Below are positions 1-64,000 of a stretch of DNA of 64,000 nucleotides, one piece after another (the stretch's first letter is position 1; the number at the start of each line of letters is the position of its first letter). Under the pieces are notes generated by a model. The model saw only the letters and a list, made by a program, of their open reading frames with translations, was not told where the DNA came from and searched no databases. The stretch comes from Arcobacter lacus (GTDB lineage: Bacteria > Campylobacterota > Campylobacteria > Campylobacterales > Arcobacteraceae). The stretch lies in assembly GCF_003063295.1 (NCBI RefSeq), contig NZ_MUXF01000005.1, forward strand, positions 124,001 through 188,000. Direction: 5' to 3'. A program made the position numbers and the translations under genes.

Positions 1-204
1 ATCCAAAAAGAGATAATTCCTCTAAAACAAAAGATTCAAAAAAACATAGAAAACTATAATAGTTTTGAAAAATCAAATCCACAAGATAGTATAAAAAATC
101 TAAATGAGTTAATAACTTATGAATTAAAAGCCTTAGATGAAGTTCAAAAATATTATGAAAACTACTCTAAACTACTCTATTACTCTAACAAAGGTATAAA
201 ATGA
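1..204 (+). CDS. TolC-family outer-membrane efflux protein, C-terminal fragment
   Basis: An open frame runs from the window edge to a TGA at 202-204 and overlaps the next gene by ATGA. It encodes about 67 residues that are Lys/Glu/Asn-rich, helical and coiled-coil-like, ending in ...LLYYSNKGIK. This fits the periplasmic helical hairpin end of a TolC/CusC-type outer-membrane factor, and the position directly before an RND adaptor and pump supports that role. The identity is inferred mainly from context, because the fragment itself has no diagnostic motif. Confidence 0.6.
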   Translation: MQKEIIPLKQKIQKNIENYNSFEKSNPQDSIKNLNELITYELKALDEVQKYYENYSKLLYYSNKGIK

Positions 205-1205
205 TAAAAAATGTATTAATACTTATTTTACTTCTAGGAAGTTTTGTAAATGCCGAAATTTTAGATGCAAAACAGTTATTTAATAAAAAAATTGCAAAAG
301 TAAAAAAAGAAGAGATACTTTTGAGTAAAAGTTTTTATGGAATTACAAAAATAGATGAAAGTTCAACTTTTGATATTGTAAGTAGATTTGATGGTTATAT
401 TACAAATTTAAATGCGAATAAAAGTTATATGACTATAAAAAAAGGTGAGCCTTTATATTCTATTTATTCTTCTGATATTTTATCTATTCAAAATGAACTT
501 CAAATATCAAAAGAGTTAAATCAAAATATTTATCAAAGTACACTTTTAAAATTAGATAATTTAGATATTCCAAAAGAAAGCCAAGAAAAGATAAAAAATG
601 GTAAATTAAATAACAATGGTTTAGTTGTAACTTCACCTACAAATGGAATATTGTTACAAAAGAATATAAACAATAAAAGTTCAGTTTCAAAAGGAACTAC
701 CCTACTTCAAATAGCATCTTTAGATAAAATTTGGTTTATTGCTTCTGTTTATCAAGAAGATTTAGCTTTTATAAAAAAAGATAAACAAGCTACAATTTAT
801 ATTGATGGATTAAATACAAGTTTTAATACAAAAGTTGATTTCATTTATCCTATCTTTGATGATAAAAGTAAAACAGTTGATGTTAGATTTATTTTAGATA
901 ATAAAGAGTTAAATTTATTGCCTAGTATGTTTGGAAAAGTTGATATTATAGATAAACAAAAACAGCTTTTGACTTTACCTAAAACAGCAGTATTGAAAAA
1001 ATCTGATAGTTTTTACGTATTTAAATATGTATCAAATGATGAATTTAAACCTGTTAAAATTGAAGCAAAAAGAATAAACTCAAATAAATATGAGATAATT
1101 AGTGGATTAAATGAAAATGATGAGGTTATAGATAATGCCTTATTTTTACTTGATTCAGATGCTTTGACAAACTCTTTGTATGAATCAGATAATGAAGATT
1201 GGTAA
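201..1205 (+). CDS. cusB: RND efflux periplasmic adaptor (CusB-like membrane fusion protein)
   Basis: This 334-residue protein starts with a signal peptide of about 18 residues ending ...FVNA. It then shows the layout of a membrane fusion protein: a lipoyl/barrel-sandwich half near residues 60-90, a short helical hairpin, the second lipoyl half near 140-170 (VTSPTNGILLQ), a beta-barrel and a C-terminal membrane-proximal domain. It would link the inner-membrane pump encoded next (6 bp gap) to the outer-membrane factor encoded before (ATGA overlap). It is shorter than E. coli CusB (about 407 residues) and I see no Met-rich N-terminal metal-binding segment, so metal delivery may differ. Family confidence is high; the exact substrate is inferred from the pump. 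Confidence 0.85.
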   Translation: MIKNVLILILLLGSFVNAEILDAKQLFNKKIAKVKKEEILLSKSFYGITKIDESSTFDIVSRFDGYITNLNANKSYMTIKKGEPLYSIYSSDILSIQNELQISKELNQNIYQSTLLKLDNLDIPKESQEKIKNGKLNNNGLVVTSPTNGILLQKNINNKSSVSKGTTLLQIASLDKIWFIASVYQEDLAFIKKDKQATIYIDGLNTSFNTKVDFIYPIFDDKSKTVDVRFILDNKELNLLPSMFGKVDIIDKQKQLLTLPKTAVLKKSDSFYVFKYVSNDEFKPVKIEAKRINSNKYEIISGLNENDEVIDNALFLLDSDALTNSLYESDNEDW

Positions 1206-1211
1206 AATATT

Positions 1212-4200
1212 ATGATAGAAAATATAATCTCATATAGTGTGAAAAATAAGTTTATTATCCTTTTTGTTGTTTTTATTTTGACACTTTCTTCTATTTGGGC
1301 TGTTAAAAATACAAGTTTAGATGCATTACCTGATTTGTCTCCTGCGCAAGTTATCATTCAAGTTGAGTGGGATGGACAAAGTCCAAAAACAATAGAAGAA
1401 CAAATCTCTTATCCTCTTATTTCAAATTTGATGAGTTTGCCAAATATCGAAACAGTTAGAGCAATGAGCTCTTTTTCAAATGCAATGATTTATATCATAT
1501 TTAAAGATGGAACAAATTTATATGATGCAAGAAGTCGAATTTTAGAGCAACTTTCTACTTTACAAGGAACTTTTCCTAGTGGTTCAAGTGTTCAGCTTGG
1601 AGTTGATGCAACTGGTGTTGGTTGGGCTTATGAATACGCATTAAAGTCAAAAACAAAAAGTTTAGAAGAGTTACGAACTTTACAAGATTATTTTTATAAA
1701 TTTGGGCTTTTAGGAGTTGATGGAGTTAGTGAAATAGCAACAATTGGTGGTTTTATAAAAAATTATGAAATTACATTAAACCAAGACAAATTAGTTCAAT
1801 ATGATTTAAATATAGAAGATATTAAAAAAATTATTGAAGCAAACAATGATGACAAGGGTGGAAGAATTGTTTTAGAAAATGGTTATGAATATATAATTAC
1901 TGCTCGAGGTTATCTAAAATCAGTTGTTGATATTGAAAACATAACAATACAAACTGAAAATAATATACCATTGAAAATAAAAGATATAGCAACAGTTAAT
2001 ATAACAAGTGAAAATCGAAGAGGAATGGTTGATTTAAATGGTGAAGGTGAAACTGTTGGTGGAATTGTTGTTGTTAGATTTGGAGAAAATCCATATAAAG
2101 TTATAAAAGCTGTAAAAGAGAAACTTAAAACTTTAAATGTTCCAGATGTTGAAATTGTTGAAGTTTATGATAGAACTTCACTAATTGATAAAGCAATAGA
2201 TACTCTAAAAAGAACTTTGATTGAAGAATCAATTATTGTTATGATAGTTGCAGGACTGTTTTTATTTCACTTTAGAAGTGCTTTAATCATTATCATAACT
2301 TTACCAATAACAGTTCTTATTAGTTTTTTACTTATGAAGTTATTTGGCATTGGTTCAAATATTATGAGTTTAGGTGGAATTGCAATTGCAATTGGAGCAA
2401 TGGTAGATGCAACAATTGTTATGGTTGAAAATGCACACAAACATCTTCAAGGAAAAGATAATCTTACAAATGAAGAAAGAACTTCTATAATTATAAAATC
2501 AGCAAAACAAGTTGGTCGCCCTATTTTCTTTGCCCTACTTTTAGTTGTAGTTTCGTTTTTACCAATTTTTGCTTTAACAGGACAAGAAGGAAAACTTTTT
2601 TCTCCTTTAGCATTTACAAAATCTTTTGCAATGATGTTTGGAGCAATTTTATCAATTACAATAGTTCCTATTTTGATGATATTTTTAATTCGAGGAAAGA
2701 TTTTAAAAGAAGATAACAATATCTTAAATAGATTTTTTATAAATATCTATTCTCCACTTTTACATTTTGCTTTAAGATTTAAGTATTTCGTTGTAGCCAT
2801 ATTTTTTGTAACTTTAGTTCTAGCAGTAACCATTTATCAAAAACAAAAATGGGAATTTATGCCTATGATGAATGAACAAACTTTTATGTATATGCCTGTA
2901 ACTCCTTATGGAATTGGAATAGATTTAGCAAAAGAGTTAGCACAAAAAACAAATATGGTTATAAAATCTTTTCCAGAAGTTGAAACTTCTTTTGCTAAAG
3001 TTGGACGAGCATTAAGTGCAACAGATCCAGCTCCATTATCTATGATAGAAACAATTATTACTTTTAAACCAGAAAATGAATGGCGAGAAGGAATGACATA
3101 TAAAAAGTTAATGGAAGAGATGGATAAAAAACTTCAAGTAAATGGTTTGATTAATTCTTGGACTTATCCAATTCGAGGAAGAATAGATATGTTAATGACA
3201 GGAATTAGAACGCCTTTAGGAATTAAACTTTATGGAAATGATGCAAAAATTCTCCAAGATATTTCTACAAAAATAGAACAAAAGTTAAAAAAATATGAAG
3301 GAACATTGAGTGTTAGTGCAGATAAAATAAATTCTGGATACTATCTAAATATAAAAATAGATGATGAAAAAATATCACGATATGGTATTTCAAAAAATGA
3401 TATTTTAGAAACGATATCTTTAGGAGTTGGTGGAGCTAAAATATCTACTTATTTAGATAAGTTAGAAAGATATCCAATAAGTTTGAGATTTGAAACAACA
3501 CAAAGAGAAGATTTGACAGTTTTACAAAATCTTCAAATTAAAACAAAATTAGGTTGGAAACCTCTAAATTTATTTGCAACTTTGAGTTACGAAGAAGCAC
3601 CTTCAGTTATTCAATCTGAAAAGGCTTTAAATGTGGCTTTTGTTTATATTACTCCAAAAAATGGATTTTCTACAAAAGAGTATAAAGATGAAGCAAACAA
3701 ATTATTAGAAGAGATAAAACTACCAAATGGTTACTATTTTGAATGGTCAGGACAAAGTGAATTTCTTGAACTTGCTATGAACAAATTAGTTTATATCATA
3801 CCAATTACTTTTATGATTATATTTATTTTAATATATTTTGCATTGAAAAATATTACTTATACTCTAATAATATTTTTTACTCTACCTTTTGCAATAACTG
3901 GTGGAATATTTTATATAGAGTATTTAGGTTTTAATATTTCAATAGCTGTAATTGTTGGATTTTTAGCACTTTTAGGTGTTGCAGCTGAAACATCTATTGT
4001 TATGCTTTTATATCTGGATGTTGCAATGAAAGAATTCAAAGAAAAAAATGAAGAATATAGTGATAAAAATATCATAGAAACTATTTATAAAGGAGCAGTT
4101 TTAAGACTTCGTCCAAAACTTATGACTTTATTTACAATTTTAGGAGGATTAGTTCCTATTATGTATATACATGGAGTTGGAAGTGAAGTTATGCAAAGAA

Positions 4201-4319
4201 TTGCTGCTCCTATGATAGGAGGAATGATAAGTTCTACCTTTTTGACACTTTTTATAATTCCAGCAATTTTTTATATAGTTCTAAAAAGAAATAAAGAATT
4301 TGGATTAACTAAACATTAA
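1212..4319 (+). CDS. cusA: Heavy-metal RND efflux pump, CusA type (Cu+/Ag+)
   Basis: This 1035-residue inner-membrane pump has the HAE-RND layout: one N-terminal TM helix, a large periplasmic domain, TM2-6 (about 335-500), a second periplasmic domain and TM8-12 (about 865-1030). The TM4 segment GGIAIAIGAMVDATIVMVEN carries the proton-relay Asp typical of CusA/CzcA. Three methionines, M561 (in YMP), M611 (in DPAPLSM) and M660 (in RIDML), align with CusA M573, M623 and M672, the known Cu(I)/Ag(I) site, at a constant offset of 12. This favours monovalent copper/silver export over Zn/Co/Cd. It is the third gene of the efflux operon. Confidence 0.93.
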   Translation: MIENIISYSVKNKFIILFVVFILTLSSIWAVKNTSLDALPDLSPAQVIIQVEWDGQSPKTIEEQISYPLISNLMSLPNIETVRAMSSFSNAMIYIIFKDGTNLYDARSRILEQLSTLQGTFPSGSSVQLGVDATGVGWAYEYALKSKTKSLEELRTLQDYFYKFGLLGVDGVSEIATIGGFIKNYEITLNQDKLVQYDLNIEDIKKIIEANNDDKGGRIVLENGYEYIITARGYLKSVVDIENITIQTENNIPLKIKDIATVNITSENRRGMVDLNGEGETVGGIVVVRFGENPYKVIKAVKEKLKTLNVPDVEIVEVYDRTSLIDKAIDTLKRTLIEESIIVMIVAGLFLFHFRSALIIIITLPITVLISFLLMKLFGIGSNIMSLGGIAIAIGAMVDATIVMVENAHKHLQGKDNLTNEERTSIIIKSAKQVGRPIFFALLLVVVSFLPIFALTGQEGKLFSPLAFTKSFAMMFGAILSITIVPILMIFLIRGKILKEDNNILNRFFINIYSPLLHFALRFKYFVVAIFFVTLVLAVTIYQKQKWEFMPMMNEQTFMYMPVTPYGIGIDLAKELAQKTNMVIKSFPEVETSFAKVGRALSATDPAPLSMIETIITFKPENEWREGMTYKKLMEEMDKKLQVNGLINSWTYPIRGRIDMLMTGIRTPLGIKLYGNDAKILQDISTKIEQKLKKYEGTLSVSADKINSGYYLNIKIDDEKISRYGISKNDILETISLGVGGAKISTYLDKLERYPISLRFETTQREDLTVLQNLQIKTKLGWKPLNLFATLSYEEAPSVIQSEKALNVAFVYITPKNGFSTKEYKDEANKLLEEIKLPNGYYFEWSGQSEFLELAMNKLVYIIPITFMIIFILIYFALKNITYTLIIFFTLPFAITGGIFYIEYLGFNISIAVIVGFLALLGVAAETSIVMLLYLDVAMKEFKEKNEEYSDKNIIETIYKGAVLRLRPKLMTLFTILGGLVPIMYIHGVGSEVMQRIAAPMIGGMISSTFLTLFIIPAIFYIVLKRNKEFGLTKH

Positions 4320-4362
4320 CTTTATATAAATAGAATAGATTAATTTATTAAAAGGAGTCAAA

Positions 4363-4926
4363 ATGAGTATAGTTTCAAAAATTACAAGCGCATTACTTTT
4401 AACAGGAAGTTTATTAATGGCAACTGAGTATAAAGTAGATAATGCACATTCAAATGTTGGATTTACAGTAAAACATATGATGATTACAAATGTAAATGGT
4501 AATTTTAAAACATATGATGCAAATATTGATTATGATGAGGCAACAAAAACTTTTAAAAAACTTAGTGCAACAGTAGAAACAAAAACAGTTAATACTGGAA
4601 TCGAAAAAAGAGATGATCACTTAAGAAGTGATGATTTTTTTGCTAGTGAAAAATTCCCAAAAATGACTTTTGAGATGACATCATATAAAGCTGATGGTGA
4701 TGAAGGTAAAATGACAGGTAATTTAACTATCAGAGGTATTACAAAACAAGTGACTTTAGATGTTGAGGACATAGCATCTATGGGAAATAAAATTGGTTTT
4801 GCACTTGAAGGAAAAATCAATAGAACAGACTTTGGTTTAAAATGGAACAAAGCTATTGAATTAGGTGGAGTTGCAGTAGGTGAAGAGGTTAAAATCAAAG
4901 TTGATGTTGAAGCTGAAAAAAAATAG
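4363..4926 (+). CDS. YceI-family periplasmic protein (paralogue 1)
   Basis: The 187-residue protein has a signal peptide (cleavage after about residue 20, ...LLMA) followed by a single YceI lipocalin-like domain with the usual opening YKVDNAHSNVGFTVKHMM and the later motif IRGITKQVTLDVE. YceI proteins bind isoprenoid lipids such as polyprenols or quinones in a beta-barrel pocket. The start has a good Shine-Dalgarno (AAAGGAG). It lies 43 bp after cusA on the same strand and ends at a strong terminator, so it may share the efflux transcript. Two further paralogues are at 60.5-62.4 kb. The in vivo ligand is unknown. Confidence 0.9.
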   Translation: MSIVSKITSALLLTGSLLMATEYKVDNAHSNVGFTVKHMMITNVNGNFKTYDANIDYDEATKTFKKLSATVETKTVNTGIEKRDDHLRSDDFFASEKFPKMTFEMTSYKADGDEGKMTGNLTIRGITKQVTLDVEDIASMGNKIGFALEGKINRTDFGLKWNKAIELGGVAVGEEVKIKVDVEAEKK

Positions 4927-4930
4927 CTAA

Positions 4931-4959
4931 AAAAAGAGACTACACTTTAGTCTCTTTTT
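4931..4959. terminator. Bidirectional intrinsic terminator
   Basis: A 12-bp perfect stem (AAAAAGAGACTA / TAGTCTCTTTTT) with a 5-nt loop lies between the convergent yceI and NFACT genes. The A and T runs on its flanks would let it work on both strands. Confidence 0.85.
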
Positions 4960-6286
4960 AAAATTTAATAACAATAGTAGTATATGGATTATATAGTACA
5001 TTTGCTCCCGATTGGATTTTTACATTTCTTCTTTGTGTATAGTCCACTTCATAAGTTCCACTAAAATCAACTGAAAATTTTGCACATAAAGTCGCAGCTT
5101 GAGTTATAATTGATTGAGGTATCTCTTTTTTTGTGTTTTGCACTATTACATGGCAAGAAGGTCTATCTTTTAGATGAAACCAGAAATCACTGGCTTTTGA
5201 ATTTTCAAGTAGATAAATATTTTCTCTTTGGCTTGTACCTAAAAGTATTTTATAACCTTCAAAAAAGAAAATCTCACAAGTTTGTGATTTTTTTGTTTTT
5301 GTTTGATTTCGCTCTTTTTTAGGTAATAAAAATTCACACTCTTCAAGAGAAGTTGCATTTTTTATACTATTTATTAGTCTTAATAAATATTCTAATTTTT
5401 GTGTTAGATTATCTTTTTCTAAAGAGATATTTGAAGCTTTTTGTTTTGCTCTTTTTGCTTTTTTAAATAAATCATTTGAATATTTAGATGCACTTTGTTT
5501 TGCTTCTAAATCTAGTTCTACTTCAATTCCTTCATAATTATAAACTTTCAAAGATTTTTGATAAGGTTTTATATTGTGTAAGTTTGACAAGATAAGATTT
5601 GCTTTTTCATAAAGTTCATTTGATTCCTTTTCCAAATCCTCTTTTTTTGGTAAATCTTCTATTGTTGATTTTAGTTTTTTTGCCTTTTTATCTATTTGAG
5701 AAATTTTTTGTTTTTTTAGATTTTCTAAATTTTCTTTCTCTTTTTGCTCATAAACTTGATATAAATAACTCTCTATATCTTCTATTTTTTCAATTTTAGG
5801 AATAAAGTTCTGCTTTGGAACCTCATCTAACTTATGCCCTACTTTTACAATTCTACTTGATGAAAACTCATCAATATGTCTTAAAGCTTCTAAAACTACT
5901 CTATTTTCATCTAAAACTATAATATTTGTATATTTGCCTGTAAATTCTAATTGTAAAATTGTAATTTGCTTTTTATATGAAGATGAAGATGAGACTTTTA
6001 TGTTTATAATTTTATCATCATTGTATAGTTCAATACTCTCTATTTTTGAGTTATTGAATCTTTTTTGAAGTATCACATCAAATGGTGCATTAAAATCTTT
6101 TTTTGAAGATAATATCTTATTGTGTTTAAAAATTATTGAATTTGATTTAGAAATATCAAAGTATAAAATATTTTTATTATTAAATTCTATTATGATTAAA
6201 TTATTCTCAATTCTTCTTATAGACTTTATATTATAGGCATTTGAAGATAGATAATCAACAATCTCTTTTAGTATAAAATGTTTCAT
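4958..6286 (-). CDS. NFACT (RqcH/Tae2-like) ribosome quality-control protein, short form
   Basis: The 442-residue protein has an N-terminal NFACT-N-like domain (about 1-170), a Lys/Glu-rich coiled coil (about 175-310) and the C-terminal NFACT-R RNA-binding domain with the recognisable DFWFHLKDRPSCHVIV segment. Bacterial RqcH binds stalled 50S-peptidyl-tRNA complexes and recruits tRNA-Ala to add alanine tails; older annotations call such proteins fibronectin-binding. It is shorter than Firmicutes RqcH (about 570), as is usual in Campylobacterota, so tailing activity is not assured. It is monocistronic and convergent with yceI. Confidence 0.85.
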   Translation of the reverse strand: MKHFILKEIVDYLSSNAYNIKSIRRIENNLIIIEFNNKNILYFDISKSNSIIFKHNKILSSKKDFNAPFDVILQKRFNNSKIESIELYNDDKIINIKVSSSSSYKKQITILQLEFTGKYTNIIVLDENRVVLEALRHIDEFSSSRIVKVGHKLDEVPKQNFIPKIEKIEDIESYLYQVYEQKEKENLENLKKQKISQIDKKAKKLKSTIEDLPKKEDLEKESNELYEKANLILSNLHNIKPYQKSLKVYNYEGIEVELDLEAKQSASKYSNDLFKKAKRAKQKASNISLEKDNLTQKLEYLLRLINSIKNATSLEECEFLLPKKERNQTKTKKSQTCEIFFFEGYKILLGTSQRENIYLLENSKASDFWFHLKDRPSCHVIVQNTKKEIPQSIITQAATLCAKFSVDFSGTYEVDYTQRRNVKIQSGANVLYNPYTTIVIKF

Positions 6287-6379
6287 TTTTGTCCAAAAAT
6301 ATAAGTTTTTTTGAAATTTTTAAGAGATTTTCAACTCTGTTAGATATAATTATAGCTAATCTTAAATTAGGAGTGTAAT

Positions 6380-6697
6380 ATGAAATTATTAAAAATATTA
6401 GTTGCTAGTAGTTTAGCTTTAGGTCTTTCAACATCTTTAATGGCAGATGCTGTAAAAGGACAAAAGTTTTATATCAAGTTATTAAAAGAGCCTTGTGGTA
6501 TGGATGGAGCAAAATTTGCAGCTAAACATACTCAAGATGAGTGGAAAGGTATAGCTGATTCTGGAAAATTTGAAGAAGAAGTTATCAAAATTTGTCCAAA
6601 TGTAAAAGCTGGAGATCTTAAAGCTAATGCTCAAAAAGAAATTGTTGACTTTTTGATTGAATATGCAAGTGATTCTGGAAATGTTCCATCTTGTTAA
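6380..6697 (+). CDS. Small secreted protein, cytochrome-c-like in size but without a haem motif
   Basis: The 105-residue product has a clear signal peptide (cleaved near ...SLMA, residue 22) and a mature part of about 83 residues that ends in PSC. It has three cysteines (in EPCGM, KICPN and the last residue) but no CXXCH, so covalent haem attachment is not supported. The Shine-Dalgarno TTAGGAG lies just upstream and a terminator follows. I recognise the pattern GAKFA.KHTQ.EW as a conserved short periplasmic protein of this bacterial group but cannot name a function. An odd cysteine count leaves a disulfide or metal role open. Confidence 0.7.
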   Translation: MKLLKILVASSLALGLSTSLMADAVKGQKFYIKLLKEPCGMDGAKFAAKHTQDEWKGIADSGKFEEEVIKICPNVKAGDLKANAQKEIVDFLIEYASDSGNVPSC

Positions 6698-6704
6698 AAA
6701 GTTT

Positions 6705-6727
6705 AAAGGGTGATTTTATCACCCTTT
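6705..6727 (+). terminator. Intrinsic terminator after the small secreted protein
   Basis: A 10-bp stem AAAGGGTGAT / ATCACCCTTT with a 3-nt loop is followed by a run of seven or more T. Confidence 0.85.
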
Positions 6728-6763
6728 TTTTATGTTAAATATTATAGTTAGGAAAGAGTTAAT

Positions 6764-8377
6764 ATGAAAAAAAATTTAATCGCGATGTCTGTTGTTACTG
6801 CACTTGCAACAACTTCTTTTGCATCTGATATGAATAAAGAGATGTATAATCAAATACAAGCTTTAAAAGCACAAATTGAAGCTTTAGAAAAGAAAGTAGC
6901 ACAACAAGAGGCTAAAGATAAAGAGGCTCAAAAAGCTATTACAAATGTAGCACCAACTCAACAAAAAGTTGCTGTTGATGAAAAAAGAATTGAAAATATT
7001 GAAAAAAAACTTGAGACTGTATCAAAAACTGCTACAACTGCAAAAATTCAAAGTGCACAAGATAATATAAAATGGGATGTTGATTTTAGAACACAAGTTG
7101 ATAATATTCAATATAAACATGTTGATGGTTCAAAATCAAAAAATGATGCACTCTTAACAAATAGACTTTGGTTAGGGGCAAAATATAAAGCTGATGATAA
7201 TTCATCATTTTTTGGAAAATTATCTTATAACAAAGCCTTTGGAGACACAGCAGATCATTCTCAATCAAATACAAATCCAGGTTATGCAAATTTTGATTGG
7301 GTTACAAATGAAAATGCAACAGACAATTCAATAAAAGTAAAAGAAGCTTATTGGTTATATCAAAATGAAAAATTATTTAGTTCTGATATTCCTTGGTCAG
7401 TTTCTGTAGGTCGTCGTCCTTCAACTGATGGTTTACCTATAAATATTAGAAATGATCAAAAACCAAACTCTCCACTTTCTCATACTATTGATGTTGAATT
7501 TGATGGATTCTCATTTAAACTTGATACAGAAGGTGTTACTGGATTTACTGGTTCTTGGTTAAAAATCTGTGGAGGACGAGGTTTAACAAATGCAACTCCA
7601 AGATTTGACATGTTCAAACCAGCATATTCAACAGATGATGAAAAAAATGATGATGTTGATATGTTAGGATTAATAGTTGTTCCTTATGATGATGGACAAT
7701 ATTCTGTTCATATGCAATATTCACATGCTTGGAATTTGATTGGTTATAGTGCAGATGCTATGGGTAAATTTAATAATGCCTATGGTGCTTATACAAATAA
7801 TCCAGATGTTACTAATGCATATAATTTACAAATGGCAAAACCTTCATTTGAAGATGTTGGTGATATTGATTTGGCAACAGTTTTATTTAAAGCTGAAGGT
7901 ATTGGAGATGGAATTTCTGAAACTTTAGATAATACAACTGCCTTTGCATCATTTGCTATGAGTAAAACAAATCCAAATTCTAAAGGAATGTTAGGTTCAA
8001 CTGATTCTGAAACTGGTTATTCTGTTTGGTTAGGAGTAAATACTGCTTGTCCAATATTACCTGATAGTGCAAGAATTGGATTTGAATGGAATAAAGGAAG
8101 TAAATACTGGAGATCTATGACTTATGGTGAAGATACATATGCTGGAAGTAAAATAGCTGCACGTGGACAAGCTTTTGAAGTTTATAGAACTCAAAAATTA
8201 ACTGAAGCTTTAAGTTTTGGTGTAAGTTATGTATATATAGACTACGATTATACAGGTTCAAACTCATTCTTTGGAGCTGATGGAGAGCCTATGAGTATGT
8301 CAGATGCTCAAGCAAATGGACAAAATCCAGTAAAAGAAGCTCAAGATATTAGAGCTTATATGAGATATAAATTCTAA
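6764..8377 (+). CDS. DUF3373 outer-membrane beta-barrel (porin-like) protein
   Basis: The 537-residue protein has a signal peptide (...TTSFA), an N-terminal coiled coil (about 25-105, heptad-like Gln/Lys/Glu-rich) and a long domain of alternating polar and aromatic strands ending in MRYKF, the terminal Phe typical of outer-membrane barrels. Segments such as SVSVGRRPSTDGLP and the final strand match the DUF3373 family that is abundant in Campylobacterota. The coiled coil probably spans the periplasm towards peptidoglycan, as in other coiled-coil porins. Substrate is unknown. It is monocistronic, between two terminators. Confidence 0.85.
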   Translation: MKKNLIAMSVVTALATTSFASDMNKEMYNQIQALKAQIEALEKKVAQQEAKDKEAQKAITNVAPTQQKVAVDEKRIENIEKKLETVSKTATTAKIQSAQDNIKWDVDFRTQVDNIQYKHVDGSKSKNDALLTNRLWLGAKYKADDNSSFFGKLSYNKAFGDTADHSQSNTNPGYANFDWVTNENATDNSIKVKEAYWLYQNEKLFSSDIPWSVSVGRRPSTDGLPINIRNDQKPNSPLSHTIDVEFDGFSFKLDTEGVTGFTGSWLKICGGRGLTNATPRFDMFKPAYSTDDEKNDDVDMLGLIVVPYDDGQYSVHMQYSHAWNLIGYSADAMGKFNNAYGAYTNNPDVTNAYNLQMAKPSFEDVGDIDLATVLFKAEGIGDGISETLDNTTAFASFAMSKTNPNSKGMLGSTDSETGYSVWLGVNTACPILPDSARIGFEWNKGSKYWRSMTYGEDTYAGSKIAARGQAFEVYRTQKLTEALSFGVSYVYIDYDYTGSNSFFGADGEPMSMSDAQANGQNPVKEAQDIRAYMRYKF

Positions 8378-8402
8378 AAAAAGGTGATTTTCACCTTTTT
8401 TT
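8376..8402. terminator. Bidirectional intrinsic terminator
   Basis: A 12-bp perfect stem AAAAAAAGGTGA / TCACCTTTTTTT with a 3-nt loop lies between the convergent DUF3373 gene and the hypothetical gene at 8404. Confidence 0.85.
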
Positions 8403-8403
8403 A

Positions 8404-8919
8404 CTATCTAAGATTATATTTATCGAAATTATAAATAACTCTTTCAGCCAATTCAATCATTTTTATATTTAATTTTTTAAATTCAGCGTCTTTCATATTC
8501 ACAAGAAATTTATCATAAACTTGAAAATATGGATACAAAATAAAATATATATACTCTTTTGAAGTAGATTCTTTATTTAATTCTTTAAACCATAAAGCAA
8601 GTAAAGAAAAATACAACATTGAAGGATTAAAAGACTCATTCTCTTTTAAATTTTTTGAAATTTCATTATTTATAAAGTTATAGCCATTCAAAACTGCTTT
8701 TATACGATAGTGTTTTGCATTTTGAACATAGTAGTTTTGAGGGAATGTTACATTTAAAATTTGTTTTAACATATCCGCTCCAATATTATTGAATTCCTCA
8801 ACAATATCTTTATCTAATTCAGATTCATTTAAATTAACCTTATCTTTATAAGATAAAATCAAATCTTTACAAAATAGTAGTAGGCTTTCAGTTTTTATTT
8901 TAGATATATTCAAAATCAT
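8404..8919 (-). CDS. Hypothetical cytoplasmic protein (171 aa)
   Basis: I do not recognise this protein. It has no signal peptide or membrane helix, is rich in Lys, Asn and Tyr, and looks mostly helical. Single-gene unit, convergent with the DUF3373 gene and divergent from thrS with about 110 bp between. Codon use and AT content look like the neighbours, and the frame is clean from ATG to TAG, so it is probably a real lineage-specific gene. Confidence 0.65.
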   Translation of the reverse strand: MILNISKIKTESLLLFCKDLILSYKDKVNLNESELDKDIVEEFNNIGADMLKQILNVTFPQNYYVQNAKHYRIKAVLNGYNFINNEISKNLKENESFNPSMLYFSLLALWFKELNKESTSKEYIYFILYPYFQVYDKFLVNMKDAEFKKLNIKMIELAERVIYNFDKYNLR

Positions 8920-8983
8920 GCTAAATTGTAACTAAAATTTACTAAATTAAATTTATATTTAAATAAATTAAGTCACTTTGAGA

Positions 8984-8989
8984 TAGAAT
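8984..8989 (+). promoter_or_regulatory. Probable -10 box of the thrS operon
   Basis: TAGAAT lies about 40 bp upstream of the chosen thrS start in an AT-rich leader; no good -35 box is visible, as is usual in this lineage. Confidence 0.4.
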
Positions 8990-9030
8990 AATTGTAAATT
9001 TATAAATTATTGAATAGAAAAAGGAAATTA

Positions 9031-10839
9031 TTGGAACCTATTGGAATATTAAAAGATGGTCAAATATATGACCTTCAAACTGCGGAAGCTTTGAATATCC
9101 AAGGAGATGAGATTAAATCTGATGATTCAAAAGAGTCTTTAGATATTTTAAGACACTCGTGCGCTCACCTTATGGCACAAGCTATCAAAGAACTTTACCC
9201 TGAAGCAAAATTTTTTGTTGGACCTGTTGTAAAAGAAGGATTCTATTACGATTTTAAAGTAAATAGTAAGATTTCAGATGATGAATTACCAACTATTGAA
9301 AAGAAAATGAAAGAAATAGCAGATAGAAAACTTCCTATAACAAGGCATGAAACGACAAAAGAAGAGTTTTATGAAAAATTCAAAAATGATGAGTTAAAAC
9401 AAGCTGTTTTAAAAAATATCAAAGATGATGTTCTAACTATTTATCGACAAGGTGATTTTGAAGATTTGTGTAGAGGTCCTCATTTACCAAATACAAGAAT
9501 GATTAGAAGCTTCAAATTAACAAGAGTAGCAGGTGCTTACCTTGGTGGTGATGAAAAAAATGAGATGATTACAAGAATCTATGGAATTGCATTTTTTGAT
9601 AAACAAGCTTTATTTGATTATACAAGAATGCTTGAAGAAGCAAAAAAAAGAGACCATAGAAAATTAGGAACAGAATTAGAATTATTTACTTTTAATGATG
9701 ATGTAGGAGCAGGACTTCCTATGTGGTTACCAAAAGGTGCTAGACTTAGAAGTAAATTAGAACACCTTTTATATAAAGCTCATAGAATTAGAGGTTATGA
9801 ACCTGTTCGAGGACCTGAAATTTTAAAAGCAGAAATGTGGAAAATATCAGGGCATTATGCAAACTATAAAGAAAATATGTATTTCACTACTATTGATGAC
9901 CAAGAGTATGGTATAAAACCAATGAACTGTGTTGGACATATTCAAATCTTTAAAAATAGTCTAGTTTCATATAAAGAATTACCAAAAAAACTTTTTGAAT
10001 ATGGTGTTGTTCATAGACATGAAATGAGTGGTGCAATGCATGGGTTATTTAGAGTTAGAGAATTCACTCAAGATGATTCACATATATTTTGTACACAAGA
10101 TCAAATCAAACAAGTAATTTTTGAAGTATTAGAATTTGTTGATACTTTATTAAAAGTTTTTGATTTTAAATATGAAATAGAAGTTTCTACAAAACCAGAA
10201 AAAGCAATTGGTGATGATATTTTTTGGGAAAAAACAACAAAAGGTATTATGGATGCTTTAGATGAAAATAATATCTCTTATGGAATTGATGAAGGTGGTG
10301 GAGCTTTCTATGGTCCAAAAATTGATATTAAAATTCTTGATGCTATTGGAAGAAAATGGCAATGTGGAACAGTTCAAGTTGATATGAACTTACCTTCAAG
10401 ATTTAATGTAGAATATATAAATGAAAAAGGTGAAAAAGAACAACCAGTTATGATTCATAGAGCAATACTTGGTTCTTTTGAAAGGTTTATTGGTATTTTA
10501 ACTGAGCACTGTGCTGGAGAATTTCCATTTATAATTGCTCCAACACAAGTTATTTTTGTTCCAATTGCAGATTCTCATGTTGAGTATGCAAAAGAGTTAC
10601 AAAAAGCCCTTTTAGAAAATGATTTAGACTCAGAAATTTATAATATGAATGAAAGTTTAAATAAAAGAATTAGAATGGCAGAAAAACAAAGAGTTCCTAT
10701 GATAGTTGTTATTGGAGATGAAGAAGTAGAAAATAAAACAGTTGCACTAAGAAATAGAAGAACAAGAGAGCAATCAAATATGAGTAAAAATGAGTTTATC
10801 TCAATGCTAAATGAAATCAAAAACGGGAGTAGAATTTGA
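9031..10839 (+). CDS. thrS: Threonyl-tRNA synthetase
   Basis: It charges tRNA-Thr with threonine. The protein shows a short N-terminal region, the editing/SAD domain ([10 protein letters not shown] near residue 45, CRGPHLPNT), the class II catalytic core with PMNCVGH (zinc Cys), [20 protein letters not shown] (motif 2) and the C-terminal anticodon-binding domain. I chose a TTG start at 9031, because AAAAAGG sits 6 nt upstream; the frame also extends to a TTG at 9010 that has no ribosome binding site. This gives 602 residues. The TGS-like N-terminal domain is short, as in related bacteria. It overlaps infC by 4 bp and heads the thrS-infC-rpmI-rplT cluster. Confidence 0.97.
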
Positions 10840-11363
10840 GTAAAGACAAAAGAAAAGATGATGTAATCATGAATGAAATGATTACAGCTAAAGAAGTTAG
10901 GTGTACGAGTGATGAAGGGACAAATTACGGAATTATAAGCACTAATGACGCATTAAATCTTGCAGATGAAATGGGTTTAGATTTAGTTCTTATTGCACCT
11001 GATGCTAAACCACCTGTTGCAAAAATCATGGATTATGGTAAATTTAGATACCAACAAGAAAAAAAGAAAAAAGAAGCTAAAAAAAATCAGAAAGTTATTG
11101 TTATAAAAGAGATAAAACTTTCAGTAAAAATTGCTGAAAATGACGTTAGCTATAAAGTTAAACATGCTAGAGAATTTTTAGAAGAAGGAAATCATGTAAG
11201 ATTTAGAGTTTTTCTAAAAGGTAGAGAAATGGCAAATCCTCAATCAGGAATTGACGTTTTAAATAAAATTTGGCCAATGGTTGAAGATATAGCTGTTATG
11301 GACAAAGAACCAAAACTTGAAGGAAGATATGTTAATTTATTAGTTCTTCCTAAAAAAGATTAA
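10836..11363 (+). CDS. infC: Translation initiation factor IF-3
   Basis: The 175-residue factor binds the 30S subunit and discriminates against non-canonical starts. The N-terminal domain carries the family signature ([20 protein letters not shown]-like, here from residue 50 to 70), followed by a Lys-rich linker and the C-terminal domain ([12 protein letters not shown]). The start is TTG, overlapping the thrS stop, with GGGAG upstream. Rare starts are typical for infC, which autoregulates through them in E. coli, so a non-ATG start here may have the same purpose, although TTG is common in this genome. Confidence 0.96.
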
Positions 11364-11445
11364 CCTCAAATTATAAGAAGAGATATTCTCTTCTCCTCCT
11401 CCCCTATTTTTAATTTATTTAATAATAAACTAATTCTAATTTCAG

Positions 11446-11451
11446 TATAAT
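11446..11451 (+). promoter_or_regulatory. Probable -10 box for rpmI-rplT
   Basis: TATAAT sits 51 bp upstream of rpmI in the 139-bp infC-rpmI gap. Upstream of it, at about 11375-11395, is a small hairpin (AGAAGAGA / TCTCTTCT) that could attenuate read-through from infC. Confidence 0.55.
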
Positions 11452-11502
11452 CCAAAACTTTTTCACTATGAAAAATGCAAATTTATATGAAAGGATTTCT
11501 TT

Positions 11503-11700
11503 ATGCCAAAAATGAAAAGCGTTAAAGGTGCTGTTAAAAGATTTAAAGTAAAGAAAAACGGAACTATTAAAAGAGGTTCTGCTTTTAGAAGCCACATTTT
11601 AACTAAAATGAGTCAAAAAAGAAAAAGAAACTTAAGAGGACCAAAAACTGTACATAGTACAAATGTTGCTGGTATTCTTTCAACTTTGTGTAAAGCGTAA
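11503..11700 (+). CDS. rpmI: 50S ribosomal protein L35
   Basis: The 65-residue basic protein opens with [19 protein letters not shown] and carries the [16 protein letters not shown] segment typical of bL35. It has the standard position between infC and rplT. A Shine-Dalgarno AAAGGA precedes the ATG. It has its own promoter candidate upstream and a structured spacer downstream. Confidence 0.96.
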
Positions 11701-11764
11701 TTACTTAAATTAAGTAATTTTTGTCCCTCCATTTTAAAATGGACAAGTTCAGCTAAAGCTGACA
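11701..11764 (+). promoter_or_regulatory. Structured rpmI-rplT spacer with three consecutive inverted repeats
   Basis: Three short perfect inverted repeats follow one another: TTACTTAA/TTAAGTAA at 11701-11717 followed by five T, TCCATTTTAAAATGGA at 11728-11743, and TCAGCT/AGCTGA at 11749-11762. The first resembles a weak terminator. L20 autoregulates its own mRNA in other bacteria, so this spacer is a candidate for a translational or transcriptional control element, which is inference. Confidence 0.45.
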
Positions 11765-11798
11765 CCTTATTAAAAATAACGGTTAAGAAAGGAAAAAT

Positions 11799-12155
11799 AT
11801 GCCAAGAGTAAAAACTGGTGTTGTAAGAAGAAGAAGACACAAAAAAGTATTAAAAGCTGCTAGAGGATTTTTTAGTGGTAGAAGAAAACACTTTAGAAAA
11901 GCTAAAGAACAATTAGAAAGAAGTCTTGTTTATGCTTTCAGAGATAGAAGACAGAAAAAAAGAGACATTAGAAAATTATGGATCATAAGAATCAATGCAG
12001 CTTGTAGATTAAATGATATTAACTATTCAAGATTTATGAATGGATTAAAATTATCTGGTTTAGAGTTAGATAGAAAAATTTTAGCTGATATGGCTATGAA
12101 TGATTCTGCTGCATTTGCATCTTTAGTAGCAACTGCTAAAGCAGCACTTAAATAA
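11799..12155 (+). CDS. rplT: 50S ribosomal protein L20
   Basis: The 118-residue protein has the bL20 opening [18 protein letters not shown], the very basic N-terminal extension and the globular RNA-binding C-terminal half ([23 protein letters not shown]). It is an early 50S assembly protein and in E. coli and B. subtilis represses its own operon. AAGGAAA precedes the ATG. It ends the thrS-infC-rpmI-rplT cluster at a strong terminator. Confidence 0.97.
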
Positions 12156-12172
12156 TAAATTTGCAAAATAAT

Positions 12173-12206
12173 AAAAAAGGGAAGGTTTATTAACCTTCCC
12201 TTTTTT
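12173..12206. terminator. Strong bidirectional terminator
   Basis: A 15-bp perfect stem (AAAAAAGGGAAGGTT / AACCTTCCCTTTTTT) with a 4-nt loop and T run lies between convergent rplT and the rhodanese gene. Confidence 0.92.
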
Positions 12207-12230
12207 TATCTATAAAAAATAGTAGAGACT

Positions 12231-13427
12231 TTATTCTAAAGGCTCATTTACATCAATTTTACAATTATTACCTTTGCAAGTGATATTTGCATCAAAGTAG
12301 TAAATTTCGCTCATATCATACTTATTAGAATTCAATTTCATCCAAGCTTCTAGTGATCTTGAACCAGCTGTACAATGAAACACAATAGTTTTATTTTTAG
12401 GTAGTTTTTCATATAACTCTTTAGCGCTTAATTTACCTGCTTCGATATTTATTGAACCTTTTATATGACCATTTTTAAACTCTTGCTCATTTAAAATATT
12501 AACTATTTGAATATATTCAGGAACTTTGTTTTCAAGTATTAACGCTTTTAGCCATTCTCCATCTACGCTACCTTGATCTTTTCCTAGTTTTAGTCCATTT
12601 TTACTAAATTCATCTTTTTTTATAGATGTTTGTGCATTTTCGTCTTTTGAAGCTTTTGCAAAAGAAGTTGTTTTTAATCCAGCTTCTTTCCATGCTGGAA
12701 GTCCTCCTGCATAAACTACAACATTTTTATATCCTAAAGAATACAATTTATTTGCAACTATATTTGATTTCTCACAATTAAATCCACTACAAAAAATAAG
12801 GATTTTTTCATCTTTATTTATAGGAAATCTTCCTAATAATTTATCAAAATCTGTGTCAGGAACAGAAATAGCTCCAATAATTGTTTCTTGTAAATATTTA
12901 GCAAAAGGTCTTGCATCTACAAGTAAAGCACTATTATTTTCTTGATATGATTTTGTAACAATAGTATCTACTTCTAAATAGTTTTTTATTGACCATTCAG
13001 GTTCCCCTGCACTATAAATCTTTACATTTTTATGCCCTTTTTCTTTTAGCTTTTGAGCAACAATAGGACTTTTCTCACAAGAATAACCTCCACAAAAAAC
13101 AATTAGTTCTTTGTCTTTAGGAATATCGCTAATTGCTTTATAGTATTCATCAAAATTTGTATCAGGAATATTGTAACTTGAAGGAATTGTTCCTTTTTGG
13201 TACTTCAAAGCTGGTCTTGCATCTATTAAAATAGAAGAAGCAGAACTTCTATTTCCTAAACCAATAGATTTTTTTACATACTCATAATCTACTTGCTCTA
13301 AATTATATTTATTAATTAAATCATAAACAGCTTTTGTAGGTTCTTTAAGATTTAATTCTTCTTGTGCATAAATATTAAATGTAGTCAAGATAGAAGCTAA
13401 TATAAGGCTATTAATTACTTTTCTCAT
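12231..13427 (-). CDS. Periplasmic triple-rhodanese protein
   Basis: The 398-residue protein has a signal peptide (...NIYA) and three rhodanese-like domains. Candidate catalytic cysteines are C112 in FCGGYSCEK, C213 in FCSGFNCEK and C352 in HCTAGSRS. The first two domains are close duplicates with a second cysteine four residues on, which is unusual; the third has a classic single-Cys loop and the protein then ends with a small CKGNNC pair. Rhodaneses move sulfane sulfur as a persulfide. Its place after the SQR gene (minus strand) suggests it accepts or transfers the sulfur that SQR produces. It overlaps the small membrane gene by 17 bp. Confidence 0.85.
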   Translation of the reverse strand: MRKVINSLILASILTTFNIYAQEELNLKEPTKAVYDLINKYNLEQVDYEYVKKSIGLGNRSSASSILIDARPALKYQKGTIPSSYNIPDTNFDEYYKAISDIPKDKELIVFCGGYSCEKSPIVAQKLKEKGHKNVKIYSAGEPEWSIKNYLEVDTIVTKSYQENNSALLVDARPFAKYLQETIIGAISVPDTDFDKLLGRFPINKDEKILIFCSGFNCEKSNIVANKLYSLGYKNVVVYAGGLPAWKEAGLKTTSFAKASKDENAQTSIKKDEFSKNGLKLGKDQGSVDGEWLKALILENKVPEYIQIVNILNEQEFKNGHIKGSINIEAGKLSAKELYEKLPKNKTIVFHCTAGSRSLEAWMKLNSNKYDMSEIYYFDANITCKGNNCKIDVNEPLE

Positions 13428-13647
13428 TTTTTTTCCTTCTAAGTAGTTTAATAATTAATCTGGGAGCTAATAAAACAATATAAACAGTGAAAGAGAATAC
13501 AATAGGATGAAAAATTCCAAATCCATATGCTGATGAATTTGGAAAATTTTTTATATGAGCAATTGGATAATTTAAAAACTCTTTATAGTGTATTAATACT
13601 GTTAAAACAATAAAAATACCTATAAAGACAAATAACTCTTTTTTCAA
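13411..13647 (-). CDS. Small membrane protein of the SQR-rhodanese operon
   Basis: The 78-residue product has two predicted membrane helices (about 5-20 and 47-68) and a basic C-terminal tail (LLRRKKNEKSN). No known family is recognisable. It lies 9 bp after the SQR gene and overlaps the start of the rhodanese gene, so co-translation is likely. It may anchor the periplasmic SQR or pass electrons or sulfur, but that is a guess from context. Confidence 0.65.
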   Translation of the reverse strand: MKKELFVFIGIFIVLTVLIHYKEFLNYPIAHIKNFPNSSAYGFGIFHPIVFSFTVYIVLLAPRLIIKLLRRKKNEKSN

Positions 13648-13656
13648 AAGAGTTTC

Positions 13657-15126
13657 CTATGCTTTACCACTTAGCATACCGTGAATAGTCATAGGTTTTA
13701 GTAAATAAACTTTTAGTAACCACCAAATATATCTTTCTTGTGTTGGGTCAAGAGGGAATGATGGAGTTGGTTTTGCTGTCCAATCAAATTCTGCAAGCAT
13801 AACTTTACCAATATCAGTAATTAGTGGGCAAACAGTATATCCAGCATATTTAGCAGTTGGTTCTTTACCTTCCATAACTGAAATTAAATTATCAACTAAT
13901 ACTTTATATTGTTTTCTTACACTTCCTCCAGTTTTTCCCATAGGAACAGCTGCAATATCACCTAATGCAAAGATATTATTATATTTAACATGTTGTAAAG
14001 TTTCTTTATTTACTGGAATCCAACCTTTATCTGAACCAATAGCAGAATTTCCAATTTCAGTTGGAGCTTTTTGAGGAGGAGTAATATGTAAGAAATCAAA
14101 AGGAACATCAACATTTTGATGTTTTGTAACCATTTCATATTCTTCTAAATCTTTATCAAAAGCACCTTTTTCTTGCCAATATTTATCAAATGTTGCTACT
14201 TTATTTTTAACGTCAACAGCAATTAAATTGTGATTAAAATTCCATTTCATATCTCTTGCAATAAATTGTTTTTCGATAGCATCTGCATATTCTTTAACAC
14301 CAAATAATTTACCACTATCTGCATAGAAGTTTAACTCTGCATTAGCTCTTGCTTTTGCTTCATTTAATCTTGCATTTGTTAAATACATAACTTTTTTTGG
14401 AGCACCTCCACATTTAATTGCTGTATTTGGATCAGTAAATACACCTTTAACTTTTTGTCCATCTTTTGCTTTTTGAACAAATTTTTGCATTTGATTCCAC
14501 ATTTCTACAGCAGAATCTATGTTATAAACAGAAGTAACTCCACTATCACCAAATACTTTTAATATTTTTGAAGCATCACCTACACTATATGCTTCTCCAA
14601 CTTCTTCCAATCCTTTAATTGCTCCATAATTTAAAACAATTCCAGCAGCAACAATTAAAAAATCGTAAGATAAAACTTCACCTGATTCTAAAGTAACTTT
14701 ATTTGCTTCAGGATTAAAATCAACAGCTTTATCTTTTATTAATGTTACACCTTTTGGTAAATAATCTTTTGTTTCATACATAAGTTCATCTTTTGAAGCA
14801 TAAACTCCTGAAGCAACTAATGTTGTTCCTGGTTGATAAGAAACTGACTTAGGATTTGGTTCAATGATTGTAATATCAGGCTCTGATAAAGAGTTTACTA
14901 ATCTAGCAGCTGTAGAAATACCTGCTAATCCACCACCCACAATAACAATTTTTGCTTTTGCATCACTTGCTTTTGCAACAGTTGCAGCTTCAGCTTCATT
15001 TCCACCTAATAAAAATGCAGCTCCTCCTAAACCTGCTACTTTAAAAGCTTCTCTTCTTGATAGACCAGTTTTTTTTATTTCTGCGTCAAATATTTCTAAA
15101 GCTTTATCTAGCTCATTCTTTTTCAT
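13657..15126 (-). CDS. sqr: Tat-exported sulfide:quinone oxidoreductase, type II-like
   Basis: The 489-residue flavoprotein has an N-terminal twin-arginine signal (LSRREAFK at about 21-28, then a hydrophobic Ala/Gly stretch) and an FAD-binding site VIVGGGLAG. Two cysteines, C239 in IKCGGAPKKVMYL and C433 in YTVCPLITD, sit in contexts almost identical to human SQOR (KCAGAPQKIMYL; CPLVTGY), and the C-terminal stretch LAEFDW...PLDPTQER also matches. This places it with type II SQRs, which oxidise sulfide to sulfane sulfur and reduce quinone. It is first in a three-gene operon with a rhodanese. An alternative is a related flavocytochrome-c sulfide dehydrogenase, less likely given the SQOR match. 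Confidence 0.85.
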   Translation of the reverse strand: MKKNELDKALEIFDAEIKKTGLSRREAFKVAGLGGAAFLLGGNEAEAATVAKASDAKAKIVIVGGGLAGISTAARLVNSLSEPDITIIEPNPKSVSYQPGTTLVASGVYASKDELMYETKDYLPKGVTLIKDKAVDFNPEANKVTLESGEVLSYDFLIVAAGIVLNYGAIKGLEEVGEAYSVGDASKILKVFGDSGVTSVYNIDSAVEMWNQMQKFVQKAKDGQKVKGVFTDPNTAIKCGGAPKKVMYLTNARLNEAKARANAELNFYADSGKLFGVKEYADAIEKQFIARDMKWNFNHNLIAVDVKNKVATFDKYWQEKGAFDKDLEEYEMVTKHQNVDVPFDFLHITPPQKAPTEIGNSAIGSDKGWIPVNKETLQHVKYNNIFALGDIAAVPMGKTGGSVRKQYKVLVDNLISVMEGKEPTAKYAGYTVCPLITDIGKVMLAEFDWTAKPTPSFPLDPTQERYIWWLLKVYLLKPMTIHGMLSGKA

Positions 15127-15397
15127 TTTACTTTCCTTAGTTTAAAAAATTTATAACTAAAGATAACAAAAAAGATATAATAACAAACTTATGAATTAGT
15201 GTAGTTTGGTTATAAGAATCATAATATTTTTTTATATAACATAAATAATATTTATATTTTATCTTAATATTAATATTTATAAAAAATTTATAATTAAATA
15301 AATTTATTATATTTATATGTAAATGTCATAAAGAATAACTTGATTTTATCGAAGAGATTAAAAAAGAAGGAAGAAATGATTTTCTTCCTTTGAGATA
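15127..15397. other. AT-rich spacer between leuC 3' end and SQR start
   Basis: This 271-bp gap holds no credible gene. It must contain the SQR promoter (minus strand) with a clear AAGGAAAG ribosome site next to the start, and a leuC terminator at its far end. The middle (about 15220-15310) is almost pure A/T. Confidence 0.5.
15361..15392 (-). terminator. Intrinsic terminator after leuC
   Basis: On the minus strand a stem AAGGAAGAAA / TTTCTTCCTT (plus-strand arms 15368-15377 and 15383-15392) is followed by a T run (plus-strand A at about 15360-15366). Confidence 0.75.
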
Positions 15398-16678
15398 TTA
15401 TAAACTTCTAGGATCAGTAATGTATCCAGAAATTGCACTTGCAGCTGCAACTGCACTATTTGCTAAATAAATTTTAGAACTTCTTGAACCCATTCTTCCA
15501 ACAAAGTTTCTATTTGTTGTTGAAATACAAACTTCACCATCTCCTAAAATTCCCATATATCCACCTAAACATGCTCCACATGTAGGATTTGAAACAACAG
15601 CACCTGCATCAACTAAAGTATCAATATAACCTAACTTTGTTGCTTCTCTAAGAATTTTTTGAGTTCCTGGAGTCAATATTAGTCTTACATGACGTGCAAC
15701 TTTTTTACCAGCTAAAATTTCAGCAGCCATTTTAAAGTCACTTAATCTTCCATTTGTACATGAACCTATAAATACTTGATCAACTTTTATGTTATCAGTA
15801 ACTGCTTGAGAAACAGAGTGTCCATTTGATGGTAAGAAAGGATATGCAATTACTGGTTCTAATTTAGCAACATCTATTTCAATAACTTGACAATAGTTTG
15901 CATCATCATCTGAGTAGTGAATTTTTGGTTCAGCTCTTAATCCACCATTTGCAATTCCAACTTTATCTAAAAACTCTTTTGTAATTTCATCATACGCAAC
16001 AATACCATTTTTAGCTCCTGCTTCAATAGCCATATTACATAAAGAGAATCTATCATCCATTGATAAATATTGGATTGTATCACCTGTAAATTCTAAAGCT
16101 TTATATAAAGCTCCATCAACACCTAAAATTCTAATAATTTCTAAAATTAAATCTTTTCCAGTTACAAATGGTGCTGGTTTTCCTTTGAATACAACTTTGA
16201 TTGATTCAGGAACTTTAAACCAGTTACCACCAGTAATCATTCCAAATGAAATATCTGTTGAACCCATACCAGTACTAAATGCTCCTAACGCACCATGAGT
16301 ACATGTATGTGAATCTGCTCCAATAATTACATCACCAGGGATTACTAGACCTTTTTCAGGTAAAAGTGCGTGTTCAATTCCCATATCTTTTTCATCAAAA
16401 AAGTTTTTTAAATTGTGTTTCATTGCAAAATCTCTTGAGATTTTTGCTTGATTTGCACTTGCTATATCTTTTGCTGGAATAAAGTGATCTAAAACTATCG
16501 CAAAACCATCTGGATTTGCTAGTTTTTCAAAGCCACCCTCTTCAAATGCTCTAATTGAAATTGGAGTTGTAATATCATTTCCAATTACCATATCAATTGG
16601 ACTTCTTACGATTTCTCCTGCATAAACTTTTTTCCCTACATGTTCACTAAAAATTTTTTCTGTTATTGTTTGACCCAT
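15398..16678 (-). CDS. leuC: 3-isopropylmalate dehydratase large subunit (archaeal-type LeuC)
   Basis: The 426-residue protein belongs to the aconitase superfamily. It carries GADSHTCTHGALGAFSTGMGS and the 4Fe-4S cysteines in SCTNGR and NPTCGACLGG. Length and the short opening (MGQTITEKIFSEHVG) match the archaeal/HACN subgroup rather than the 466-residue E. coli form. It isomerises isopropylmalate in leucine synthesis. The small subunit LeuD is not next to it here. Homoaconitase is an alternative on sequence alone, but leucine synthesis is the usual role in this group. Confidence 0.88.
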   Translation of the reverse strand: MGQTITEKIFSEHVGKKVYAGEIVRSPIDMVIGNDITTPISIRAFEEGGFEKLANPDGFAIVLDHFIPAKDIASANQAKISRDFAMKHNLKNFFDEKDMGIEHALLPEKGLVIPGDVIIGADSHTCTHGALGAFSTGMGSTDISFGMITGGNWFKVPESIKVVFKGKPAPFVTGKDLILEIIRILGVDGALYKALEFTGDTIQYLSMDDRFSLCNMAIEAGAKNGIVAYDEITKEFLDKVGIANGGLRAEPKIHYSDDDANYCQVIEIDVAKLEPVIAYPFLPSNGHSVSQAVTDNIKVDQVFIGSCTNGRLSDFKMAAEILAGKKVARHVRLILTPGTQKILREATKLGYIDTLVDAGAVVSNPTCGACLGGYMGILGDGEVCISTTNRNFVGRMGSRSSKIYLANSAVAAASAISGYITDPRSL

Positions 16679-16746
16679 ATTTTTTCCTAATATATTTTTA
16701 GACTTTGGTTTGGATTATATCGAAATTTATTTAAAGCTATTCAAAA

Positions 16747-17211
16747 CTAAGACTTTATCTCTTTATCTTTTTTTGATTGTCTTAGCTGTTTATAGATGAT
16801 TATTACTACGGCTAAATCTATTATTACATCTGCAAAATTAAAGATTGCAAATTCAAAACCATAGTGCCAATAGAAGTAATCAACAACTGCACCATAAGTA
16901 AATCTATCTAAAATATTTGACAAACCACCTGCATATAAAAGCGCAATTGGAAGGTAATACTCTTTGAACACATCTCTATTTTTCAGTAAATATAAAGTCG
17001 CTAATATCACGATAACTAACTGGATGTATTTTAGATTTTGATCTAAAAATGAAAACATAGAAAAAGCTACACCATAGTTATATGCAAGTTTTAAAGACAT
17101 ATATGGTCCATCAACATCCCAAGCTAAATTTGCAAATCCAAACTTAACGATTTGGTCTATTATAAAAATAGCAACAAATATTGTTGCTGCTAGTTTTAGT
17201 TCTCTTCTCAT
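16747..17211 (-). CDS. lspA: Lipoprotein signal peptidase
   Basis: The 154-residue inner-membrane aspartyl protease has four membrane helices and both catalytic blocks: [15 protein letters not shown] and FNFADVIID, with the two aspartates. It removes signal peptides from prolipoproteins, such as the Mla auxiliary lipoprotein encoded at 33.2 kb. It overlaps glmM by 4 bp (ATGA), so it is translationally coupled to it. Confidence 0.96.
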
Positions 17212-18542
17212 AGGGCTTTTTTGAAAAATGCAATTAGTGTTTGCATTGCATCTTCTACATCTTTTTTATTTTTACCTTCAAGCAAAAGTCTGATTTTATT
17301 TTCTGTTCCAGAGTATCTAATCAAATCTCTTAAACCTTTTTGTCTAATTGGTTTTAAAACTTCTTCTAGTCCAGTGATTTGTTCTAAAGGAATTTTTTCC
17401 GTAACTTTCATATTATGTAAAATTTGAGGGTATAAACTAAATGGATTTAAAATCTCACTTGCTTTTTTACCTGATTTTATAATTAGTGCTAAAACTTGTA
17501 AAGCAGAAGCCAATCCATCACCAGTTTTTGCAATATCAGAGAAGATTATATGTCCACTTTGTTCTCCTCCAAAATTTATACCTTTTTCTTTCATAACTTC
17601 TAAAACGTATTTATCACCAACATTTGATCTAAATAAAGAGATTTTATTTTTTTGTAAATAGTCTTCTAATGCTTTATTTGACATAACTGTCGCTACACAA
17701 GCATCACCTTTTAAAAGATTTTCATTTTTTAAATAAACACTCAATGCTCCAAGAAGGTTATCTCCATCGACAATTTCACCTTTTTCATCAATCACAACCA
17801 ATCTATCAGCATCACCATCAAGTGCAAGTCCAATATCTGCTCGATACTCTTTTACTAAGTGTGAAACAGCTTCTGGGTGCATTGCTCCACAATTTTCATT
17901 TATATTAAAACCATTTGGTTTATTGTTTATTGTTATAACATCTGCACCTAACTCTTCTAAAATTGTTGGACCTACTTTATAAGCAGCACCATTTGCACAA
18001 TCAAGAATTATTCTTAAACCTTTTAGTGTTAAATCTTTAGGAAAAGAACTTTTAATTGCAACTATGTATCTTCCGATAACATCATCAATTCTTTTTGAAG
18101 AACCAATATCTCTACCAGTAACTTGTTCGCTTTGCATTAAATCCATATCATTAAATATGTTTTCGATTTCTTCTTCACAAGTTGTATTTAATTTATTTCC
18201 ATGATTATCGAAAAATTTTATACCATTATCTTCAAAAGGATTGTGTGAAGCACTTATCATAATTCCAGCATCACATCTCATGCTTTCAGTTAAATATGCA
18301 ATTGCTGGAGTTGGCATTGGTCCTATTTGTATAACATCATATCCAACAGCAGTTAATCCACTAACAAGGGCATTTTCAATCATATAGCCACTTCTTCTTG
18401 TATCTTTTCCTACAAGTATTTTATTTGTTGTAGAGTGCTTTCTAAAGTAAATTCCCGCAGCTTTTGCCAATTTTAAAACTGTGATTGCATCTAAAAAATC
18501 ACCAGCTTTTCCTCTAACGCCATCAGTTCCGAATAGTTTCAT
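17208..18542 (-). CDS. glmM: Phosphoglucosamine mutase
   Basis: The 444-residue enzyme interconverts glucosamine-6-P and glucosamine-1-P for UDP-GlcNAc, hence peptidoglycan and LPS. It shows the family opening [12 protein letters not shown], the active-site serine loop [12 protein letters not shown], the Mg site DGDADR and the sugar-binding GGEQSGH. Full length. It is divergent from rpsT and heads the glmM-lspA pair. Confidence 0.97.
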
Positions 18543-18625
18543 TAAATCTTCCTAAAATTAAACTCAATTTAAGTTATATTGGGTAATATTCTATCCTTTA
18601 AATTTTTACAAAGAGGTTAAATAAA

Positions 18626-18886
18626 ATGGCAAATCATAAATCTTGCGAAAAAAGAGCTAGACAAACGGTTGTTAAGACTGAAAGAAATAGATTCTACAAA
18701 ACAAGAATCAAAAATGTTACAAAAAGTGTATTATCTGCAGTAGAACTTGCTGATAAAGAAAAAGCTGTTGAAGCTATGAAAGCTGCAAATCAATATTTCC
18801 ACCACTGCGTTTCAAAAGGTATTTTGAAAAAAGGTACTGCTTCTAGAAAAGTAAGTAGATTACAATTAAAAGTAAACGCTATATAA
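18626..18886 (+). CDS. rpsT: 30S ribosomal protein S20
   Basis: The 86-residue basic, helical protein opens [20 protein letters not shown] and ends [15 protein letters not shown], as expected for bS20, which binds 16S rRNA early in assembly. AAAGAGG lies before the ATG. Only 3 bp separate it from prfA, an arrangement seen in other Campylobacterota. Confidence 0.97.
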
Positions 18887-18889
18887 TTA

Positions 18890-19957
18890 ATGTTAAAAGA
18901 CAAACTTCAACCATTTATCAATAGATTCGAAGAAATCAATCAATTATTGATGTCTTCTGAAATAACTAGTGATATAAAAAGAATGACTGATTTATCAAAA
19001 GAACAATCAAGCATTCAACCTATTGTTTCTAAAGCAAAAGAGTATATAAAAGTACTTGAAGATATCGAAGAAAATAAACTTATGTTAGATGATCCTGAAC
19101 TTGGTGATTTAGCAAAAGAAGAATTAAAAGAGTTAGAAACAAGAAAACCAGAATTAGAAGAAGAGATAAAAGTTCTAATGATTCCAAAAGATCCAAATGA
19201 TGATAGAAATATCTATTTGGAATTAAGAGCTGGAACTGGTGGTGATGAAGCTGCTATATTTGTGGGTGATTTATTTAGAGCTTATTTAAGATATGCAGAA
19301 AATAATGGTTGGAAAGTTGAAATAATGAGTTCAAGCGATAGCGAATCTGGTGGTTACAAGGAAATAGTTATTCTTGTAAAAGGTGACCATGTATATTCAA
19401 AATTAAAATTTGAAGGTGGTACACACAGAGTTCAAAGGGTTCCTGCTACTGAATCTCAAGGAAGAGTTCACACTTCAGCAATTACTGTTGCAGTTATGCC
19501 AGAAGTTGATGATGTTGAAATCGAAATAAATGAAAATGATTTAAAAATTGATGTTATGAGAGCTAGTGGAAATGGTGGACAATCTGTAAATACTACAGAC
19601 TCGGCTGTTAGAATCACTCATATTCCATCTGGTATTGTAGTTACTAACCAAGACCAAAAATCTCAACATAAAAATAAAGATAGGGCTTTAAAAGTTTTAA
19701 AAGCAAAACTTTATGAAATTGAGATGGAAAAGAAAATGGAAGCAGAAGGTGCTACAAGAAAAGAACAAGTAGGTACTGGTGATAGAAGTGGAAGAATTAG
19801 AACATATAATTATCCACAAAATAGAATTAGTGACCATAGAATAAACTTGACTTTATATAGACTTGATTACATCATGAATGATGGTTTATTTGGTGAAGTA
19901 ATTGATCCTCTTATTGCTGATCATCAATCTAAACTTATCGAAGCTAATGGATTATAA
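18890..19957 (+). CDS. prfA: Peptide chain release factor 1
   Basis: The 355-residue factor reads UAA/UAG. It has the codon-recognition loop with PAT ([14 protein letters not shown]) and the GGQ peptide-release motif in [17 protein letters not shown]. Full length. It is cotranscribed with rpsT. Its TAA stop falls in the loop of the terminator hairpin that ends the operon. Confidence 0.97.
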
Positions 19958-19973
19958 ATCTATTAGCTTTTTT
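19941..19973 (+). terminator. Terminator overlapping the prfA stop codon
   Basis: The arms AAGCTAATGGAT (19941-19952) and ATCTATTAGCTT (19958-19969) form a 12-bp stem with one G-U pair and are followed by T. The loop contains the prfA TAA. Confidence 0.75.
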
Positions 19974-20001
19974 ATTAAATAAAATCTCACAAAAAATCTT
20001 A

Positions 20002-20022
20002 TAGTAACCAAAATGTAATCAA
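20002..20022 (+). promoter_or_regulatory. Pho-box-like direct repeat upstream of pstS
   Basis: GTAACC at 20004 and GTAATC at 20015 form a direct repeat with an 11-bp period, like the TGTCA-N6-TGTCA half-sites of E. coli PhoB boxes. TATTAA (20027-20032) downstream could be the -10, giving a leader of about 28 nt. A near copy lies before pstC. The regulator is inferred to be the PhoB-like protein at 26.96 kb. Confidence 0.6.
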
Positions 20023-20066
20023 CAGTTATTAAACTTCCAATGTATAAAAATTTATTGGAGATAAAA

Positions 20067-21122
20067 ATGACTTTCAAAAAAACATCTATGGCTTTAATAG
20101 CAAGTGCATTATTAACAACTACATTAAGTGCAAGAGATCAAATTAAAATAGTTGGTTCGTCAACTGTTTATCCTTTCTCATCTTCAGTGGCTGAAGAATT
20201 TGGTGCAACAACAAAATTTCCAACTCCTGTTGTAGAATCAACTGGAACTGGTGGTGGAATGAAACTATTTTGTGCAGGAGTTGATTTAAATACTCCAGAT
20301 ATTGCAAATGCTTCAAGAAAAATGAAAGACAAAGAGTTTGAAACTTGTAAAGAAAATGGTGTTACAGATATAACTGAAGCATTAATTGGATTTGATGGTA
20401 TTGCTATTGCTCAATCAACAAAAGTAAAAAGTTTTAATGTAACAAAAGAGCAATTAGCTTTAGCAGTTGCTGAAGAAGTTCCATCAAAAGATGGTAAAAC
20501 ATTAATCAAAAATCCATATAAAAAATGGTCAGATATTGATGCATCTTTACCAAATAGAGAAATTATTGTTTACGGACCACCAAAATCATCTGGTACAAGA
20601 GACTCTTTTGAAGAGTTAGTATTACAACATGTATTTGAAAAAATGCCAGTATATACTGATTTATTTAAAAAAGATGAAAATGCTAACAAAAAATATAAAG
20701 CATATTCTGTTATAAGAACTGATGGAGTTTATGTAGAATCTGGTGAAAATGATAACTTAATTGTTCAAAAACTTACAAAAAATGAAGCTGCAATTGGTAT
20801 TTTTGGATATTCATTCTTAGCAGAAAATAAAGATAAAGTTTTAGGAATTACAGTTGATAATATTTCACCAACAGTTGAAACTATTGCAAGTGGAAAATAT
20901 CCAGTTGCTAGATCTATGTATTTTTATATCAAAAATCAACACTCTAAAGATGTTCCAGCTTTAAAAGAGTATACAAATCTTTTTATGTCTGAAAAAATGA
21001 TAGGTGATAATGGAATTTTAAGTGAACTTGGACTTATCCCTTTAACAAGTGATGTAAGAAGTAAAGCAAGAAATAAAGTTCTAAATAGTGAAAAATTAAC
21101 AATAGAAGAATTAAAACACTAA
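20067..21122 (+). CDS. pstS: Periplasmic phosphate-binding protein
   Basis: This PBP_like_2/PstS protein opens with a signal peptide (...TTTLSA) and the phosphate-loop region IKIVGSSTVYPFSSSVAEEF, with STGTGGGMKLFC and GPPKSSGTRDSFEEL further on, both anion-binding segments of the family. I chose ATG 20067 (351 residues) because GGAG lies 6 nt upstream; the frame also opens at 20040 without a ribosome site. It captures phosphate for PstCAB. A strong terminator follows directly, so PstS can be made in excess of the membrane components. Confidence 0.95.
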   Translation: MTFKKTSMALIASALLTTTLSARDQIKIVGSSTVYPFSSSVAEEFGATTKFPTPVVESTGTGGGMKLFCAGVDLNTPDIANASRKMKDKEFETCKENGVTDITEALIGFDGIAIAQSTKVKSFNVTKEQLALAVAEEVPSKDGKTLIKNPYKKWSDIDASLPNREIIVYGPPKSSGTRDSFEELVLQHVFEKMPVYTDLFKKDENANKKYKAYSVIRTDGVYVESGENDNLIVQKLTKNEAAIGIFGYSFLAENKDKVLGITVDNISPTVETIASGKYPVARSMYFYIKNQHSKDVPALKEYTNLFMSEKMIGDNGILSELGLIPLTSDVRSKARNKVLNSEKLTIEELKH

Positions 21123-21128
21123 AACAAA

Positions 21129-21160
21129 AAATAAAAAGAAGTTATAACTTCTTTTTATTT
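21129..21160 (+). terminator. Strong hairpin after pstS
   Basis: A 15-bp perfect stem (arms 21129-21143 and 21146-21160) with a 2-nt centre is rich in A/T and followed by a further T-rich stretch. It probably limits transcription from pstS into the downstream genes. Confidence 0.8.
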
Positions 21161-21191
21161 ACTCTTTTTAAAAACTTCATTTAGGAAACTC

Positions 21192-22922
21192 ATGCCAAAT
21201 TGGACTGAAATAATAGAAAAATTAGATTATGCTTTTCAGCCTATAATTTACTCTCATAGTGGCAAAATTTATGCTGTTGAAGCACTACTTAGAAATGTTC
21301 ATGAAATACCAGGATTGATGAGTATTGATGACTTATTTGATTTAGCATTTAATGATGATTATTTGTATGAATTGGATTTACAGCTAAGAGAAAAAGCGAT
21401 AAGTAAATTTGCAAAAATAAAACAAAGCAATTTGAAACTTTTTTATAATTTAGATAATAGAATAATTTATAACAAAAATTATTCTCAAGGAAATACTGCA
21501 AAAATACTAAAAAAGTATAACTTGAACAAAGATAGTATTTGTTTTGAATTAAGTGAAAAAGGTACAGCAATAGAGCAAAATGCTTTATCAACAATGTTAC
21601 AAAGATATAAAGAAAGTGGTTACAAAATAGCTATTGATGATTTTGGAATAGGTGTATCAGGACTTAAACTTTTGTATTTTAGTGAAGCACATATTATAAA
21701 ACTTGATAGATTTTTTATTACAAATATTGACCAAGACTCTAAGAAAAAACTTTTTTGTTCCTCGATAATTGAAATGGCTCATATTATGGGAATGCAAGTA
21801 ATTGCAGAAGGTATAGAAACAGCAAAAGAGTTTTATACTTGTAAAGATATTGGAGCAGATTTTATACAAGGATATTTAGTTCAAAAACCAACAACAAATA
21901 TTGATAAAATAGAAAAGATTTATAATAATATTTGCTCTTTGATATCTGAAGATAAAAGAGCAAGCCAAAATAATTTTATTGATGAAAAATTTATAGAAAA
22001 TATTTTACCTTTAAATGTAAATACCTCTTTATATGATTTATTTTTGCATTTCAAAGAAAATACTAAAAGCCATTTTGTACCTATAACTGACGAATTTGGA
22101 AATTTTTTAGGAATAATTTATGAAAGTGATATAAAAAAAATATCTTACTCTCAATATGGTTTATCTTTAGCTCAAAATAGAACATTTTCATCAACTTTAT
22201 TAAAGTATATAAAACCAGCTTTAAGTGTTGAAATCTCTTGGGGAATTGATAAAATTTTAGAAATTTATAATCTAAATTCAAATAACTCTTTGGGAATATT
22301 TATAACATCTTCAGATAAATATATAGGATTTATAAATCTAAACTCTTTATTAACACTTTCTTATAAAAGAAATATTGAAATTGCTACAAATCAAAATCCT
22401 CTTACAAAACTCCCTGGAAATAATCAAATAGAAAAATTTATAGATAAAAGTTTTAAGAAAAATCAAAAAGATATAACTCACATAATTTATTTTGATTTTA
22501 ATGATTTTAAACCTTTCAATGATATTTATGGATTTAGGCAAGGAGATAGGGCGATTTTAATATTCTCAGAACTTTTGCAAAAAAGATATTCAAAAGACTC
22601 TTTTATCGCACATATTGGTGGAGATGATTTTTTTGTTGGACTAAAAAATAAAGACAAAGAAGATGTATTTGAATTGACGTCAAATGTACAAGATGAATTT
22701 AGAAATAGTGCAAAAAATATCTATTCAAAAGAGGATAAAAAAAATGGTTTTATTATCTCAAAAGATAGATTCAATGAAAAAAGAAGATTTGAATTACTAT
22801 CTGTTTCAGCTGCGATTATAGAGATAAATTCAAAATCTGACATTTCAAATTTTGATAACACTTTAAATATAGTGAAAAAAGCTTCAAAAAATTCAAAAAA
22901 ACCTATTTATAGTGTTTTGTAA
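21192..22922 (+). CDS. EAL-CBS-GGDEF cyclic-di-GMP signalling protein embedded in the pst locus
   Basis: The 576-residue cytoplasmic protein has an N-terminal EAL domain (1-240), a pair of CBS-like repeats (about 265-390) and a C-terminal GGDEF domain (about 400-576). The EAL residues look intact: E30 in EALLR, Asn in YNLDN, FELSE, IDDFG, IKLD, IAEGIE and QGYLVQ. The GGDEF site reads G476-G-D-D-F, an allowed active variant; I see no RxxD inhibitory site upstream. It may make, break or both cyclic-di-GMP, with CBS domains sensing a nucleotide. It lies between pstS and pstC, which suggests a link between phosphate supply and motility or biofilm. Confidence 0.9.
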   Translation: MPNWTEIIEKLDYAFQPIIYSHSGKIYAVEALLRNVHEIPGLMSIDDLFDLAFNDDYLYELDLQLREKAISKFAKIKQSNLKLFYNLDNRIIYNKNYSQGNTAKILKKYNLNKDSICFELSEKGTAIEQNALSTMLQRYKESGYKIAIDDFGIGVSGLKLLYFSEAHIIKLDRFFITNIDQDSKKKLFCSSIIEMAHIMGMQVIAEGIETAKEFYTCKDIGADFIQGYLVQKPTTNIDKIEKIYNNICSLISEDKRASQNNFIDEKFIENILPLNVNTSLYDLFLHFKENTKSHFVPITDEFGNFLGIIYESDIKKISYSQYGLSLAQNRTFSSTLLKYIKPALSVEISWGIDKILEIYNLNSNNSLGIFITSSDKYIGFINLNSLLTLSYKRNIEIATNQNPLTKLPGNNQIEKFIDKSFKKNQKDITHIIYFDFNDFKPFNDIYGFRQGDRAILIFSELLQKRYSKDSFIAHIGGDDFFVGLKNKDKEDVFELTSNVQDEFRNSAKNIYSKEDKKNGFIISKDRFNEKRRFELLSVSAAIIEINSKSDISNFDNTLNIVKKASKNSKKPIYSVL

Positions 22923-22950
22923 CTATTTTGTAATCAACTTCCTTTAGAAT
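22915..22950 (+). promoter_or_regulatory. Pho-box-like tandem repeat and -10 box before pstC
   Basis: TTTTGTAACTA (22915-22925) and TTTTGTAATCA (22926-22936) form an exact-period 11-bp tandem repeat, overlapping the stop codon of the upstream gene. TAGAAT at 22945-22950 is a good -10 box 8 bp after it. The element shares GTAAC-N6-GTAATC with the copy before pstS. Confidence 0.65.
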
Positions 22951-22953
22951 TTT

Positions 22954-23910
22954 ATGAAAATTAGCATAAAGGCAAAAGGGTTGAATAGTTTTGAATCACG
23001 AAAAAAACAAAGAGAACTCAACGAAAAATTAATAAAAATTGCACTTATATTCGCAGCTGCAATCTCAATATTAACTACTTTTGGAATTTTGTTTTCGATT
23101 TTATTTGAAGCAATAGAGTTTTTTAAATTAAGAAGTTTCTGGTACTTTTTAACTGGAACAGTTTGGAGTCCAGGAGTTGCAGGAAGTCAATTTGGTGCAT
23201 TACCAATTTTTGCAGGTACATTTGTAATAACAATTATAGCTTTACTTGTGGCAATTCCTATTGGTCTTGGAAGTGCGATTTATATGAGTGAATATGCAAG
23301 TCCAAAATTAAGAGATTATTTAAAACCACTTTTAGAAGTTCTTGCTGGTATTCCAACTGTTGTTTATGGATTTTTTGCTGCTGTTACAGTGGCTCCATTT
23401 GTTGTAAAAGTTGCAGCAATTTTTGGTTTAGAAGCTACATTTAATAGCGCATTAGCTTCTGGAGTTGTTATGGGAATTATGATTATTCCTTTAGTTTCTT
23501 CACTTTCTGATGATGTTATAAAAGCAGTTCCTGATTCTCAAAGAAAAGCAGCTTTTGGACTTGGTATGACACATGGTGAAACTATTAAAAATATTGTTTT
23601 ACCTTCAGCAATGCCAGGAATTATTTCAGCTTCACTTTTAGCTCTTTCACGTGCTCTTGGTGAAACAATGATTGTTGTTATGGCAGCAGGTTTAAGACCA
23701 AATCTTTCTTGGAATCCACTTGAAGACATGACGACGGTTACAGTTACAATAGTAAACTCTTTGGTTGGAGATTTTGAATTTAATTCGCCTGAAACTCTTT
23801 CTGCTTTTGCTTTAGGATTGATGTTATTTATTGTAACTTTGATTTTAAATATGATTTCATTGTCAATGATAAGAAAATTTAAAGAAAAATATAAAGTGAA
23901 TACATTATGA
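22954..23910 (+). CDS. pstC: Phosphate ABC transporter permease PstC
   Basis: This permease (318 residues from ATG 22954) has six membrane helices and the BPD_transp_1 EAA-type loop AAFGLGMTHGETIKNIVLPSAMPG. It forms the channel with PstA. The start is uncertain: ATG 22954 has no Shine-Dalgarno and would coincide with the expected transcription start, whereas in-frame TTG 22981 has AAAGG 8 nt upstream and would remove nine residues. It overlaps pstA by 4 bp. Confidence 0.95.
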   Translation: MKISIKAKGLNSFESRKKQRELNEKLIKIALIFAAAISILTTFGILFSILFEAIEFFKLRSFWYFLTGTVWSPGVAGSQFGALPIFAGTFVITIIALLVAIPIGLGSAIYMSEYASPKLRDYLKPLLEVLAGIPTVVYGFFAAVTVAPFVVKVAAIFGLEATFNSALASGVVMGIMIIPLVSSLSDDVIKAVPDSQRKAAFGLGMTHGETIKNIVLPSAMPGIISASLLALSRALGETMIVVMAAGLRPNLSWNPLEDMTTVTVTIVNSLVGDFEFNSPETLSAFALGLMLFIVTLILNMISLSMIRKFKEKYKVNTL

Positions 23911-25091
23911 TAAAAAAGAAAAAAAATAAACAAAATAATCCATTTTATGATCCAACACTAAAAAGTAGACATACAAGTGCAGCTAGATTTAAGAAATTTA
24001 CACTTACTTCTTTGATATTTTCAATTGCATTTTTAGCTTTTTTCCTTTTCGATATGATTACTAAAGGAGTACCAGCTTTTAATGTTGCATATGTAAAAGT
24101 AGATGTAACATTTAGTGAAAAATCTTTAGAAGATACAAGATTTGCAGTTGATAAAAAATATAGAGATATTGTATCAAGAGCTTGGCTTAGAGATATTCCT
24201 AATTTATTAAAAGAAAATCCAGATTATATGAATACAACGCAAAACCTTTGGGTTTTAGCTGATGACCAAGTTGATCAATATATAAAAAATCACAATAATA
24301 ATCTAAAAGATAAAGAAATAATTATTGTAGATGAATTATATTCTCAAGGTTTAATTGAAAAAAAATTTAATGCAATATTTTTCAAAAATGGTGATTCAAA
24401 AATACCTGAATATGCAGGAATTTTTTCAGCAGTTGTTGGTTCGATTTTAACTTTGATTATAACAATGCTTGTAGCATTTCCAATTGGAGTTATGACAGCT
24501 ATTTATCTTGAAGAGTTTGCAGGTGATAATAAATTTACAAGATTTATTGAAATAAATATTAATAACCTTGCAGCTATTCCATCTATTTTATTTGGACTTT
24601 TAGGACTTGCAATATTTATAAACCTTTTTGGAATGCCAAGAAGTTCACCTTTAGTTGGAGGTTTAACTTTAGCACTTATGACTTTACCAATTATAATAGT
24701 TAGTTCAAGAGCGGCACTTAGAGCAGTTCCTGATAGTATAAGACAAGCTGGATATGGTTTAGGATTAAATAAAATCCAAGTTACACGAGATCACGTTTTA
24801 CCTTTAGCATTTCCTGGAATTTTAACAGGTTCAATTATTGGTTTAGCACAAGCTATGGGAGAAACAGCTCCTTTAATTATTATTGGAATGATAGCCTTTA
24901 TTCCTGATGCTCCAACGATGGTTACTCAAGCTGCAACAGTTATGCCAGCACAACTATTTACTTGGGCAGGAATGCCAGAAGGTATGTATATAGAAAAAAC
25001 AGCAGCAGGAATTTTGGTTTTATTAACAATCTTAATTTCATTAAATGCAATAGCAATTTATCTTAGAAAAAAATTAGAAGTAAAATGGTAA
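23907..25091 (+). CDS. pstA: Phosphate ABC transporter permease PstA
   Basis: The 394-residue permease is longer than E. coli PstA (296) because of a periplasmic insertion of about 110 residues between TM1 and TM2 (about 55-165), which is Asp/Lys-rich. The core contains the EAA-like loop AGYGLGLNKIQVTRDHVLPLAFPG and PLIIIGMIAFIPDAP near the C-terminus. It pairs with PstC. The start overlaps the pstC stop, and pstB follows after 15 bp. Confidence 0.95.
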   Translation: MIKKKKNKQNNPFYDPTLKSRHTSAARFKKFTLTSLIFSIAFLAFFLFDMITKGVPAFNVAYVKVDVTFSEKSLEDTRFAVDKKYRDIVSRAWLRDIPNLLKENPDYMNTTQNLWVLADDQVDQYIKNHNNNLKDKEIIIVDELYSQGLIEKKFNAIFFKNGDSKIPEYAGIFSAVVGSILTLIITMLVAFPIGVMTAIYLEEFAGDNKFTRFIEININNLAAIPSILFGLLGLAIFINLFGMPRSSPLVGGLTLALMTLPIIIVSSRAALRAVPDSIRQAGYGLGLNKIQVTRDHVLPLAFPGILTGSIIGLAQAMGETAPLIIIGMIAFIPDAPTMVTQAATVMPAQLFTWAGMPEGMYIEKTAAGILVLLTILISLNAIAIYLRKKLEVKW

Positions 25092-25106
25092 AAGGAAAAA
25101 ATAAAA

Positions 25107-25877
25107 ATGAATACAGATAATAAAATTAAAATAGATACAAAAAACTTAAATCTATTTTATGGCTCAAATCAAGCTTTACATGATATCAATGTTAGTTTAT
25201 TTGAAAATAAAATCACAGCATTAATTGGACCATCAGGTTGTGGAAAATCAACATTTTTAAGATGTATAAATAGAATGAATGATTTAATTCCAATAGTTAA
25301 AATAGATGGTCAAATAATAATAGATAATAAAAATATCTACGACAAAGATGTTGATGAGGTGAGTGTTAGAAAAAAAATAGGAATGGTTTTTCAACAACCA
25401 AATCCTTTTCCAAAATCAATTTATGACAATGTAGCTTATGCTCCACTAAAACATGGAATTGTAAAAAAAGGTAAAGAGTGTGATGAGTTAGTTGAAAGCT
25501 CACTTATTAAATCTGGACTTTGGAATGAAGTAAAAGATAAATTAACACAACCAGGAACTTCACTTTCAGGAGGCCAACAACAAAGACTTTGTATTGCTAG
25601 AACAATTGCTGTTCGTCCAGAAGTTATTTTAATGGATGAACCAACATCTGCACTTGACCCAATAAGTACTGAAAAAATAGAAGCACTTATGCTTGATTTA
25701 AAACAAGATTATACGATTATTACTGTAACTCACAATATGCAACAAGCAGCGCGTGTTGCAGATTATACGGCATTTTTCCATTTAGGAAAACTAATAGAGT
25801 ATGATATAACAGAAACTATTTTTGTTAATCCACATAATAAAAAAACAGAAGATTACATCACAGGGAGATTTGGATAA
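25107..25877 (+). CDS. pstB: Phosphate ABC transporter ATPase PstB
   Basis: The 256-residue ATPase has Walker A GPSGCGKS, the Q-loop [17 protein letters not shown] that is diagnostic for PstB, signature [13 protein letters not shown], Walker [14 protein letters not shown] and the switch His in TVTHNMQQA. It powers phosphate import. AAAGGAAA precedes the ATG; it shares one base with phoU. Confidence 0.97.
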
Positions 25878-26545
25878 TGTTAAAACCATATGAAACAAAA
25901 TTACAAAATATTAAAGAAGAGATTCAACAAATTGGAGTATCAGTTATTGAAGCATTAGAAATTTGTCTAAAAGCTTTAAATGATAGAAGAATTGAAGATT
26001 TAAGCAATGTTGAAATTAGTGAAAAAAAGATTTTATTAAAATCAAATGAAATTGATAACATTATAGTTGGAACTTTAGCTTTATATTCACCAGAAGCAAA
26101 AGATTTAAGAAGATTGGTGTCTTTTTTAAAGATTACAAATGAACTTGTAAGAACAGGTTCAAATGCAAAAGATTTTGCAAAAATGTTTAAAAAATCCTAT
26201 TCACAAGATTTGGATACAGCTATTATTTTAGAATATGCGATTCCTCTTTTAAAATCAGCATTATTGTCTTTACAAACGGCAACTTCTATTATTGATGAAC
26301 ATGATGAAAAACAAATCGAAGAAAAATATCATAGAGTTGTTGTTGAAGAGAGTAAAACTGATGATTTATATTTGATGATAGAAAAAAATATTTTAAAACT
26401 AATTACAAAAAAACTTGATTTATCAAAAGAATATTTTGATATTTTAAGTAGTTTAAGAAGATTAGAAAAAATAGCTGATCGTGCTGTTTCTATTGCAAAA
26501 TTATTGCAGTTTGCTCAAGTAGGTGGAGATATAGTTCAATCATAA
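25877..26545 (+). CDS. phoU: Phosphate signalling/transport regulator PhoU
   Basis: The 222-residue helical protein has two PhoU three-helix bundles with the metal-binding style segments PEAKDLRRLVSFLKITNELVR and SSLRRLEKIADRAVS. PhoU connects PstB to the PhoR kinase so that Pho genes stay off when phosphate is plentiful. Overlap with pstB by one base shows tight coupling. Confidence 0.94.
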   Translation: MLKPYETKLQNIKEEIQQIGVSVIEALEICLKALNDRRIEDLSNVEISEKKILLKSNEIDNIIVGTLALYSPEAKDLRRLVSFLKITNELVRTGSNAKDFAKMFKKSYSQDLDTAIILEYAIPLLKSALLSLQTATSIIDEHDEKQIEEKYHRVVVEESKTDDLYLMIEKNILKLITKKLDLSKEYFDILSSLRRLEKIADRAVSIAKLLQFAQVGGDIVQS

Positions 26546-26568
26546 ATTCTTTATGATATAATTTTTTT

Positions 26569-26973
26569 ATGAAAAAAGCTATAAACAAAATCTCAAATTA
26601 CTTTAGTTCGAACTTTGAAGTTTTAGTTGCAACAATTATCTTTTTAACGATACTTGTTGCAGGGCATGACTTTTATAGAGCAATTATTCTAATGTTAGAA
26701 TTTATTGTTATTATGGAAGTTGTAAAAATGATCTCGGATTTTATAAAAAAAGAAACATTAAGACTTAGATATGTTTTGGATATTTTTATAATATTTTTGA
26801 TTCGAGAAGTTGTTATTTTATCTGCAAATAAAAATAGAGATTATATTGATATAACATTTTTACTTTTTGTAATCTTTGTATTTTTTATATTTAGAATTCT
26901 TGCGATTAGATACTCTCCTGGACCTAAAGATGGAAATGAAAAAACAAATAAAGCTATAGAAAATGACGAATAA
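26569..26973 (+). CDS. PsiE-family phosphate-starvation-inducible membrane protein
   Basis: The 134-residue protein has four predicted membrane helices (about 18-32, 37-55, 68-88, 97-112) and matches the PsiE family in size and pattern (IVIMEVVKMI...RYVLDIFIIFLIREVVIL). PsiE is induced by phosphate starvation in E. coli; its function is unknown. Its place between phoU and the PhoB-like gene supports membership in the Pho regulon. It overlaps the response regulator by 11 bp. Confidence 0.8.
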   Translation: MKKAINKISNYFSSNFEVLVATIIFLTILVAGHDFYRAIILMLEFIVIMEVVKMISDFIKKETLRLRYVLDIFIIFLIREVVILSANKNRDYIDITFLLFVIFVFFIFRILAIRYSPGPKDGNEKTNKAIENDE

Positions 26974-27640
26974 CAAACTTATTTTAATTATAGAAGATGA
27001 AGAAGATATTTTAGAACTTCTTGAGTATACATTACAAAAAGAGGGTTATGAAACTATTGGATTTTTAACTATTGATAAAAATGTAAAAAAAGTTTTAGAT
27101 GAAGAACAAATAGATTTAATATTAATGGATAGAAATCTACCAAATATTGAAGGTACCACTTTTATAAACGAAATAAAAAAAGAGGGTTATACTAATCCTG
27201 TTATTTATCTAACTGCAAAAGATAAAGATGAAGATATTTTAGAAGGTTTTGAGTCTTATGCTGATGATTACATTACAAAACCTTTTAACATAAAAGAGTT
27301 ATGTGCTAGAGTAAAAGCAGTAATAAAAAGAACTTCAAAAGAGCTTGATATTTTAAAAGTTAAAGATATGGTTTATAATGCTTCAAATAGAAAGTTTTAT
27401 ATCGAAGATAAAGAGATTGACCTAACTCACCTTGAACATGATTTACTTTTAGAATTTATTAAAAATAAAGATATTTTGATGACAAGAGAACATCTGTTAA
27501 ATATTGTTTGGCAAGACTCTTTTGATAAAAAAGAGAAAACAGTAAATGTTGCAATTAAAAGGTTAAAAGCCAAAATTGACCCTGATGGAACAAAAAATTA
27601 TATTCGTTCAGTTAGAGGTGAAGGTTATATTTTTTGTTAA
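26963..27640 (+). CDS. PhoB-like OmpR-family response regulator
   Basis: The 225-residue regulator has a receiver domain with acidic pocket E11-D12-E13, phospho-acceptor D56 (LILMDRNLP), Thr in YLTAKD and Lys in ITKPFN, then a winged-helix DNA-binding domain ending RSVRGEGYIFC. It lies after pstSCAB-phoU-psiE and before a sensor kinase, so it is the likely PhoB equivalent (PhosR in Campylobacter). It probably binds the 11-bp-period repeats before pstS and pstC. It has no clear ribosome site and overlaps psiE, so it likely depends on coupling. Confidence 0.9.
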   Translation: MTNNKLILIIEDEEDILELLEYTLQKEGYETIGFLTIDKNVKKVLDEEQIDLILMDRNLPNIEGTTFINEIKKEGYTNPVIYLTAKDKDEDILEGFESYADDYITKPFNIKELCARVKAVIKRTSKELDILKVKDMVYNASNRKFYIEDKEIDLTHLEHDLLLEFIKNKDILMTREHLLNIVWQDSFDKKEKTVNVAIKRLKAKIDPDGTKNYIRSVRGEGYIFC

Positions 27641-29019
27641 AAATTCATCAACTATTTTTACGAACTTATTTCACTATTTTTGTTGCGATTTTAATAACTT
27701 TGACTTTAGTTACTTATTTTTGGGCAAAAAATTTATATATAAATCAAATAGAAAAAACTCTTATTCAAAATATTGATACTTTATCTATTGTTTTAAAAGA
27801 CCAAAATAATTTATCACATATAAAAAATATTGTAAGAGATTTGCATAGTGAATTAAATTTAAGAATTACTATAATAGATGAACAAGGTGAAGTAATCGCC
27901 GAAAGTGATCAAAATCTAGCTTTTATAAAAAATCATGCAAATAGACCAGAAATAATTCAAGCTAAAAATGTAGGTTGGGGAAAAGATAAAAGAAACTCTG
28001 AAACTATAAAAAAAGAACTTTTATATATTGCAAAAAAATTTGAAACAGATAATTCTACTTATTATATTAGAATGGCAGATTATACAAATAAAATTGCTGA
28101 TAATTTTATGAAATTAACTCTTGAAATTTTTATGTATATTACATTTTTTCTAATAATTGCATTTTTAGCAACATATTTTATAAGCCTTAAAATCAAAAAA
28201 GAAACAGATACTATTTTATATTTTCTTACGCAACTAACAAATAAAAAAAGTTTAATTCCTTTACGTTCAACTTATACATATGAGTTTTATAAAATCACAA
28301 AACTATTAAATAAAGTTGCTATCAAATTATCAAAAAAAGATAAACAAAAGTCAAAACAAAATGCAAAACTAAAACTAGCAAATAGACAAAAAGATGAGAT
28401 AATATCAGCAATCTCTCATGAGTTTAAAAATCCAATTGCGATAATTTCTGGATATAGTGAAACTATTTTAAATGATAAAGATATGCCAGAACTTATGAAA
28501 GTAAAGTTTTTAAATAAGATTTATTCTAATTCAAATAAAATGTCACATATTATTGATAAATTGAGATTAACTTTAAAATTAGAAGAGGGCAAACAAGAAC
28601 TGCTTTTAGTTCCTTGTTCTACAAAAAAAATAGTAGAAAATTGTGTGAGTGATTTAAAAGATAAATATAAAAATAGAGAGATTGTAATAAAAGGGGAAGA
28701 TGTTTTAATAAAAGTTGATGAAACTTTGATTTCTATGGCAATTTCAAATTTAATAGAGAATTCATTAAAATATTCACAAAAAGAGGTTATTGTCGAGCTT
28801 TCAAAAGAGTATATTTGTATTATTGATAAAGGTATTGGAATAGAAAAAAAAGAGTTAGAGAATATCAATCAAAAATTTTATAGAATATCAAATAATGGAT
28901 GGAATAACTCTTTGGGATTAGGATTATTTATCGTTCAATCAATACTAAATTTACATAATTTTAAACTAGAAATTGAATCTGAAATAAATATCGGTTCTAA
29001 ATTTTATATAAAATATTAA
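27634..29019 (+). CDS. PhoR-like sensor histidine kinase
   Basis: The 461-residue kinase has a TM helix at 12-32, a periplasmic or extracytoplasmic sensor loop (about 33-165), a second TM at 166-185, a HAMP-like linker, a HisKA domain with H262 in ISHEFKNP and a HATPase domain with NLIENSLKYS, DKGIGIEKKE and GLGLGLF. It starts with TTG and overlaps the response regulator. As the partner of the PhoB-like protein and neighbour of phoU it is the likely PhoR/PhosS phosphate sensor. A sensor loop of that size is unlike E. coli PhoR, which has almost none. Confidence 0.9.
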   Translation: MLKIHQLFLRTYFTIFVAILITLTLVTYFWAKNLYINQIEKTLIQNIDTLSIVLKDQNNLSHIKNIVRDLHSELNLRITIIDEQGEVIAESDQNLAFIKNHANRPEIIQAKNVGWGKDKRNSETIKKELLYIAKKFETDNSTYYIRMADYTNKIADNFMKLTLEIFMYITFFLIIAFLATYFISLKIKKETDTILYFLTQLTNKKSLIPLRSTYTYEFYKITKLLNKVAIKLSKKDKQKSKQNAKLKLANRQKDEIISAISHEFKNPIAIISGYSETILNDKDMPELMKVKFLNKIYSNSNKMSHIIDKLRLTLKLEEGKQELLLVPCSTKKIVENCVSDLKDKYKNREIVIKGEDVLIKVDETLISMAISNLIENSLKYSQKEVIVELSKEYICIIDKGIGIEKKELENINQKFYRISNNGWNNSLGLGLFIVQSILNLHNFKLEIESEINIGSKFYIKY

Positions 29020-29022
29020 TTT

Positions 29023-29044
29023 ACACTTAATTTAAGTGTTTTTT
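29023..29044 (+). terminator. Terminator after the phosphate module
   Basis: Arms ACACTTA (29023-29029) and TAAGTGT (29033-29039) with a short loop are followed by five or more T. Confidence 0.65.
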
Positions 29045-29094
29045 AAGTATTACTTCACTAATATTTCAACTCATTAAAAAAGCGGAGAAAATAA

Positions 29095-29514
29095 ATGAAA
29101 TTTACTCAAATGGCACATGCTAACGAAATCAAAAGAGATTGGATAGTAGTTGATGCAACTGATAAAGTATTCGGAAGAATTATTACAGAAGTAGCTACTA
29201 TTTTAAGAGGTAAAAACAAACCTTGTTTTACACCAAATGTAGACTGCGGAGATTTTGTTGTAATTATAAATGCATCAAAAGCAAAATTTTCTGGTAAAAA
29301 ATTAGAAAGTAAAAACTATTTTACTCACTCAGGTTATTTTGGTAGTACAAAAACTCACAAAATGTCTGAAATGTTTGAAAAAAATCCAGAAAAACTATAC
29401 AAATTAGCTACAAGAGGGATGCTTCCAAAAACTACTCTTGGTAAAGAAATGTTAAAAAAATTAAAAGTATATGCAGGAAGTGAACATCCTCATACTGCAC
29501 AAATTAAAGGATAA
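29095..29514 (+). CDS. rplM: 50S ribosomal protein L13
   Basis: The 139-residue protein has the uL13 features [14 protein letters not shown] and [33 protein letters not shown] lies before the ATG. It is paired with rpsI (5 bp gap), the standard L13-S9 operon. Confidence 0.97.
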
Positions 29515-29519
29515 TAGTA

Positions 29520-29909
29520 ATGGCAAAAGTATATGCAACTGGAAGAAGAAAAACATCAATAGCTAAAGTATGGTTAGAGTCTGGAAATGGACAATTAACA
29601 ATTAATGGTCAAACTTTAGATGCTTGGTTAGGTGGACATGAGTCTATCAAAAAAAGAGTTATTCAACCATTAAATGTTTCTAAACAAGAAACTTCTGTAA
29701 ACATTGTAGTTAAAACTTTAGGTGGAGGATATTCTGCTCAAGCTGACGCTGCAAGACACGGAATTTCAAGAGCTTTAGTTGCTTTTGATGAGCAATTCAG
29801 AACTATCTTAAAACCTTATGGTTTATTAACAAGAGATTCAAGATCTGTTGAAAGAAAAAAATTCGGAAAGAAAAAAGCAAGAAAATCTTCTCAATTCTCA
29901 AAAAGATAA
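29520..29909 (+). CDS. rpsI: 30S ribosomal protein S9
   Basis: The 129-residue protein opens [19 protein letters not shown] and ends [11 protein letters not shown], the C-terminal tail of uS9 that reaches the P-site tRNA. Full length and second gene of the rplM-rpsI operon. Confidence 0.97.
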
Positions 29910-29942
29910 TTGGAATTTTCAAAGAGTATATTTCTTATTCTC

Positions 29943-29975
29943 AAAAAAGGAGCGACGAAAGTTGCTCCTTTTTTT
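29943..29975 (+). terminator. Terminator after rpsI with a GAAA tetraloop
   Basis: The stem GGAGCGAC / GTTGCTCC (one G-U pair), extended by A6 and T7 runs, closes on a GAAA loop, a stable GNRA tetraloop. Confidence 0.9.
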
Positions 29976-30009
29976 ATATCATTTTTATAAAAAAACTATA
30001 CAATACGAT

Positions 30010-31512
30010 ATGAAATTTTTAACTATATTCACAATCTTAATAACTTTTTTAAATGCAAGTACACTAACTTTGAGTATGACTTCAAGTCCAAGTAGGTTAA
30101 ATCCAATATTATCAAATGATAGCGCAAGTACAGAGATATCAGATTGGCTTTTTAATGGACTTTTTAAATACGATAAAGATGGAAATGTAACTACTGATTT
30201 AGCAAAATCATATTATTTTGAAACACCAACAAAATTAGTCATAAAATTAAAAGATAATGTTTTATGGCATGATAAAGTAAAACTTTCTTCAAAAGATGTC
30301 GTATTTACTTACGAACAAGTTATAAATCCTAAAGTTTTTAATTCTATAAAATCAAATTTTCAAGAAGTTGAGAGCGTAAAAGCAATAGATGATTTGACGA
30401 TTGAAGTAAATTATAAAAAACCATATTTTAAAGCAATTGAGACTTGGATGGTTGGTCTTTTACCACATCATATTCTAAAAGATGAAAAAGATTTGATGAC
30501 AAGCTCTTTTAATAAAAATCCAATAGGAACAGGTTCATATAAGTTAAAAGAGTTTAAAGTAGGGCAAGATATAGAACTTATTGCAAATGAAGATTATTTT
30601 GAAGGGAAACCAAAAATTGATAAAATTTTATACAAGTTTCTACCTGATTTAAATACATCTTTTTTATATTTGAAAGAAAAAAAACTTGATATTGGTTCGT
30701 TAGATGCAATTCAAGTTGATAGACAAATTGATGACAATTTTAAAAATGATTATACAATAATACAAAAACCAGCTTTTACATACAGCTATTTAGGTTTTAA
30801 TTTAAAGAATGAAAAATTTAAAAATAAAAAAGTTCGAGAAGCTATATCTTTAGCCATAAATAGACAAGAATTAGTTGATATTTTATTTTTTGGTTATGGG
30901 CGAGTTTGTAATGGTCCTTTTATGCCAGATTCTTATGCTTACAATGAAGAAGTAAAAGATATAAAACAAGATGTAATAAAAGCAAAAGAACTTTTAAAAG
31001 AAGCAGGTTATGATGAAAATCATCCTTTTACTTTTGAAGTTGTAACGAATACAGGCAATGATATAAGAGTAAATGCTGCTCAAATTTTACAATATCAACT
31101 TCAAAAAGTTGGTGTAAATATGAAAATTAGAGTTATGGAATGGCAAGCTTTTTTAAATACAGTTGTTCATCCTAGAAATTTTGAATCTATACTTCTTGGT
31201 TGGTCTATGCCTTTAACCCCAGACGCTTATCCTCTTTGGCATAGTTCAAGTGATAAATTAGGTGGATTTAATCTTCCTGGATATAAGAATGAAAAAGTTG
31301 ATGCTTTGATAGAAAAAGGAATAAGCACAATAAATAAAGATGAATTATCAAAAATCTATAAAGAGATTTTTAAACAAATAAGTGATGATTTACCGTATTT
31401 GTTTTTGTATATTCCAGATGGAATAACAGCTGTTAATAAAAAAATAAAAAATATTGAACCTGCATTTACAGGAATAACACACAATCAAAAAGATTGGGAA
31501 ATAAAAGAATAA
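30010..31512 (+). CDS. Peptide/oligopeptide ABC transporter substrate-binding protein (SBP family 5)
   Basis: The 500-residue protein has a signal peptide (MKFLTIFTILITFLNA) and the SBP_bac_5 fold: early SPSRLNPILSNDSASTEI, then VREAISLAINRQELV and the late MPLTPDAYPLWHSS segment. I place the start at ATG 30010; the frame extends upstream to 29848, but that part overlaps rpsI and its terminator and has no signal peptide. No permease or ATPase is next to it, so it is an orphan binding protein. The ligand is likely a peptide, though nickel or haem binding occurs in this family. Confidence 0.88.
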   Translation: MKFLTIFTILITFLNASTLTLSMTSSPSRLNPILSNDSASTEISDWLFNGLFKYDKDGNVTTDLAKSYYFETPTKLVIKLKDNVLWHDKVKLSSKDVVFTYEQVINPKVFNSIKSNFQEVESVKAIDDLTIEVNYKKPYFKAIETWMVGLLPHHILKDEKDLMTSSFNKNPIGTGSYKLKEFKVGQDIELIANEDYFEGKPKIDKILYKFLPDLNTSFLYLKEKKLDIGSLDAIQVDRQIDDNFKNDYTIIQKPAFTYSYLGFNLKNEKFKNKKVREAISLAINRQELVDILFFGYGRVCNGPFMPDSYAYNEEVKDIKQDVIKAKELLKEAGYDENHPFTFEVVTNTGNDIRVNAAQILQYQLQKVGVNMKIRVMEWQAFLNTVVHPRNFESILLGWSMPLTPDAYPLWHSSSDKLGGFNLPGYKNEKVDALIEKGISTINKDELSKIYKEIFKQISDDLPYLFLYIPDGITAVNKKIKNIEPAFTGITHNQKDWEIKE

Positions 31513-31521
31513 AGGAAAAAA

Positions 31522-32169
31522 TTGAATAAAATAATACTTTTTGACTTAGATGGAACTTTGATAGATTCAACAGATGCGATAGTATCTACTTTTAGATTTG
31601 CTTTTAAAGAACAAGGATTTGATTTTAGAGGAAGTGATAAAAATATAAAAGATTTGATAGGTTACCCTCTTGATATTATGTTTGAAAGACTTGGAGTTTC
31701 AAAACAAAAAGTTTGGGACTATGTTGATAGTTATAAAAATAGATATAGAGTTATTTCTGTTGAACAGACAACTTTATTGGAAAATGCTTTTGAGGCAGTA
31801 CAATTAGCTTCTAAAATAGCAAGAGTTAGTGTGGTTACTACAAAAACAAGAATGTACACTATTCCAATACTTGATAATTTTAATATTACTCAATATTTTC
31901 AGATAATAACAGGTAGAGAAAATGTTGAAAATCCTAAACCACATCCAGAACCAATTTTAAAAACATTAGCTCAAATGAATTATGATAAAAACAAAGATGA
32001 AGTTTATATGATAGGTGATACAAAACTTGATTTAATTTGTGCAAATGAAGCTAAAGTAAATGCAATAGGGGTTTTATGTGGTTATTCTGATGAAGAAGAA
32101 CTTTTAAAATATACAAATATTGTAAAAAAAGATGCTTTAGAAGCTATAAAATATATTTCAACTTTATAG
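31522..32169 (+). CDS. HAD-superfamily phosphatase (phosphoglycolate phosphatase-like)
   Basis: The 215-residue protein has motif I FDLDGTLIDST, a helical cap, motif II VVTTKT, the motif III Lys in ENPKPHPEP and motif IV MIGDTKLDL. These are the Gph/pyrophosphatase-like HAD hydrolase hallmarks. Substrate is not determinable: phosphoglycolate, pyrophosphate or a nucleotide. It starts with TTG after AAAGGAAA and follows the binding-protein gene by 9 bp. Confidence 0.87.
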   Translation: MNKIILFDLDGTLIDSTDAIVSTFRFAFKEQGFDFRGSDKNIKDLIGYPLDIMFERLGVSKQKVWDYVDSYKNRYRVISVEQTTLLENAFEAVQLASKIARVSVVTTKTRMYTIPILDNFNITQYFQIITGRENVENPKPHPEPILKTLAQMNYDKNKDEVYMIGDTKLDLICANEAKVNAIGVLCGYSDEEELLKYTNIVKKDALEAIKYISTL

Positions 32170-33216
32170 ATGATAAATATTTTAAAAATGCTATTAGCTT
32201 TATTAATAGCAGTTTCAGGCTCAATTTTATTTATCTTTTTGCATCTTCCTTTACCTTGGCTTTTAGGTGCAATATTTGCTACAACTATTGCTATTAGATT
32301 TCAAAGTATTCCTATTTCTAGTCCAAAGTTATTTTCAGCTCCTGCTAGGATATTAATAGGGCTTACTATTGGAAGTGCATTTACTCCTCATATTTTACAA
32401 TATATTCCACATTATATTATGAGCCTTTTATTAGTAATTCCTTTTACAATCTTAGTTATATTTTTTGGAACATATTACTATCATAAAGTTTTAAAATATG
32501 ATTTAAAAACTTCCTATTTAGGTTCTATGCCTGGTGGTGTAATAGAGATGGTTATTATTGGACAAGAACTAAAAGCTGATACTTCAAAAATCACTTTAAT
32601 GCAAAGTTCAAGACTATTTTTTGTGGTTGTGTCTTTACCATTTATTATTCAATATATTTTTCAAATAGATATTCGTGGTAACCAGCTTTTGACAACTCCT
32701 ATAAAAGATATAAATTTATTTGAATTCTCATATATTTATATTCTAGGTATGGTTGGTGCAATCATCGCAAAAAGATTAAAACTGACAGCTGCATATTTAA
32801 TAGGACCTATGATTGTTAGTATAATTTTGTATTCTACTGGATTTGTTAACACACATATTCCTGATGAATTATTAAAATTCATACAAGTTATTTTTGGAAC
32901 TATTATTGGCTTTACTTTTAAAAATGTAAGTTTAAAAACTATATCAAAAACATTTTTAGCGACTTTGGGGCATTTTGCTATTTTGATTATATTATGTGCT
33001 ATTTTTATTTTTATAATATATAAATCTTTGGATTTTAAAGCTTTAGATATTTTATTGGCTTTTGGACCAGGTGGACAAACAGAGATAAATTTAGTTGCCA
33101 TTTTAATTGGAGCAAATCTTCCTTATATAACTTTACATCATATAGTAAGACTTTTTATTGTTATGAATATCGCTCCAATAATTGCAAAAAGGTTAGATAG
33201 AAATAATAGTATTTAA
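32170..33216 (+). CDS. AbrB-family (PF05145) membrane protein
   Basis: The 348-residue protein has about ten membrane helices in two repeats, each opening with a PLPWLLGAI / TAAYLIGPM-type segment, and the conserved MPGGVIEMVIIG and GPGGQTEINLVA pair that is diagnostic for the AbrB/YkjA family, sometimes labelled ammonia monooxygenase. It is unrelated to the AbrB transcription factor. Its transport substrate is unknown. It begins directly after the HAD stop codon, and its 3' end overlaps the convergent lipoprotein gene by 24 bp. Confidence 0.85.
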   Translation: MINILKMLLALLIAVSGSILFIFLHLPLPWLLGAIFATTIAIRFQSIPISSPKLFSAPARILIGLTIGSAFTPHILQYIPHYIMSLLLVIPFTILVIFFGTYYYHKVLKYDLKTSYLGSMPGGVIEMVIIGQELKADTSKITLMQSSRLFFVVVSLPFIIQYIFQIDIRGNQLLTTPIKDINLFEFSYIYILGMVGAIIAKRLKLTAAYLIGPMIVSIILYSTGFVNTHIPDELLKFIQVIFGTIIGFTFKNVSLKTISKTFLATLGHFAILIILCAIFIFIIYKSLDFKALDILLAFGPGGQTEINLVAILIGANLPYITLHHIVRLFIVMNIAPIIAKRLDRNNSI

Positions 33217-33771
33217 TAAACTATTTGTAGATTCTTCAAGTCCTTTATTTAAAGCTTTTACAAAACCATAAGCATCATTTGTTTCACATAAAACATTTTT
33301 ATCAAAACTTATAGTTTTGATAATTTTTTTATCTTCAATTAAATCAAATTTTATTTTCAAAATTGCGTAAGATTTATCTTCTTTAAACTCATGATAAAGT
33401 TTTATAATATCAGTTTTTAAAGTGTATTTATGCTCTATTTTTGAATCTTTTGATATCACATTTGAAAAAATATTACTTGCTATAAAAGAGTCGATTAGTT
33501 GATTATAAATCATATTTGAAGGAAGATTTATCCACTTGTTTTTTGCATACTCTTCAAACAAATACGGTTTTGTATTATAATAAATTGATGTTAGATTAAA
33601 ACTTCGATTTACATTTGGTTCTTCTATAAAAATCGAAGACAATTTAGCATTTTGAGATATCTTTTGAGTTTTAAAATCTATTGAATAATGATTTATATCT
33701 ATTCTTTGTTGTTTAAAAGTACACCCTGTAAATAACAAAAAAATTGTTAATATTAAAATACTATTTTTCAT
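33193..33771 (-). CDS. Mla/PqiC-like auxiliary lipoprotein of the MCE transporter
   Basis: The 192-residue product has a lipoprotein signal with lipobox LFTGC, cleaved before Cys at about residue 16. The rest resembles ABC-type transport auxiliary lipoproteins (PF03886/PqiC), with a beta-rich domain and IDINHYSIDF near the start. As the last gene of the Mla-type operon it probably links the MCE protein to the outer membrane. It overlaps the MCE gene by 4 bp, and its tail overlaps the AbrB-family gene. Confidence 0.8.
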   Translation of the reverse strand: MKNSILILTIFLLFTGCTFKQQRIDINHYSIDFKTQKISQNAKLSSIFIEEPNVNRSFNLTSIYYNTKPYLFEEYAKNKWINLPSNMIYNQLIDSFIASNIFSNVISKDSKIEHKYTLKTDIIKLYHEFKEDKSYAILKIKFDLIEDKKIIKTISFDKNVLCETNDAYGFVKALNKGLEESTNSLLNTIISI

Positions 33772-34676
33772 TCTTTTTCTCCTGGGCCATATTTTATATT
33801 TTTTTGTTTTAGTAGTAAGTCACTTGGGCTTTCATTTATATTATTTATTAAATCTTGAGTTAGATTCAAATTATTTTCAAGGTTTTTTAATAAACTATTT
33901 AAGTTCTCAAAACTTTCAATACTCATTCCTTTTAGATTAAAAGTTCCTTTGTCAAACTCTTCTTTTATTTTTGTTGTTAGTTCTTTAAAACTATCAGCAG
34001 ATGTTTTAACACTTGCAAATGATGAATTTCCTGTATTAGCAAAGTTCTTCATACTATTGATAAGTTCATCTATTTTTTTTTCATTTTTAACTAAATATGC
34101 AGAAAATTGCTCTATGTTTTCCATGCTTTTTTCACTTTTTGATAAAAGTGAAGAAAAATTTGAGATATTTTCATCATTTAAAACTTTTTTCATTTGACCT
34201 AAAAGAATGGTTATCTCTTTTGTAATATCTTCTGTTGAATCAACAAATGTTGTCAAGGCAGATGTTTTTGATTTTATGACTTTCATTCCATATTGATTTT
34301 CGCCTAAAAGTTTTGAGTTATTACTTCCACCTTTTAATTCAATATATTTTAATCCAGTAATTCCAAGGTTTCCCAAAATAGCAAAATTGTCCTCTTTTAT
34401 TGGAGTTCCTTTTTGTATTTGAATATCTATTTCTATCTCTTCCGAATTATATGGATTTATTTTGATATCTTTTACAGTTCCAACTTCAAATCCCATAAAT
34501 TTTATAGAAGAGCCGATATTTAGTCCTGAAACTGATTCTGAAAAAAAGATTGAATAATCATCATATTTTTTATCTTCTAGTCCATATTTTCCAAGCCAAA
34601 AAATAAATATTACTAAAAGAGTAAATAGTGAACTTACAAATAATCCTATTTTAAAAAAGTTAATTTTAGTATCCAT
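33768..34676 (-). CDS. mlaD: MlaD-like MCE-domain protein
   Basis: The 302-residue protein has one N-terminal membrane helix (about 9-29), an MCE domain (about 37-115, with VSGLNIGSSIKFMGFEVGTV) and a long helical C-terminal part (about 145-290). MCE proteins form hexameric rings that carry phospholipids across the periplasm. The length is nearer to PqiB/LetB-like single-MCE proteins with a needle helix than to E. coli MlaD (183). It lies between the ATPase and the lipoprotein genes. Confidence 0.9.
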   Translation of the reverse strand: MDTKINFFKIGLFVSSLFTLLVIFIFWLGKYGLEDKKYDDYSIFFSESVSGLNIGSSIKFMGFEVGTVKDIKINPYNSEEIEIDIQIQKGTPIKEDNFAILGNLGITGLKYIELKGGSNNSKLLGENQYGMKVIKSKTSALTTFVDSTEDITKEITILLGQMKKVLNDENISNFSSLLSKSEKSMENIEQFSAYLVKNEKKIDELINSMKNFANTGNSSFASVKTSADSFKELTTKIKEEFDKGTFNLKGMSIESFENLNSLLKNLENNLNLTQDLINNINESPSDLLLKQKNIKYGPGEKE

Positions 34677-35413
34677 TAAGTAGCCTTTTTATTTGTTAAA
34701 AAATCTTTGATAAACTCATCTTCGCTTTTTAAAGCTTCTGTTATATTTCCATCAAAGATTTTCTCTTTTTTTATTATGATAAATCTATCAAGCAAAGTTT
34801 TTATCGTATCTAAATCGTGTGTTATTATAACCGTTGTTATATTTAAACTATTTTTTAAATAAAGCAATAGTTCATTTACACTTTTTGTACTAGCTGGATC
34901 TAATCCACTTGTCGGTTCATCTAAAAATAAGATTTTTGGTTGCATTGCTAAACTTCTTGCAAGTGCAACTCTTTTTTTCATTCCACCACTTAATTGTGAA
35001 GGATATAGTTTTGCTACACTTTTTGGAAGTCCAACTATATCAAGGTTTGTATATGCAATCTTTTCTATCAAATCTTTTGGTAGGTTTGTGTACTCTTTTA
35101 GCATCACACTTATATTTTCAATCACATTTAAAAATGAGTACAAAGCTCCAAACTGGAAAAGATAAGAAAACTGAAGTTTTAATTCTTCCGTTTGTTTTAA
35201 TGACAAAGTAGAAATATCTTTATCAAAGATTTTTATATTTCCTCTTTGAATTTGATTTAGCATAACTATCTGTTTTACTAAAACACTTTTCCCTGAACCA
35301 CTTCCACCTAATATTCCAAATATTTCACCTTCATTTACACTAAATGAAATATCATTATGCACTACATTTTCGCCAAAAGCTGTATAAAGGTTGTTTACTT
35401 CTATGATTTTCAT
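34676..35413 (-). CDS. mlaF: MlaF-like lipid transporter ATPase
   Basis: The 245-residue ATPase has Walker A GGSGSGKS, signature LSGGMKKRVALARS (the GMKKR variant is typical of MlaF), Walker B ILFLDEPTSGLDP and the switch His in ITHDLD. It drives phospholipid movement with the MlaE permease. It shares a base with the MCE gene and abuts the permease gene. Confidence 0.93.
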   Translation of the reverse strand: MKIIEVNNLYTAFGENVVHNDISFSVNEGEIFGILGGSGSGKSVLVKQIVMLNQIQRGNIKIFDKDISTLSLKQTEELKLQFSYLFQFGALYSFLNVIENISVMLKEYTNLPKDLIEKIAYTNLDIVGLPKSVAKLYPSQLSGGMKKRVALARSLAMQPKILFLDEPTSGLDPASTKSVNELLLYLKNSLNITTVIITHDLDTIKTLLDRFIIIKKEKIFDGNITEALKSEDEFIKDFLTNKKAT

Positions 35414-36526
35414 TTATATTCCCATTTGAGTAAAAATTATAGAGAAAACTGCATCTATCAAAATCACTACAAATATAGCATTTACAACACTCATTGTTGT
35501 AAACTTTCCTATACTTGTTGTATTGTTTTGCACTTGAAAACCTCTATAACATCCGATAATTGCAATAGCAAAACCAAAAAATAATGCTTTGAAAACTCCT
35601 AAGATAAGATGTTTTAGTGGAACTTCATTGTGAAGTCTATTTATAAACTCGATAAATGTTACATCTAAACTAGAACTTGCTATTACCATTCCTCCAAAAA
35701 CTCCTATAATATCTGCAAAAAAAACCAAAAGTGGCAAAGAGATACATAAAGCAAATATTCTTGGAAGCGTTAAAAACAAAGTTGGCTCAAAATTCATAGT
35801 TTTCATAGCATCAATTTCTTCTGTTATTTTCATAGCTCCTATTTCAGCTGTATATGAACTTGCACTTCGTCCAGCAATTACAATAGCAGTTACAAGTGGA
35901 GCAATTTCTCTAAACATTGTTATACTTATCATCTCAACGATAAATATATTTGCTCCAAACTTTTCAAGTTGAACACTTCCTTGATAAGCAATAACAACTC
36001 CAACTAAAAATGAAGTAACCGCAACAATCAAAAGTGCATCAAAAGCAGAAGTTTCGATATATTTTAACATCGCTTTAAATCTTATTTTTGATGGATTAAA
36101 AATCGCATAAATAAAAAAATAAAAAACTTTTCCTATAAAGCCAATAAACTCTTTTGATTCTTTATAAATGTCATAGGTTTTTTTACCTAAATCTTCAAAA
36201 AATAGGTTTTTTTTCTCTTCTTCAAAAAGTTTAGTTTGATAATGTTTTTTATAAAAATCAAATATCTTTTCATGGTTTTTATTATTTAAAATAGTGATGT
36301 TTTTTTTTTCAAAAATATTTAAAAATGAGATTAGATAAATAATCGCACTACTATCGCACTCTTTTAGGTCTGCAAAATCAATGCTGAGCTTACTGTTTTT
36401 TGAGAAATTAAGAAGTTCTATTTTTTTTATAATATTTGGAAGTGTTTGTTTATCCCAAATATTTAATAAAGTTAGTTTATAGTTATTTTCATTTTTTTCT
36501 AACAAAAAATAGTCACAATTTTCCAT
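35414..36526 (-). CDS. mlaE: MlaE-like permease with fused N-terminal STAS (MlaB-like) domain
   Basis: The 370-residue protein fuses a STAS-like domain (about 1-105, with LSIDFADLKECDSSAI where MlaB has its switch residue) to a MlaE permease (about 145-370) with five or six membrane helices and the conserved EIGAMKITEEIDAMKTM loop. In E. coli MlaB and MlaE are separate; the fusion is common in Campylobacterota. It is the first gene of the four-gene Mla-type operon. No MlaC or MlaA is encoded here. Confidence 0.92.
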   Translation of the reverse strand: MENCDYFLLEKNENNYKLTLLNIWDKQTLPNIIKKIELLNFSKNSKLSIDFADLKECDSSAIIYLISFLNIFEKKNITILNNKNHEKIFDFYKKHYQTKLFEEEKKNLFFEDLGKKTYDIYKESKEFIGFIGKVFYFFIYAIFNPSKIRFKAMLKYIETSAFDALLIVAVTSFLVGVVIAYQGSVQLEKFGANIFIVEMISITMFREIAPLVTAIVIAGRSASSYTAEIGAMKITEEIDAMKTMNFEPTLFLTLPRIFALCISLPLLVFFADIIGVFGGMVIASSSLDVTFIEFINRLHNEVPLKHLILGVFKALFFGFAIAIIGCYRGFQVQNNTTSIGKFTTMSVVNAIFVVILIDAVFSIIFTQMGI

Positions 36527-36581
36527 AACACTACTTTCTTTTATAAAATGCTTTATGGTATCTAAAATTTATAAAAATAAT

Positions 36582-36609
36582 CTTTTTATAAAAAGTGAGT
36601 TTGATTATA
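36582..36609 (-). promoter_or_regulatory. Probable promoter region of the mla operon
   Basis: Minus-strand TATAAT (plus-strand ATTATA at 36604-36609) lies about 80 bp before mlaE, next to a 14-bp palindrome CTTTTTATAAAAAG at 36582-36595 that would fall in the first transcribed bases. Confidence 0.4.
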
Positions 36610-36632
36610 TTGAAAAAAATTTATTATTGATT

Positions 36633-36953
36633 TTATAAATCATCAATAGGCTTGAAAAACTCTTCAACAGGAACTTCTAATGCTTTTGCTATTTTATAAA
36701 GATGGATAAGATTGAATCTTTTTCCTTTAGTACAATTTTCAGCACATGCAATAAATCCAGAACCTTTTTGTCCAATTGTTAAAGCTAAATCAAATTGATT
36801 TACACCTTTTTGTACTCTGATTCTTTTTACATTTTTTGAGATAGTTTCTAAGAATTTATCTATCTCTTCATCACTTGCAATAGAGGGTATTTCAAAAATA
36901 GCCAAAAAAAGCTCCATTAAAAAATTTTTTAAGTTTATTATGTTACTATCCAA
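36633..36953 (-). CDS. XRE-family helix-turn-helix regulator
   Basis: The 106-residue protein has an HTH_3 domain (about 45-100: IRVQKGVNQFDLALTIGQKGSG..., then LIHLYKIAKALEVPVEEFF). Two cysteines (IACAENC) replace the usual RIENG turn right after the recognition helix, which is unusual. The start is TTG 36953 with GGAAA upstream; a later ATG at 36917 has no ribosome site and would leave the HTH intact. It is divergent from an orphan response regulator. Target and signal are unknown. Confidence 0.8.
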   Translation of the reverse strand: MDSNIINLKNFLMELFLAIFEIPSIASDEEIDKFLETISKNVKRIRVQKGVNQFDLALTIGQKGSGFIACAENCTKGKRFNLIHLYKIAKALEVPVEEFFKPIDDL

Positions 36954-36965
36954 TTATCAATTTTC

Positions 36966-36985
36966 CATAGATTTATATCTATAGG
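36966..36985. promoter_or_regulatory. Inverted repeat in the XRE/response-regulator divergent region
   Basis: ATAGAT-TTAT-ATCTAT lies about 13 bp upstream of the XRE start and overlaps a minus-strand TATAAA. It is a candidate operator for autoregulation of the XRE gene or control by the response regulator. Confidence 0.4.
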
Positions 36986-37043
36986 TAAGTAAGAGTATTG
37001 TTTAAAAGAAATACAAAATATTTTTTATATTGAAGGAAATAAA

Positions 37044-37100
37044 ATGAAAAAGATTTTTTTTATAAAATATAGTTGTTTAAAACAAATTAGTAACTATTAA
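37044..37100 (+). CDS. Possible 18-residue leader peptide before the orphan response regulator
   Basis: An ATG at 37044 with a strong Shine-Dalgarno (GAAGGAAAT, good spacing) opens an 18-codon frame, MKKIFFIKYSCLKQISNY, that stops at 37098-37100, 14 nt before the response-regulator ATG. No homologue is recognised. It could be a translated leader that couples to the downstream gene, or chance in A/T-rich DNA, although its ribosome site is better than that of the downstream gene. Confidence 0.35.
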   Translation: MKKIFFIKYSCLKQISNY

Positions 37101-37114
37101 ATTTGAGATTTAAT

Positions 37115-37771
37115 ATGAAAATATTAGCAAACACAAAGATATTATTTTTAAGTGATGATTTATCAGTTAGAAATAGTATAAAAGAGAAATTTGTAAAGTT
37201 ATTTGAAGAAGTAAAGTTTACTTCAAGTTATGAGGAAGCGTTAAAACTTTCTTTAACAAATAATTACGATTTAGCAATTGTAGATATTGATTTAAAAAAT
37301 AGTTCTTTTTCAGAATTGTCTTCAAAATTAATAGTTATATCAAGTTCACATAGTAATGAAAAAGTATTGACAGCTATAAACTTAGAAGCATATACCTTTT
37401 TAGTAAAACCTTTAAATTTAATAGATTTAAAATTAGCTATCTTAATGTGTCTTAATCAAATGAAAAGAGTTGATAAAATAGAGTTTGATCAAGGTATTTA
37501 TTTTGATGAATATAGAGATCAATTTTTTAAAAAAGATGGAGAAATGATAGATTTTACAAAACTAGAAAAATCATTTTTAAAACTTTTAATAGCGAGAAGA
37601 AATAAAATTACAGATTATGATATGGTAAAAGATATAGTATGGAAAGGGAAAGAGATGTCTATTTATACTATGAGAAATATAGTAAATAAAATAAGACAGA
37701 AAACTTATTATGAGATTATCAAAAATCATTCTAGTAAAGGTTATATCTTAAATTATAAACAAGTATTATAA
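37115..37771 (+). CDS. Orphan OmpR-type response regulator
   Basis: The 218-residue protein has a receiver domain with acidic pair SDD, phospho-acceptor Asp in LAIVDIDL, VISSS, and Lys in LVKPLN. The C-terminal domain (about 125-218) looks like a divergent winged helix ending HSSKGYILNYK. I prefer ATG 37115 to TTG 37103. No histidine kinase is adjacent. It is followed by luxS with its own -10 box. Targets unknown. Confidence 0.8.
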   Translation: MKILANTKILFLSDDLSVRNSIKEKFVKLFEEVKFTSSYEEALKLSLTNNYDLAIVDIDLKNSSFSELSSKLIVISSSHSNEKVLTAINLEAYTFLVKPLNLIDLKLAILMCLNQMKRVDKIEFDQGIYFDEYRDQFFKKDGEMIDFTKLEKSFLKLLIARRNKITDYDMVKDIVWKGKEMSIYTMRNIVNKIRQKTYYEIIKNHSSKGYILNYKQVL

Positions 37772-37804
37772 ATATTTATTAGTACTCATTTAATAAACTT
37801 TCGA

Positions 37805-37810
37805 TACAAT
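37805..37810 (+). promoter_or_regulatory. Probable -10 box of luxS
   Basis: TACAAT lies 26 bp upstream of the luxS ATG, with AAAAAAAGGA as the ribosome site after it. Confidence 0.45.
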
Positions 37811-37836
37811 CTGGCTTATTAAAAAAAGGAATTATT

Positions 37837-38352
37837 ATGCCATTATTAGATAGTTTTAGAGTTGACCATACGATTATGCCTGCACCTGCAGTTAGAGTTG
37901 CAAAAACAATGAAAACTCCAAAAGGTGACAATATTACAGTTTTCGATTTAAGATTTTGTGTACCAAATAAATCAATGATGAGTGAAAAAGGAACTCACAC
38001 TTTAGAGCACCTTTTTGCTGGATTTATTAGAGCTCATCTAAACTCTCCAACAGTTGAAATTATAGATGTTTCACCTATGGGTTGTAGAACTGGATTTTAT
38101 ATGAGTTTGATTGGAACTCCAAGTGAACAAGAAGTTGCAGTTGCTTGGAAAAAAGCTATGGAAGATGTTTTAAAAGTTGAAAAACAAAGTGATATTCCAG
38201 AATTAAATTTATATCAGTGTGGAACTTGTGCTATGCACTCACTTGATGAAGCAAAAGATATTGCAAGAGATATTTTAAAATCACAAATCGGTGTTATGTC
38301 AAATAAAGAACTTTATCTTAGTGAAGAGAAATTAAAATCTTTAGGAAACTAA
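37837..38352 (+). CDS. luxS: S-ribosylhomocysteine lyase
   Basis: The 171-residue metalloenzyme has the iron/zinc ligands in HTLEH (about residues 54-58) and Cys in CGTCAMHS, and the catalytic Cys in GCRTGFYM. It cleaves S-ribosylhomocysteine to homocysteine and DPD, the AI-2 precursor, in the activated methyl cycle. The homocysteine can be remethylated by MetH at 41.5 kb. The two methyltransferase-like genes that follow on the same strand (2 bp gap) may form one transcript with it. Confidence 0.97.
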
Positions 38353-38353
38353 A

Positions 38354-38794
38354 ATGCAAGAAAAACTAGACCTTTTCAAAGGCTTATTTAGTGACTATAC
38401 AAATATTTCGATTTTGCATATAGATAACTCTTTGGGTTTAGTTAATAGCACTTTAGAAGAGATAAAAGAACAGAACAAAGGAAATATAAAATATATCTCT
38501 TTTGAAGACGAATCAAGTGCAAAATTATCAAGTGCAAGAGTTTATGAATATATAGTTTTGAGTGATATTTTATCTTATTGTGAAAATAAAGAAGAGATAT
38601 TAAAATCTCACTATAAAGCTTTGGAAAATTCAGGAAATATCATAATCTTAGAAAAAATATCAAACGACAATAGATATGAGATTTTAGATATGTTGGAAGA
38701 GATAGGATTTCAAGCACCAAATGCGATAGAACTTTTTGATGAGGTTTTGATATTTACTGCAAAAAAAATGCACCATTGGGGTTATGGACTTTAA
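38354..38794 (+). CDS. Degenerate SAM-methyltransferase-like protein (146 aa)
   Basis: The protein looks like a class I methyltransferase that has lost the glycine-rich SAM loop: ISILHIDNSLGLV stands where motif I should be, and the stretch EYIVLSDILSYCENKEEILKSHYKALENSGNIIILEK resembles motifs IV-V around a DILEH-type block. It sits between luxS and an MnmC-like gene and overlaps the latter by 19 bp if the longest start of that gene is used. It may be an inactive partner. Function not assigned. Confidence 0.6.
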   Translation: MQEKLDLFKGLFSDYTNISILHIDNSLGLVNSTLEEIKEQNKGNIKYISFEDESSAKLSSARVYEYIVLSDILSYCENKEEILKSHYKALENSGNIIILEKISNDNRYEILDMLEEIGFQAPNAIELFDEVLIFTAKKMHHWGYGL

Positions 38795-38796
38795 TA

Positions 38797-39546
38797 TTGG
38801 AAAATAATCAAAATATTTTAGTAACCACTTTGGATGGTTCAAATACTCTTTTTTCTACAAAATATAATCAACACTTTCATAACACAGAAGATGGTGCGAT
38901 AAATGAAGCTTTGAGTAAACATATTATCCCAACATTTTTTTATCATCAAAATAAAAAAGAGTTAAATATTTTGGATATCTGTTTTGGAATAGGGTACAAC
39001 ACTTTTTCAACTATCTATTATATTTTAAAAAACAATCTTGATATAAAGATAAATATTTTTTCTCCTGAATTAGATGAAAATTTAATAAAATCTCTAAAAG
39101 ATTTTCCTTTTCCTAAAGAGTTTGAAAATATAAAACATATCATAAAAGCTATTTCTACTACAAATAAATATGAAGATGAAAAAATCAAAATAGAAGTTTT
39201 TATAGGTGATGCTAGAGCTTATATAAAAAATTTTGAAAAAAACTTTTTTGATATAGTTTTCCAAGATGCTTTCTCAAGTGATGTAAATAAAGAACTATGG
39301 ACAAAAGAGTATTTTGAAGATATTTATAAAATCTGTAAAGAAGATAGTATTTTAAGCACTTATGCCATAGCAACGCCAATAAGATTATCTTTATATGAAG
39401 CAAAATTTTATATACATGAAACAAAATCCACAAAAAGAAAAATTACACTTGCAACAAAAAGTGTGAAAAATGATATTGGAAAATATATAGATATGGAGCT
39501 AAAAAAGCAGAGAAATCAAGACGCAAAAGCTTTATATGATAAATAA
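38797..39546 (+). CDS. MnmC/MnmD-like tRNA-modifying methyltransferase
   Basis: The protein (249 residues from TTG 38797) carries the DUF752-type methyltransferase domain of MnmC: LDICFGIGYNTF (SAM loop), IGDARAYIKNF, and FDIVFQDAFSSDVNKELWT, with the catalytic-type Asp-Ala-Phe. MnmC adds the final methyl of mnm5s2U in tRNA wobble positions. The oxidase half of E. coli MnmC is absent, as in MnmD proteins. The frame also begins at TTG 38776 inside the previous gene; I chose 38797 because it follows that gene's stop directly, but both lack a strong ribosome site. Confidence 0.8.
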   Translation: MENNQNILVTTLDGSNTLFSTKYNQHFHNTEDGAINEALSKHIIPTFFYHQNKKELNILDICFGIGYNTFSTIYYILKNNLDIKINIFSPELDENLIKSLKDFPFPKEFENIKHIIKAISTTNKYEDEKIKIEVFIGDARAYIKNFEKNFFDIVFQDAFSSDVNKELWTKEYFEDIYKICKEDSILSTYAIATPIRLSLYEAKFYIHETKSTKRKITLATKSVKNDIGKYIDMELKKQRNQDAKALYDK

Positions 39547-39596
39547 AAGTTTTTTTTTATATAATCTTCTTCGAATTTTTTTAAATGGAAACAATC

Positions 39597-40406
39597 ATGA
39601 AATTTTTACTATCTGTGCTTATTTTAATTTTTACTCCGATTATGGCTTTTTCTTATACAGAAGCAAATGTTTTTCAAAAAATAGAAAAAGATTTGGATTC
39701 AATTATTGTTAAAGATTTAACTAAAAAACAATTGATTTTTTCAAAAGATGCAAACCAGCAAGTAAGTCCAGCAAGTCTTACAAAAATTATGACAGCTATT
39801 CTTGCAATAGAAAGTAATAAAATGGATAGTGTTGTAACTATTACAGCTGATATGAAAAAAGTTGAACCAACAATTTTAGGATTTAAAGTAGGAGAAAAAA
39901 TCTATTTAAGAGATTTAGTAAATGCTGCTCTTATTCGTTCAGCAAATGATGCTGCAAATGCTATTGCTATTTATTTAGGAAATGGTGATAAACAAAAATT
40001 CGTGAATATGATGAATGCAAAAGCAAAAAAACTTGGTATGACAAAAACTACTTTTCAAAATCCATGTGGATTTGATGCAAAAAATCATAAAAGTACAGCA
40101 AGTGATTTATTGAAACTTACAGAATATGCTATTAAAAATAGTACTTTCAATGCGATTGTTAGAAAAAACTCTTATTCATTTAAAGCAATAAATACAAAAA
40201 GAACTTATACAGTATATACAAGCAACAAACTTCAACCAAAAGAAAAATATATGATAGGTGTAAAAACTGGTTATACAAACCAAGCTGGACCTTGTCTAAT
40301 TGCTCGTGCAAAAGAGGGTAAAAAAGATATTTTACTTGTAATGTTAAATTCTCATAATAGATGGGAAAATACTAAGTTAGCTTTAGACACAATTTTAAAT
40401 AAATAA
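39597..40406 (+). CDS. D-alanyl-D-alanine carboxypeptidase (PBP5/6-like)
   Basis: The 269-residue periplasmic serine peptidase has a signal peptide (...TPIMAFS) and all three active-site motifs: SxxK in ASLTKIM, SxN in RSANDAANA and KTG in VKTGYTN. It trims stem peptides of peptidoglycan. I chose ATG 39597 with GGAA upstream over ATG 39585. It lacks the C-terminal amphipathic anchor domain of E. coli PBP5 (403 residues), so it is probably soluble in the periplasm. Confidence 0.92.
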   Translation: MKFLLSVLILIFTPIMAFSYTEANVFQKIEKDLDSIIVKDLTKKQLIFSKDANQQVSPASLTKIMTAILAIESNKMDSVVTITADMKKVEPTILGFKVGEKIYLRDLVNAALIRSANDAANAIAIYLGNGDKQKFVNMMNAKAKKLGMTKTTFQNPCGFDAKNHKSTASDLLKLTEYAIKNSTFNAIVRKNSYSFKAINTKRTYTVYTSNKLQPKEKYMIGVKTGYTNQAGPCLIARAKEGKKDILLVMLNSHNRWENTKLALDTILNK

Positions 40407-40436
40407 ATTAACAGCTTTAATTAGCAGTTAATTTAT
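40403..40436. terminator. Weak inverted repeat between convergent genes
   Basis: Arms ATAAATTAAC (40403-40412) and GTTAATTTAT (40427-40436) form a 10-bp stem with a 14-nt loop. It has no strong T run, so termination is uncertain. Confidence 0.4.
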
Positions 40437-40914
40437 CTAAAATATATCTTTCTAAATCTTTTTTTGTAACTTCTTCTTTCATAGCTTTTTCAAAGATATC
40501 ATCTATTTTTATAGAGTAATCTTCGTAAGAAAAAAATGGAAAATGTAACTTCCAAGATTTTTTGATTAGCTCTTTAGTCATAATATCTCTCATCTTATCC
40601 CTAAAAAAGTTAAACCCTATAAAAATTACAGCAGTTATTACCATTCCACCTAAAATAGAGATATGTGGATCTATTTTTGCCAAAGGTTTGTGTGTTAAAA
40701 GAGAAATAGGAACTAAAATACCAAGAACAATTAGTATATATAAAAAATATGCACGAGCAAGTTTTAAACGAAAACCTAACTTCCCTGGATCAACTTGCAT
40801 TCCATTGTTAAATTGTCTATTTGCAATTAACATATCTTTTAACAAGATTGGTTGTTTTGAAGTAGTATATATATATTCTAAAATTTTATTTTTAATACTC
40901 TTTTCTTTAAACAT
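40417..40914 (-). CDS. Hypothetical membrane protein (165 aa)
   Basis: The protein has a basic N-terminal segment, two membrane helices (about 56-74 and 84-104) and a charged C-terminal cytoplasmic part of about 60 residues (EDYSIKIDDIFEKAMKEEV). No family is recognised. It shares a short divergent region with doxX, where the Fur-box-like site lies close to its own start, so it may also respond to iron. Confidence 0.65.
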   Translation of the reverse strand: MFKEKSIKNKILEYIYTTSKQPILLKDMLIANRQFNNGMQVDPGKLGFRLKLARAYFLYILIVLGILVPISLLTHKPLAKIDPHISILGGMVITAVIFIGFNFFRDKMRDIMTKELIKKSWKLHFPFFSYEDYSIKIDDIFEKAMKEEVTKKDLERYILDKLTAN

Positions 40915-40931
40915 CGAATTTTCCTACTAAT

Positions 40932-40952
40932 GATAATGATAAATATTTTATC
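40932..40952. promoter_or_regulatory. Fur-box-like site in the divergent doxX region
   Basis: GATAATGATAAATATTTTATC has eleven identities in a row to the left half of the Fur consensus GATAATGATAATCATTATC and a degenerate right half. It lies 10 bp before TATAAT at 40962-40967, the probable -10 box of doxX. Confidence 0.55.
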
Positions 40953-41033
40953 TTAGTTTGTTATAATATAAAGTTAAATTTATAGGTTAATTGGTTTATC
41001 TATGAATAAAATTTTAATATAAGGATAAAAATT

Positions 41034-41474
41034 ATGAGATGTTGTGAAAATAAACTAGAATCTATTTTAAATGAAGATATTGGTAAATTGATTTTAAGAG
41101 TTTCTATTGCTGTTTTAATGCTTTTTCATGGGTTTTCAAAATTACAAAATGGAATTGATGGAATAAAATTTTTAGTTACAAGTGCAGGTTTACCTGAATT
41201 TTTTGCTTATGGTGTATTTTTAGGTGAGGTTGTTTTCCCTATTTTAATTATTCTTGGATTATTCACTAGAATTTCATCATTCTTTTTTGCATTTACAATG
41301 GTTTTTGCTATTTTCTTAGCTCATAGCGCTGATATATTTACTTTAGGAAAAACTGGTGGTCCAGTTATTGAATTACCACTTATTTATCTTTTAGTTTCAA
41401 TTGCTATCATGTTTTTAGGTGCTGGTAAATATAGCCTTGATGCAAAGTGTAAAGCAAAGGCTTGCTCAATATAA
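41034..41474 (+). CDS. DoxX-family inner-membrane protein
   Basis: The 146-residue protein has four membrane helices and the DoxX signature (ILRVSIAVLMLFHGFSKL, then YGVFLGEVVFPILIILGLFTR). Extra cysteines occur at both ends (RCCEN; CKAKACSI), which is unusual for the family and could bind metal or form disulfides. DoxX proteins associate with thiosulfate oxidation or oxidative stress defence, with no settled role. The Fur-box-like site suggests iron control. Confidence 0.85.
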   Translation: MRCCENKLESILNEDIGKLILRVSIAVLMLFHGFSKLQNGIDGIKFLVTSAGLPEFFAYGVFLGEVVFPILIILGLFTRISSFFFAFTMVFAIFLAHSADIFTLGKTGGPVIELPLIYLLVSIAIMFLGAGKYSLDAKCKAKACSI

Positions 41475-41479
41475 GTTAA

Positions 41480-41505
41480 ATGTATAAGAGTTAACTCTTA
41501 TACAT
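41480..41505. terminator. 26-nt perfect palindrome at the doxX/metH junction
   Basis: Positions 41480-41505 read identically on both strands (13-bp arms, ATGTATAAGAGTT and its complement) and include the metH stop codon. It is probably a bidirectional hairpin terminator, although it lacks a long T run. Confidence 0.6.
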
Positions 41506-44500
41506 TATAATAATTAGCTTCAGGATTTGTAACAACTATTGCACAAGTTGTTTGTTCAGGGTGCATTTGGAATGTTTCACTAAGTTCTATTCCAAACTCT
41601 TCAGGATTTAATAAATCAAAAATATCTCTATTCATCGCTAAATCTGGACAAGCTGCATATCCAGGAGAATATCTACAACCAACATATTGTTTCATTTGAA
41701 CATCATTTAAAGTGTGCCCTTCGTTTGGTACAATATCTAAGTCAAGTCTTATTTGTTTGTGTAAAACTTCTGCTAATGCTTCAGCAAGTTCAACTCCAAG
41801 TCCATGAACTTGATAGTATTTTGTAAATTCACCTTTGTCGTATAAACTTCTTTCATAATCAGTGATTTTAAGTCCAGCACTTGCAAGTGTGAAGGCAACT
41901 ACATCAAGTCTATCATTTGCAAAAAAGTCAGGTATACATCTAAATGGTTTTCTTTTTTGTCTTGGAAATTCTAATACTTTTATAGCTTCACTTAGAGGAG
42001 GAATATTTTTTGACTCTTCAAGCGAATTAAACAGATATTTTTTATCAAAAATATAAAGTTTATTATCAAAAGATATACAAGGATAATAAGCATAAATCGC
42101 AATTGGGTCAAAAATATCTTTATCAACTAATTCAGCTTTTAAAGCTTCATAAGTTGGTTCAACTACATCTCTTTCATATTTCATAAAAGCTTCTGGAGTC
42201 TGTTTTCCTCTTTTATATCCCCATCTTTGTCTAAATAAAACTCTGTGATTTATCCATTTAAAAATCAACTCTTTATTTAGTTTTTCACCTCTTCTTGTTA
42301 CTCTATCCCAAATTGGAGGAAAAACAAATTTTCCACGTTCTGGCATAGATATTTCTTCATAAGGAGGTATTTCAATCTCTTCTTTTTCAACTCTATCGCT
42401 TGTATCTATTCTTTCAATTAAATCAGCTGCAAGTGCAGTATTGTTTTCATCACCTTTTTCAATTCTTTGCATAGAAACAACACCATCAAAAGCATCTCTA
42501 CAGTAAAAAATAGGACCATCATAAAATGGTCGGCAATATTCATCAATAAAATTTTTTGTAAGTGCTGCACCTCCAAGAAGTACAGGAACTTTAATACCTA
42601 ATTTTTGCAATTCTTCAAGATTTTCTTTCATAACTGCTGTTGATTTTACAAGTAATCCACTCATTCCAATAGCATGAGCATTATGCTTATTTAGTTCTTC
42701 AACAAATTGTCCTAAATCGGCTTTTATACCTACATTTACAACTTTAAATCCATTATTACTTAAAATAATATCAACTAAATTTTTACCAACATCGTGAACA
42801 TCGCCTTTAACAGTTCCTAAAATAAGAGTTGTTTCACTTGCTTTTTCTTGTTTTGGTAAGTATGGATTAAGTGCATCAACTGTTGCTTTCATAGTTTCAG
42901 CACTTTGAAGTACAAATGGTAATTGCATTTGACCACTTCCAAAAAGTTCACCTATTACTTTCATTCCATCAATTAACCACTCATTTACGATAATTTCAGG
43001 TTGAATCGTATGTCTTAATTCTAAAGCTAAAGGGATAAGTCTCTCTTTATCTCCATCAAGAAGAAGTTTTTTTACTTTTTCAATTGGTTCGAGTTTTTGG
43101 TACTCCTCATCGCTTTGCTCTTCTTGTCCTTCTACATTTGAAAAATGTTCAATAAATGCAAAAAGTGGGTCAGCACCATTTTCCCAAATATTAAAAATCA
43201 AATTATCACAAGCTTTTTTATCTTCTTCACTTATTTTGTTTAGTGGTAAAATGTGTTTTACATTCACAATAGCACTTGTAAGTCCAGCTTTTACACAATG
43301 GTCAAGATAAATAGAGTTTAGATAAATTCTAGCATTTGTTGCTAAACCAAAAGAGATATTTGAAAGTCCTAAAGTCGTTCCTACTTCAGGATGTCTTATT
43401 TCGAACTCTCTTATTGCTTCAAGCGTTTCAATTCCCGCTGTTCTATATTCATCATCTCCAGAACCAATAGTAAATGTAAGCATATCAAATACTAAATCAG
43501 CAGGATCAAATCCATGTCTATTTACACATAAGTCAAAAATTCTTTCTGCAACTTCTAATTTTCTCTCTTTTGATTTCGCCATTCCAATTTCATCAATTAC
43601 AAGACAAACAAGTGCAGCTCCAAATTTTTTTGCTAAAGAACAAACAGCATCAAATTTTTCAATACCATCTTCAAGGTTTACAGAGTTGATTATACATCTT
43701 CCACCAATTTGTTTTAGTGCTGCTTCCAGTGCTAAAATTTGCGTTGAATCAGGCATAAGTGGAAGTGCAATTTTTTGTGAATAAAGTGAAACAACTTCAT
43801 CCATATCAAATCTTTCATCTCGTCCCGCAAATCCAACAGATACATCAATTACATGAGCTCCTGCACGAACTTGTTGTTGAGCAACACTTAATGTTCCTTC
43901 ATAATCATTAGCTTTAAGTAACTCCCTAAAAGCTTTACTTCCTGTTGCATTACTTCTTTCTCCTATTAGTAAAGGGGCTGGTTCTTGTTTTAATGGAACG
44001 ATATTAAATAAACTTGCTAATGAAGCTTTTAAAAATCCACAAGGTTTTAGTGGAACTTCATTTTCAATAGCCTTTGCCAAAGCTTCAATGTGGTCAGGTG
44101 TCGTACCACAACAACCACCTAAAAATGCAACTCCATTTATTTTTAAAAACTCTTTTTGTAAAGCTGTAAACTCTTCTGGTTGCATCGGATAATAAGTTTT
44201 TCCACCTCTATTTTGAGGAAGTCCAGCATTTGCATGGACTGAAATAGGAAATTTACAAACTTGACTTAATGTTTTAACATGTTTATGAACTTGTACAGGA
44301 CCAGTTCCACAGTTAAATCCTAAAGATAAGATATTAAAAGGTGCCATAATAGCAGCAATTGTCATAGCATCTGTTCCAATAAGCATTGTTCCAGAAAGTT
44401 CAATAGTTACTGATACCATAATTGGAATTTGAGGTGCTACATCATTTAGTGCATGAAGCGCTGCTTTTATTTGAAGTGGATCTTGACAAGTTTCAAGTAA

Positions 44501-44977
44501 GAAAATATCTGTTCCACCATCAACAAGCCCTTTTGCCATAATTTTATAACCTTCATACATCTCATCATATTTAATGTGACCTAAAGATGGAAGTTTTGTT
44601 CCAGGACCAATTGATGCTACACAAAATCTAGGTTTCTCTTTTGTAGTATATTTTTCACAAGATTTTTTTACTAAACTAGCACCTAATTTTGACAATTCAT
44701 AAGACATATGTCCAATATTATACTCATCTAAAACCCAAGGCATTGAACCAAAAGTGTTTGTACAAATTAAATCTGCACCTGCTTTTGCATAGTTATCATG
44801 AATAGTTTCCAATATATGAGGTGCAGTTAAATTTAAAAGCTCATTACACCCTTCTAAATCTAAATCTTCAAAAAGCCATTCTTCTTGTTTTATATCTGCT
44901 ATTTGAAGCTGTGTTCCCATTGCTCCATCGATGATTAAAACTTTTTTACTAATTAAATCTTCTATTAACTCTTTCAT
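41498..44977 (-). CDS. metH: Cobalamin-dependent methionine synthase
   Basis: The 1159-residue enzyme has all four modules: homocysteine-binding (1-300, with the zinc Cys pair in GGCCGTTPDH), folate/pterin-binding (about 335-600, from GERSNATGSKAF), B12-binding (about 640-890, with the axial-His motif GDVHDVGKN) and AdoMet reactivation (about 910-1159, ending near YSPGYAACPD). It methylates homocysteine, linking to luxS upstream. No B12 riboswitch is visible: a minus-strand TATAAT (plus strand 44997-45002) leaves a leader of only about 13 nt. Single gene. Confidence 0.97.
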   Translation of the reverse strand: MKELIEDLISKKVLIIDGAMGTQLQIADIKQEEWLFEDLDLEGCNELLNLTAPHILETIHDNYAKAGADLICTNTFGSMPWVLDEYNIGHMSYELSKLGASLVKKSCEKYTTKEKPRFCVASIGPGTKLPSLGHIKYDEMYEGYKIMAKGLVDGGTDIFLLETCQDPLQIKAALHALNDVAPQIPIMVSVTIELSGTMLIGTDAMTIAAIMAPFNILSLGFNCGTGPVQVHKHVKTLSQVCKFPISVHANAGLPQNRGGKTYYPMQPEEFTALQKEFLKINGVAFLGGCCGTTPDHIEALAKAIENEVPLKPCGFLKASLASLFNIVPLKQEPAPLLIGERSNATGSKAFRELLKANDYEGTLSVAQQQVRAGAHVIDVSVGFAGRDERFDMDEVVSLYSQKIALPLMPDSTQILALEAALKQIGGRCIINSVNLEDGIEKFDAVCSLAKKFGAALVCLVIDEIGMAKSKERKLEVAERIFDLCVNRHGFDPADLVFDMLTFTIGSGDDEYRTAGIETLEAIREFEIRHPEVGTTLGLSNISFGLATNARIYLNSIYLDHCVKAGLTSAIVNVKHILPLNKISEEDKKACDNLIFNIWENGADPLFAFIEHFSNVEGQEEQSDEEYQKLEPIEKVKKLLLDGDKERLIPLALELRHTIQPEIIVNEWLIDGMKVIGELFGSGQMQLPFVLQSAETMKATVDALNPYLPKQEKASETTLILGTVKGDVHDVGKNLVDIILSNNGFKVVNVGIKADLGQFVEELNKHNAHAIGMSGLLVKSTAVMKENLEELQKLGIKVPVLLGGAALTKNFIDEYCRPFYDGPIFYCRDAFDGVVSMQRIEKGDENNTALAADLIERIDTSDRVEKEEIEIPPYEEISMPERGKFVFPPIWDRVTRRGEKLNKELIFKWINHRVLFRQRWGYKRGKQTPEAFMKYERDVVEPTYEALKAELVDKDIFDPIAIYAYYPCISFDNKLYIFDKKYLFNSLEESKNIPPLSEAIKVLEFPRQKRKPFRCIPDFFANDRLDVVAFTLASAGLKITDYERSLYDKGEFTKYYQVHGLGVELAEALAEVLHKQIRLDLDIVPNEGHTLNDVQMKQYVGCRYSPGYAACPDLAMNRDIFDLLNPEEFGIELSETFQMHPEQTTCAIVVTNPEANYYNV

Positions 44978-45120
44978 TAATTCTCTACTTTTATAAATTA
45001 TAATTGTTTTTAATAATATTCATTAGATAGTATATTTAAAGAGTGGTTAAAAGCTGTTAAATTAAACCTTTTTGATTAAAAAAATTAATTTTAGAATCAA
45101 GATTTTAATTATCTTTTGGC

Positions 45121-45126
45121 TAGAAT
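45121..45126 (+). promoter_or_regulatory. Probable -10 box of ilvE
   Basis: TAGAAT lies 38 bp upstream of the ilvE ATG, before AGGAAAT as the ribosome site. The rest of the 187-bp metH-ilvE gap shows no riboswitch or gene. Confidence 0.4.
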
Positions 45127-45164
45127 ATTAGTTAAAATAAATAAATTATTAGGAAATAATTAAG

Positions 45165-46085
45165 ATGACTGAATCAAAATATATATGGATGGATGGAGAA
45201 TTTGTTGCTTGGCATGATGCAAAAGTTCATGTTTTAAGTCATACATTACATTATGGAAATGGTGCTATTGAAGGAACAAAAGCTTATAAAACTGTTGATG
45301 GAAGATGTGCAATTTTTAAATTAAATGAACACACAAAAAGATTGTTAAATTCATCAAAAATGACTTTAATGGATGTGCCTTTTTCTTTAGAAGAGTTAAA
45401 TAAAGCACAAGTTGAACTTCTACAAAAAAATGAATTAACGAATGGTGCATATTTAAGACCATTAGTTTATTTAGGTTATGGTGTTATGGGACTTTATCAT
45501 AAAGATGCTCCTGTAAAAGTATCTCTTTCTGCATGGGAATGGGGAGCATATTTGGGAGAAGAAGGTTTAAAAAAAGGTGTTAGAGTAAAAATTTCATCTT
45601 TTTCAAGAACTCCAAATACTTCTGGAATGGGAAAAGCAAAAGCAGTTGCAAATTATTTAAACTCTCAAATGGCAAAATATGAGGCTGTTGAGGCTGGATA
45701 TGATGAAGCTTTATTAAAAGATGATCAAGGATATATTGCAGAAGCTAGTGGTGCTTGTTTCTTTATCGTTAGAGATGGAGTATTAATTTCTCCACCAAAT
45801 GATAACTCTTTAGAGTCTATTACTCAAGCAACAGCTATTGAATTAGCAAAAGATTTAGGAATTGAAGTTGTAAGAAGAAGAATTACAAGAGAAGAAATAT
45901 ATATCGCTGATGAAGCGTTTTTTACTGGAACTGCTGCTGAAATAACTCCAATTAGAGAAGTTGATGCAAGAGTTATTGGTTGTGGTTCAAGAGGACCAAT
46001 TACTGAAAAAATTCAGTCTGCATATTTTGATGCAGTTACTGGAAAAAATGAAAAATATATTAAGTATTTAACTTACATTAACTAA
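45165..46085 (+). CDS. ilvE: Branched-chain amino-acid aminotransferase
   Basis: The 306-residue fold-type IV PLP enzyme opens with WMDGEFVAWHDAKVHVLSHTLHYG and carries the catalytic Lys in KAKAVANYLNSQ and the conserved EASGACFF block. It does the last step of Val, Leu and Ile synthesis and fits with leuC at 15.4 kb. D-amino-acid transaminase is excluded by the branched-chain-type opening. Followed closely by the SPFH gene. Confidence 0.95.
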   Translation: MTESKYIWMDGEFVAWHDAKVHVLSHTLHYGNGAIEGTKAYKTVDGRCAIFKLNEHTKRLLNSSKMTLMDVPFSLEELNKAQVELLQKNELTNGAYLRPLVYLGYGVMGLYHKDAPVKVSLSAWEWGAYLGEEGLKKGVRVKISSFSRTPNTSGMGKAKAVANYLNSQMAKYEAVEAGYDEALLKDDQGYIAEASGACFFIVRDGVLISPPNDNSLESITQATAIELAKDLGIEVVRRRITREEIYIADEAFFTGTAAEITPIREVDARVIGCGSRGPITEKIQSAYFDAVTGKNEKYIKYLTYIN

Positions 46086-46129
46086 TCTTAATTATTATAA
46101 GTTATTAAAATATTTAAATAAGGAAAGAT

Positions 46130-47203
46130 ATGCCAATAGACAATGACTATTTTAAAAACAGACAACAAAATAATAATGGTGGAGGAAATGGTGGTAATTT
46201 TCAACCTCCATTTGAAACACCAGAATTTTTTAAAAATTTTGGGAAAAAAGCAGGTATGCTTTATGCAATAATTATAATTATAGGGGTTTTATTTATTTTT
46301 AAACCTTTTGTAATTATTGAATCAGGACAAGTTGGGATTAAAGCAACAACAGGAAAATATGATAAAGAGCCATTAAATCCAGGTTTTCACTTCTATATTC
46401 CAGTACTTCAAAAAGTTATTGTTGTTGATACAAAAGTTAGACTTTTAACATATATGAATACACAAAATATAGGTTCTTTTGATCAAAGTATCAAAAATAA
46501 TCCAGCGATTAATGTTCTTGATTCAAGAGGTTTACCTATTTCTATTGAACTAACTGTTCAATATAAAATAATAGCTGAAGGTGTTCCTGAAACTATTGCA
46601 AGCTGGGGACCATCTTGGGAAGATAAAATTGTTAACCAAATTGTTGGAGAAGTAGCAAGAAGTGTTCTTGGTGGATATAATGCAGAAGTTCTTCCAATGA
46701 AAAGAAATGATGTTGCTGAAAGTCTTGATAGATTGATAAAAGAAAAAGTAACAGAAAGATCTCAAGCAGCAGTTATAGTTGAATCTGTGCAACTTAAAGA
46801 GATAGTACTTCCTGAAAAAATTAAAGAACAAATAGAAAAAGTTCAAATTGCAAATCAAGAAGCAGAAAGAGTAAGATACGAAGTTCAAAGAGCAAAACAA
46901 GAAGCAGAAAAAAGAGCTGCCCTTGCAACAGGAGAAGCTGAAGCTAGAAGAATTGAAGCTCAGGGTAGAGCTGATGCTGTAACTATTGAAGCAAAAGCAC
47001 AAGCTGAAGCAAATAAAGAGATAGCTCAATCTTTAACTCAAAATTTATTGCAAATGCAACAAATTGAAGTTCAAGGTAAATTCAATGAAGCTTTAAGAGA
47101 AAATAAAGATGCAAAAATTTTCTTAACGCCAGGTGGTGCAACTCCAAATATTTGGGTTGACACAAAAGATAAATCAAGAGATACAATTTTAAATCAAAAA
47201 TAA
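46130..47203 (+). CDS. SPFH/prohibitin-family membrane protein
   Basis: The 357-residue protein has a short Asn/Gly-rich cytoplasmic N-terminus, one membrane helix (about 42-60), an SPFH band-7 domain (about 60-245) and a long coiled coil (about 235-310, QEAERVRYEVQRAKQEAEKRAA). It belongs with prohibitin-type proteins that form membrane cages and modulate FtsH-like proteases. It is an ortholog-type gene of those widely kept in Campylobacterota. It precedes a small secreted protein and hisIE. Confidence 0.88.
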   Translation: MPIDNDYFKNRQQNNNGGGNGGNFQPPFETPEFFKNFGKKAGMLYAIIIIIGVLFIFKPFVIIESGQVGIKATTGKYDKEPLNPGFHFYIPVLQKVIVVDTKVRLLTYMNTQNIGSFDQSIKNNPAINVLDSRGLPISIELTVQYKIIAEGVPETIASWGPSWEDKIVNQIVGEVARSVLGGYNAEVLPMKRNDVAESLDRLIKEKVTERSQAAVIVESVQLKEIVLPEKIKEQIEKVQIANQEAERVRYEVQRAKQEAEKRAALATGEAEARRIEAQGRADAVTIEAKAQAEANKEIAQSLTQNLLQMQQIEVQGKFNEALRENKDAKIFLTPGGATPNIWVDTKDKSRDTILNQK

Positions 47204-47229
47204 AAAGAGGTAGTTTTAACTACTTCTTT
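47204..47229 (+). terminator. Hairpin after the SPFH gene
   Basis: Arms AAAGAGGTAGTT (47204-47215) and AACTACTTCTTT (47218-47229) form a 12-bp stem with one G-U pair and a two-base loop, ending in a short T run. Confidence 0.6.
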
Positions 47230-47244
47230 ATAAAGAAAAGTAGT

Positions 47245-47532
47245 ATGAAAAAACGAAAACTATTTATAATAATTAATCTTTTTTTTATCTCAACAATTTA
47301 TGCACAAGAGATAGAATCTGTTTTGAGAATTAAGCCTGAACCAAAATATGATAATATTTTAAAATATAATCAAAATGTAAAATATGAAGATATTTTAGAA
47401 TATAAAGAAAAAAAAGAAGAAGAAAAAGAAAGTGATTATAGTTTCGGATTTAATTTAGATATAAATCAAGAATTGATGACTATAGAAGGATTTAAAATAG
47501 ATGTCGGTACAAAATTTAAAGGTATAAACTGA
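47245..47532 (+). CDS. Hypothetical secreted protein with a short internal repeat (95 aa)
   Basis: The 95-residue product has a signal peptide (...FISTIYA) and a mature part containing two imperfect 11-residue repeats (KYDNILKYNQN and KYEDILEYKEK) followed by a Glu/Lys run. No family is recognised. It lies between the SPFH gene and hisIE and shares one base with hisIE, so translational coupling is likely. Confidence 0.65.
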   Translation: MKKRKLFIIINLFFISTIYAQEIESVLRIKPEPKYDNILKYNQNVKYEDILEYKEKKEEEKESDYSFGFNLDINQELMTIEGFKIDVGTKFKGIN

Positions 47533-48215
47533 TGGAACAATTAAATAAAATTGACTGGGAAAAAATGAATAATTTAATTCCTGTTATTACTCAAGATGCA
47601 AAAACAAATGAAGTTTTGATGCTGGCTTATATGAATAAAGAAGCCTTAGAACTTACTATAAAAACAAATTATGCTCACTATTTTAGTAGAAGTAAACAAA
47701 GAATTTGGAAAAAAGGGGAAAGCTCAAATCACCTTCAAGAAATTGTAGAAATATTCGTTGATTGTGATAATGACACACTTTTATTGAAAGTAAATCAAAC
47801 TGGAGTTGCATGTCATACAGGTAGAAAATCATGTTTTTATACAAACCTAAAAACTGATGAAATAATTAGTGGCGTTGAAATAAATACTACAGCTGCTTAT
47901 GGAGTTATTGATACTTTATATCACACTATTTGTGAAAGAAAAGATGAAGATGTTTCAAAATCATATACAGCAAAATTACTTAAAGGTAATCAAAATTCTA
48001 TGCTTAAAAAAATTGTAGAAGAAGCTGGAGAATTTACATTTGCAGTGAAAGATGATAATGAAGAAGAGATTATTTATGAAGCAGCTGATATTACATATCA
48101 TGTTTTAGTAGCACTTGCAAGTAAAAATATAAATCCAGATAGAGTAAAACAAGAGTTAGCAAGAAGGTTTGGAATCTCTGGAATTGAAGAAAAAAATTCT
48201 AGAGTTAAATCTTAA
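47532..48215 (+). CDS. hisIE: Bifunctional HisI/HisE histidine-biosynthesis enzyme
   Basis: The 227-residue protein fuses phosphoribosyl-AMP cyclohydrolase (about 1-115: MLAYMNKEAL, FVDCDNDTLLLKV, GVACHTGRKSCFY) to phosphoribosyl-ATP pyrophosphatase (about 120-220: KKIVEEAGEFTFAVKDDNEEEIIYEAADITYH). It does steps two and three of histidine synthesis. It is not in a his operon here, but a hisZ-like gene is at 58.4 kb. Confidence 0.96.
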   Translation: MEQLNKIDWEKMNNLIPVITQDAKTNEVLMLAYMNKEALELTIKTNYAHYFSRSKQRIWKKGESSNHLQEIVEIFVDCDNDTLLLKVNQTGVACHTGRKSCFYTNLKTDEIISGVEINTTAAYGVIDTLYHTICERKDEDVSKSYTAKLLKGNQNSMLKKIVEEAGEFTFAVKDDNEEEIIYEAADITYHVLVALASKNINPDRVKQELARRFGISGIEEKNSRVKS

Positions 48216-48304
48216 AAATTTTAAAATTTCTTATACAACTAAGTTGCATTTAATAATCGATTGTTATAATGCGAGAATTAAAAAATAAATAAAGGAGTAT
48301 AAAT

Positions 48305-48562
48305 ATGACAAATAGTTGTCAATACTGCTCTAAAAAAATTCCAATATCAAAGGTTTTTTGCTCAGCTGAATGTAAAGAAAGCTATTTCCAAAAAATTGCT
48401 ATTTCAGTGCCAAAACCTTTTGTTAAGAAGTTATATTTTTTCTGTTCTGAAGAGCAAAAAGAGTCTGAAATAAAGACATTTGCACAAAGACATAATTGGA
48501 ACGAAAAACTAGTAACAGAAAAAATTAAAGAGGTATTTGAAGAGTACTACCAATGTGGGTAA
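48305..48562 (+). CDS. Small zinc-ribbon-like protein (85 aa)
   Basis: The protein starts with CQYCSKKIPISKVFCSAEC, a CxxC-x10-CxxxC arrangement that is typical of a zinc-binding treble-clef or MYM/YacG-like finger. The rest is a helical segment ending in Cys-Gly. AAAGGAG lies before the ATG. It is a lone gene followed by a terminator. Function unknown; nucleic-acid or protein binding is inferred from the finger. Confidence 0.7.
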   Translation: MTNSCQYCSKKIPISKVFCSAECKESYFQKIAISVPKPFVKKLYFFCSEEQKESEIKTFAQRHNWNEKLVTEKIKEVFEEYYQCG

Positions 48563-48583
48563 AAAAGAGTAAAACTCTTTTTT
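48561..48583. terminator. Bidirectional terminator
   Basis: The stem AAAAAAGAGT / ACTCTTTTTT (48561-48570 and 48574-48583) with loop AAA lies between the convergent zinc-ribbon gene and mrp and overlaps the first gene's stop codon. Confidence 0.85.
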
Positions 48584-48594
48584 ATTTTATTATC

Positions 48595-49776
48595 TTAGTG
48601 ACAACCACATCCACTTCCACAACTTCCATTTGATTTTTTAGCTTCATCATATTGTGCTTTTATTTTTTGTCCTTCAGTTGAACATGCACTAACACCTGCT
48701 GGCATTATTGGTTGAATTTCAGCATTTGAAACTTCATTTTGTGAATTTAAAAATGAAATTAATTTATCCGCAGCTATCATATATCTTTTTGCTGTTATTG
48801 ATTCTGGATCAAAATATACAATAGGTTTTCCGCTATCTCCACCTTTTCTGATTGCTGGTTCAATTGGAAGATTTCCTAATACTTGTGTATTATACTGTTT
48901 TGCTAATTCTTCACAAGTTCCCATTCCAAAAATATCAGATTCAGTATTACAATTTGGACAAATAAATCCACTCATATTTTCTATTATTCCAGCTACAGGA
49001 ATATGAAGTTTTTTAAACATATCTAAACTTCTTTTACTATCATCAAGTGCAACATGCTGAGGAGTTGTTACATTTATTCCTGCACTTACAGGAACACTTT
49101 GTGCAAGAGTAAGTTGTGCATCACCAGTTCCTGGAGGCATATCGATAAATAATATGTCTAAATCTTCCCATACAATATCTCTTAAAAGTTGTTGGATAGC
49201 TTTCATTATCATAGCTCCTCTCCAAATAAGAGCTTGACCTTCTTGCATCAACATACCCATAGACATTACATCAACACCATAAGCATTTAATGGTTTTGCT
49301 TTATCTCCTATAACTTCAACTTCTTTTCCTATCAATCCCATCATTCTTGGAATATTAGGACCATAAATATCAGCATCTAAAATACCAACTTTTTTACCTT
49401 GCATTGCACTAGCAATTGCTAAATTTACTGTTGTAGTTGATTTTCCAACACCACCTTTTCCACTACTTACCATAACAATTTTTTTAATTTGAGGAGCAAT
49501 ATTTTTACCACTTACACTATTACTTTGTTGGATTTGTTCTTTTGGTTTATTTAAATAGATTGTTAATGTTAAGCCTAAAGGCTCAATACAGGCAGAAATG
49601 TCTTTTTTTAATTGTTCTTCAACTTCTGTTGATGTAGATGTGATATCTACAATAATAAAACAATTATTTCCATCAAGTTTAATATCTTTTACAAATCCAA
49701 ACTCTACAATAGATTTTGTAAAGCCTGGATATTTAACTTTTTCTAACTCTTTTTTAATATTTTCAATAGTAGCCAT
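48595..49776 (-). CDS. mrp: Mrp/NBP35-type Fe-S cluster carrier ATPase
   Basis: The 393-residue protein has a DUF59/MIP18-like N-terminal domain (1-85), then a P-loop domain with the deviant Walker A SSGKGGVGKST, FIDMPPGTGD, and the cluster-binding CPNC (FICPNCNTES). The C-terminal end is cysteine-rich (SCGSGCGCH), an addition that could bind a further metal. It carries and inserts Fe-S clusters, probably into enzymes such as LeuC and ThiC, also encoded in this window. Confidence 0.93.
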   Translation of the reverse strand: MATIENIKKELEKVKYPGFTKSIVEFGFVKDIKLDGNNCFIIVDITSTSTEVEEQLKKDISACIEPLGLTLTIYLNKPKEQIQQSNSVSGKNIAPQIKKIVMVSSGKGGVGKSTTTVNLAIASAMQGKKVGILDADIYGPNIPRMMGLIGKEVEVIGDKAKPLNAYGVDVMSMGMLMQEGQALIWRGAMIMKAIQQLLRDIVWEDLDILFIDMPPGTGDAQLTLAQSVPVSAGINVTTPQHVALDDSKRSLDMFKKLHIPVAGIIENMSGFICPNCNTESDIFGMGTCEELAKQYNTQVLGNLPIEPAIRKGGDSGKPIVYFDPESITAKRYMIAADKLISFLNSQNEVSNAEIQPIMPAGVSACSTEGQKIKAQYDEAKKSNGSCGSGCGCH

Positions 49777-49841
49777 ATAAAATCCTTATAATAATTTATT
49801 AAATTGTGATTATAATAAAAATAGGATAATTATTGTCTTAA

Positions 49842-51203
<1,362 letters not shown>

Positions 51204-51308
51204 CTATAATATTTATTTAATTGTAACTGGATTATAGCCAAATATATTTATATAAGCTTAAGGAGCATATGAATTTTTGAATTATTAGTTGTATAAGTTT
51301 CTTTTCTA

Positions 51309-51314
51309 TATAAT
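51309..51314 (+). promoter_or_regulatory. Probable -10 box of the HDOD gene
   Basis: TATAAT lies 26 bp before ATG 51340, and it lies downstream of the start of the longest possible frame, which supports the internal start. Confidence 0.5.
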
Positions 51315-51339
51315 ATTTCATAATTTAAAGAGAAATTCA

Positions 51340-52182
51340 ATGAAAAAAAATTTAATTCAAGAAATAAAGACTTTAGAAAATCTTCCAAATAGTATCAAAG
51401 AAATTAATGATTTCAGAAAAAATGATAACTCAGACATAAAAGAGTTGGTAAAAATTTTAAAAAAAGATTCTTTTATTGTTTCAAATATTTTAAAAATATC
51501 AAATTCAAACCTTTATGGTACAAATTTTAAAGTTGAAACTTTAAACAAAGCTATTGAAACACTAGGTATAAAATTAACTTTGGCTATTGCTATTGAAAGT
51601 ATTGTTTCGAAAACTATAAATAGGAATTTATTTGCTTATGCAGTTACTAATGATGATTTCTTTTATTCTAGTGCGTTAAGTGCAATTTTTGTTGATAACT
51701 GGCTAAAACAAATTGATGAAGATTTAAAAAATGAATTGTTTTTGCCTGCTTTTTTACAAGAGAATGGTAAATTTATAATTTCTCAAGTAATTCAAGATGA
51801 AAGACAAACAGAATTTTTTTTAAAAAGTTTAGTTGAAAAAGACAACATAAGTGCTTGTGAATTAGAATTTACTGGATATTCTTGTTCAAGAATAAGTGCA
51901 AATATTTTCAAACATTGGGATTTTAGTCATAATATAATTTTTCCCATTGCATTTACAGAAGATTTAGAAAATTGTCCAAAAGAATTTATTCACAAAGCAC
52001 AAATATTAAATGTTGTAAAGATTTTATGTGATATTAGAAATCCATTAAGTGATAATAATATAGAAAAAGCTTTAAAAAAAGTTTTAGAATATAATTTTGA
52101 TGTTGAATATTTTTTAAATGCATTAGACTCAATTAGAGAAAAAATAGAAAAGAATTCTCAACTCTCATTAAGTAACAAATAG
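51340..52182 (+). CDS. HDOD-domain signalling protein
   Basis: The 280-residue protein carries an HDOD domain (about 8-210): LPNSIKEINDFRKND, then LVKILKKDSFIVSNILKISNS and LNKAIETLGIKLTLAIAIES. HDOD domains resemble HD phosphohydrolases without the metal ligands and act in signalling; some regulate motility or stress. I chose ATG 51340 (AAAGAGA upstream, -10 box 26 bp before). It lies before ispDF with 35 bp between. Confidence 0.85.
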   Translation: MKKNLIQEIKTLENLPNSIKEINDFRKNDNSDIKELVKILKKDSFIVSNILKISNSNLYGTNFKVETLNKAIETLGIKLTLAIAIESIVSKTINRNLFAYAVTNDDFFYSSALSAIFVDNWLKQIDEDLKNELFLPAFLQENGKFIISQVIQDERQTEFFLKSLVEKDNISACELEFTGYSCSRISANIFKHWDFSHNIIFPIAFTEDLENCPKEFIHKAQILNVVKILCDIRNPLSDNNIEKALKKVLEYNFDVEYFLNALDSIREKIEKNSQLSLSNK

Positions 52183-52217
52183 GTATAATTTGTAACTTTT
52201 TTACACAAAAGGAGTTA

Positions 52218-53345
52218 TTGTTGTTAGATGTTACATTAATAGTTCTTTGCGCTGGGAATTCCACGAGGTTTGAACACAAAACAAAAAAACAATGGATAAG
52301 GGTTGAAGATGAACCTTTATGGCTAAATGTTACGAAAAGAATATCTTCTTTTGCAAAATTTGATAAAGTAATAGTTACTTCTCACCAAGATGAACTAAAT
52401 TATATGAAAAATTTTAGTGATGATTTTATTTTTGTAAAAGGTGGAGAAACTAGACAATTATCAATTTTAAATAGTTTACAATTTATAACTACAAAATATG
52501 TAATGATAACTGATGTAGCAAGAGCTTGTGTTCCTCAAAGTGTAATAGAAAATCTTTTAAATGAAAAATCTAGTGCAGATTGTATAGTTCCTATTTTAAA
52601 TGTAACAGATACAGTAGTTTATGAAAATGATACTATTGATAGAAGAAATGTAAAACTTATACAAACTCCTCAACTTTCAAACACTCAAGTTTTGAGAGAT
52701 GCCTTAAATACTCCCATCGAATTTACAGATGAAAGTTCAGCAATCAAAGCAATAGATGGAAAAATAAAATATATCCCAGGTTCTACTTCTAGCAAAAAAT
52801 TAACTTTGGGTGATGAACTTGATGAACTTCCTTGTTTAAAAGCTCCTTCAAATAATTTTTTTACAGGAACAGGATTTGATATTCATGCCTTTGAAGATAT
52901 AAAAGATATGTATTTAGGTGGAGTGAAACTTCCTTATGAATATGGATTTAAAGCACATAGTGATGGAGATGTTTTAATTCATTCGGTAATTGATGCTTTA
53001 TTAGGGGCTTGTGGAGCTGGAGATATTGGTGAATTTTTTCCAGATACAGATGATAAATACAAAGGTATAGATTCAAAACTTTTATTAGGACAAATTGTTA
53101 ATTTTATAAATAATGTTGGATATGAAATAGTAAATGTTGATTTAACAATAATTGCACAAAAACCTAAAATCAATCCTTTTAAAGATGAAATCAAAAAGTC
53201 AATGGCAAAACTTTTAGGAATAGAAAAACAGTTTGTAAATATAAAAGCTACAACAGCAGAAAAACTAGGATTTATTGGACGAGCAGAAGGGGTTGCTGTT
53301 CAAAGTATTGCCACATTGAAATATTATAATTGGAAAAAAAGATGA
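52218..53345 (+). CDS. ispDF: Bifunctional IspDF isoprenoid enzyme
   Basis: The 375-residue protein fuses IspD (1-210: LIVLCAGNSTRF, MITDVARACV) and IspF (about 215-372: GTGFDIHAFEDI, KAHSDGDVLIHSVIDALLGA, and the zinc residues Asp-His). It does two steps of the MEP pathway to isopentenyl diphosphate. Such fusions are typical of Campylobacterota. The start is TTG 52218 after AAAGGAG. Its stop overlaps the next gene (ATGA). Confidence 0.96.
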   Translation: MLLDVTLIVLCAGNSTRFEHKTKKQWIRVEDEPLWLNVTKRISSFAKFDKVIVTSHQDELNYMKNFSDDFIFVKGGETRQLSILNSLQFITTKYVMITDVARACVPQSVIENLLNEKSSADCIVPILNVTDTVVYENDTIDRRNVKLIQTPQLSNTQVLRDALNTPIEFTDESSAIKAIDGKIKYIPGSTSSKKLTLGDELDELPCLKAPSNNFFTGTGFDIHAFEDIKDMYLGGVKLPYEYGFKAHSDGDVLIHSVIDALLGACGAGDIGEFFPDTDDKYKGIDSKLLLGQIVNFINNVGYEIVNVDLTIIAQKPKINPFKDEIKKSMAKLLGIEKQFVNIKATTAEKLGFIGRAEGVAVQSIATLKYYNWKKR

Positions 53346-54232
53346 ACATATTAATTATCGAAAATGAGATATATTTAGCTCAAAAAGTAGTGTCAAGACT
53401 TCTTGATGATGGACACAATTGTGATTATATAGAATCACCAAATATTGATAATTTATCAAAAGATTATGATGTGATTTTATTATCAACTTCTTTACCAACT
53501 GCTTTATGTAAAGAGATAACTAAAAAGTATTCGCATAAATCTATAATTCTTCTTTTAGTTTCTTATGTTTCAGATGAAACAGTTACAAATCATATAAAAG
53601 ATGGTGCAAGAGATTATATTATGAAGCCATTTATTATGGATGAATTAATAAGAAAAATATATCACTATATTGATACAAGAAATGTAAAAAGAGAGTTACA
53701 AACTTTAAAAGAGTATTTTGAATTTACTATGTCTGATATTGATGTAAGTGGAATTTTATTACCTCCATCTTTCCCTCTTTTAATAGAGACAAATTCTCAA
53801 AGATATGCTGATAAATTGGTTTTTGAATTATCAAAAAAAGTTGATTTACCTATAAGTTTTATAACTTTAACTTCAGCTACTTGGCAAAAACAAATAAATT
53901 GTATTGAAGAAAAGACTATCATTTATTTAAGTGATTATCATACTTTGAAAAAAAATATGAAAGATTATGTTGTTAAATATATTGAAGATAAAACTTGTGT
54001 TATTTCCACTTTAGAGTGTGAAGATAGTTTCCCTTATAGAAAAATAGAGATAAATAGTGAAAAAGAGTTAGTAGGAATTACAAACATTATGACAATAAAT
54101 GATTATGTAAAAATGATGGTTATGTCATATCAAAACAAATATCCAGACACAGAACTATCAAAAAAACTTGGAATTTCAAGAAAATCGCTTTGGGAAAAAA
54201 GAAAAAAACTAGATATCGAAAAAAAGAAATAG
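53342..54232 (+). CDS. HP1021-type atypical response regulator
   Basis: The 296-residue protein has an N-terminal receiver-like domain in which the phospho-acceptor Asp is replaced by Ser48 (VILLSTSLP) and a C-terminal Fis-like HTH (ELSKKLGISRKSLWEKRKK). Together with its place after ispDF and before pgpA, this matches H. pylori HP1021 and C. jejuni Cj1608, orphan regulators that act without phosphorylation, bind near oriC and respond to redox. I chose ATG 53342 over the longer TTG 53330 because GGAAAAAAAG is the ribosome site. Confidence 0.92.
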   Translation: MNILIIENEIYLAQKVVSRLLDDGHNCDYIESPNIDNLSKDYDVILLSTSLPTALCKEITKKYSHKSIILLLVSYVSDETVTNHIKDGARDYIMKPFIMDELIRKIYHYIDTRNVKRELQTLKEYFEFTMSDIDVSGILLPPSFPLLIETNSQRYADKLVFELSKKVDLPISFITLTSATWQKQINCIEEKTIIYLSDYHTLKKNMKDYVVKYIEDKTCVISTLECEDSFPYRKIEINSEKELVGITNIMTINDYVKMMVMSYQNKYPDTELSKKLGISRKSLWEKRKKLDIEKKK

Positions 54233-54242
54233 GGGATAATGT

Positions 54243-54719
54243 ATGAATTTGAGAAAATTTTTTTTAACAGTAGGTTTTAGTGGTTTAAGTCCAAAAGCTC
54301 CTGGAACAGTTGGTTCTTTTGTTTCTTTAATTTTAGGACTTTTTCTTTTAGAATTTTTACACTCTTCAACTTTGTTTTTATTATCTATTTTGATAACTGT
54401 TGTAGCGGTTAAACAAATTGATATCTATGAAAAAGAAGTAGATTTACATGATAGCAGTGAAATAGTAATAGATGAACTTGCTGGTATGTGGATAGCTTTA
54501 TCAATTTGTGGAATAAATGGAGATAATATTCTTTTTATGGCTCCACTTGCTTTTGTATTTTTCAGACTTTTTGATATTTGGAAACCATCTATTATAGGTA
54601 AAATCGATAGAGATGTAAAAGGTGGTTTAGGTGTTATGGGTGATGATATTGTTGCAGGAATAGCTGCAGGAATTGCCACTGCAGGAGTTTATCAGTTAAT
54701 AGAAAAGTTTATTTTGTAA
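54243..54719 (+). CDS. pgpA: Phosphatidylglycerophosphatase A
   Basis: The 158-residue membrane enzyme opens with FSGLSPKAPGTVGSF, then the catalytic DELAGMWIAL-type block and GVMGDDIVAGIAAG near the C-terminus, as in PgpA. It makes phosphatidylglycerol. It follows the HP1021-like gene by 10 bp, and this gene order is also seen in other Campylobacterota. Confidence 0.94.
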   Translation: MNLRKFFLTVGFSGLSPKAPGTVGSFVSLILGLFLLEFLHSSTLFLLSILITVVAVKQIDIYEKEVDLHDSSEIVIDELAGMWIALSICGINGDNILFMAPLAFVFFRLFDIWKPSIIGKIDRDVKGGLGVMGDDIVAGIAAGIATAGVYQLIEKFIL

Positions 54720-54725
54720 CCTAAA

Positions 54726-55439
54726 TTAAATATTTAACATCAAAGGTAAATGGTCACTTACTTCAATCCATTTACTTTTGTTTAGAATTTTACATTTTGT
54801 TTCTTTTTTTAATAATTTCTTAGTTCCAAATATATAATCTATGTGATATGCTTTTTCAAGTTTTCTTTGTAAATAGAAAGTAGGATTTTCTTCTTCTCCT
54901 TGTTTTTCATTATTTAAGTAATGATAAAAACTAATTATGTCAATTTCCTCTAATTCCTTTACTACATCACTATGGTTCCACCATCTATCCCATTTATCCC
55001 AAATTTTATTACTATTAAAATCTCCGATAATAAAACAAGGATATTCCTTTAATTTATTTTTGTGTAGTTGAAGATATTTCCAAAGTTGTCCAATGTATCC
55101 AAATACTTCTGAATTTGCATGTTTTGTCCAAACTGCAAGAATGATAAATTGCTCATCTACCAAACAAGGAAGAAAAAGTTCTAATTCCTCATTTTTATAT
55201 TTGTAATTTTTATCAGACCAGTCTAACATTTTTAGTTTTATGTTATTTTTTGCAAAAATTCCTAAGCCCTTATTTTTATTGTTCCCTTTCCATAAATAAT
55301 TAGTTTTTCTTTCTTTTTCTTTTGAATATATATTAGGATTTTCACATTCTTGAATTATATAAATATCTAATTCTAAATCATCGAGTAAATAGGCTTTCTT
55401 TCTAAAAGCACCATTGCAGTTCCAAGTTAAGATTTTCAT
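54726..55439 (-). CDS. Endonuclease/exonuclease/phosphatase (EEP) family protein
   Basis: The 237-residue protein has the EEP hallmarks: WNCNGAF at the start, QECENP (catalytic Glu), IIGDFNSNKIWD, and the C-terminal SDHLPLML with the metal-binding Asp and His. It is unlikely to be the chromosomal exonuclease III (different spacing, and AP-endonuclease motif LQE is weak). Substrate could be DNA, RNA or a lipid phosphate. Lone gene, with no nuclease partner nearby. Confidence 0.82.
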   Translation of the reverse strand: MKILTWNCNGAFRKKAYLLDDLELDIYIIQECENPNIYSKEKERKTNYLWKGNNKNKGLGIFAKNNIKLKMLDWSDKNYKYKNEELELFLPCLVDEQFIILAVWTKHANSEVFGYIGQLWKYLQLHKNKLKEYPCFIIGDFNSNKIWDKWDRWWNHSDVVKELEEIDIISFYHYLNNEKQGEEENPTFYLQRKLEKAYHIDYIFGTKKLLKKETKCKILNKSKWIEVSDHLPLMLNI

Positions 55440-55498
55440 AAATTTATTATAGTAAAAAATTAGGATTAAATAAAAGTTTTAGTTTGAGACAGCGAAAA

Positions 55499-56617
55499 TT
55501 ATTTCACTATCTCTGCAAATTGTTTGAATATATATTTTGATTCATGTGGACCAGGACTTGCTTCTGGGTGATGTTGAACAGAAAAAATCTCTTTATTTTT
55601 ATATTTAACACCTTCTATTGTATTGTCAAATAAGTTAATATGAGTTATATCTGCAATTTCAACTATATTATCTGGTACATTATAGTTGTGATTTTGTGCA
55701 GTTATTTCAACTACTCCATTATTTGAAACTGGATGGTTACCACCGTGTTGTCCAAATTTTAATTTATAAGTATCATATCCATGAGCAATAGAAAGTAATT
55801 GATGTCCTAAACAAATAGCAAATATTGGGATATTTGCATTTATTAATTTTTGAATTTCTACTTTTTCATTTACAAGAGTTAGAGGATCTCCTGGACCATT
55901 TGATAAAAATACTCCACCTATTTCTTTAGCTTCAAATCTTGCTATTAAGTCTTCACCTTTAAATGAAGATGGTATAACTTCTACTTCAAGTCCAGTTTGA
56001 ACTAATTCATTTAAAATATTTCTTTTAACTCCAAAGTCAATAACAACTACTTTTTTATCACTCATCACAGCTTTATCATAAGCTTTTATAGCATGATTCC
56101 AGCTTCCTGATTTATGAATATATGCTTCTTTTGTAGAAACTATTTCTATATAGTTTATATCTTCAATTCTAGGGCTTACTTTTAATTGTTTTGCTAATTC
56201 TTCTTTAGATGAAATCTCTGTTGAAGCTATCATCATCATAGCCCCTTCATCTCTAAGCATTTTAGTTAAATATCTTGTATCTATATCACAAATTCCTAAA
56301 ATACCATGTTCTTTTAATAAATTATCTAAATTATTTTGTGCTCTATAATTTGAATAGTCATTGTGATAGTTTCTAACTAAAACACCTTTACAATGACAAA
56401 TTTTACTTTCCATATCATCATCATTTACACCAACATTTCCAATTTCTGGCATTGTAAAAGTGATAAATTGTCCAGCATAAGATGGGTCAGAGATAATTTC
56501 TTGATAACCAGTTAATGAAGTATTAAAAACTATTTCTCCAACAGCAGTTCCTATTGCACCAAAAGATTTTGCTTCTAAAAAAGTTCCATTTTCTAAATAT
56601 ATCCATACTTTTTGCAT
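55499..56617 (-). CDS. carA: Carbamoyl-phosphate synthase small subunit
   Basis: The 372-residue glutaminase subunit has the N-terminal CarA domain (WIYLENGTFLEAKSFGA, GYQEIISDPSYAGQFI) and a class I amidotransferase domain with nucleophile Cys in AICLGHQLLSIAHG and the His-Glu in SVQHHPEASPGP. It supplies ammonia for arginine and pyrimidine synthesis; carB is not in the window. It is last in the aminotransferase-hisZ-purA-DUF507-carA operon. Confidence 0.96.
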   Translation of the reverse strand: MQKVWIYLENGTFLEAKSFGAIGTAVGEIVFNTSLTGYQEIISDPSYAGQFITFTMPEIGNVGVNDDDMESKICHCKGVLVRNYHNDYSNYRAQNNLDNLLKEHGILGICDIDTRYLTKMLRDEGAMMMIASTEISSKEELAKQLKVSPRIEDINYIEIVSTKEAYIHKSGSWNHAIKAYDKAVMSDKKVVVIDFGVKRNILNELVQTGLEVEVIPSSFKGEDLIARFEAKEIGGVFLSNGPGDPLTLVNEKVEIQKLINANIPIFAICLGHQLLSIAHGYDTYKLKFGQHGGNHPVSNNGVVEITAQNHNYNVPDNIVEIADITHINLFDNTIEGVKYKNKEIFSVQHHPEASPGPHESKYIFKQFAEIVK

Positions 56618-57168
56618 TAAATTAATCCTCTTTTTATTAATTCTTCTTCGTAAAGTCTATGATAAACTAAGTCATAATCTTCAGTTCCTGGAATTAACTT
56701 TCTTTTATAATTTCTTAGTTTTGTTAAAACTTCACTATCTGCTTTTTCAAAACCTTTTATAAAGTCATCTAAAGAAGCAAAAATTACATTTTTAACTTGA
56801 TTATCAGAACAAACATAATGAATAAAATCTTCTTCCCATAAATAATCTAAAATTTTATGAGCAATATCTGAAAATCTATCTTCATTGTTTAAAATAACAC
56901 CAAAGTCATTTGCTAATCTTTTTTTAGTCATCCAAAAAAGTTGTCTTCTATCAGCATTTAGATACTCAATCTCTTCCTCTTGTGCATCTAAAATTTCTTG
57001 AACTTTTTCATCTAGAGCAAACTCTTTTTCAATGTCAGTATCAAGTATTCTTTCAATTTCTGCTTCAATACTATTTTTTTCTTTTCTAATTTCTACAAAA
57101 TCACAATTGATTAAATCTCTTGTAATTCTTCTTGAAACATACGGTGTGTGATGTAACTTTAATCTCAT
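56617..57168 (-). CDS. DUF507-family protein
   Basis: The 183-residue soluble helical protein matches the DUF507 family in length and pattern (MRLKLHHTPYVSRRITRDL, DRRQLFWMTKKRLANDFGV). The family is conserved in many Campylobacterota and some other phyla and has no known function. It sits between purA (4 bp away) and carA (one base overlap), so it is co-expressed with nucleotide synthesis genes. Confidence 0.85.
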   Translation of the reverse strand: MRLKLHHTPYVSRRITRDLINCDFVEIRKEKNSIEAEIERILDTDIEKEFALDEKVQEILDAQEEEIEYLNADRRQLFWMTKKRLANDFGVILNNEDRFSDIAHKILDYLWEEDFIHYVCSDNQVKNVIFASLDDFIKGFEKADSEVLTKLRNYKRKLIPGTEDYDLVYHRLYEEELIKRGLI

Positions 57169-57172
57169 CTTT

Positions 57173-58423
57173 TTACCCTCTTATAATTGTGTCTGCTCTT
57201 TCTGGAGAAGTTGAAATAATCCCAACTTTTACAGAAGTTATTTCTTCTATTTTTTCTATATATTTTTTGGCATTTGTTGGAAGTTTGTCAAATTCTTTTA
57301 TACCAACTACACTATCCCAACCATCTATCTCTTCATAGATTGCTTTTACATCTTGCATATTTGATGGCATATAATCTATTCTTTCTCCATCAAGTTCATA
57401 AGCAACACAAACTTTTATTTTAGAAAAACCATCTAAAACATCAAGTTTCATTAAAGCTAATTGATCACAACCATTTAATCTACTTGCATATCTAACTGCA
57501 ACGGCATCAAACCAACCACATCTTCTTTTTCTTCCTGTTACTGTTCCAAACTCTTTTCCAACTTCACCTATTATTTTTCCAGCCTCGGTAAAATCTTCAG
57601 TAGGGAAAGGTCCATTTCCTACTCTTGTACAGTAAGCTTTTACAATTCCAGTAATAATTCCAATATCTTTTGGATTTATTCCTAACCCTGTACAAGAACC
57701 AGCACTAACTGTACTAGAACTTGTTACATAAGGATAAGTTCCATGGTCAATATCAAGCATTGTTCCTTGAGCACCCTCTAAAAGGATTCTTTTGTTTTCA
57801 TCTATTGCTTTCCAAACAAGGTTAGTTGTATTTGTAATAAATGCACTTAATTTTTCTTTATATTCACCTAATTCAACTAATAACTCATCTTTATTTGGAG
57901 TTTGTATATCCAATACATCAAATATTGCTCTATTTTGTTTAAAATATTCTAAAATATCATCACAAAGTTTTACTGGATTTAAAAGTTCACCCATTCTAAA
58001 ACCAGTACGACTCACTTTTTCTGCGTAAGTAGGTCCTATTCCTTTTCCTGTTGTTCCAATAGCTTTGTCACCTTTTAATCTCTCTTTTGCTTGGTCAATT
58101 AAAGCGTGAAATGGCAAATTTAAATGAGCTTTATCAGAAATGAATAATCTTCCTTCTAAATTTGTAAATTGACTCATTTCTTTAATTATATTTAAAGGAG
58201 ATACAACAACACCATTTCCAATAACATTTATAGCTTTTGGATTTAAAATTCCTGAAGGAATTAGTTGAAGAGCATATCTTACTCCATCAACCCAAATAGT
58301 ATGACCAGCATTATGACCACCTTGGCTTCTACAAACCATATCATATTTTTGTGCTAGCATATCTACTATTTTACCTTTTCCTTCATCTCCCCACTGAATA
58401 CCAACTATTACATCTGCTTTCAT
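57173..58423 (-). CDS. purA: Adenylosuccinate synthetase
   Basis: The 416-residue GTP-dependent enzyme has the P-loop-like [12 protein letters not shown], the IMP-binding [39 protein letters not shown] and [10 protein letters not shown]. It makes adenylosuccinate for AMP synthesis. It follows the hisZ-like gene by one base. Length is near the family norm of 430. Confidence 0.97.
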
Positions 58424-58424
58424 T

Positions 58425-59270
58425 TCAACCCTCTAACATTTTTAATAAATTATCTGTATATAATGCAAATCCTAATGAACTAAGTCCATTACTTGAATAC
58501 ATCCCACCATTACATAAAAGTAAATTTTTATCTATTACTCTGTAATAAATATCATCATAATATTTTAAACTTCCATAATAAAGTGGAGCAATAATGATAT
58601 TTGAATATTTTACTTCTTTTGCTTTTGAAAGAAGTTTTTCTAACTCTTTTTTTATACTATCTGGAACAAGTTCGATTACACTTTGTAAACTTGCTACATC
58701 TTTTACTTTTATAAGTTTATTTAACCAATCGCAATTTAATTTAAATAATTCAGACATTTCTCCATTTTTTAATAAAGAAATATCTAGATTTAATTCACTA
58801 CAAACCAATTTCGGAATATTGATATTTGATATTTGTAAAATAGGCTCAATTTTTAAAGAATTTAGAATATTTGCTGTTAAATTCATAATATCAGCAATAT
58901 TATTATGATCTATCCATTCACAACCAATTTGGTACTCTTCTGTTGATGGATAAGAAAAAATTGGTTGAACATAAAACCATTTTTTATGTTTTGTTGTTCT
59001 TCCCAATCTTTTTGTGATAATTCTTACAACATCCAAAGTTGAATCAGCTCTTAAAGAAACTTGTTCATTTTGTTCATCTGAAAATTTTATCAACTTTTTT
59101 TCATTTGCAATTGCTTGATGTTGAGAATATGAAAAGTTTGGAGTTAATATCTCTTCAAATCCAGCTTTATCTAAAATATCACAAACTTGATTTTCTAATA
59201 CTCTTTTTGCTTTTGCCAATTTTCCAAAGTATAATCTACTTCCTTTTGGAATTTCGTGTTCAAAAATCAT
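58425..59270 (-). CDS. hisZ: HisZ-like (class II synthetase-fold) ATP phosphoribosyltransferase regulatory subunit
   Basis: The 281-residue protein resembles the catalytic core of HisRS ([34 protein letters not shown]) but lacks the anticodon domain, so it is probably HisZ, which works with the short HisG. It contains the HisZ-type truncated second half with [12 protein letters not shown]. It shares a base with the aminotransferase gene. A true HisRS is unlikely because it is far shorter than the usual 420 residues. Confidence 0.8.
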
Positions 59271-60382
59271 TATTTATTATTTCCTTTAAACATTGTCATT
59301 GCAAAAACTTTGTTTGCAGTACCATCAAATGTTCTAATTCCTAAATCATCAAGAGTTAATTCTACTGCATTTACAGCCCAAGAAGCTTCAAAATCTTCAA
59401 CTAATCCCATGTGATTTATTCTAAAGATTTTTCCACTTAAGTGATCTTGACCACCAGCAATATTTACATTATATTTATTTTTTAAGATTTTTCTAATTTC
59501 ATTTGATTTTTCTGTATAAACAGTTGTCATTGCATTTGCTGGACTTTTTGGATAAATATCAAATCCTATAGCTTTTAAAGCTTCTCTAGTTGCTTTTGCC
59601 CTTAATGCAGTGTTTGTGTATAAAGTATCAAATCCATCAGTTTTTAGTTTTTCTAAAATTGCACCAAGACCAATGATAAGTGTTGTCGCTGCTGTCCAAG
59701 CAGTTGTATTTTTTCTTTGATTTTTTAGTTCAATCGCTAAGTTAAAATAGTAACCTTTTGGATTTGCTTCAATTTTTTCAACAGCTTTAGAAGATAAACC
59801 AATCATAGCAAGACCTGGAGGTAACATAAATGCTTTTTGACTTCCAGTAATAACTGCATCAAGATTTGTAACATCGATTTTTTCAACCCCAACAGCAGTG
59901 ATACCATCTGCAATAATCATAATATTTGGGTTGATTTTTTTTACTTCTGCCGCGATTTGTTCAACTGGATGTCTTAATCCTCCAGCACTTTCACAAATTT
60001 GTACAAAAATTGCATCAATAGTAGAATCATTTTTTATAGTATTTACAACTTCTTCAACATTAACTGGAGTATTCCATTCGTTTTTAATTTCTGTATATTC
60101 GATATCAAAAGCATTACAAATCTTTCCAAATCTTTCTCCGAATTTTCCAGAGTTTATTGTAAGAGCTTTTTTATTTGTTAAGTTTGTTATACAAGCTTCC
60201 ATTGCTCCTGTTCCACTTGAAGCCAACATTAAAACTTCTGGCATTCCATAAAGTTCCAATAATAAATTTCTAGTTTTTTCAAAAATTGCTTCAAACTCAG
60301 GAGTTCTATGATGAATAGTAATATCAGACATTGCTTTTCTAGCAAATTCTGGTACGGGAGTTGGTCCTGGTGTTAATAACAT
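59270..60382 (-). CDS. Alanine-glyoxylate/serine-type PLP aminotransferase
   Basis: The 370-residue fold-type I enzyme starts LLTPGPTPVPEFARKAM and has the PLP lysine in GSQKAFMLPPG, with ESAGGLRHPVEQI and ADGITAVGVE around the cofactor. This pattern fits AGT/serine-glyoxylate/serine-pyruvate aminotransferases. The natural substrate (Ala, Ser, or a histidine or purine precursor) is unresolved. It heads a five-gene operon; hisZ follows with one base of overlap. Confidence 0.88.
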   Translation of the reverse strand: MLLTPGPTPVPEFARKAMSDITIHHRTPEFEAIFEKTRNLLLELYGMPEVLMLASSGTGAMEACITNLTNKKALTINSGKFGERFGKICNAFDIEYTEIKNEWNTPVNVEEVVNTIKNDSTIDAIFVQICESAGGLRHPVEQIAAEVKKINPNIMIIADGITAVGVEKIDVTNLDAVITGSQKAFMLPPGLAMIGLSSKAVEKIEANPKGYYFNLAIELKNQRKNTTAWTAATTLIIGLGAILEKLKTDGFDTLYTNTALRAKATREALKAIGFDIYPKSPANAMTTVYTEKSNEIRKILKNKYNVNIAGGQDHLSGKIFRINHMGLVEDFEASWAVNAVELTLDDLGIRTFDGTANKVFAMTMFKGNNK

Positions 60383-60479
60383 TTCATTTATCCTTAATAA
60401 TTTTTCAGTCAGTAAAACGGAATATTTTATCTAAATCAAGATTATTTTTAACTTTAGGAGTCTAAATAGAAATTCGTTT

Positions 60480-60499
60480 TAACTATAATTAGTTATAAT
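60480..60499. promoter_or_regulatory. Inverted repeat and -10 box before yceI paralogue 2
   Basis: TAACTA-TAAT-TAGTTA (60480-60495) abuts a TATAAT (60494-60499). It is like the TACTAATTAGTA palindrome near marR but with a wider centre, and is a candidate MarR operator. Confidence 0.45.
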
Positions 60500-60524
60500 C
60501 CAAAATATTTATAAAAAAGGAAAA

Positions 60525-61157
60525 TTGATGAATTTTTTGAAATCAACTTTAGTGTCATTTGCTGTTACAACGACTTTATTTGCAGGAAATTATGCTATTG
60601 ATACAACTCTTTCAAATGCAAATTTCACAGTTAAACATTTAAAAGTTACAAATGTAACTGGAGCATTTAATGATATGTCTGGAAATTTTGAATATGATGA
60701 AGAGACAAATAAATTAAAATCTTTAAAAGGAGAAATAGTTGTATCATCGATTAATACAGCCGATGAAAAAAGAGATGAACATTTAAAATCTGAGGATATT
60801 TTAAATGTAAAAAAATTTCCAAAAATCTTTTTTAAATCAACTAAAATTGAAGACAATATTGTTTATGGAGACTTAACAATAAGAAATGTTACAAAAAATA
60901 TAAAACTTGAGTTAGAAAATCAAGCGTTTTTAGATAAACAAGTAATATTTTCAATGAAAGGTGAAACAAAACGAAGTTACTTTGATATTAGTTGGGATGA
61001 ACTTTTAGAAACTGGTTCTATTGCTGTTTCTGATGAGATAAAACTTACAATAAATATTAAAGGAAATTTAATAGAAGAACCAAAACCTGAAGAGAAAAAA
61101 GAAGATAAGAAAAAAACAAATAAAAAAGTAACTGAAAAGAAAAAAGAAACAAAATAA
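60525..61157 (+). CDS. YceI-family protein with a Lys/Glu-rich C-terminal tail (paralogue 2)
   Basis: The 210-residue protein has a signal peptide (...TTTLFA), a YceI barrel (about 22-180, YAIDTTLSNANFTVKHLKVTN) and an added tail of about 28 residues made almost only of Lys, Glu and Thr. The tail is absent from the other two paralogues and may bind a polyanionic partner. AAAAAAGG precedes the ATG. It is upstream of marR on the same strand and ends at a stem-loop. Confidence 0.88.
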   Translation: MMNFLKSTLVSFAVTTTLFAGNYAIDTTLSNANFTVKHLKVTNVTGAFNDMSGNFEYDEETNKLKSLKGEIVVSSINTADEKRDEHLKSEDILNVKKFPKIFFKSTKIEDNIVYGDLTIRNVTKNIKLELENQAFLDKQVIFSMKGETKRSYFDISWDELLETGSIAVSDEIKLTINIKGNLIEEPKPEEKKEDKKKTNKKVTEKKKETK

Positions 61158-61167
61158 CCTACAAAAA

Positions 61168-61199
61168 AACCTATTTTAATAAAAATGTTAAAATAGGTT
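61168..61199 (+). terminator. Hairpin after yceI paralogue 2
   Basis: Arms AACCTATTTTAA (61168-61179) and TTAAAATAGGTT (61188-61199) with an 8-nt loop form a 12-bp stem. It is followed by T's only briefly. The sequence AACCTACAAAA flanks it on both sides (61156-61166 and 61201-61211). Confidence 0.6.
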
Positions 61200-61263
61200 T
61201 AACCTACAAAATCCCTAAAATAAAAGCCTTATAAAGAAATTTTGAAATTTATATATTTTACTC

Positions 61264-61293
61264 TTGACATTTATTACTAATTAGTACTATAAT
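61264..61293 (+). promoter_or_regulatory. marR promoter with embedded palindromic operator
   Basis: A near-consensus promoter, TTGACA (61264-61269), an 18-bp spacer and TATAAT (61288-61293), holds the palindrome TACTAATTAGTA at 61275-61286. A regulator bound there would block polymerase. Expected transcription start is about 61300. Confidence 0.75.
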
Positions 61294-61312
61294 TTCACTT
61301 ATGGAGAATGTA

Positions 61313-61765
61313 ATGAATAATAAATCGTTAAAAACATATGGAATTAGAACTGATAAATCTATGAAAACTGTTGTTAGATTAGAAAAAGCAAGTTTAAAAA
61401 TCGCTAATTTAACAATTAATTATTTATCAAAACATAATCTTACGTTTAATCAATTTAAAGTGTTAGAAGTTTTATATCATTTAGGTGATTTAAACATAGG
61501 CTCAATTACAAAATTAACTATGAGTACACCAGGAAATATAACTGTTGTTGTAAAAAATCTTAAAAGAGATAATTGGATAACATCAGTAAAAGATCCAAAT
61601 GACAATAGAGCATCAATTTTATCTATTACGCAAAAAGGTAAAGAGATTATTGAAGAAGTTTTTCCAAATCATGCAAAAAACTTAACTAAAGCAATGGAAG
61701 TTTTAAATGATGAAGAATTAGATACTTTATATGGTTTGTTAAATAAGGTTTATAAAGCAAATTAA
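61313..61765 (+). CDS. MarR-family transcriptional regulator
   Basis: The 150-residue protein has the MarR winged-helix core: FNQFKVLEVLYHLGDLNIGSITKLT, the recognition helix STPGNITVVVKNLKRDNWI and the wing PNDNRASILSITQKGKEII. It has no cysteine, so a ligand-type signal is more likely than thiol oxidation. I chose ATG 61313, 6 nt after GGAG; the ATG at 61301 falls on the expected transcription start. It probably represses itself and the yceI genes through TACTAATTAGTA. Confidence 0.9.
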   Translation: MNNKSLKTYGIRTDKSMKTVVRLEKASLKIANLTINYLSKHNLTFNQFKVLEVLYHLGDLNIGSITKLTMSTPGNITVVVKNLKRDNWITSVKDPNDNRASILSITQKGKEIIEEVFPNHAKNLTKAMEVLNDEELDTLYGLLNKVYKAN

Positions 61766-61784
61766 TATTTTTTTGCTTTATATG

Positions 61785-61796
61785 TACTAATTAGTA
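61785..61796. promoter_or_regulatory. Second TACTAATTAGTA palindrome, before yceI paralogue 3
   Basis: The 12-bp palindrome is identical to the one in the marR promoter and lies 25 bp upstream of the next gene's ATG, next to an AT-rich -10-like TATATT. This is a second likely operator. Confidence 0.65.
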
Positions 61797-61820
61797 ATAT
61801 ATTAAAAAAAAGGAAAAATT

Positions 61821-62372
61821 ATGAAAAAATTAAAATTAGGTTTATTATCACTTGCTGTTTCAACAGCTTTATTTGCAGGAAATTACAATGTTGATGCTAG
61901 TCACTCAAATGCTGGTTTTACAGTAAAACACATGATGATATCAAATGTAACAGGAAAATTTAATGATGTATCTGGAACTTTTGAATATGATGAAAAAACA
62001 AATAAGTTAAAATCTGTAAGTGGTGAAATTGTTGTAGATTCAATCAATACTGCTGATGAAAAAAGAGATGCTCATTTAAAAGCTGATGAAATTTTTGCTG
62101 CACAAAAATTCCCAAAAATTATTTTTAAATCAACAAAAGTTGAGAAAGATTTAGTTTATGGTGATTTAACAATGAAAGGTGTTACAAAAAACATTAAACT
62201 TCAACTTGAAAATGGTGGAGTAGTTGGAGAAAAAGCTGGATTTGCATTAAGTGGAAAAATCAACAGAAGTGATTTTGGAATTACTTGGAATAAAGTGTTA
62301 GAAACGGGTGGAGTTGCAGTTAGTGATGAAGTAAAATTAACTATTGATATAGAAGGGAATTTAGCTAAATAA
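61821..62372 (+). CDS. YceI-family periplasmic protein (paralogue 3)
   Basis: The 183-residue protein has a signal peptide (...TALFA) and a YceI domain, with YNVDASHSNAGFTVKHMMISN at the start and MKGVTKNIKLQLE late. It is more like paralogue 1 in its motifs (HSN-GFTVKHMM) and like paralogue 2 in its centre (FNDVSGTFEYDEKTNKLKS), so it may be the ancestor of the tailed copy. The operator-like palindrome upstream suggests MarR control. Followed closely by the dioxygenase gene. Confidence 0.9.
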   Translation: MKKLKLGLLSLAVSTALFAGNYNVDASHSNAGFTVKHMMISNVTGKFNDVSGTFEYDEKTNKLKSVSGEIVVDSINTADEKRDAHLKADEIFAAQKFPKIIFKSTKVEKDLVYGDLTMKGVTKNIKLQLENGGVVGEKAGFALSGKINRSDFGITWNKVLETGGVAVSDEVKLTIDIEGNLAK

Positions 62373-62395
62373 TTTTTAGCTAAATTATAAATATT

Positions 62396-63166
62396 ATGTA
62401 TCCAACACTATTTATTTCACACGGAGCTCCAAATATAATTTTGAGTGATTCTAAATCAAAAAGAAATTTCCAAAAATTTGGACTAACTTTAAAAGTTCCA
62501 AAATATATAATAATAGTATCAGCACATTATGTTACAAAAGATTTAAAAACTATTAGCCCTGATACAAATAAAATAATGTATGATTTTTATGGTTTTGAAG
62601 ATGAATTATATAAAGTTAAGTATGAAATAAATAGTGATAAAAATTTAACAAATAATTTAATTGAAGAACTAAAAAAAGATAATATAAATATATCAATTGA
62701 TGAAAATAGAAAAAGTTATGACCATGGTGTATGGAATGTTTTAGCACTTTTATATGAAAAATTAAATATTCCTGTTTTACAGTTAAGTATTCCTATATCA
62801 TATTCAGCTACAGAATTAATTCAATTAGGTGAAAAATTAAAAGATTTTAAAAATGATGCTATGATTATTTGTAGTGGAGGAATAACTCATAATCTAGGTG
62901 ATATGAGTTATAACTTAATTCCAAAAAATTATGCAAAAGAGTTTAATGACAAAATAAAATATATTATAGAAAATGGTAATGAAAAAGATTTAATAAATAT
63001 AAATAAAGATGTAAACTTTTATAAAAACCATCCATCGAGTGAGCATTTCTTACCTTTATTTATAGCCTTCGGAAGTGCAATAAATAAAAATGGAAAATCA
63101 TTTAATAGTGAAATCTTATATACAAATATATCGATGGAAAGTTTTATTTTTGATGAGAGTAAATAA
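62396..63166 (+). CDS. DODA-type extradiol aromatic-ring-opening dioxygenase family protein
   Basis: The 256-residue protein has the LigB/DODA-type metal site: SHGAPN near the start, SAHYVTKD, DHGVWNVL, and GGITHNLG with PSSEHFLPLF late. This family includes YgiD and plant DOPA dioxygenase. The substrate here is unknown; quinol-like aromatics are plausible. It sits 23 bp after yceI and before an FMN reductase and a pirin. Confidence 0.88.
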   Translation: MYPTLFISHGAPNIILSDSKSKRNFQKFGLTLKVPKYIIIVSAHYVTKDLKTISPDTNKIMYDFYGFEDELYKVKYEINSDKNLTNNLIEELKKDNINISIDENRKSYDHGVWNVLALLYEKLNIPVLQLSIPISYSATELIQLGEKLKDFKNDAMIICSGGITHNLGDMSYNLIPKNYAKEFNDKIKYIIENGNEKDLININKDVNFYKNHPSSEHFLPLFIAFGSAINKNGKSFNSEILYTNISMESFIFDESK

Positions 63167-63185
63167 TTAATAAAAAGGAGTTAAG

Positions 63186-63689
63186 ATGGTACTGATTTTT
63201 GTAGCAAGTCTAAATGAAAATATGAGTCTTGCAAATCTAGTAAAAAGTAAATTAGAGAGTAAAAAAATAGATTCAAGGATAATAAATCTTGTAGATTTAA
63301 ATCTACCAATGTATGATACATTTAAAGAACAAAATGATGGTATTCCTCAAGTTGCTCTTGATTTAGCAAAACAGATGGAAGAAGCAACTGCTTATGTATT
63401 TGTTTCCCCTGAATATAACTATGGTGTTCCACCAGTATTAGTAAATGCAATAGCTTGGATTTCAAGAATAGGAGATAATTTTAGAAAACTATTTTCTTTG
63501 AAAAAAATTCAATTAGCGACTCATTCTGGAAGTGGAGGGCAAGATTTATTAAATGCTTTAAGAAGTCAATTTACAAGACTTGGAGCAGTTGTAATGCCAA
63601 GAGAAATAATAGCAACTTATGAAAAAAAATGTAAGGAAGATAGTTTAGAACGAATTTTAGAACAATTTGAAACTCTAATTAAGGAGTAA
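63186..63689 (+). CDS. NAD(P)H-dependent FMN reductase
   Basis: The 167-residue flavodoxin-like protein contains SPEYNYGVPPVLVNAI, the FMN-binding signature of this family, and GSGGQDLLNALRSQF. It reduces FMN, quinones or azo compounds. AAAAGGAG precedes the ATG. It is in the dioxygenase-reductase-pirin set, which fits handling of quinones or electrophiles, although no substrate is proven. Confidence 0.88.
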   Translation: MVLIFVASLNENMSLANLVKSKLESKKIDSRIINLVDLNLPMYDTFKEQNDGIPQVALDLAKQMEEATAYVFVSPEYNYGVPPVLVNAIAWISRIGDNFRKLFSLKKIQLATHSGSGGQDLLNALRSQFTRLGAVVMPREIIATYEKKCKEDSLERILEQFETLIKE

Positions 63690-63691
63690 AA

Positions 63692-64000
63692 ATGCTAAGA
63701 AAATTACCAAAAGAAAATATGGGAACATCTAATCTTGGTTGGTTAGAGAGTCGTTTTCATTTTAGTTTTGCAGAGTATAGAAATCCAAACAATATAAATT
63801 TTGGAGTTTTAAGAGTTTTAAATGATGATATTGTTCACCCAAGAAGTGGATTTGATACTCATCCTCATGCAAATATGGAAATTATTTCTTATGTTATAAA
63901 TGGTGAGATTACTCACAAAGATTCTATGGGAAATAGTGAGACTTTAAAAAGAGGTGAAGTTCAATATCTAAGTGCTGGTGATGGTATTTATCATAGTGAA
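63692..64000 (+). CDS. Pirin family protein, N-terminal fragment
   Basis: The first 103 residues are in the window, starting at ATG 63692 with AAGGAG upstream. They match pirins: FHFSFAEYRNP, GFDTHPHANMEIISYVINGEI (metal-binding HPH) and GDGIYHSE near the cut (further His and Glu ligands). Pirins are cupins, some with quercetinase activity. The rest lies outside the window. It follows the FMN reductase by 2 bp. Confidence 0.9.
   Translation, partial: MLRKLPKENMGTSNLGWLESRFHFSFAEYRNPNNINFGVLRVLNDDIVHPRSGFDTHPHANMEIISYVINGEITHKDSMGNSETLKRGEVQYLSAGDGIYHSE

Follow-up and report, generated by a model that had tools for sequence, protein, structure and literature searches.

The window analyzed here, a 64,000-nucleotide stretch of an Arcobacter lacus contig, holds a phosphate-uptake (pst) locus in which a gene for a predicted c-di-GMP phosphodiesterase (here called eal) sits between pstS and pstC, with all features on the + strand. 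The preceding gene, prfA, ends in a terminator-like hairpin with a T tail (19940-19970; terminator scan), which would shield the pstS unit from transcription coming from upstream. Next come a tandem repeat (box 1, 20004-20020), pstS for a phosphate-binding protein (20067-21122; PBP_like_2, with TIGR02136 as its sole NCBIfam match, below that family's cut-off), an A/T-rich hairpin (21129-21160), eal (21192-22922) and a second repeat (box 2, 22919-22935). Behind box 2 lie pstC (22981-23910; TIGR02138 above cut-off), pstA (23907-25091), pstB (25107-25877), phoU (25877-26545), a psiE-like gene (26569-26973; PF06146), a gene for a PhoB-like response regulator (26963-27640; Response_reg and Trans_reg_C) and one for a sensor histidine kinase with an sCache_like domain (27634-29019). 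Translation of pstS probably begins at ATG 20067, to judge from the preceding GGAGA, the signal-peptide-like start and conservation in relatives, and ATG 20040 was rejected in its favor.

Two co-oriented repeats with a common period of 11 nt had been described in the earlier note, and their letters and coordinates proved exact. Box 1 joins GTAACC (20004-20009) and GTAATC (20015-20020) across N5, and box 2 likewise joins GTAACT (22919-22924) and GTAATC (22930-22935), its first half-site holding the TAA stop codon of eal. Each is followed, 10 nt past the second GTAAT, by a -10-like element, TAAACT (20030-20035) for box 1 and TAGAAT (22945-22950) for box 2. Both boxes and both -10 elements are kept in all 25 genus genomes with this layout: GTAA is invariant in all four half-sites, the spacers are variable, and the -10 element stands at the same spacing as TA[AG]A[CA]T (box 1) or TAN[AT][AC]T (box 2), the 25 loci holding 17 and 24 distinct 32-nt sites for the two boxes. 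The -10 lies close downstream in E. coli-type Pho boxes as well, and the promoter scan found no + strand sigma-70 pair using the -10 of box 1 or box 2. A sigma-70 match of 9/12 was noted just 5' of box 2 (22844-22873); matches of this kind do not outnumber those in shuffles. Within the window, GTAAYN6GTAATC matches boxes 1 and 2 and nothing else, while in 100 shuffles the matches averaged 0.04 and never reached two.

Across the 24 contigs of this genome (2,215,371 bases), the bare repeat GTAAYN6GTAAYC has three matches, namely, the two boxes and a third site before a DUF475/TerC-like gene, versus four for a reversed control pattern; because the control is as frequent, the bare repeat lacks specificity of its own and was rejected as a genome-wide predictor. 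The pattern including the -10, GTAAYYN5GTAAYN10TANAMT, which was written after the relatives' sites had been seen, has four perfect matches in the 2.2-Mb genome versus none for the control. They lie before pstS, pstC, olsF (ornithine-lipid synthase; NF052615 equivalog, 813 bits against a cut-off of 620) and the pyruvate kinase gene pyk, which is no classic Pho gene. A fifth perfect match, to a slightly looser pattern, was set aside as antisense within a coding frame (C4:11831), and allowing two mismatches made the pattern useless (166 matches versus 190 for the control). Over 31 genus genomes, the pattern has 76 matches versus 4 for its reverse. Of these 76, pstS or pstC accounts for 58, eal and olsF for 2 each, pyk for 4 (one of them inferred at the end of a contig), a second pstS and a UTRA/GntR-phnC pair for 1 each, and other places for 8. 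The genome search proposed in the earlier note thus succeeds with the -10, giving rare sites mostly before phosphate genes in this genome and 30 relatives, but fails with the bare repeat. Direct repeats of 11-nt period, a fixed -10 spacing without a good -35 and, once the -10 is included, a genome-wide placement of sites ahead of pst and further phosphate genes all agree with Pho boxes. From these sequence patterns, both repeats are very probably on-switches through which a phosphate-starvation regulator controls the phosphate importer, and the consensus with its promoter spacing (GTAAYY-N5-GTAAY-N10-TANAMT) is usable for predicting the phosphate regulon in the genus and its relatives.

The eal product has an EAL-CBS-GGDEF domain order by Pfam, with GGDDF replacing GGDEF. 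In an alignment of 24 homologues, EAL residues E30, D149, K170, D172 and Q226 are invariant, and N86, E119, E122, D150, E206 and E209 are kept in at least 90%; these include the positions that we take to bind metal and substrate, several conserved ones being lost in one degenerate homologue (L132). The diguanylate cyclase signature GG[DE]EF was absent from all 24, which have GGDDF. The protein therefore combines conserved phosphodiesterase residues with an altered cyclase motif and, judged by these residues, probably destroys the biofilm signal c-di-GMP. The gene does lie between boxes 1 and 2, as previously claimed, but that account left out that, placed between the hairpin and box 2, it has no box of its own in this genome. 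Its transcription must therefore come either from the pstS promoter by read-through or from an unrecognized promoter.

Mapping eal among relatives, we counted 80 loci in the order, a count that leaves out the second copies (L030-L033) of genomes G018, G020, G031 and G044, an eal fragment in G006 (L137) and 22 of 88 matched genomes that were fragments, weaker matches or near relatives of included ones. The gene is directly behind pstS in 33 loci, all 33 with both boxes. Among the 47 others, 17 have their own Pho box 20 to 300 nt upstream, compared with 11 of 519 other open reading frames in the same loci; the Fisher p of 2e-13 is too optimistic because related loci are not independent, and the control frames may include pst genes missed by BLAST. 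These 17 copies are spread over six families, and in 16 of them TANNNT follows exactly 10 nt on, which was outside the search criterion (one spacing background was set aside as biased, several of its regions having been chosen for their box). The other 30 loci lack a GTAAY box in the 300 nt upstream, and in 5 of the 31 genus genomes pst does not enclose eal: G018 and G020 carry it elsewhere in the genome, no full-length eal was seen in G006, G012 and G028, and in G004, where the contig ends in pstS, the layout was not judged. Both observations would suit a passenger gene that rides along in pst without contributing to phosphate physiology. Against this speak the 17 boxed copies, 16 with the -10 in place, and the fact that eal stays beside phoU-psiE-phoB-phoR where the locus has lost pstCAB, so that we regard a passenger as unlikely. 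The loci of G102 and G224 yielded no intact pst gene but keep box-eal-box-phoU-psiE-phoB-phoR, and that of G160 has lost pstCAB but still has pstS. A survey of EAL-CBS-GGDEF genes in named genomes covered the best 80 of 551 candidates, 10 of them titled Campylobacterales, Campylobacterota or their genera. Within 320 nt upstream, E. coli-type TGTCA repeats occurred in 2 of these 80 (L266 and L268) and a GTAAY box in 1 (L214, Sulfurimonas); outside Campylobacterales, pst genes lay within 3 kb in L215 and L249.

A second hairpin, with an almost invariant ACGCGAAC loop, was seen beside pstS or eal in relatives and is absent from the genome of A. lacus. This ACGCGAAC-loop hairpin, a putative RNA element between pstS and eal in Arcobacteraceae, is apparently undescribed. 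A dispersed repeat was rejected as its source, since each genus genome having the hairpin has one copy; with a shorter core, G029 has one additional match, which lies away from its pst locus. Rfam searches of L006, L010, L011 and L013 returned three eukaryotic microRNA precursor matches at 22.9 to 26.4 bits, against gathering thresholds of 62 and 88. These matches coincide in part with the L006 hairpin and were taken as generic long stems rather than as a family.

Turning to the protein that might bind the boxes, the regulator has the receiver and winged-helix Trans_reg_C domains of PhoB-type members of the OmpR family. The PhoB/PhoR-like pair proposed earlier is present in the locus, with PhoB as the best NCBIfam match of the regulator (TIGR02154 equivalog), but its score of 174.6 bits is under the curated cut-off of 296.2. 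This shortfall would allow another OmpR/PhoB-family regulator, or several, to bind the boxes instead of mainly this protein, as would the fact that tandem half-sites of 11-nt period are typical of this family in general and that 6 of the 76 genus matches lie before or near genes without an obvious phosphate link, with pyk supplying 4 matches. The regulator gene, however, follows box 2 both in the window and in seven loci with eal directly after pstS, and further targets have phosphate functions (olsF, the second pstS and phnC); we consider a different binder distinctly improbable. Compared with the E. coli PhoB/PhoR system, whose PhoB half-sites read TGTCA, the half-site here is GTAAY(C), two boxes split one pst operon and the regulator falls below the PhoB equivalog cut-off. 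The PhosR motif of Campylobacter jejuni has an 11-nt period with GTTTC half-sites, and if that motif is right, its letters also differ from those here. By description, the A. lacus pair can be likened to PhosS/PhosR of C. jejuni, which belongs to the same order and which the available text of two reports presents as a phosphate-responsive pair activating phosphate-uptake genes, with no EAL gene mentioned there in the operon (PMC9449129, PMC3197622).

The strong hairpin that the earlier note placed after pstS is real, with a 14-bp stem, a fold z of -5.2 and -12.6 kcal/mol for the surrounding 61 nt. It failed the terminator scan, which demands three G-C pairs, and 24 of 25 genus loci have an uninterrupted stem of at least nine pairs ahead of eal. 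Its probable role is that of a partial terminator or 3' end protector. For pstC, the start was re-assigned to TTG 22981, and an in-frame TTG 59 to 63 nt from box 2 is common to all 25 genus loci (L029 has no row in this comparison); ATG 22954 was rejected, being present in 2 of 25, with another upstream ATG in 1 of 25. The re-assigned start therefore leaves room for a second promoter. Alternatively, box 2 could be no promoter at all, box 1 starting a single transcript for the operon and the protein bound at box 2 serving as a roadblock or read-through tuner, as might fit the closely packed genes, the way box 2 overlaps the 3' end of eal in A. lacus and the three genomes (G012, G033 and G036) with a box at pstS only and pstC behind pstS. 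We find this very unlikely, given that the -10 of box 2 keeps the 10-nt spacing of box 1 throughout the genus, that the conserved TTG leaves a leader in 25/25 loci and that box 2 is present without an intervening eal in G006, G018, G020, G028 and G035. Chance similarity of the repeats in A/T-rich DNA, for which the bare-repeat count of three versus four might speak, is rejected as scarcely credible on the window shuffles, the 76 versus 4 matches with the -10 and half-sites invariant at both places in 25/25 loci.

We therefore favor, with good though not full confidence, Pho-box promoters bound by the local PhoB-like regulator, box 1 serving pstS and eal and box 2 pstC onward, with starvation lowering c-di-GMP. 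Each box would bind the phosphorylated regulator as a dimer on its tandem half-sites and would stand in for the -35 of a promoter, the -10 lying 10 nt downstream. Box 1 would drive pstS and, at a lower level through hairpin read-through, eal; box 2 would renew transcription of pstCAB-phoU-psiE and the regulator and kinase genes, and the two-component system would therefore amplify itself. If the EAL protein degrades c-di-GMP, starvation would lower this signal and favor motility or detachment. Such a course, from starvation through the phosphorylated PhoB-like regulator to pst and phosphodiesterase expression, would parallel RapA-LapD of Pseudomonas fluorescens Pf0-1: in low phosphate, according to the available text of PMC3032545, a Pho box ahead of the gene for a c-di-GMP phosphodiesterase is bound by phosphorylated PhoB, after which c-di-GMP levels drop and biofilm detachment follows. 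The likeness is drawn at the level of the circuit, and here the EAL-CBS-GGDEF gene lies within the pst operon itself. The acgAB genes of Vibrio cholerae, for c-di-GMP enzymes that PhoB might regulate as the available part of PMC12351708 has it, are likened by description alone.

For Campylobacterales as a whole, we give about an even chance to a broader proposal, that the EAL-CBS-GGDDF phosphodiesterase is an old, hard-wired Pho member that has been repeatedly re-tied to the system, with Arcobacteraceae adding a post-transcriptional layer through the ACGCGAAC-loop hairpin RNA. Re-tying would have occurred by insertion into pst, by a GTAAY box of the gene's own or, where pst was lost, by staying next to phoU-phoBR, and a dedicated phosphodiesterase in the Pho regulon would let starvation lower c-di-GMP directly. 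Since eal is under the same type of switch in many relatives, phosphate hunger may be tied to leaving a surface. A direct connection between phosphate starvation and c-di-GMP is now testable in Campylobacterales and, if confirmed, would be a form of the control known from Pseudomonas (RapA) and Vibrio (acgAB) that is here embedded in the operon and kept in much of the order.

Both repeats described in the earlier note lie exactly where it placed them, on the + strand and with an 11-nt period: GTAACC-N5-GTAATC at 20004-20020 before pstS (box 1) and GTAACT-N5-GTAATC at 22919-22935 before pstC (box 2). They are the only two matches to GTAAYN6GTAATC in the window, and two matches were seen in 0 of 100 shuffles. 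The gene order is prfA, a terminator-like hairpin (19940-19970), box 1, pstS, a second hairpin, an EAL-CBS-GGDEF gene (eal, 21192-22922), box 2, pstC, pstA, pstB, phoU, psiE, a PhoB-like regulator (26963-27640) and a histidine kinase (27634-29019). The hairpin behind pstS (21129-21160), also claimed in that note, was borne out by folding as an A/T-rich stem of 14 bp (z -5.2); its position between pstS and eal is conserved, and 24 of 25 genus genomes have a stem of 9 or more unbroken pairs there.

Genome-wide, the expectation that the repeat stands out from chance failed for the bare form but held once the -10 was included. GTAAYN6GTAAYC has 3 matches in the own genome (2,215,371 bases, 24 contigs) against 4 for the reversed control, so that the bare repeat is weak proof on its own; its third match (G000:C19:69080-69096, L003) stands before the gene of a DUF475/TerC-like membrane protein and has no -10 at the usual spacing. 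The pattern GTAAYYN5GTAAYN10TANAMT, composed after inspecting the relatives' sites and including the -10 present at both window sites (TAAACT, 20030-20035; TAGAAT, 22945-22950), has 4 matches in the own genome, at pstS, pstC, olsF and pyruvate kinase, versus 0 for the control, and 76 versus 4 across 31 genus genomes. These 76 comprise pstS (31), pstC (27), pyk (4), eal (2), olsF (2), a second pstS (1, G029), UTRA/GntR-phnC (1, G014) and 8 others, two of which (G001, L142 2972-3003; G013, L143 3020-3051) sit in antisense orientation where a Pit-type phosphate transporter gene begins and could be repressor sites. The perfect match before olsF in the own genome (L144 2996-3027) starts 53 nt before the ATG of this gene for a bifunctional ornithine lipid synthase (813 bits, cut-off 620), which makes a phosphorus-free lipid, a known starvation function. 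Another perfect match precedes pyruvate kinase (G000:C3:33379-33410, L145), an assignment made by Pfam in the own genome, by their frames in G005 and G028, and as probable in G004 from its contig end; glycolysis may thus possibly be under Pho control.

The 25 genus genomes with eal between pstS and pstC hold 17 distinct pstS sites and 24 distinct pstC sites. Each of the four half-sites keeps GTAA without exception, the T, A and last T of the -10 are likewise invariant, and the spacers vary. Both boxes also occur without eal in between in G006, G018, G020, G028 and, from another genus, G035; in G012, G033 and G036 the box before pstS is the only one, and the G004 contig stops within pstS. The G028 pstC (G028:C38:18394-18893, L157), matching query residues 2-108 and 284-309 only, looks internally deleted, or the assembly faulty at that place. 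An in-frame TTG (22981 in the window) lies 59-63 nt from the pstC box start in 25/25 genomes and is taken as the start codon; the ATG that the ORF caller chose occurs in only 2/25 and was rejected. With this TTG, the transcript start that box 2 and its -10 predict near 22957 would leave a leader some two dozen bases long; for box 1 the predicted start is near 20042.

In the order, eal is matched at E 1e-60 or better in 88 of 298 genomes. Of 80 eal loci, hand-picked from genus and order searches, 33 have eal immediately after pstS, and each of these 33 carries one box before pstS and another at the eal end. In 17 of the other 47, spread over six families (f1, f2, f4, f6, f16, f20), eal has its own box 20-300 nt upstream, versus 11 among 519 ORFs other than eal, each 150 aa or longer, in these loci (Fisher p 2e-13, with no correction for relatedness), and TANNNT, outside the search pattern, follows exactly 10 nt past the box in 16 of the 17. 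The remaining 30 have no own box, and the link is therefore not universal. Two genomes (G149, G267) have the order box-eal-box-pstS. If eal were a passenger gene, its retention with the boxes beside phoU-psiE-phoB-phoR in loci depleted of pst genes would be hard to explain: G102 and G224, with no intact pst gene found in the locus, keep box-eal-box-phoU-psiE-phoB-phoR (the first box of G224, about 400 nt from eal, is not counted in the 17), and G160, with pstS as the sole remaining pst gene, keeps box-pstS-eal-box-phoU-psiE-phoB-phoR. Each has one pstB elsewhere in the genome (56-58% identical). Among the best 80 of 551 candidates, EAL-CBS-GGDEF-type genes also lie near pst in a Desulfatirhabdium MAG (L215) and a Thiorhodovibrio MAG (L249).

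Relatives carry a long, covarying hairpin with the nearly invariant apical sequence TTNACGCGAAC after pstS and, if eal is present, before eal; it is absent from the window's genome. Its loop, TTNACGCGAACRAA, is near-invariant between pstS and eal in loci L006, L010, L011, L013 and other relatives. Thirteen of the 31 genus genomes contain the 27-base core (at most 2 mismatches) exactly once; the hairpin is also found at the pst/eal locus in other genera. In an alignment of 14 sequences (13 from the genus, one from G032), 98.6% of cells are paired and 11 of 26 pairs changed on both sides, with 0 of 500 shuffles as high. The exact loop motif occurs in 20 of 104 family genomes, with 20 of 21 sites at the pst/eal locus; the hairpin stands beside pstS without eal in G018, G020 and G352, and before eal without upstream pstS in G102, G149 and G224. 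An Rfam scan of the four named loci gave sub-threshold microRNA matches only and no family at threshold. Two genomes of one genus have a weaker copy flanked by genes for a symporter and for a cyclic-nucleotide/CBS-type protein (L298/L299 1501-1571).

The eal product contains EAL, CBS and GGDEF domains. Among 24 homologues, E30, D149, K170, D172 and Q226 are invariant, N86, E119, E122, D150, E206 and E209 are at least 90% conserved, and the GGDEF signature reads GGDDF in 24/24; the protein is predicted to be an active phosphodiesterase whose GGDEF-like domain is regulatory. The best-matching stretch of 42 solved chains (E 1e-10 or better) falls in the EAL part for 41 and in the GGDEF part for one (6eib).

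In the best supported mechanism, low phosphate would switch on the kinase-regulator pair and the regulator would bind both boxes, so that pstS would be made in excess and eal less strongly, from transcripts that run on past the hairpin, while pstCAB-phoU-psiE-regulator-kinase would be expressed from box 2. Since no sigma-70-like pair was found on the + strand between pstS and eal, such read-through most simply accounts for eal mRNA. Among the matches listed in a literature search, with subscription papers mostly out of reach, none describes for Arcobacter-type bacteria either a GTAAY Pho box or a phosphodiesterase embedded in pst. In the RapA case, biofilm detachment is driven by a Pho box that precedes a phosphodiesterase gene (PMC3032545). 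By analogy with that tie between Pho box and phosphodiesterase gene, we infer that starvation may lower c-di-GMP and release these bacteria from surfaces.
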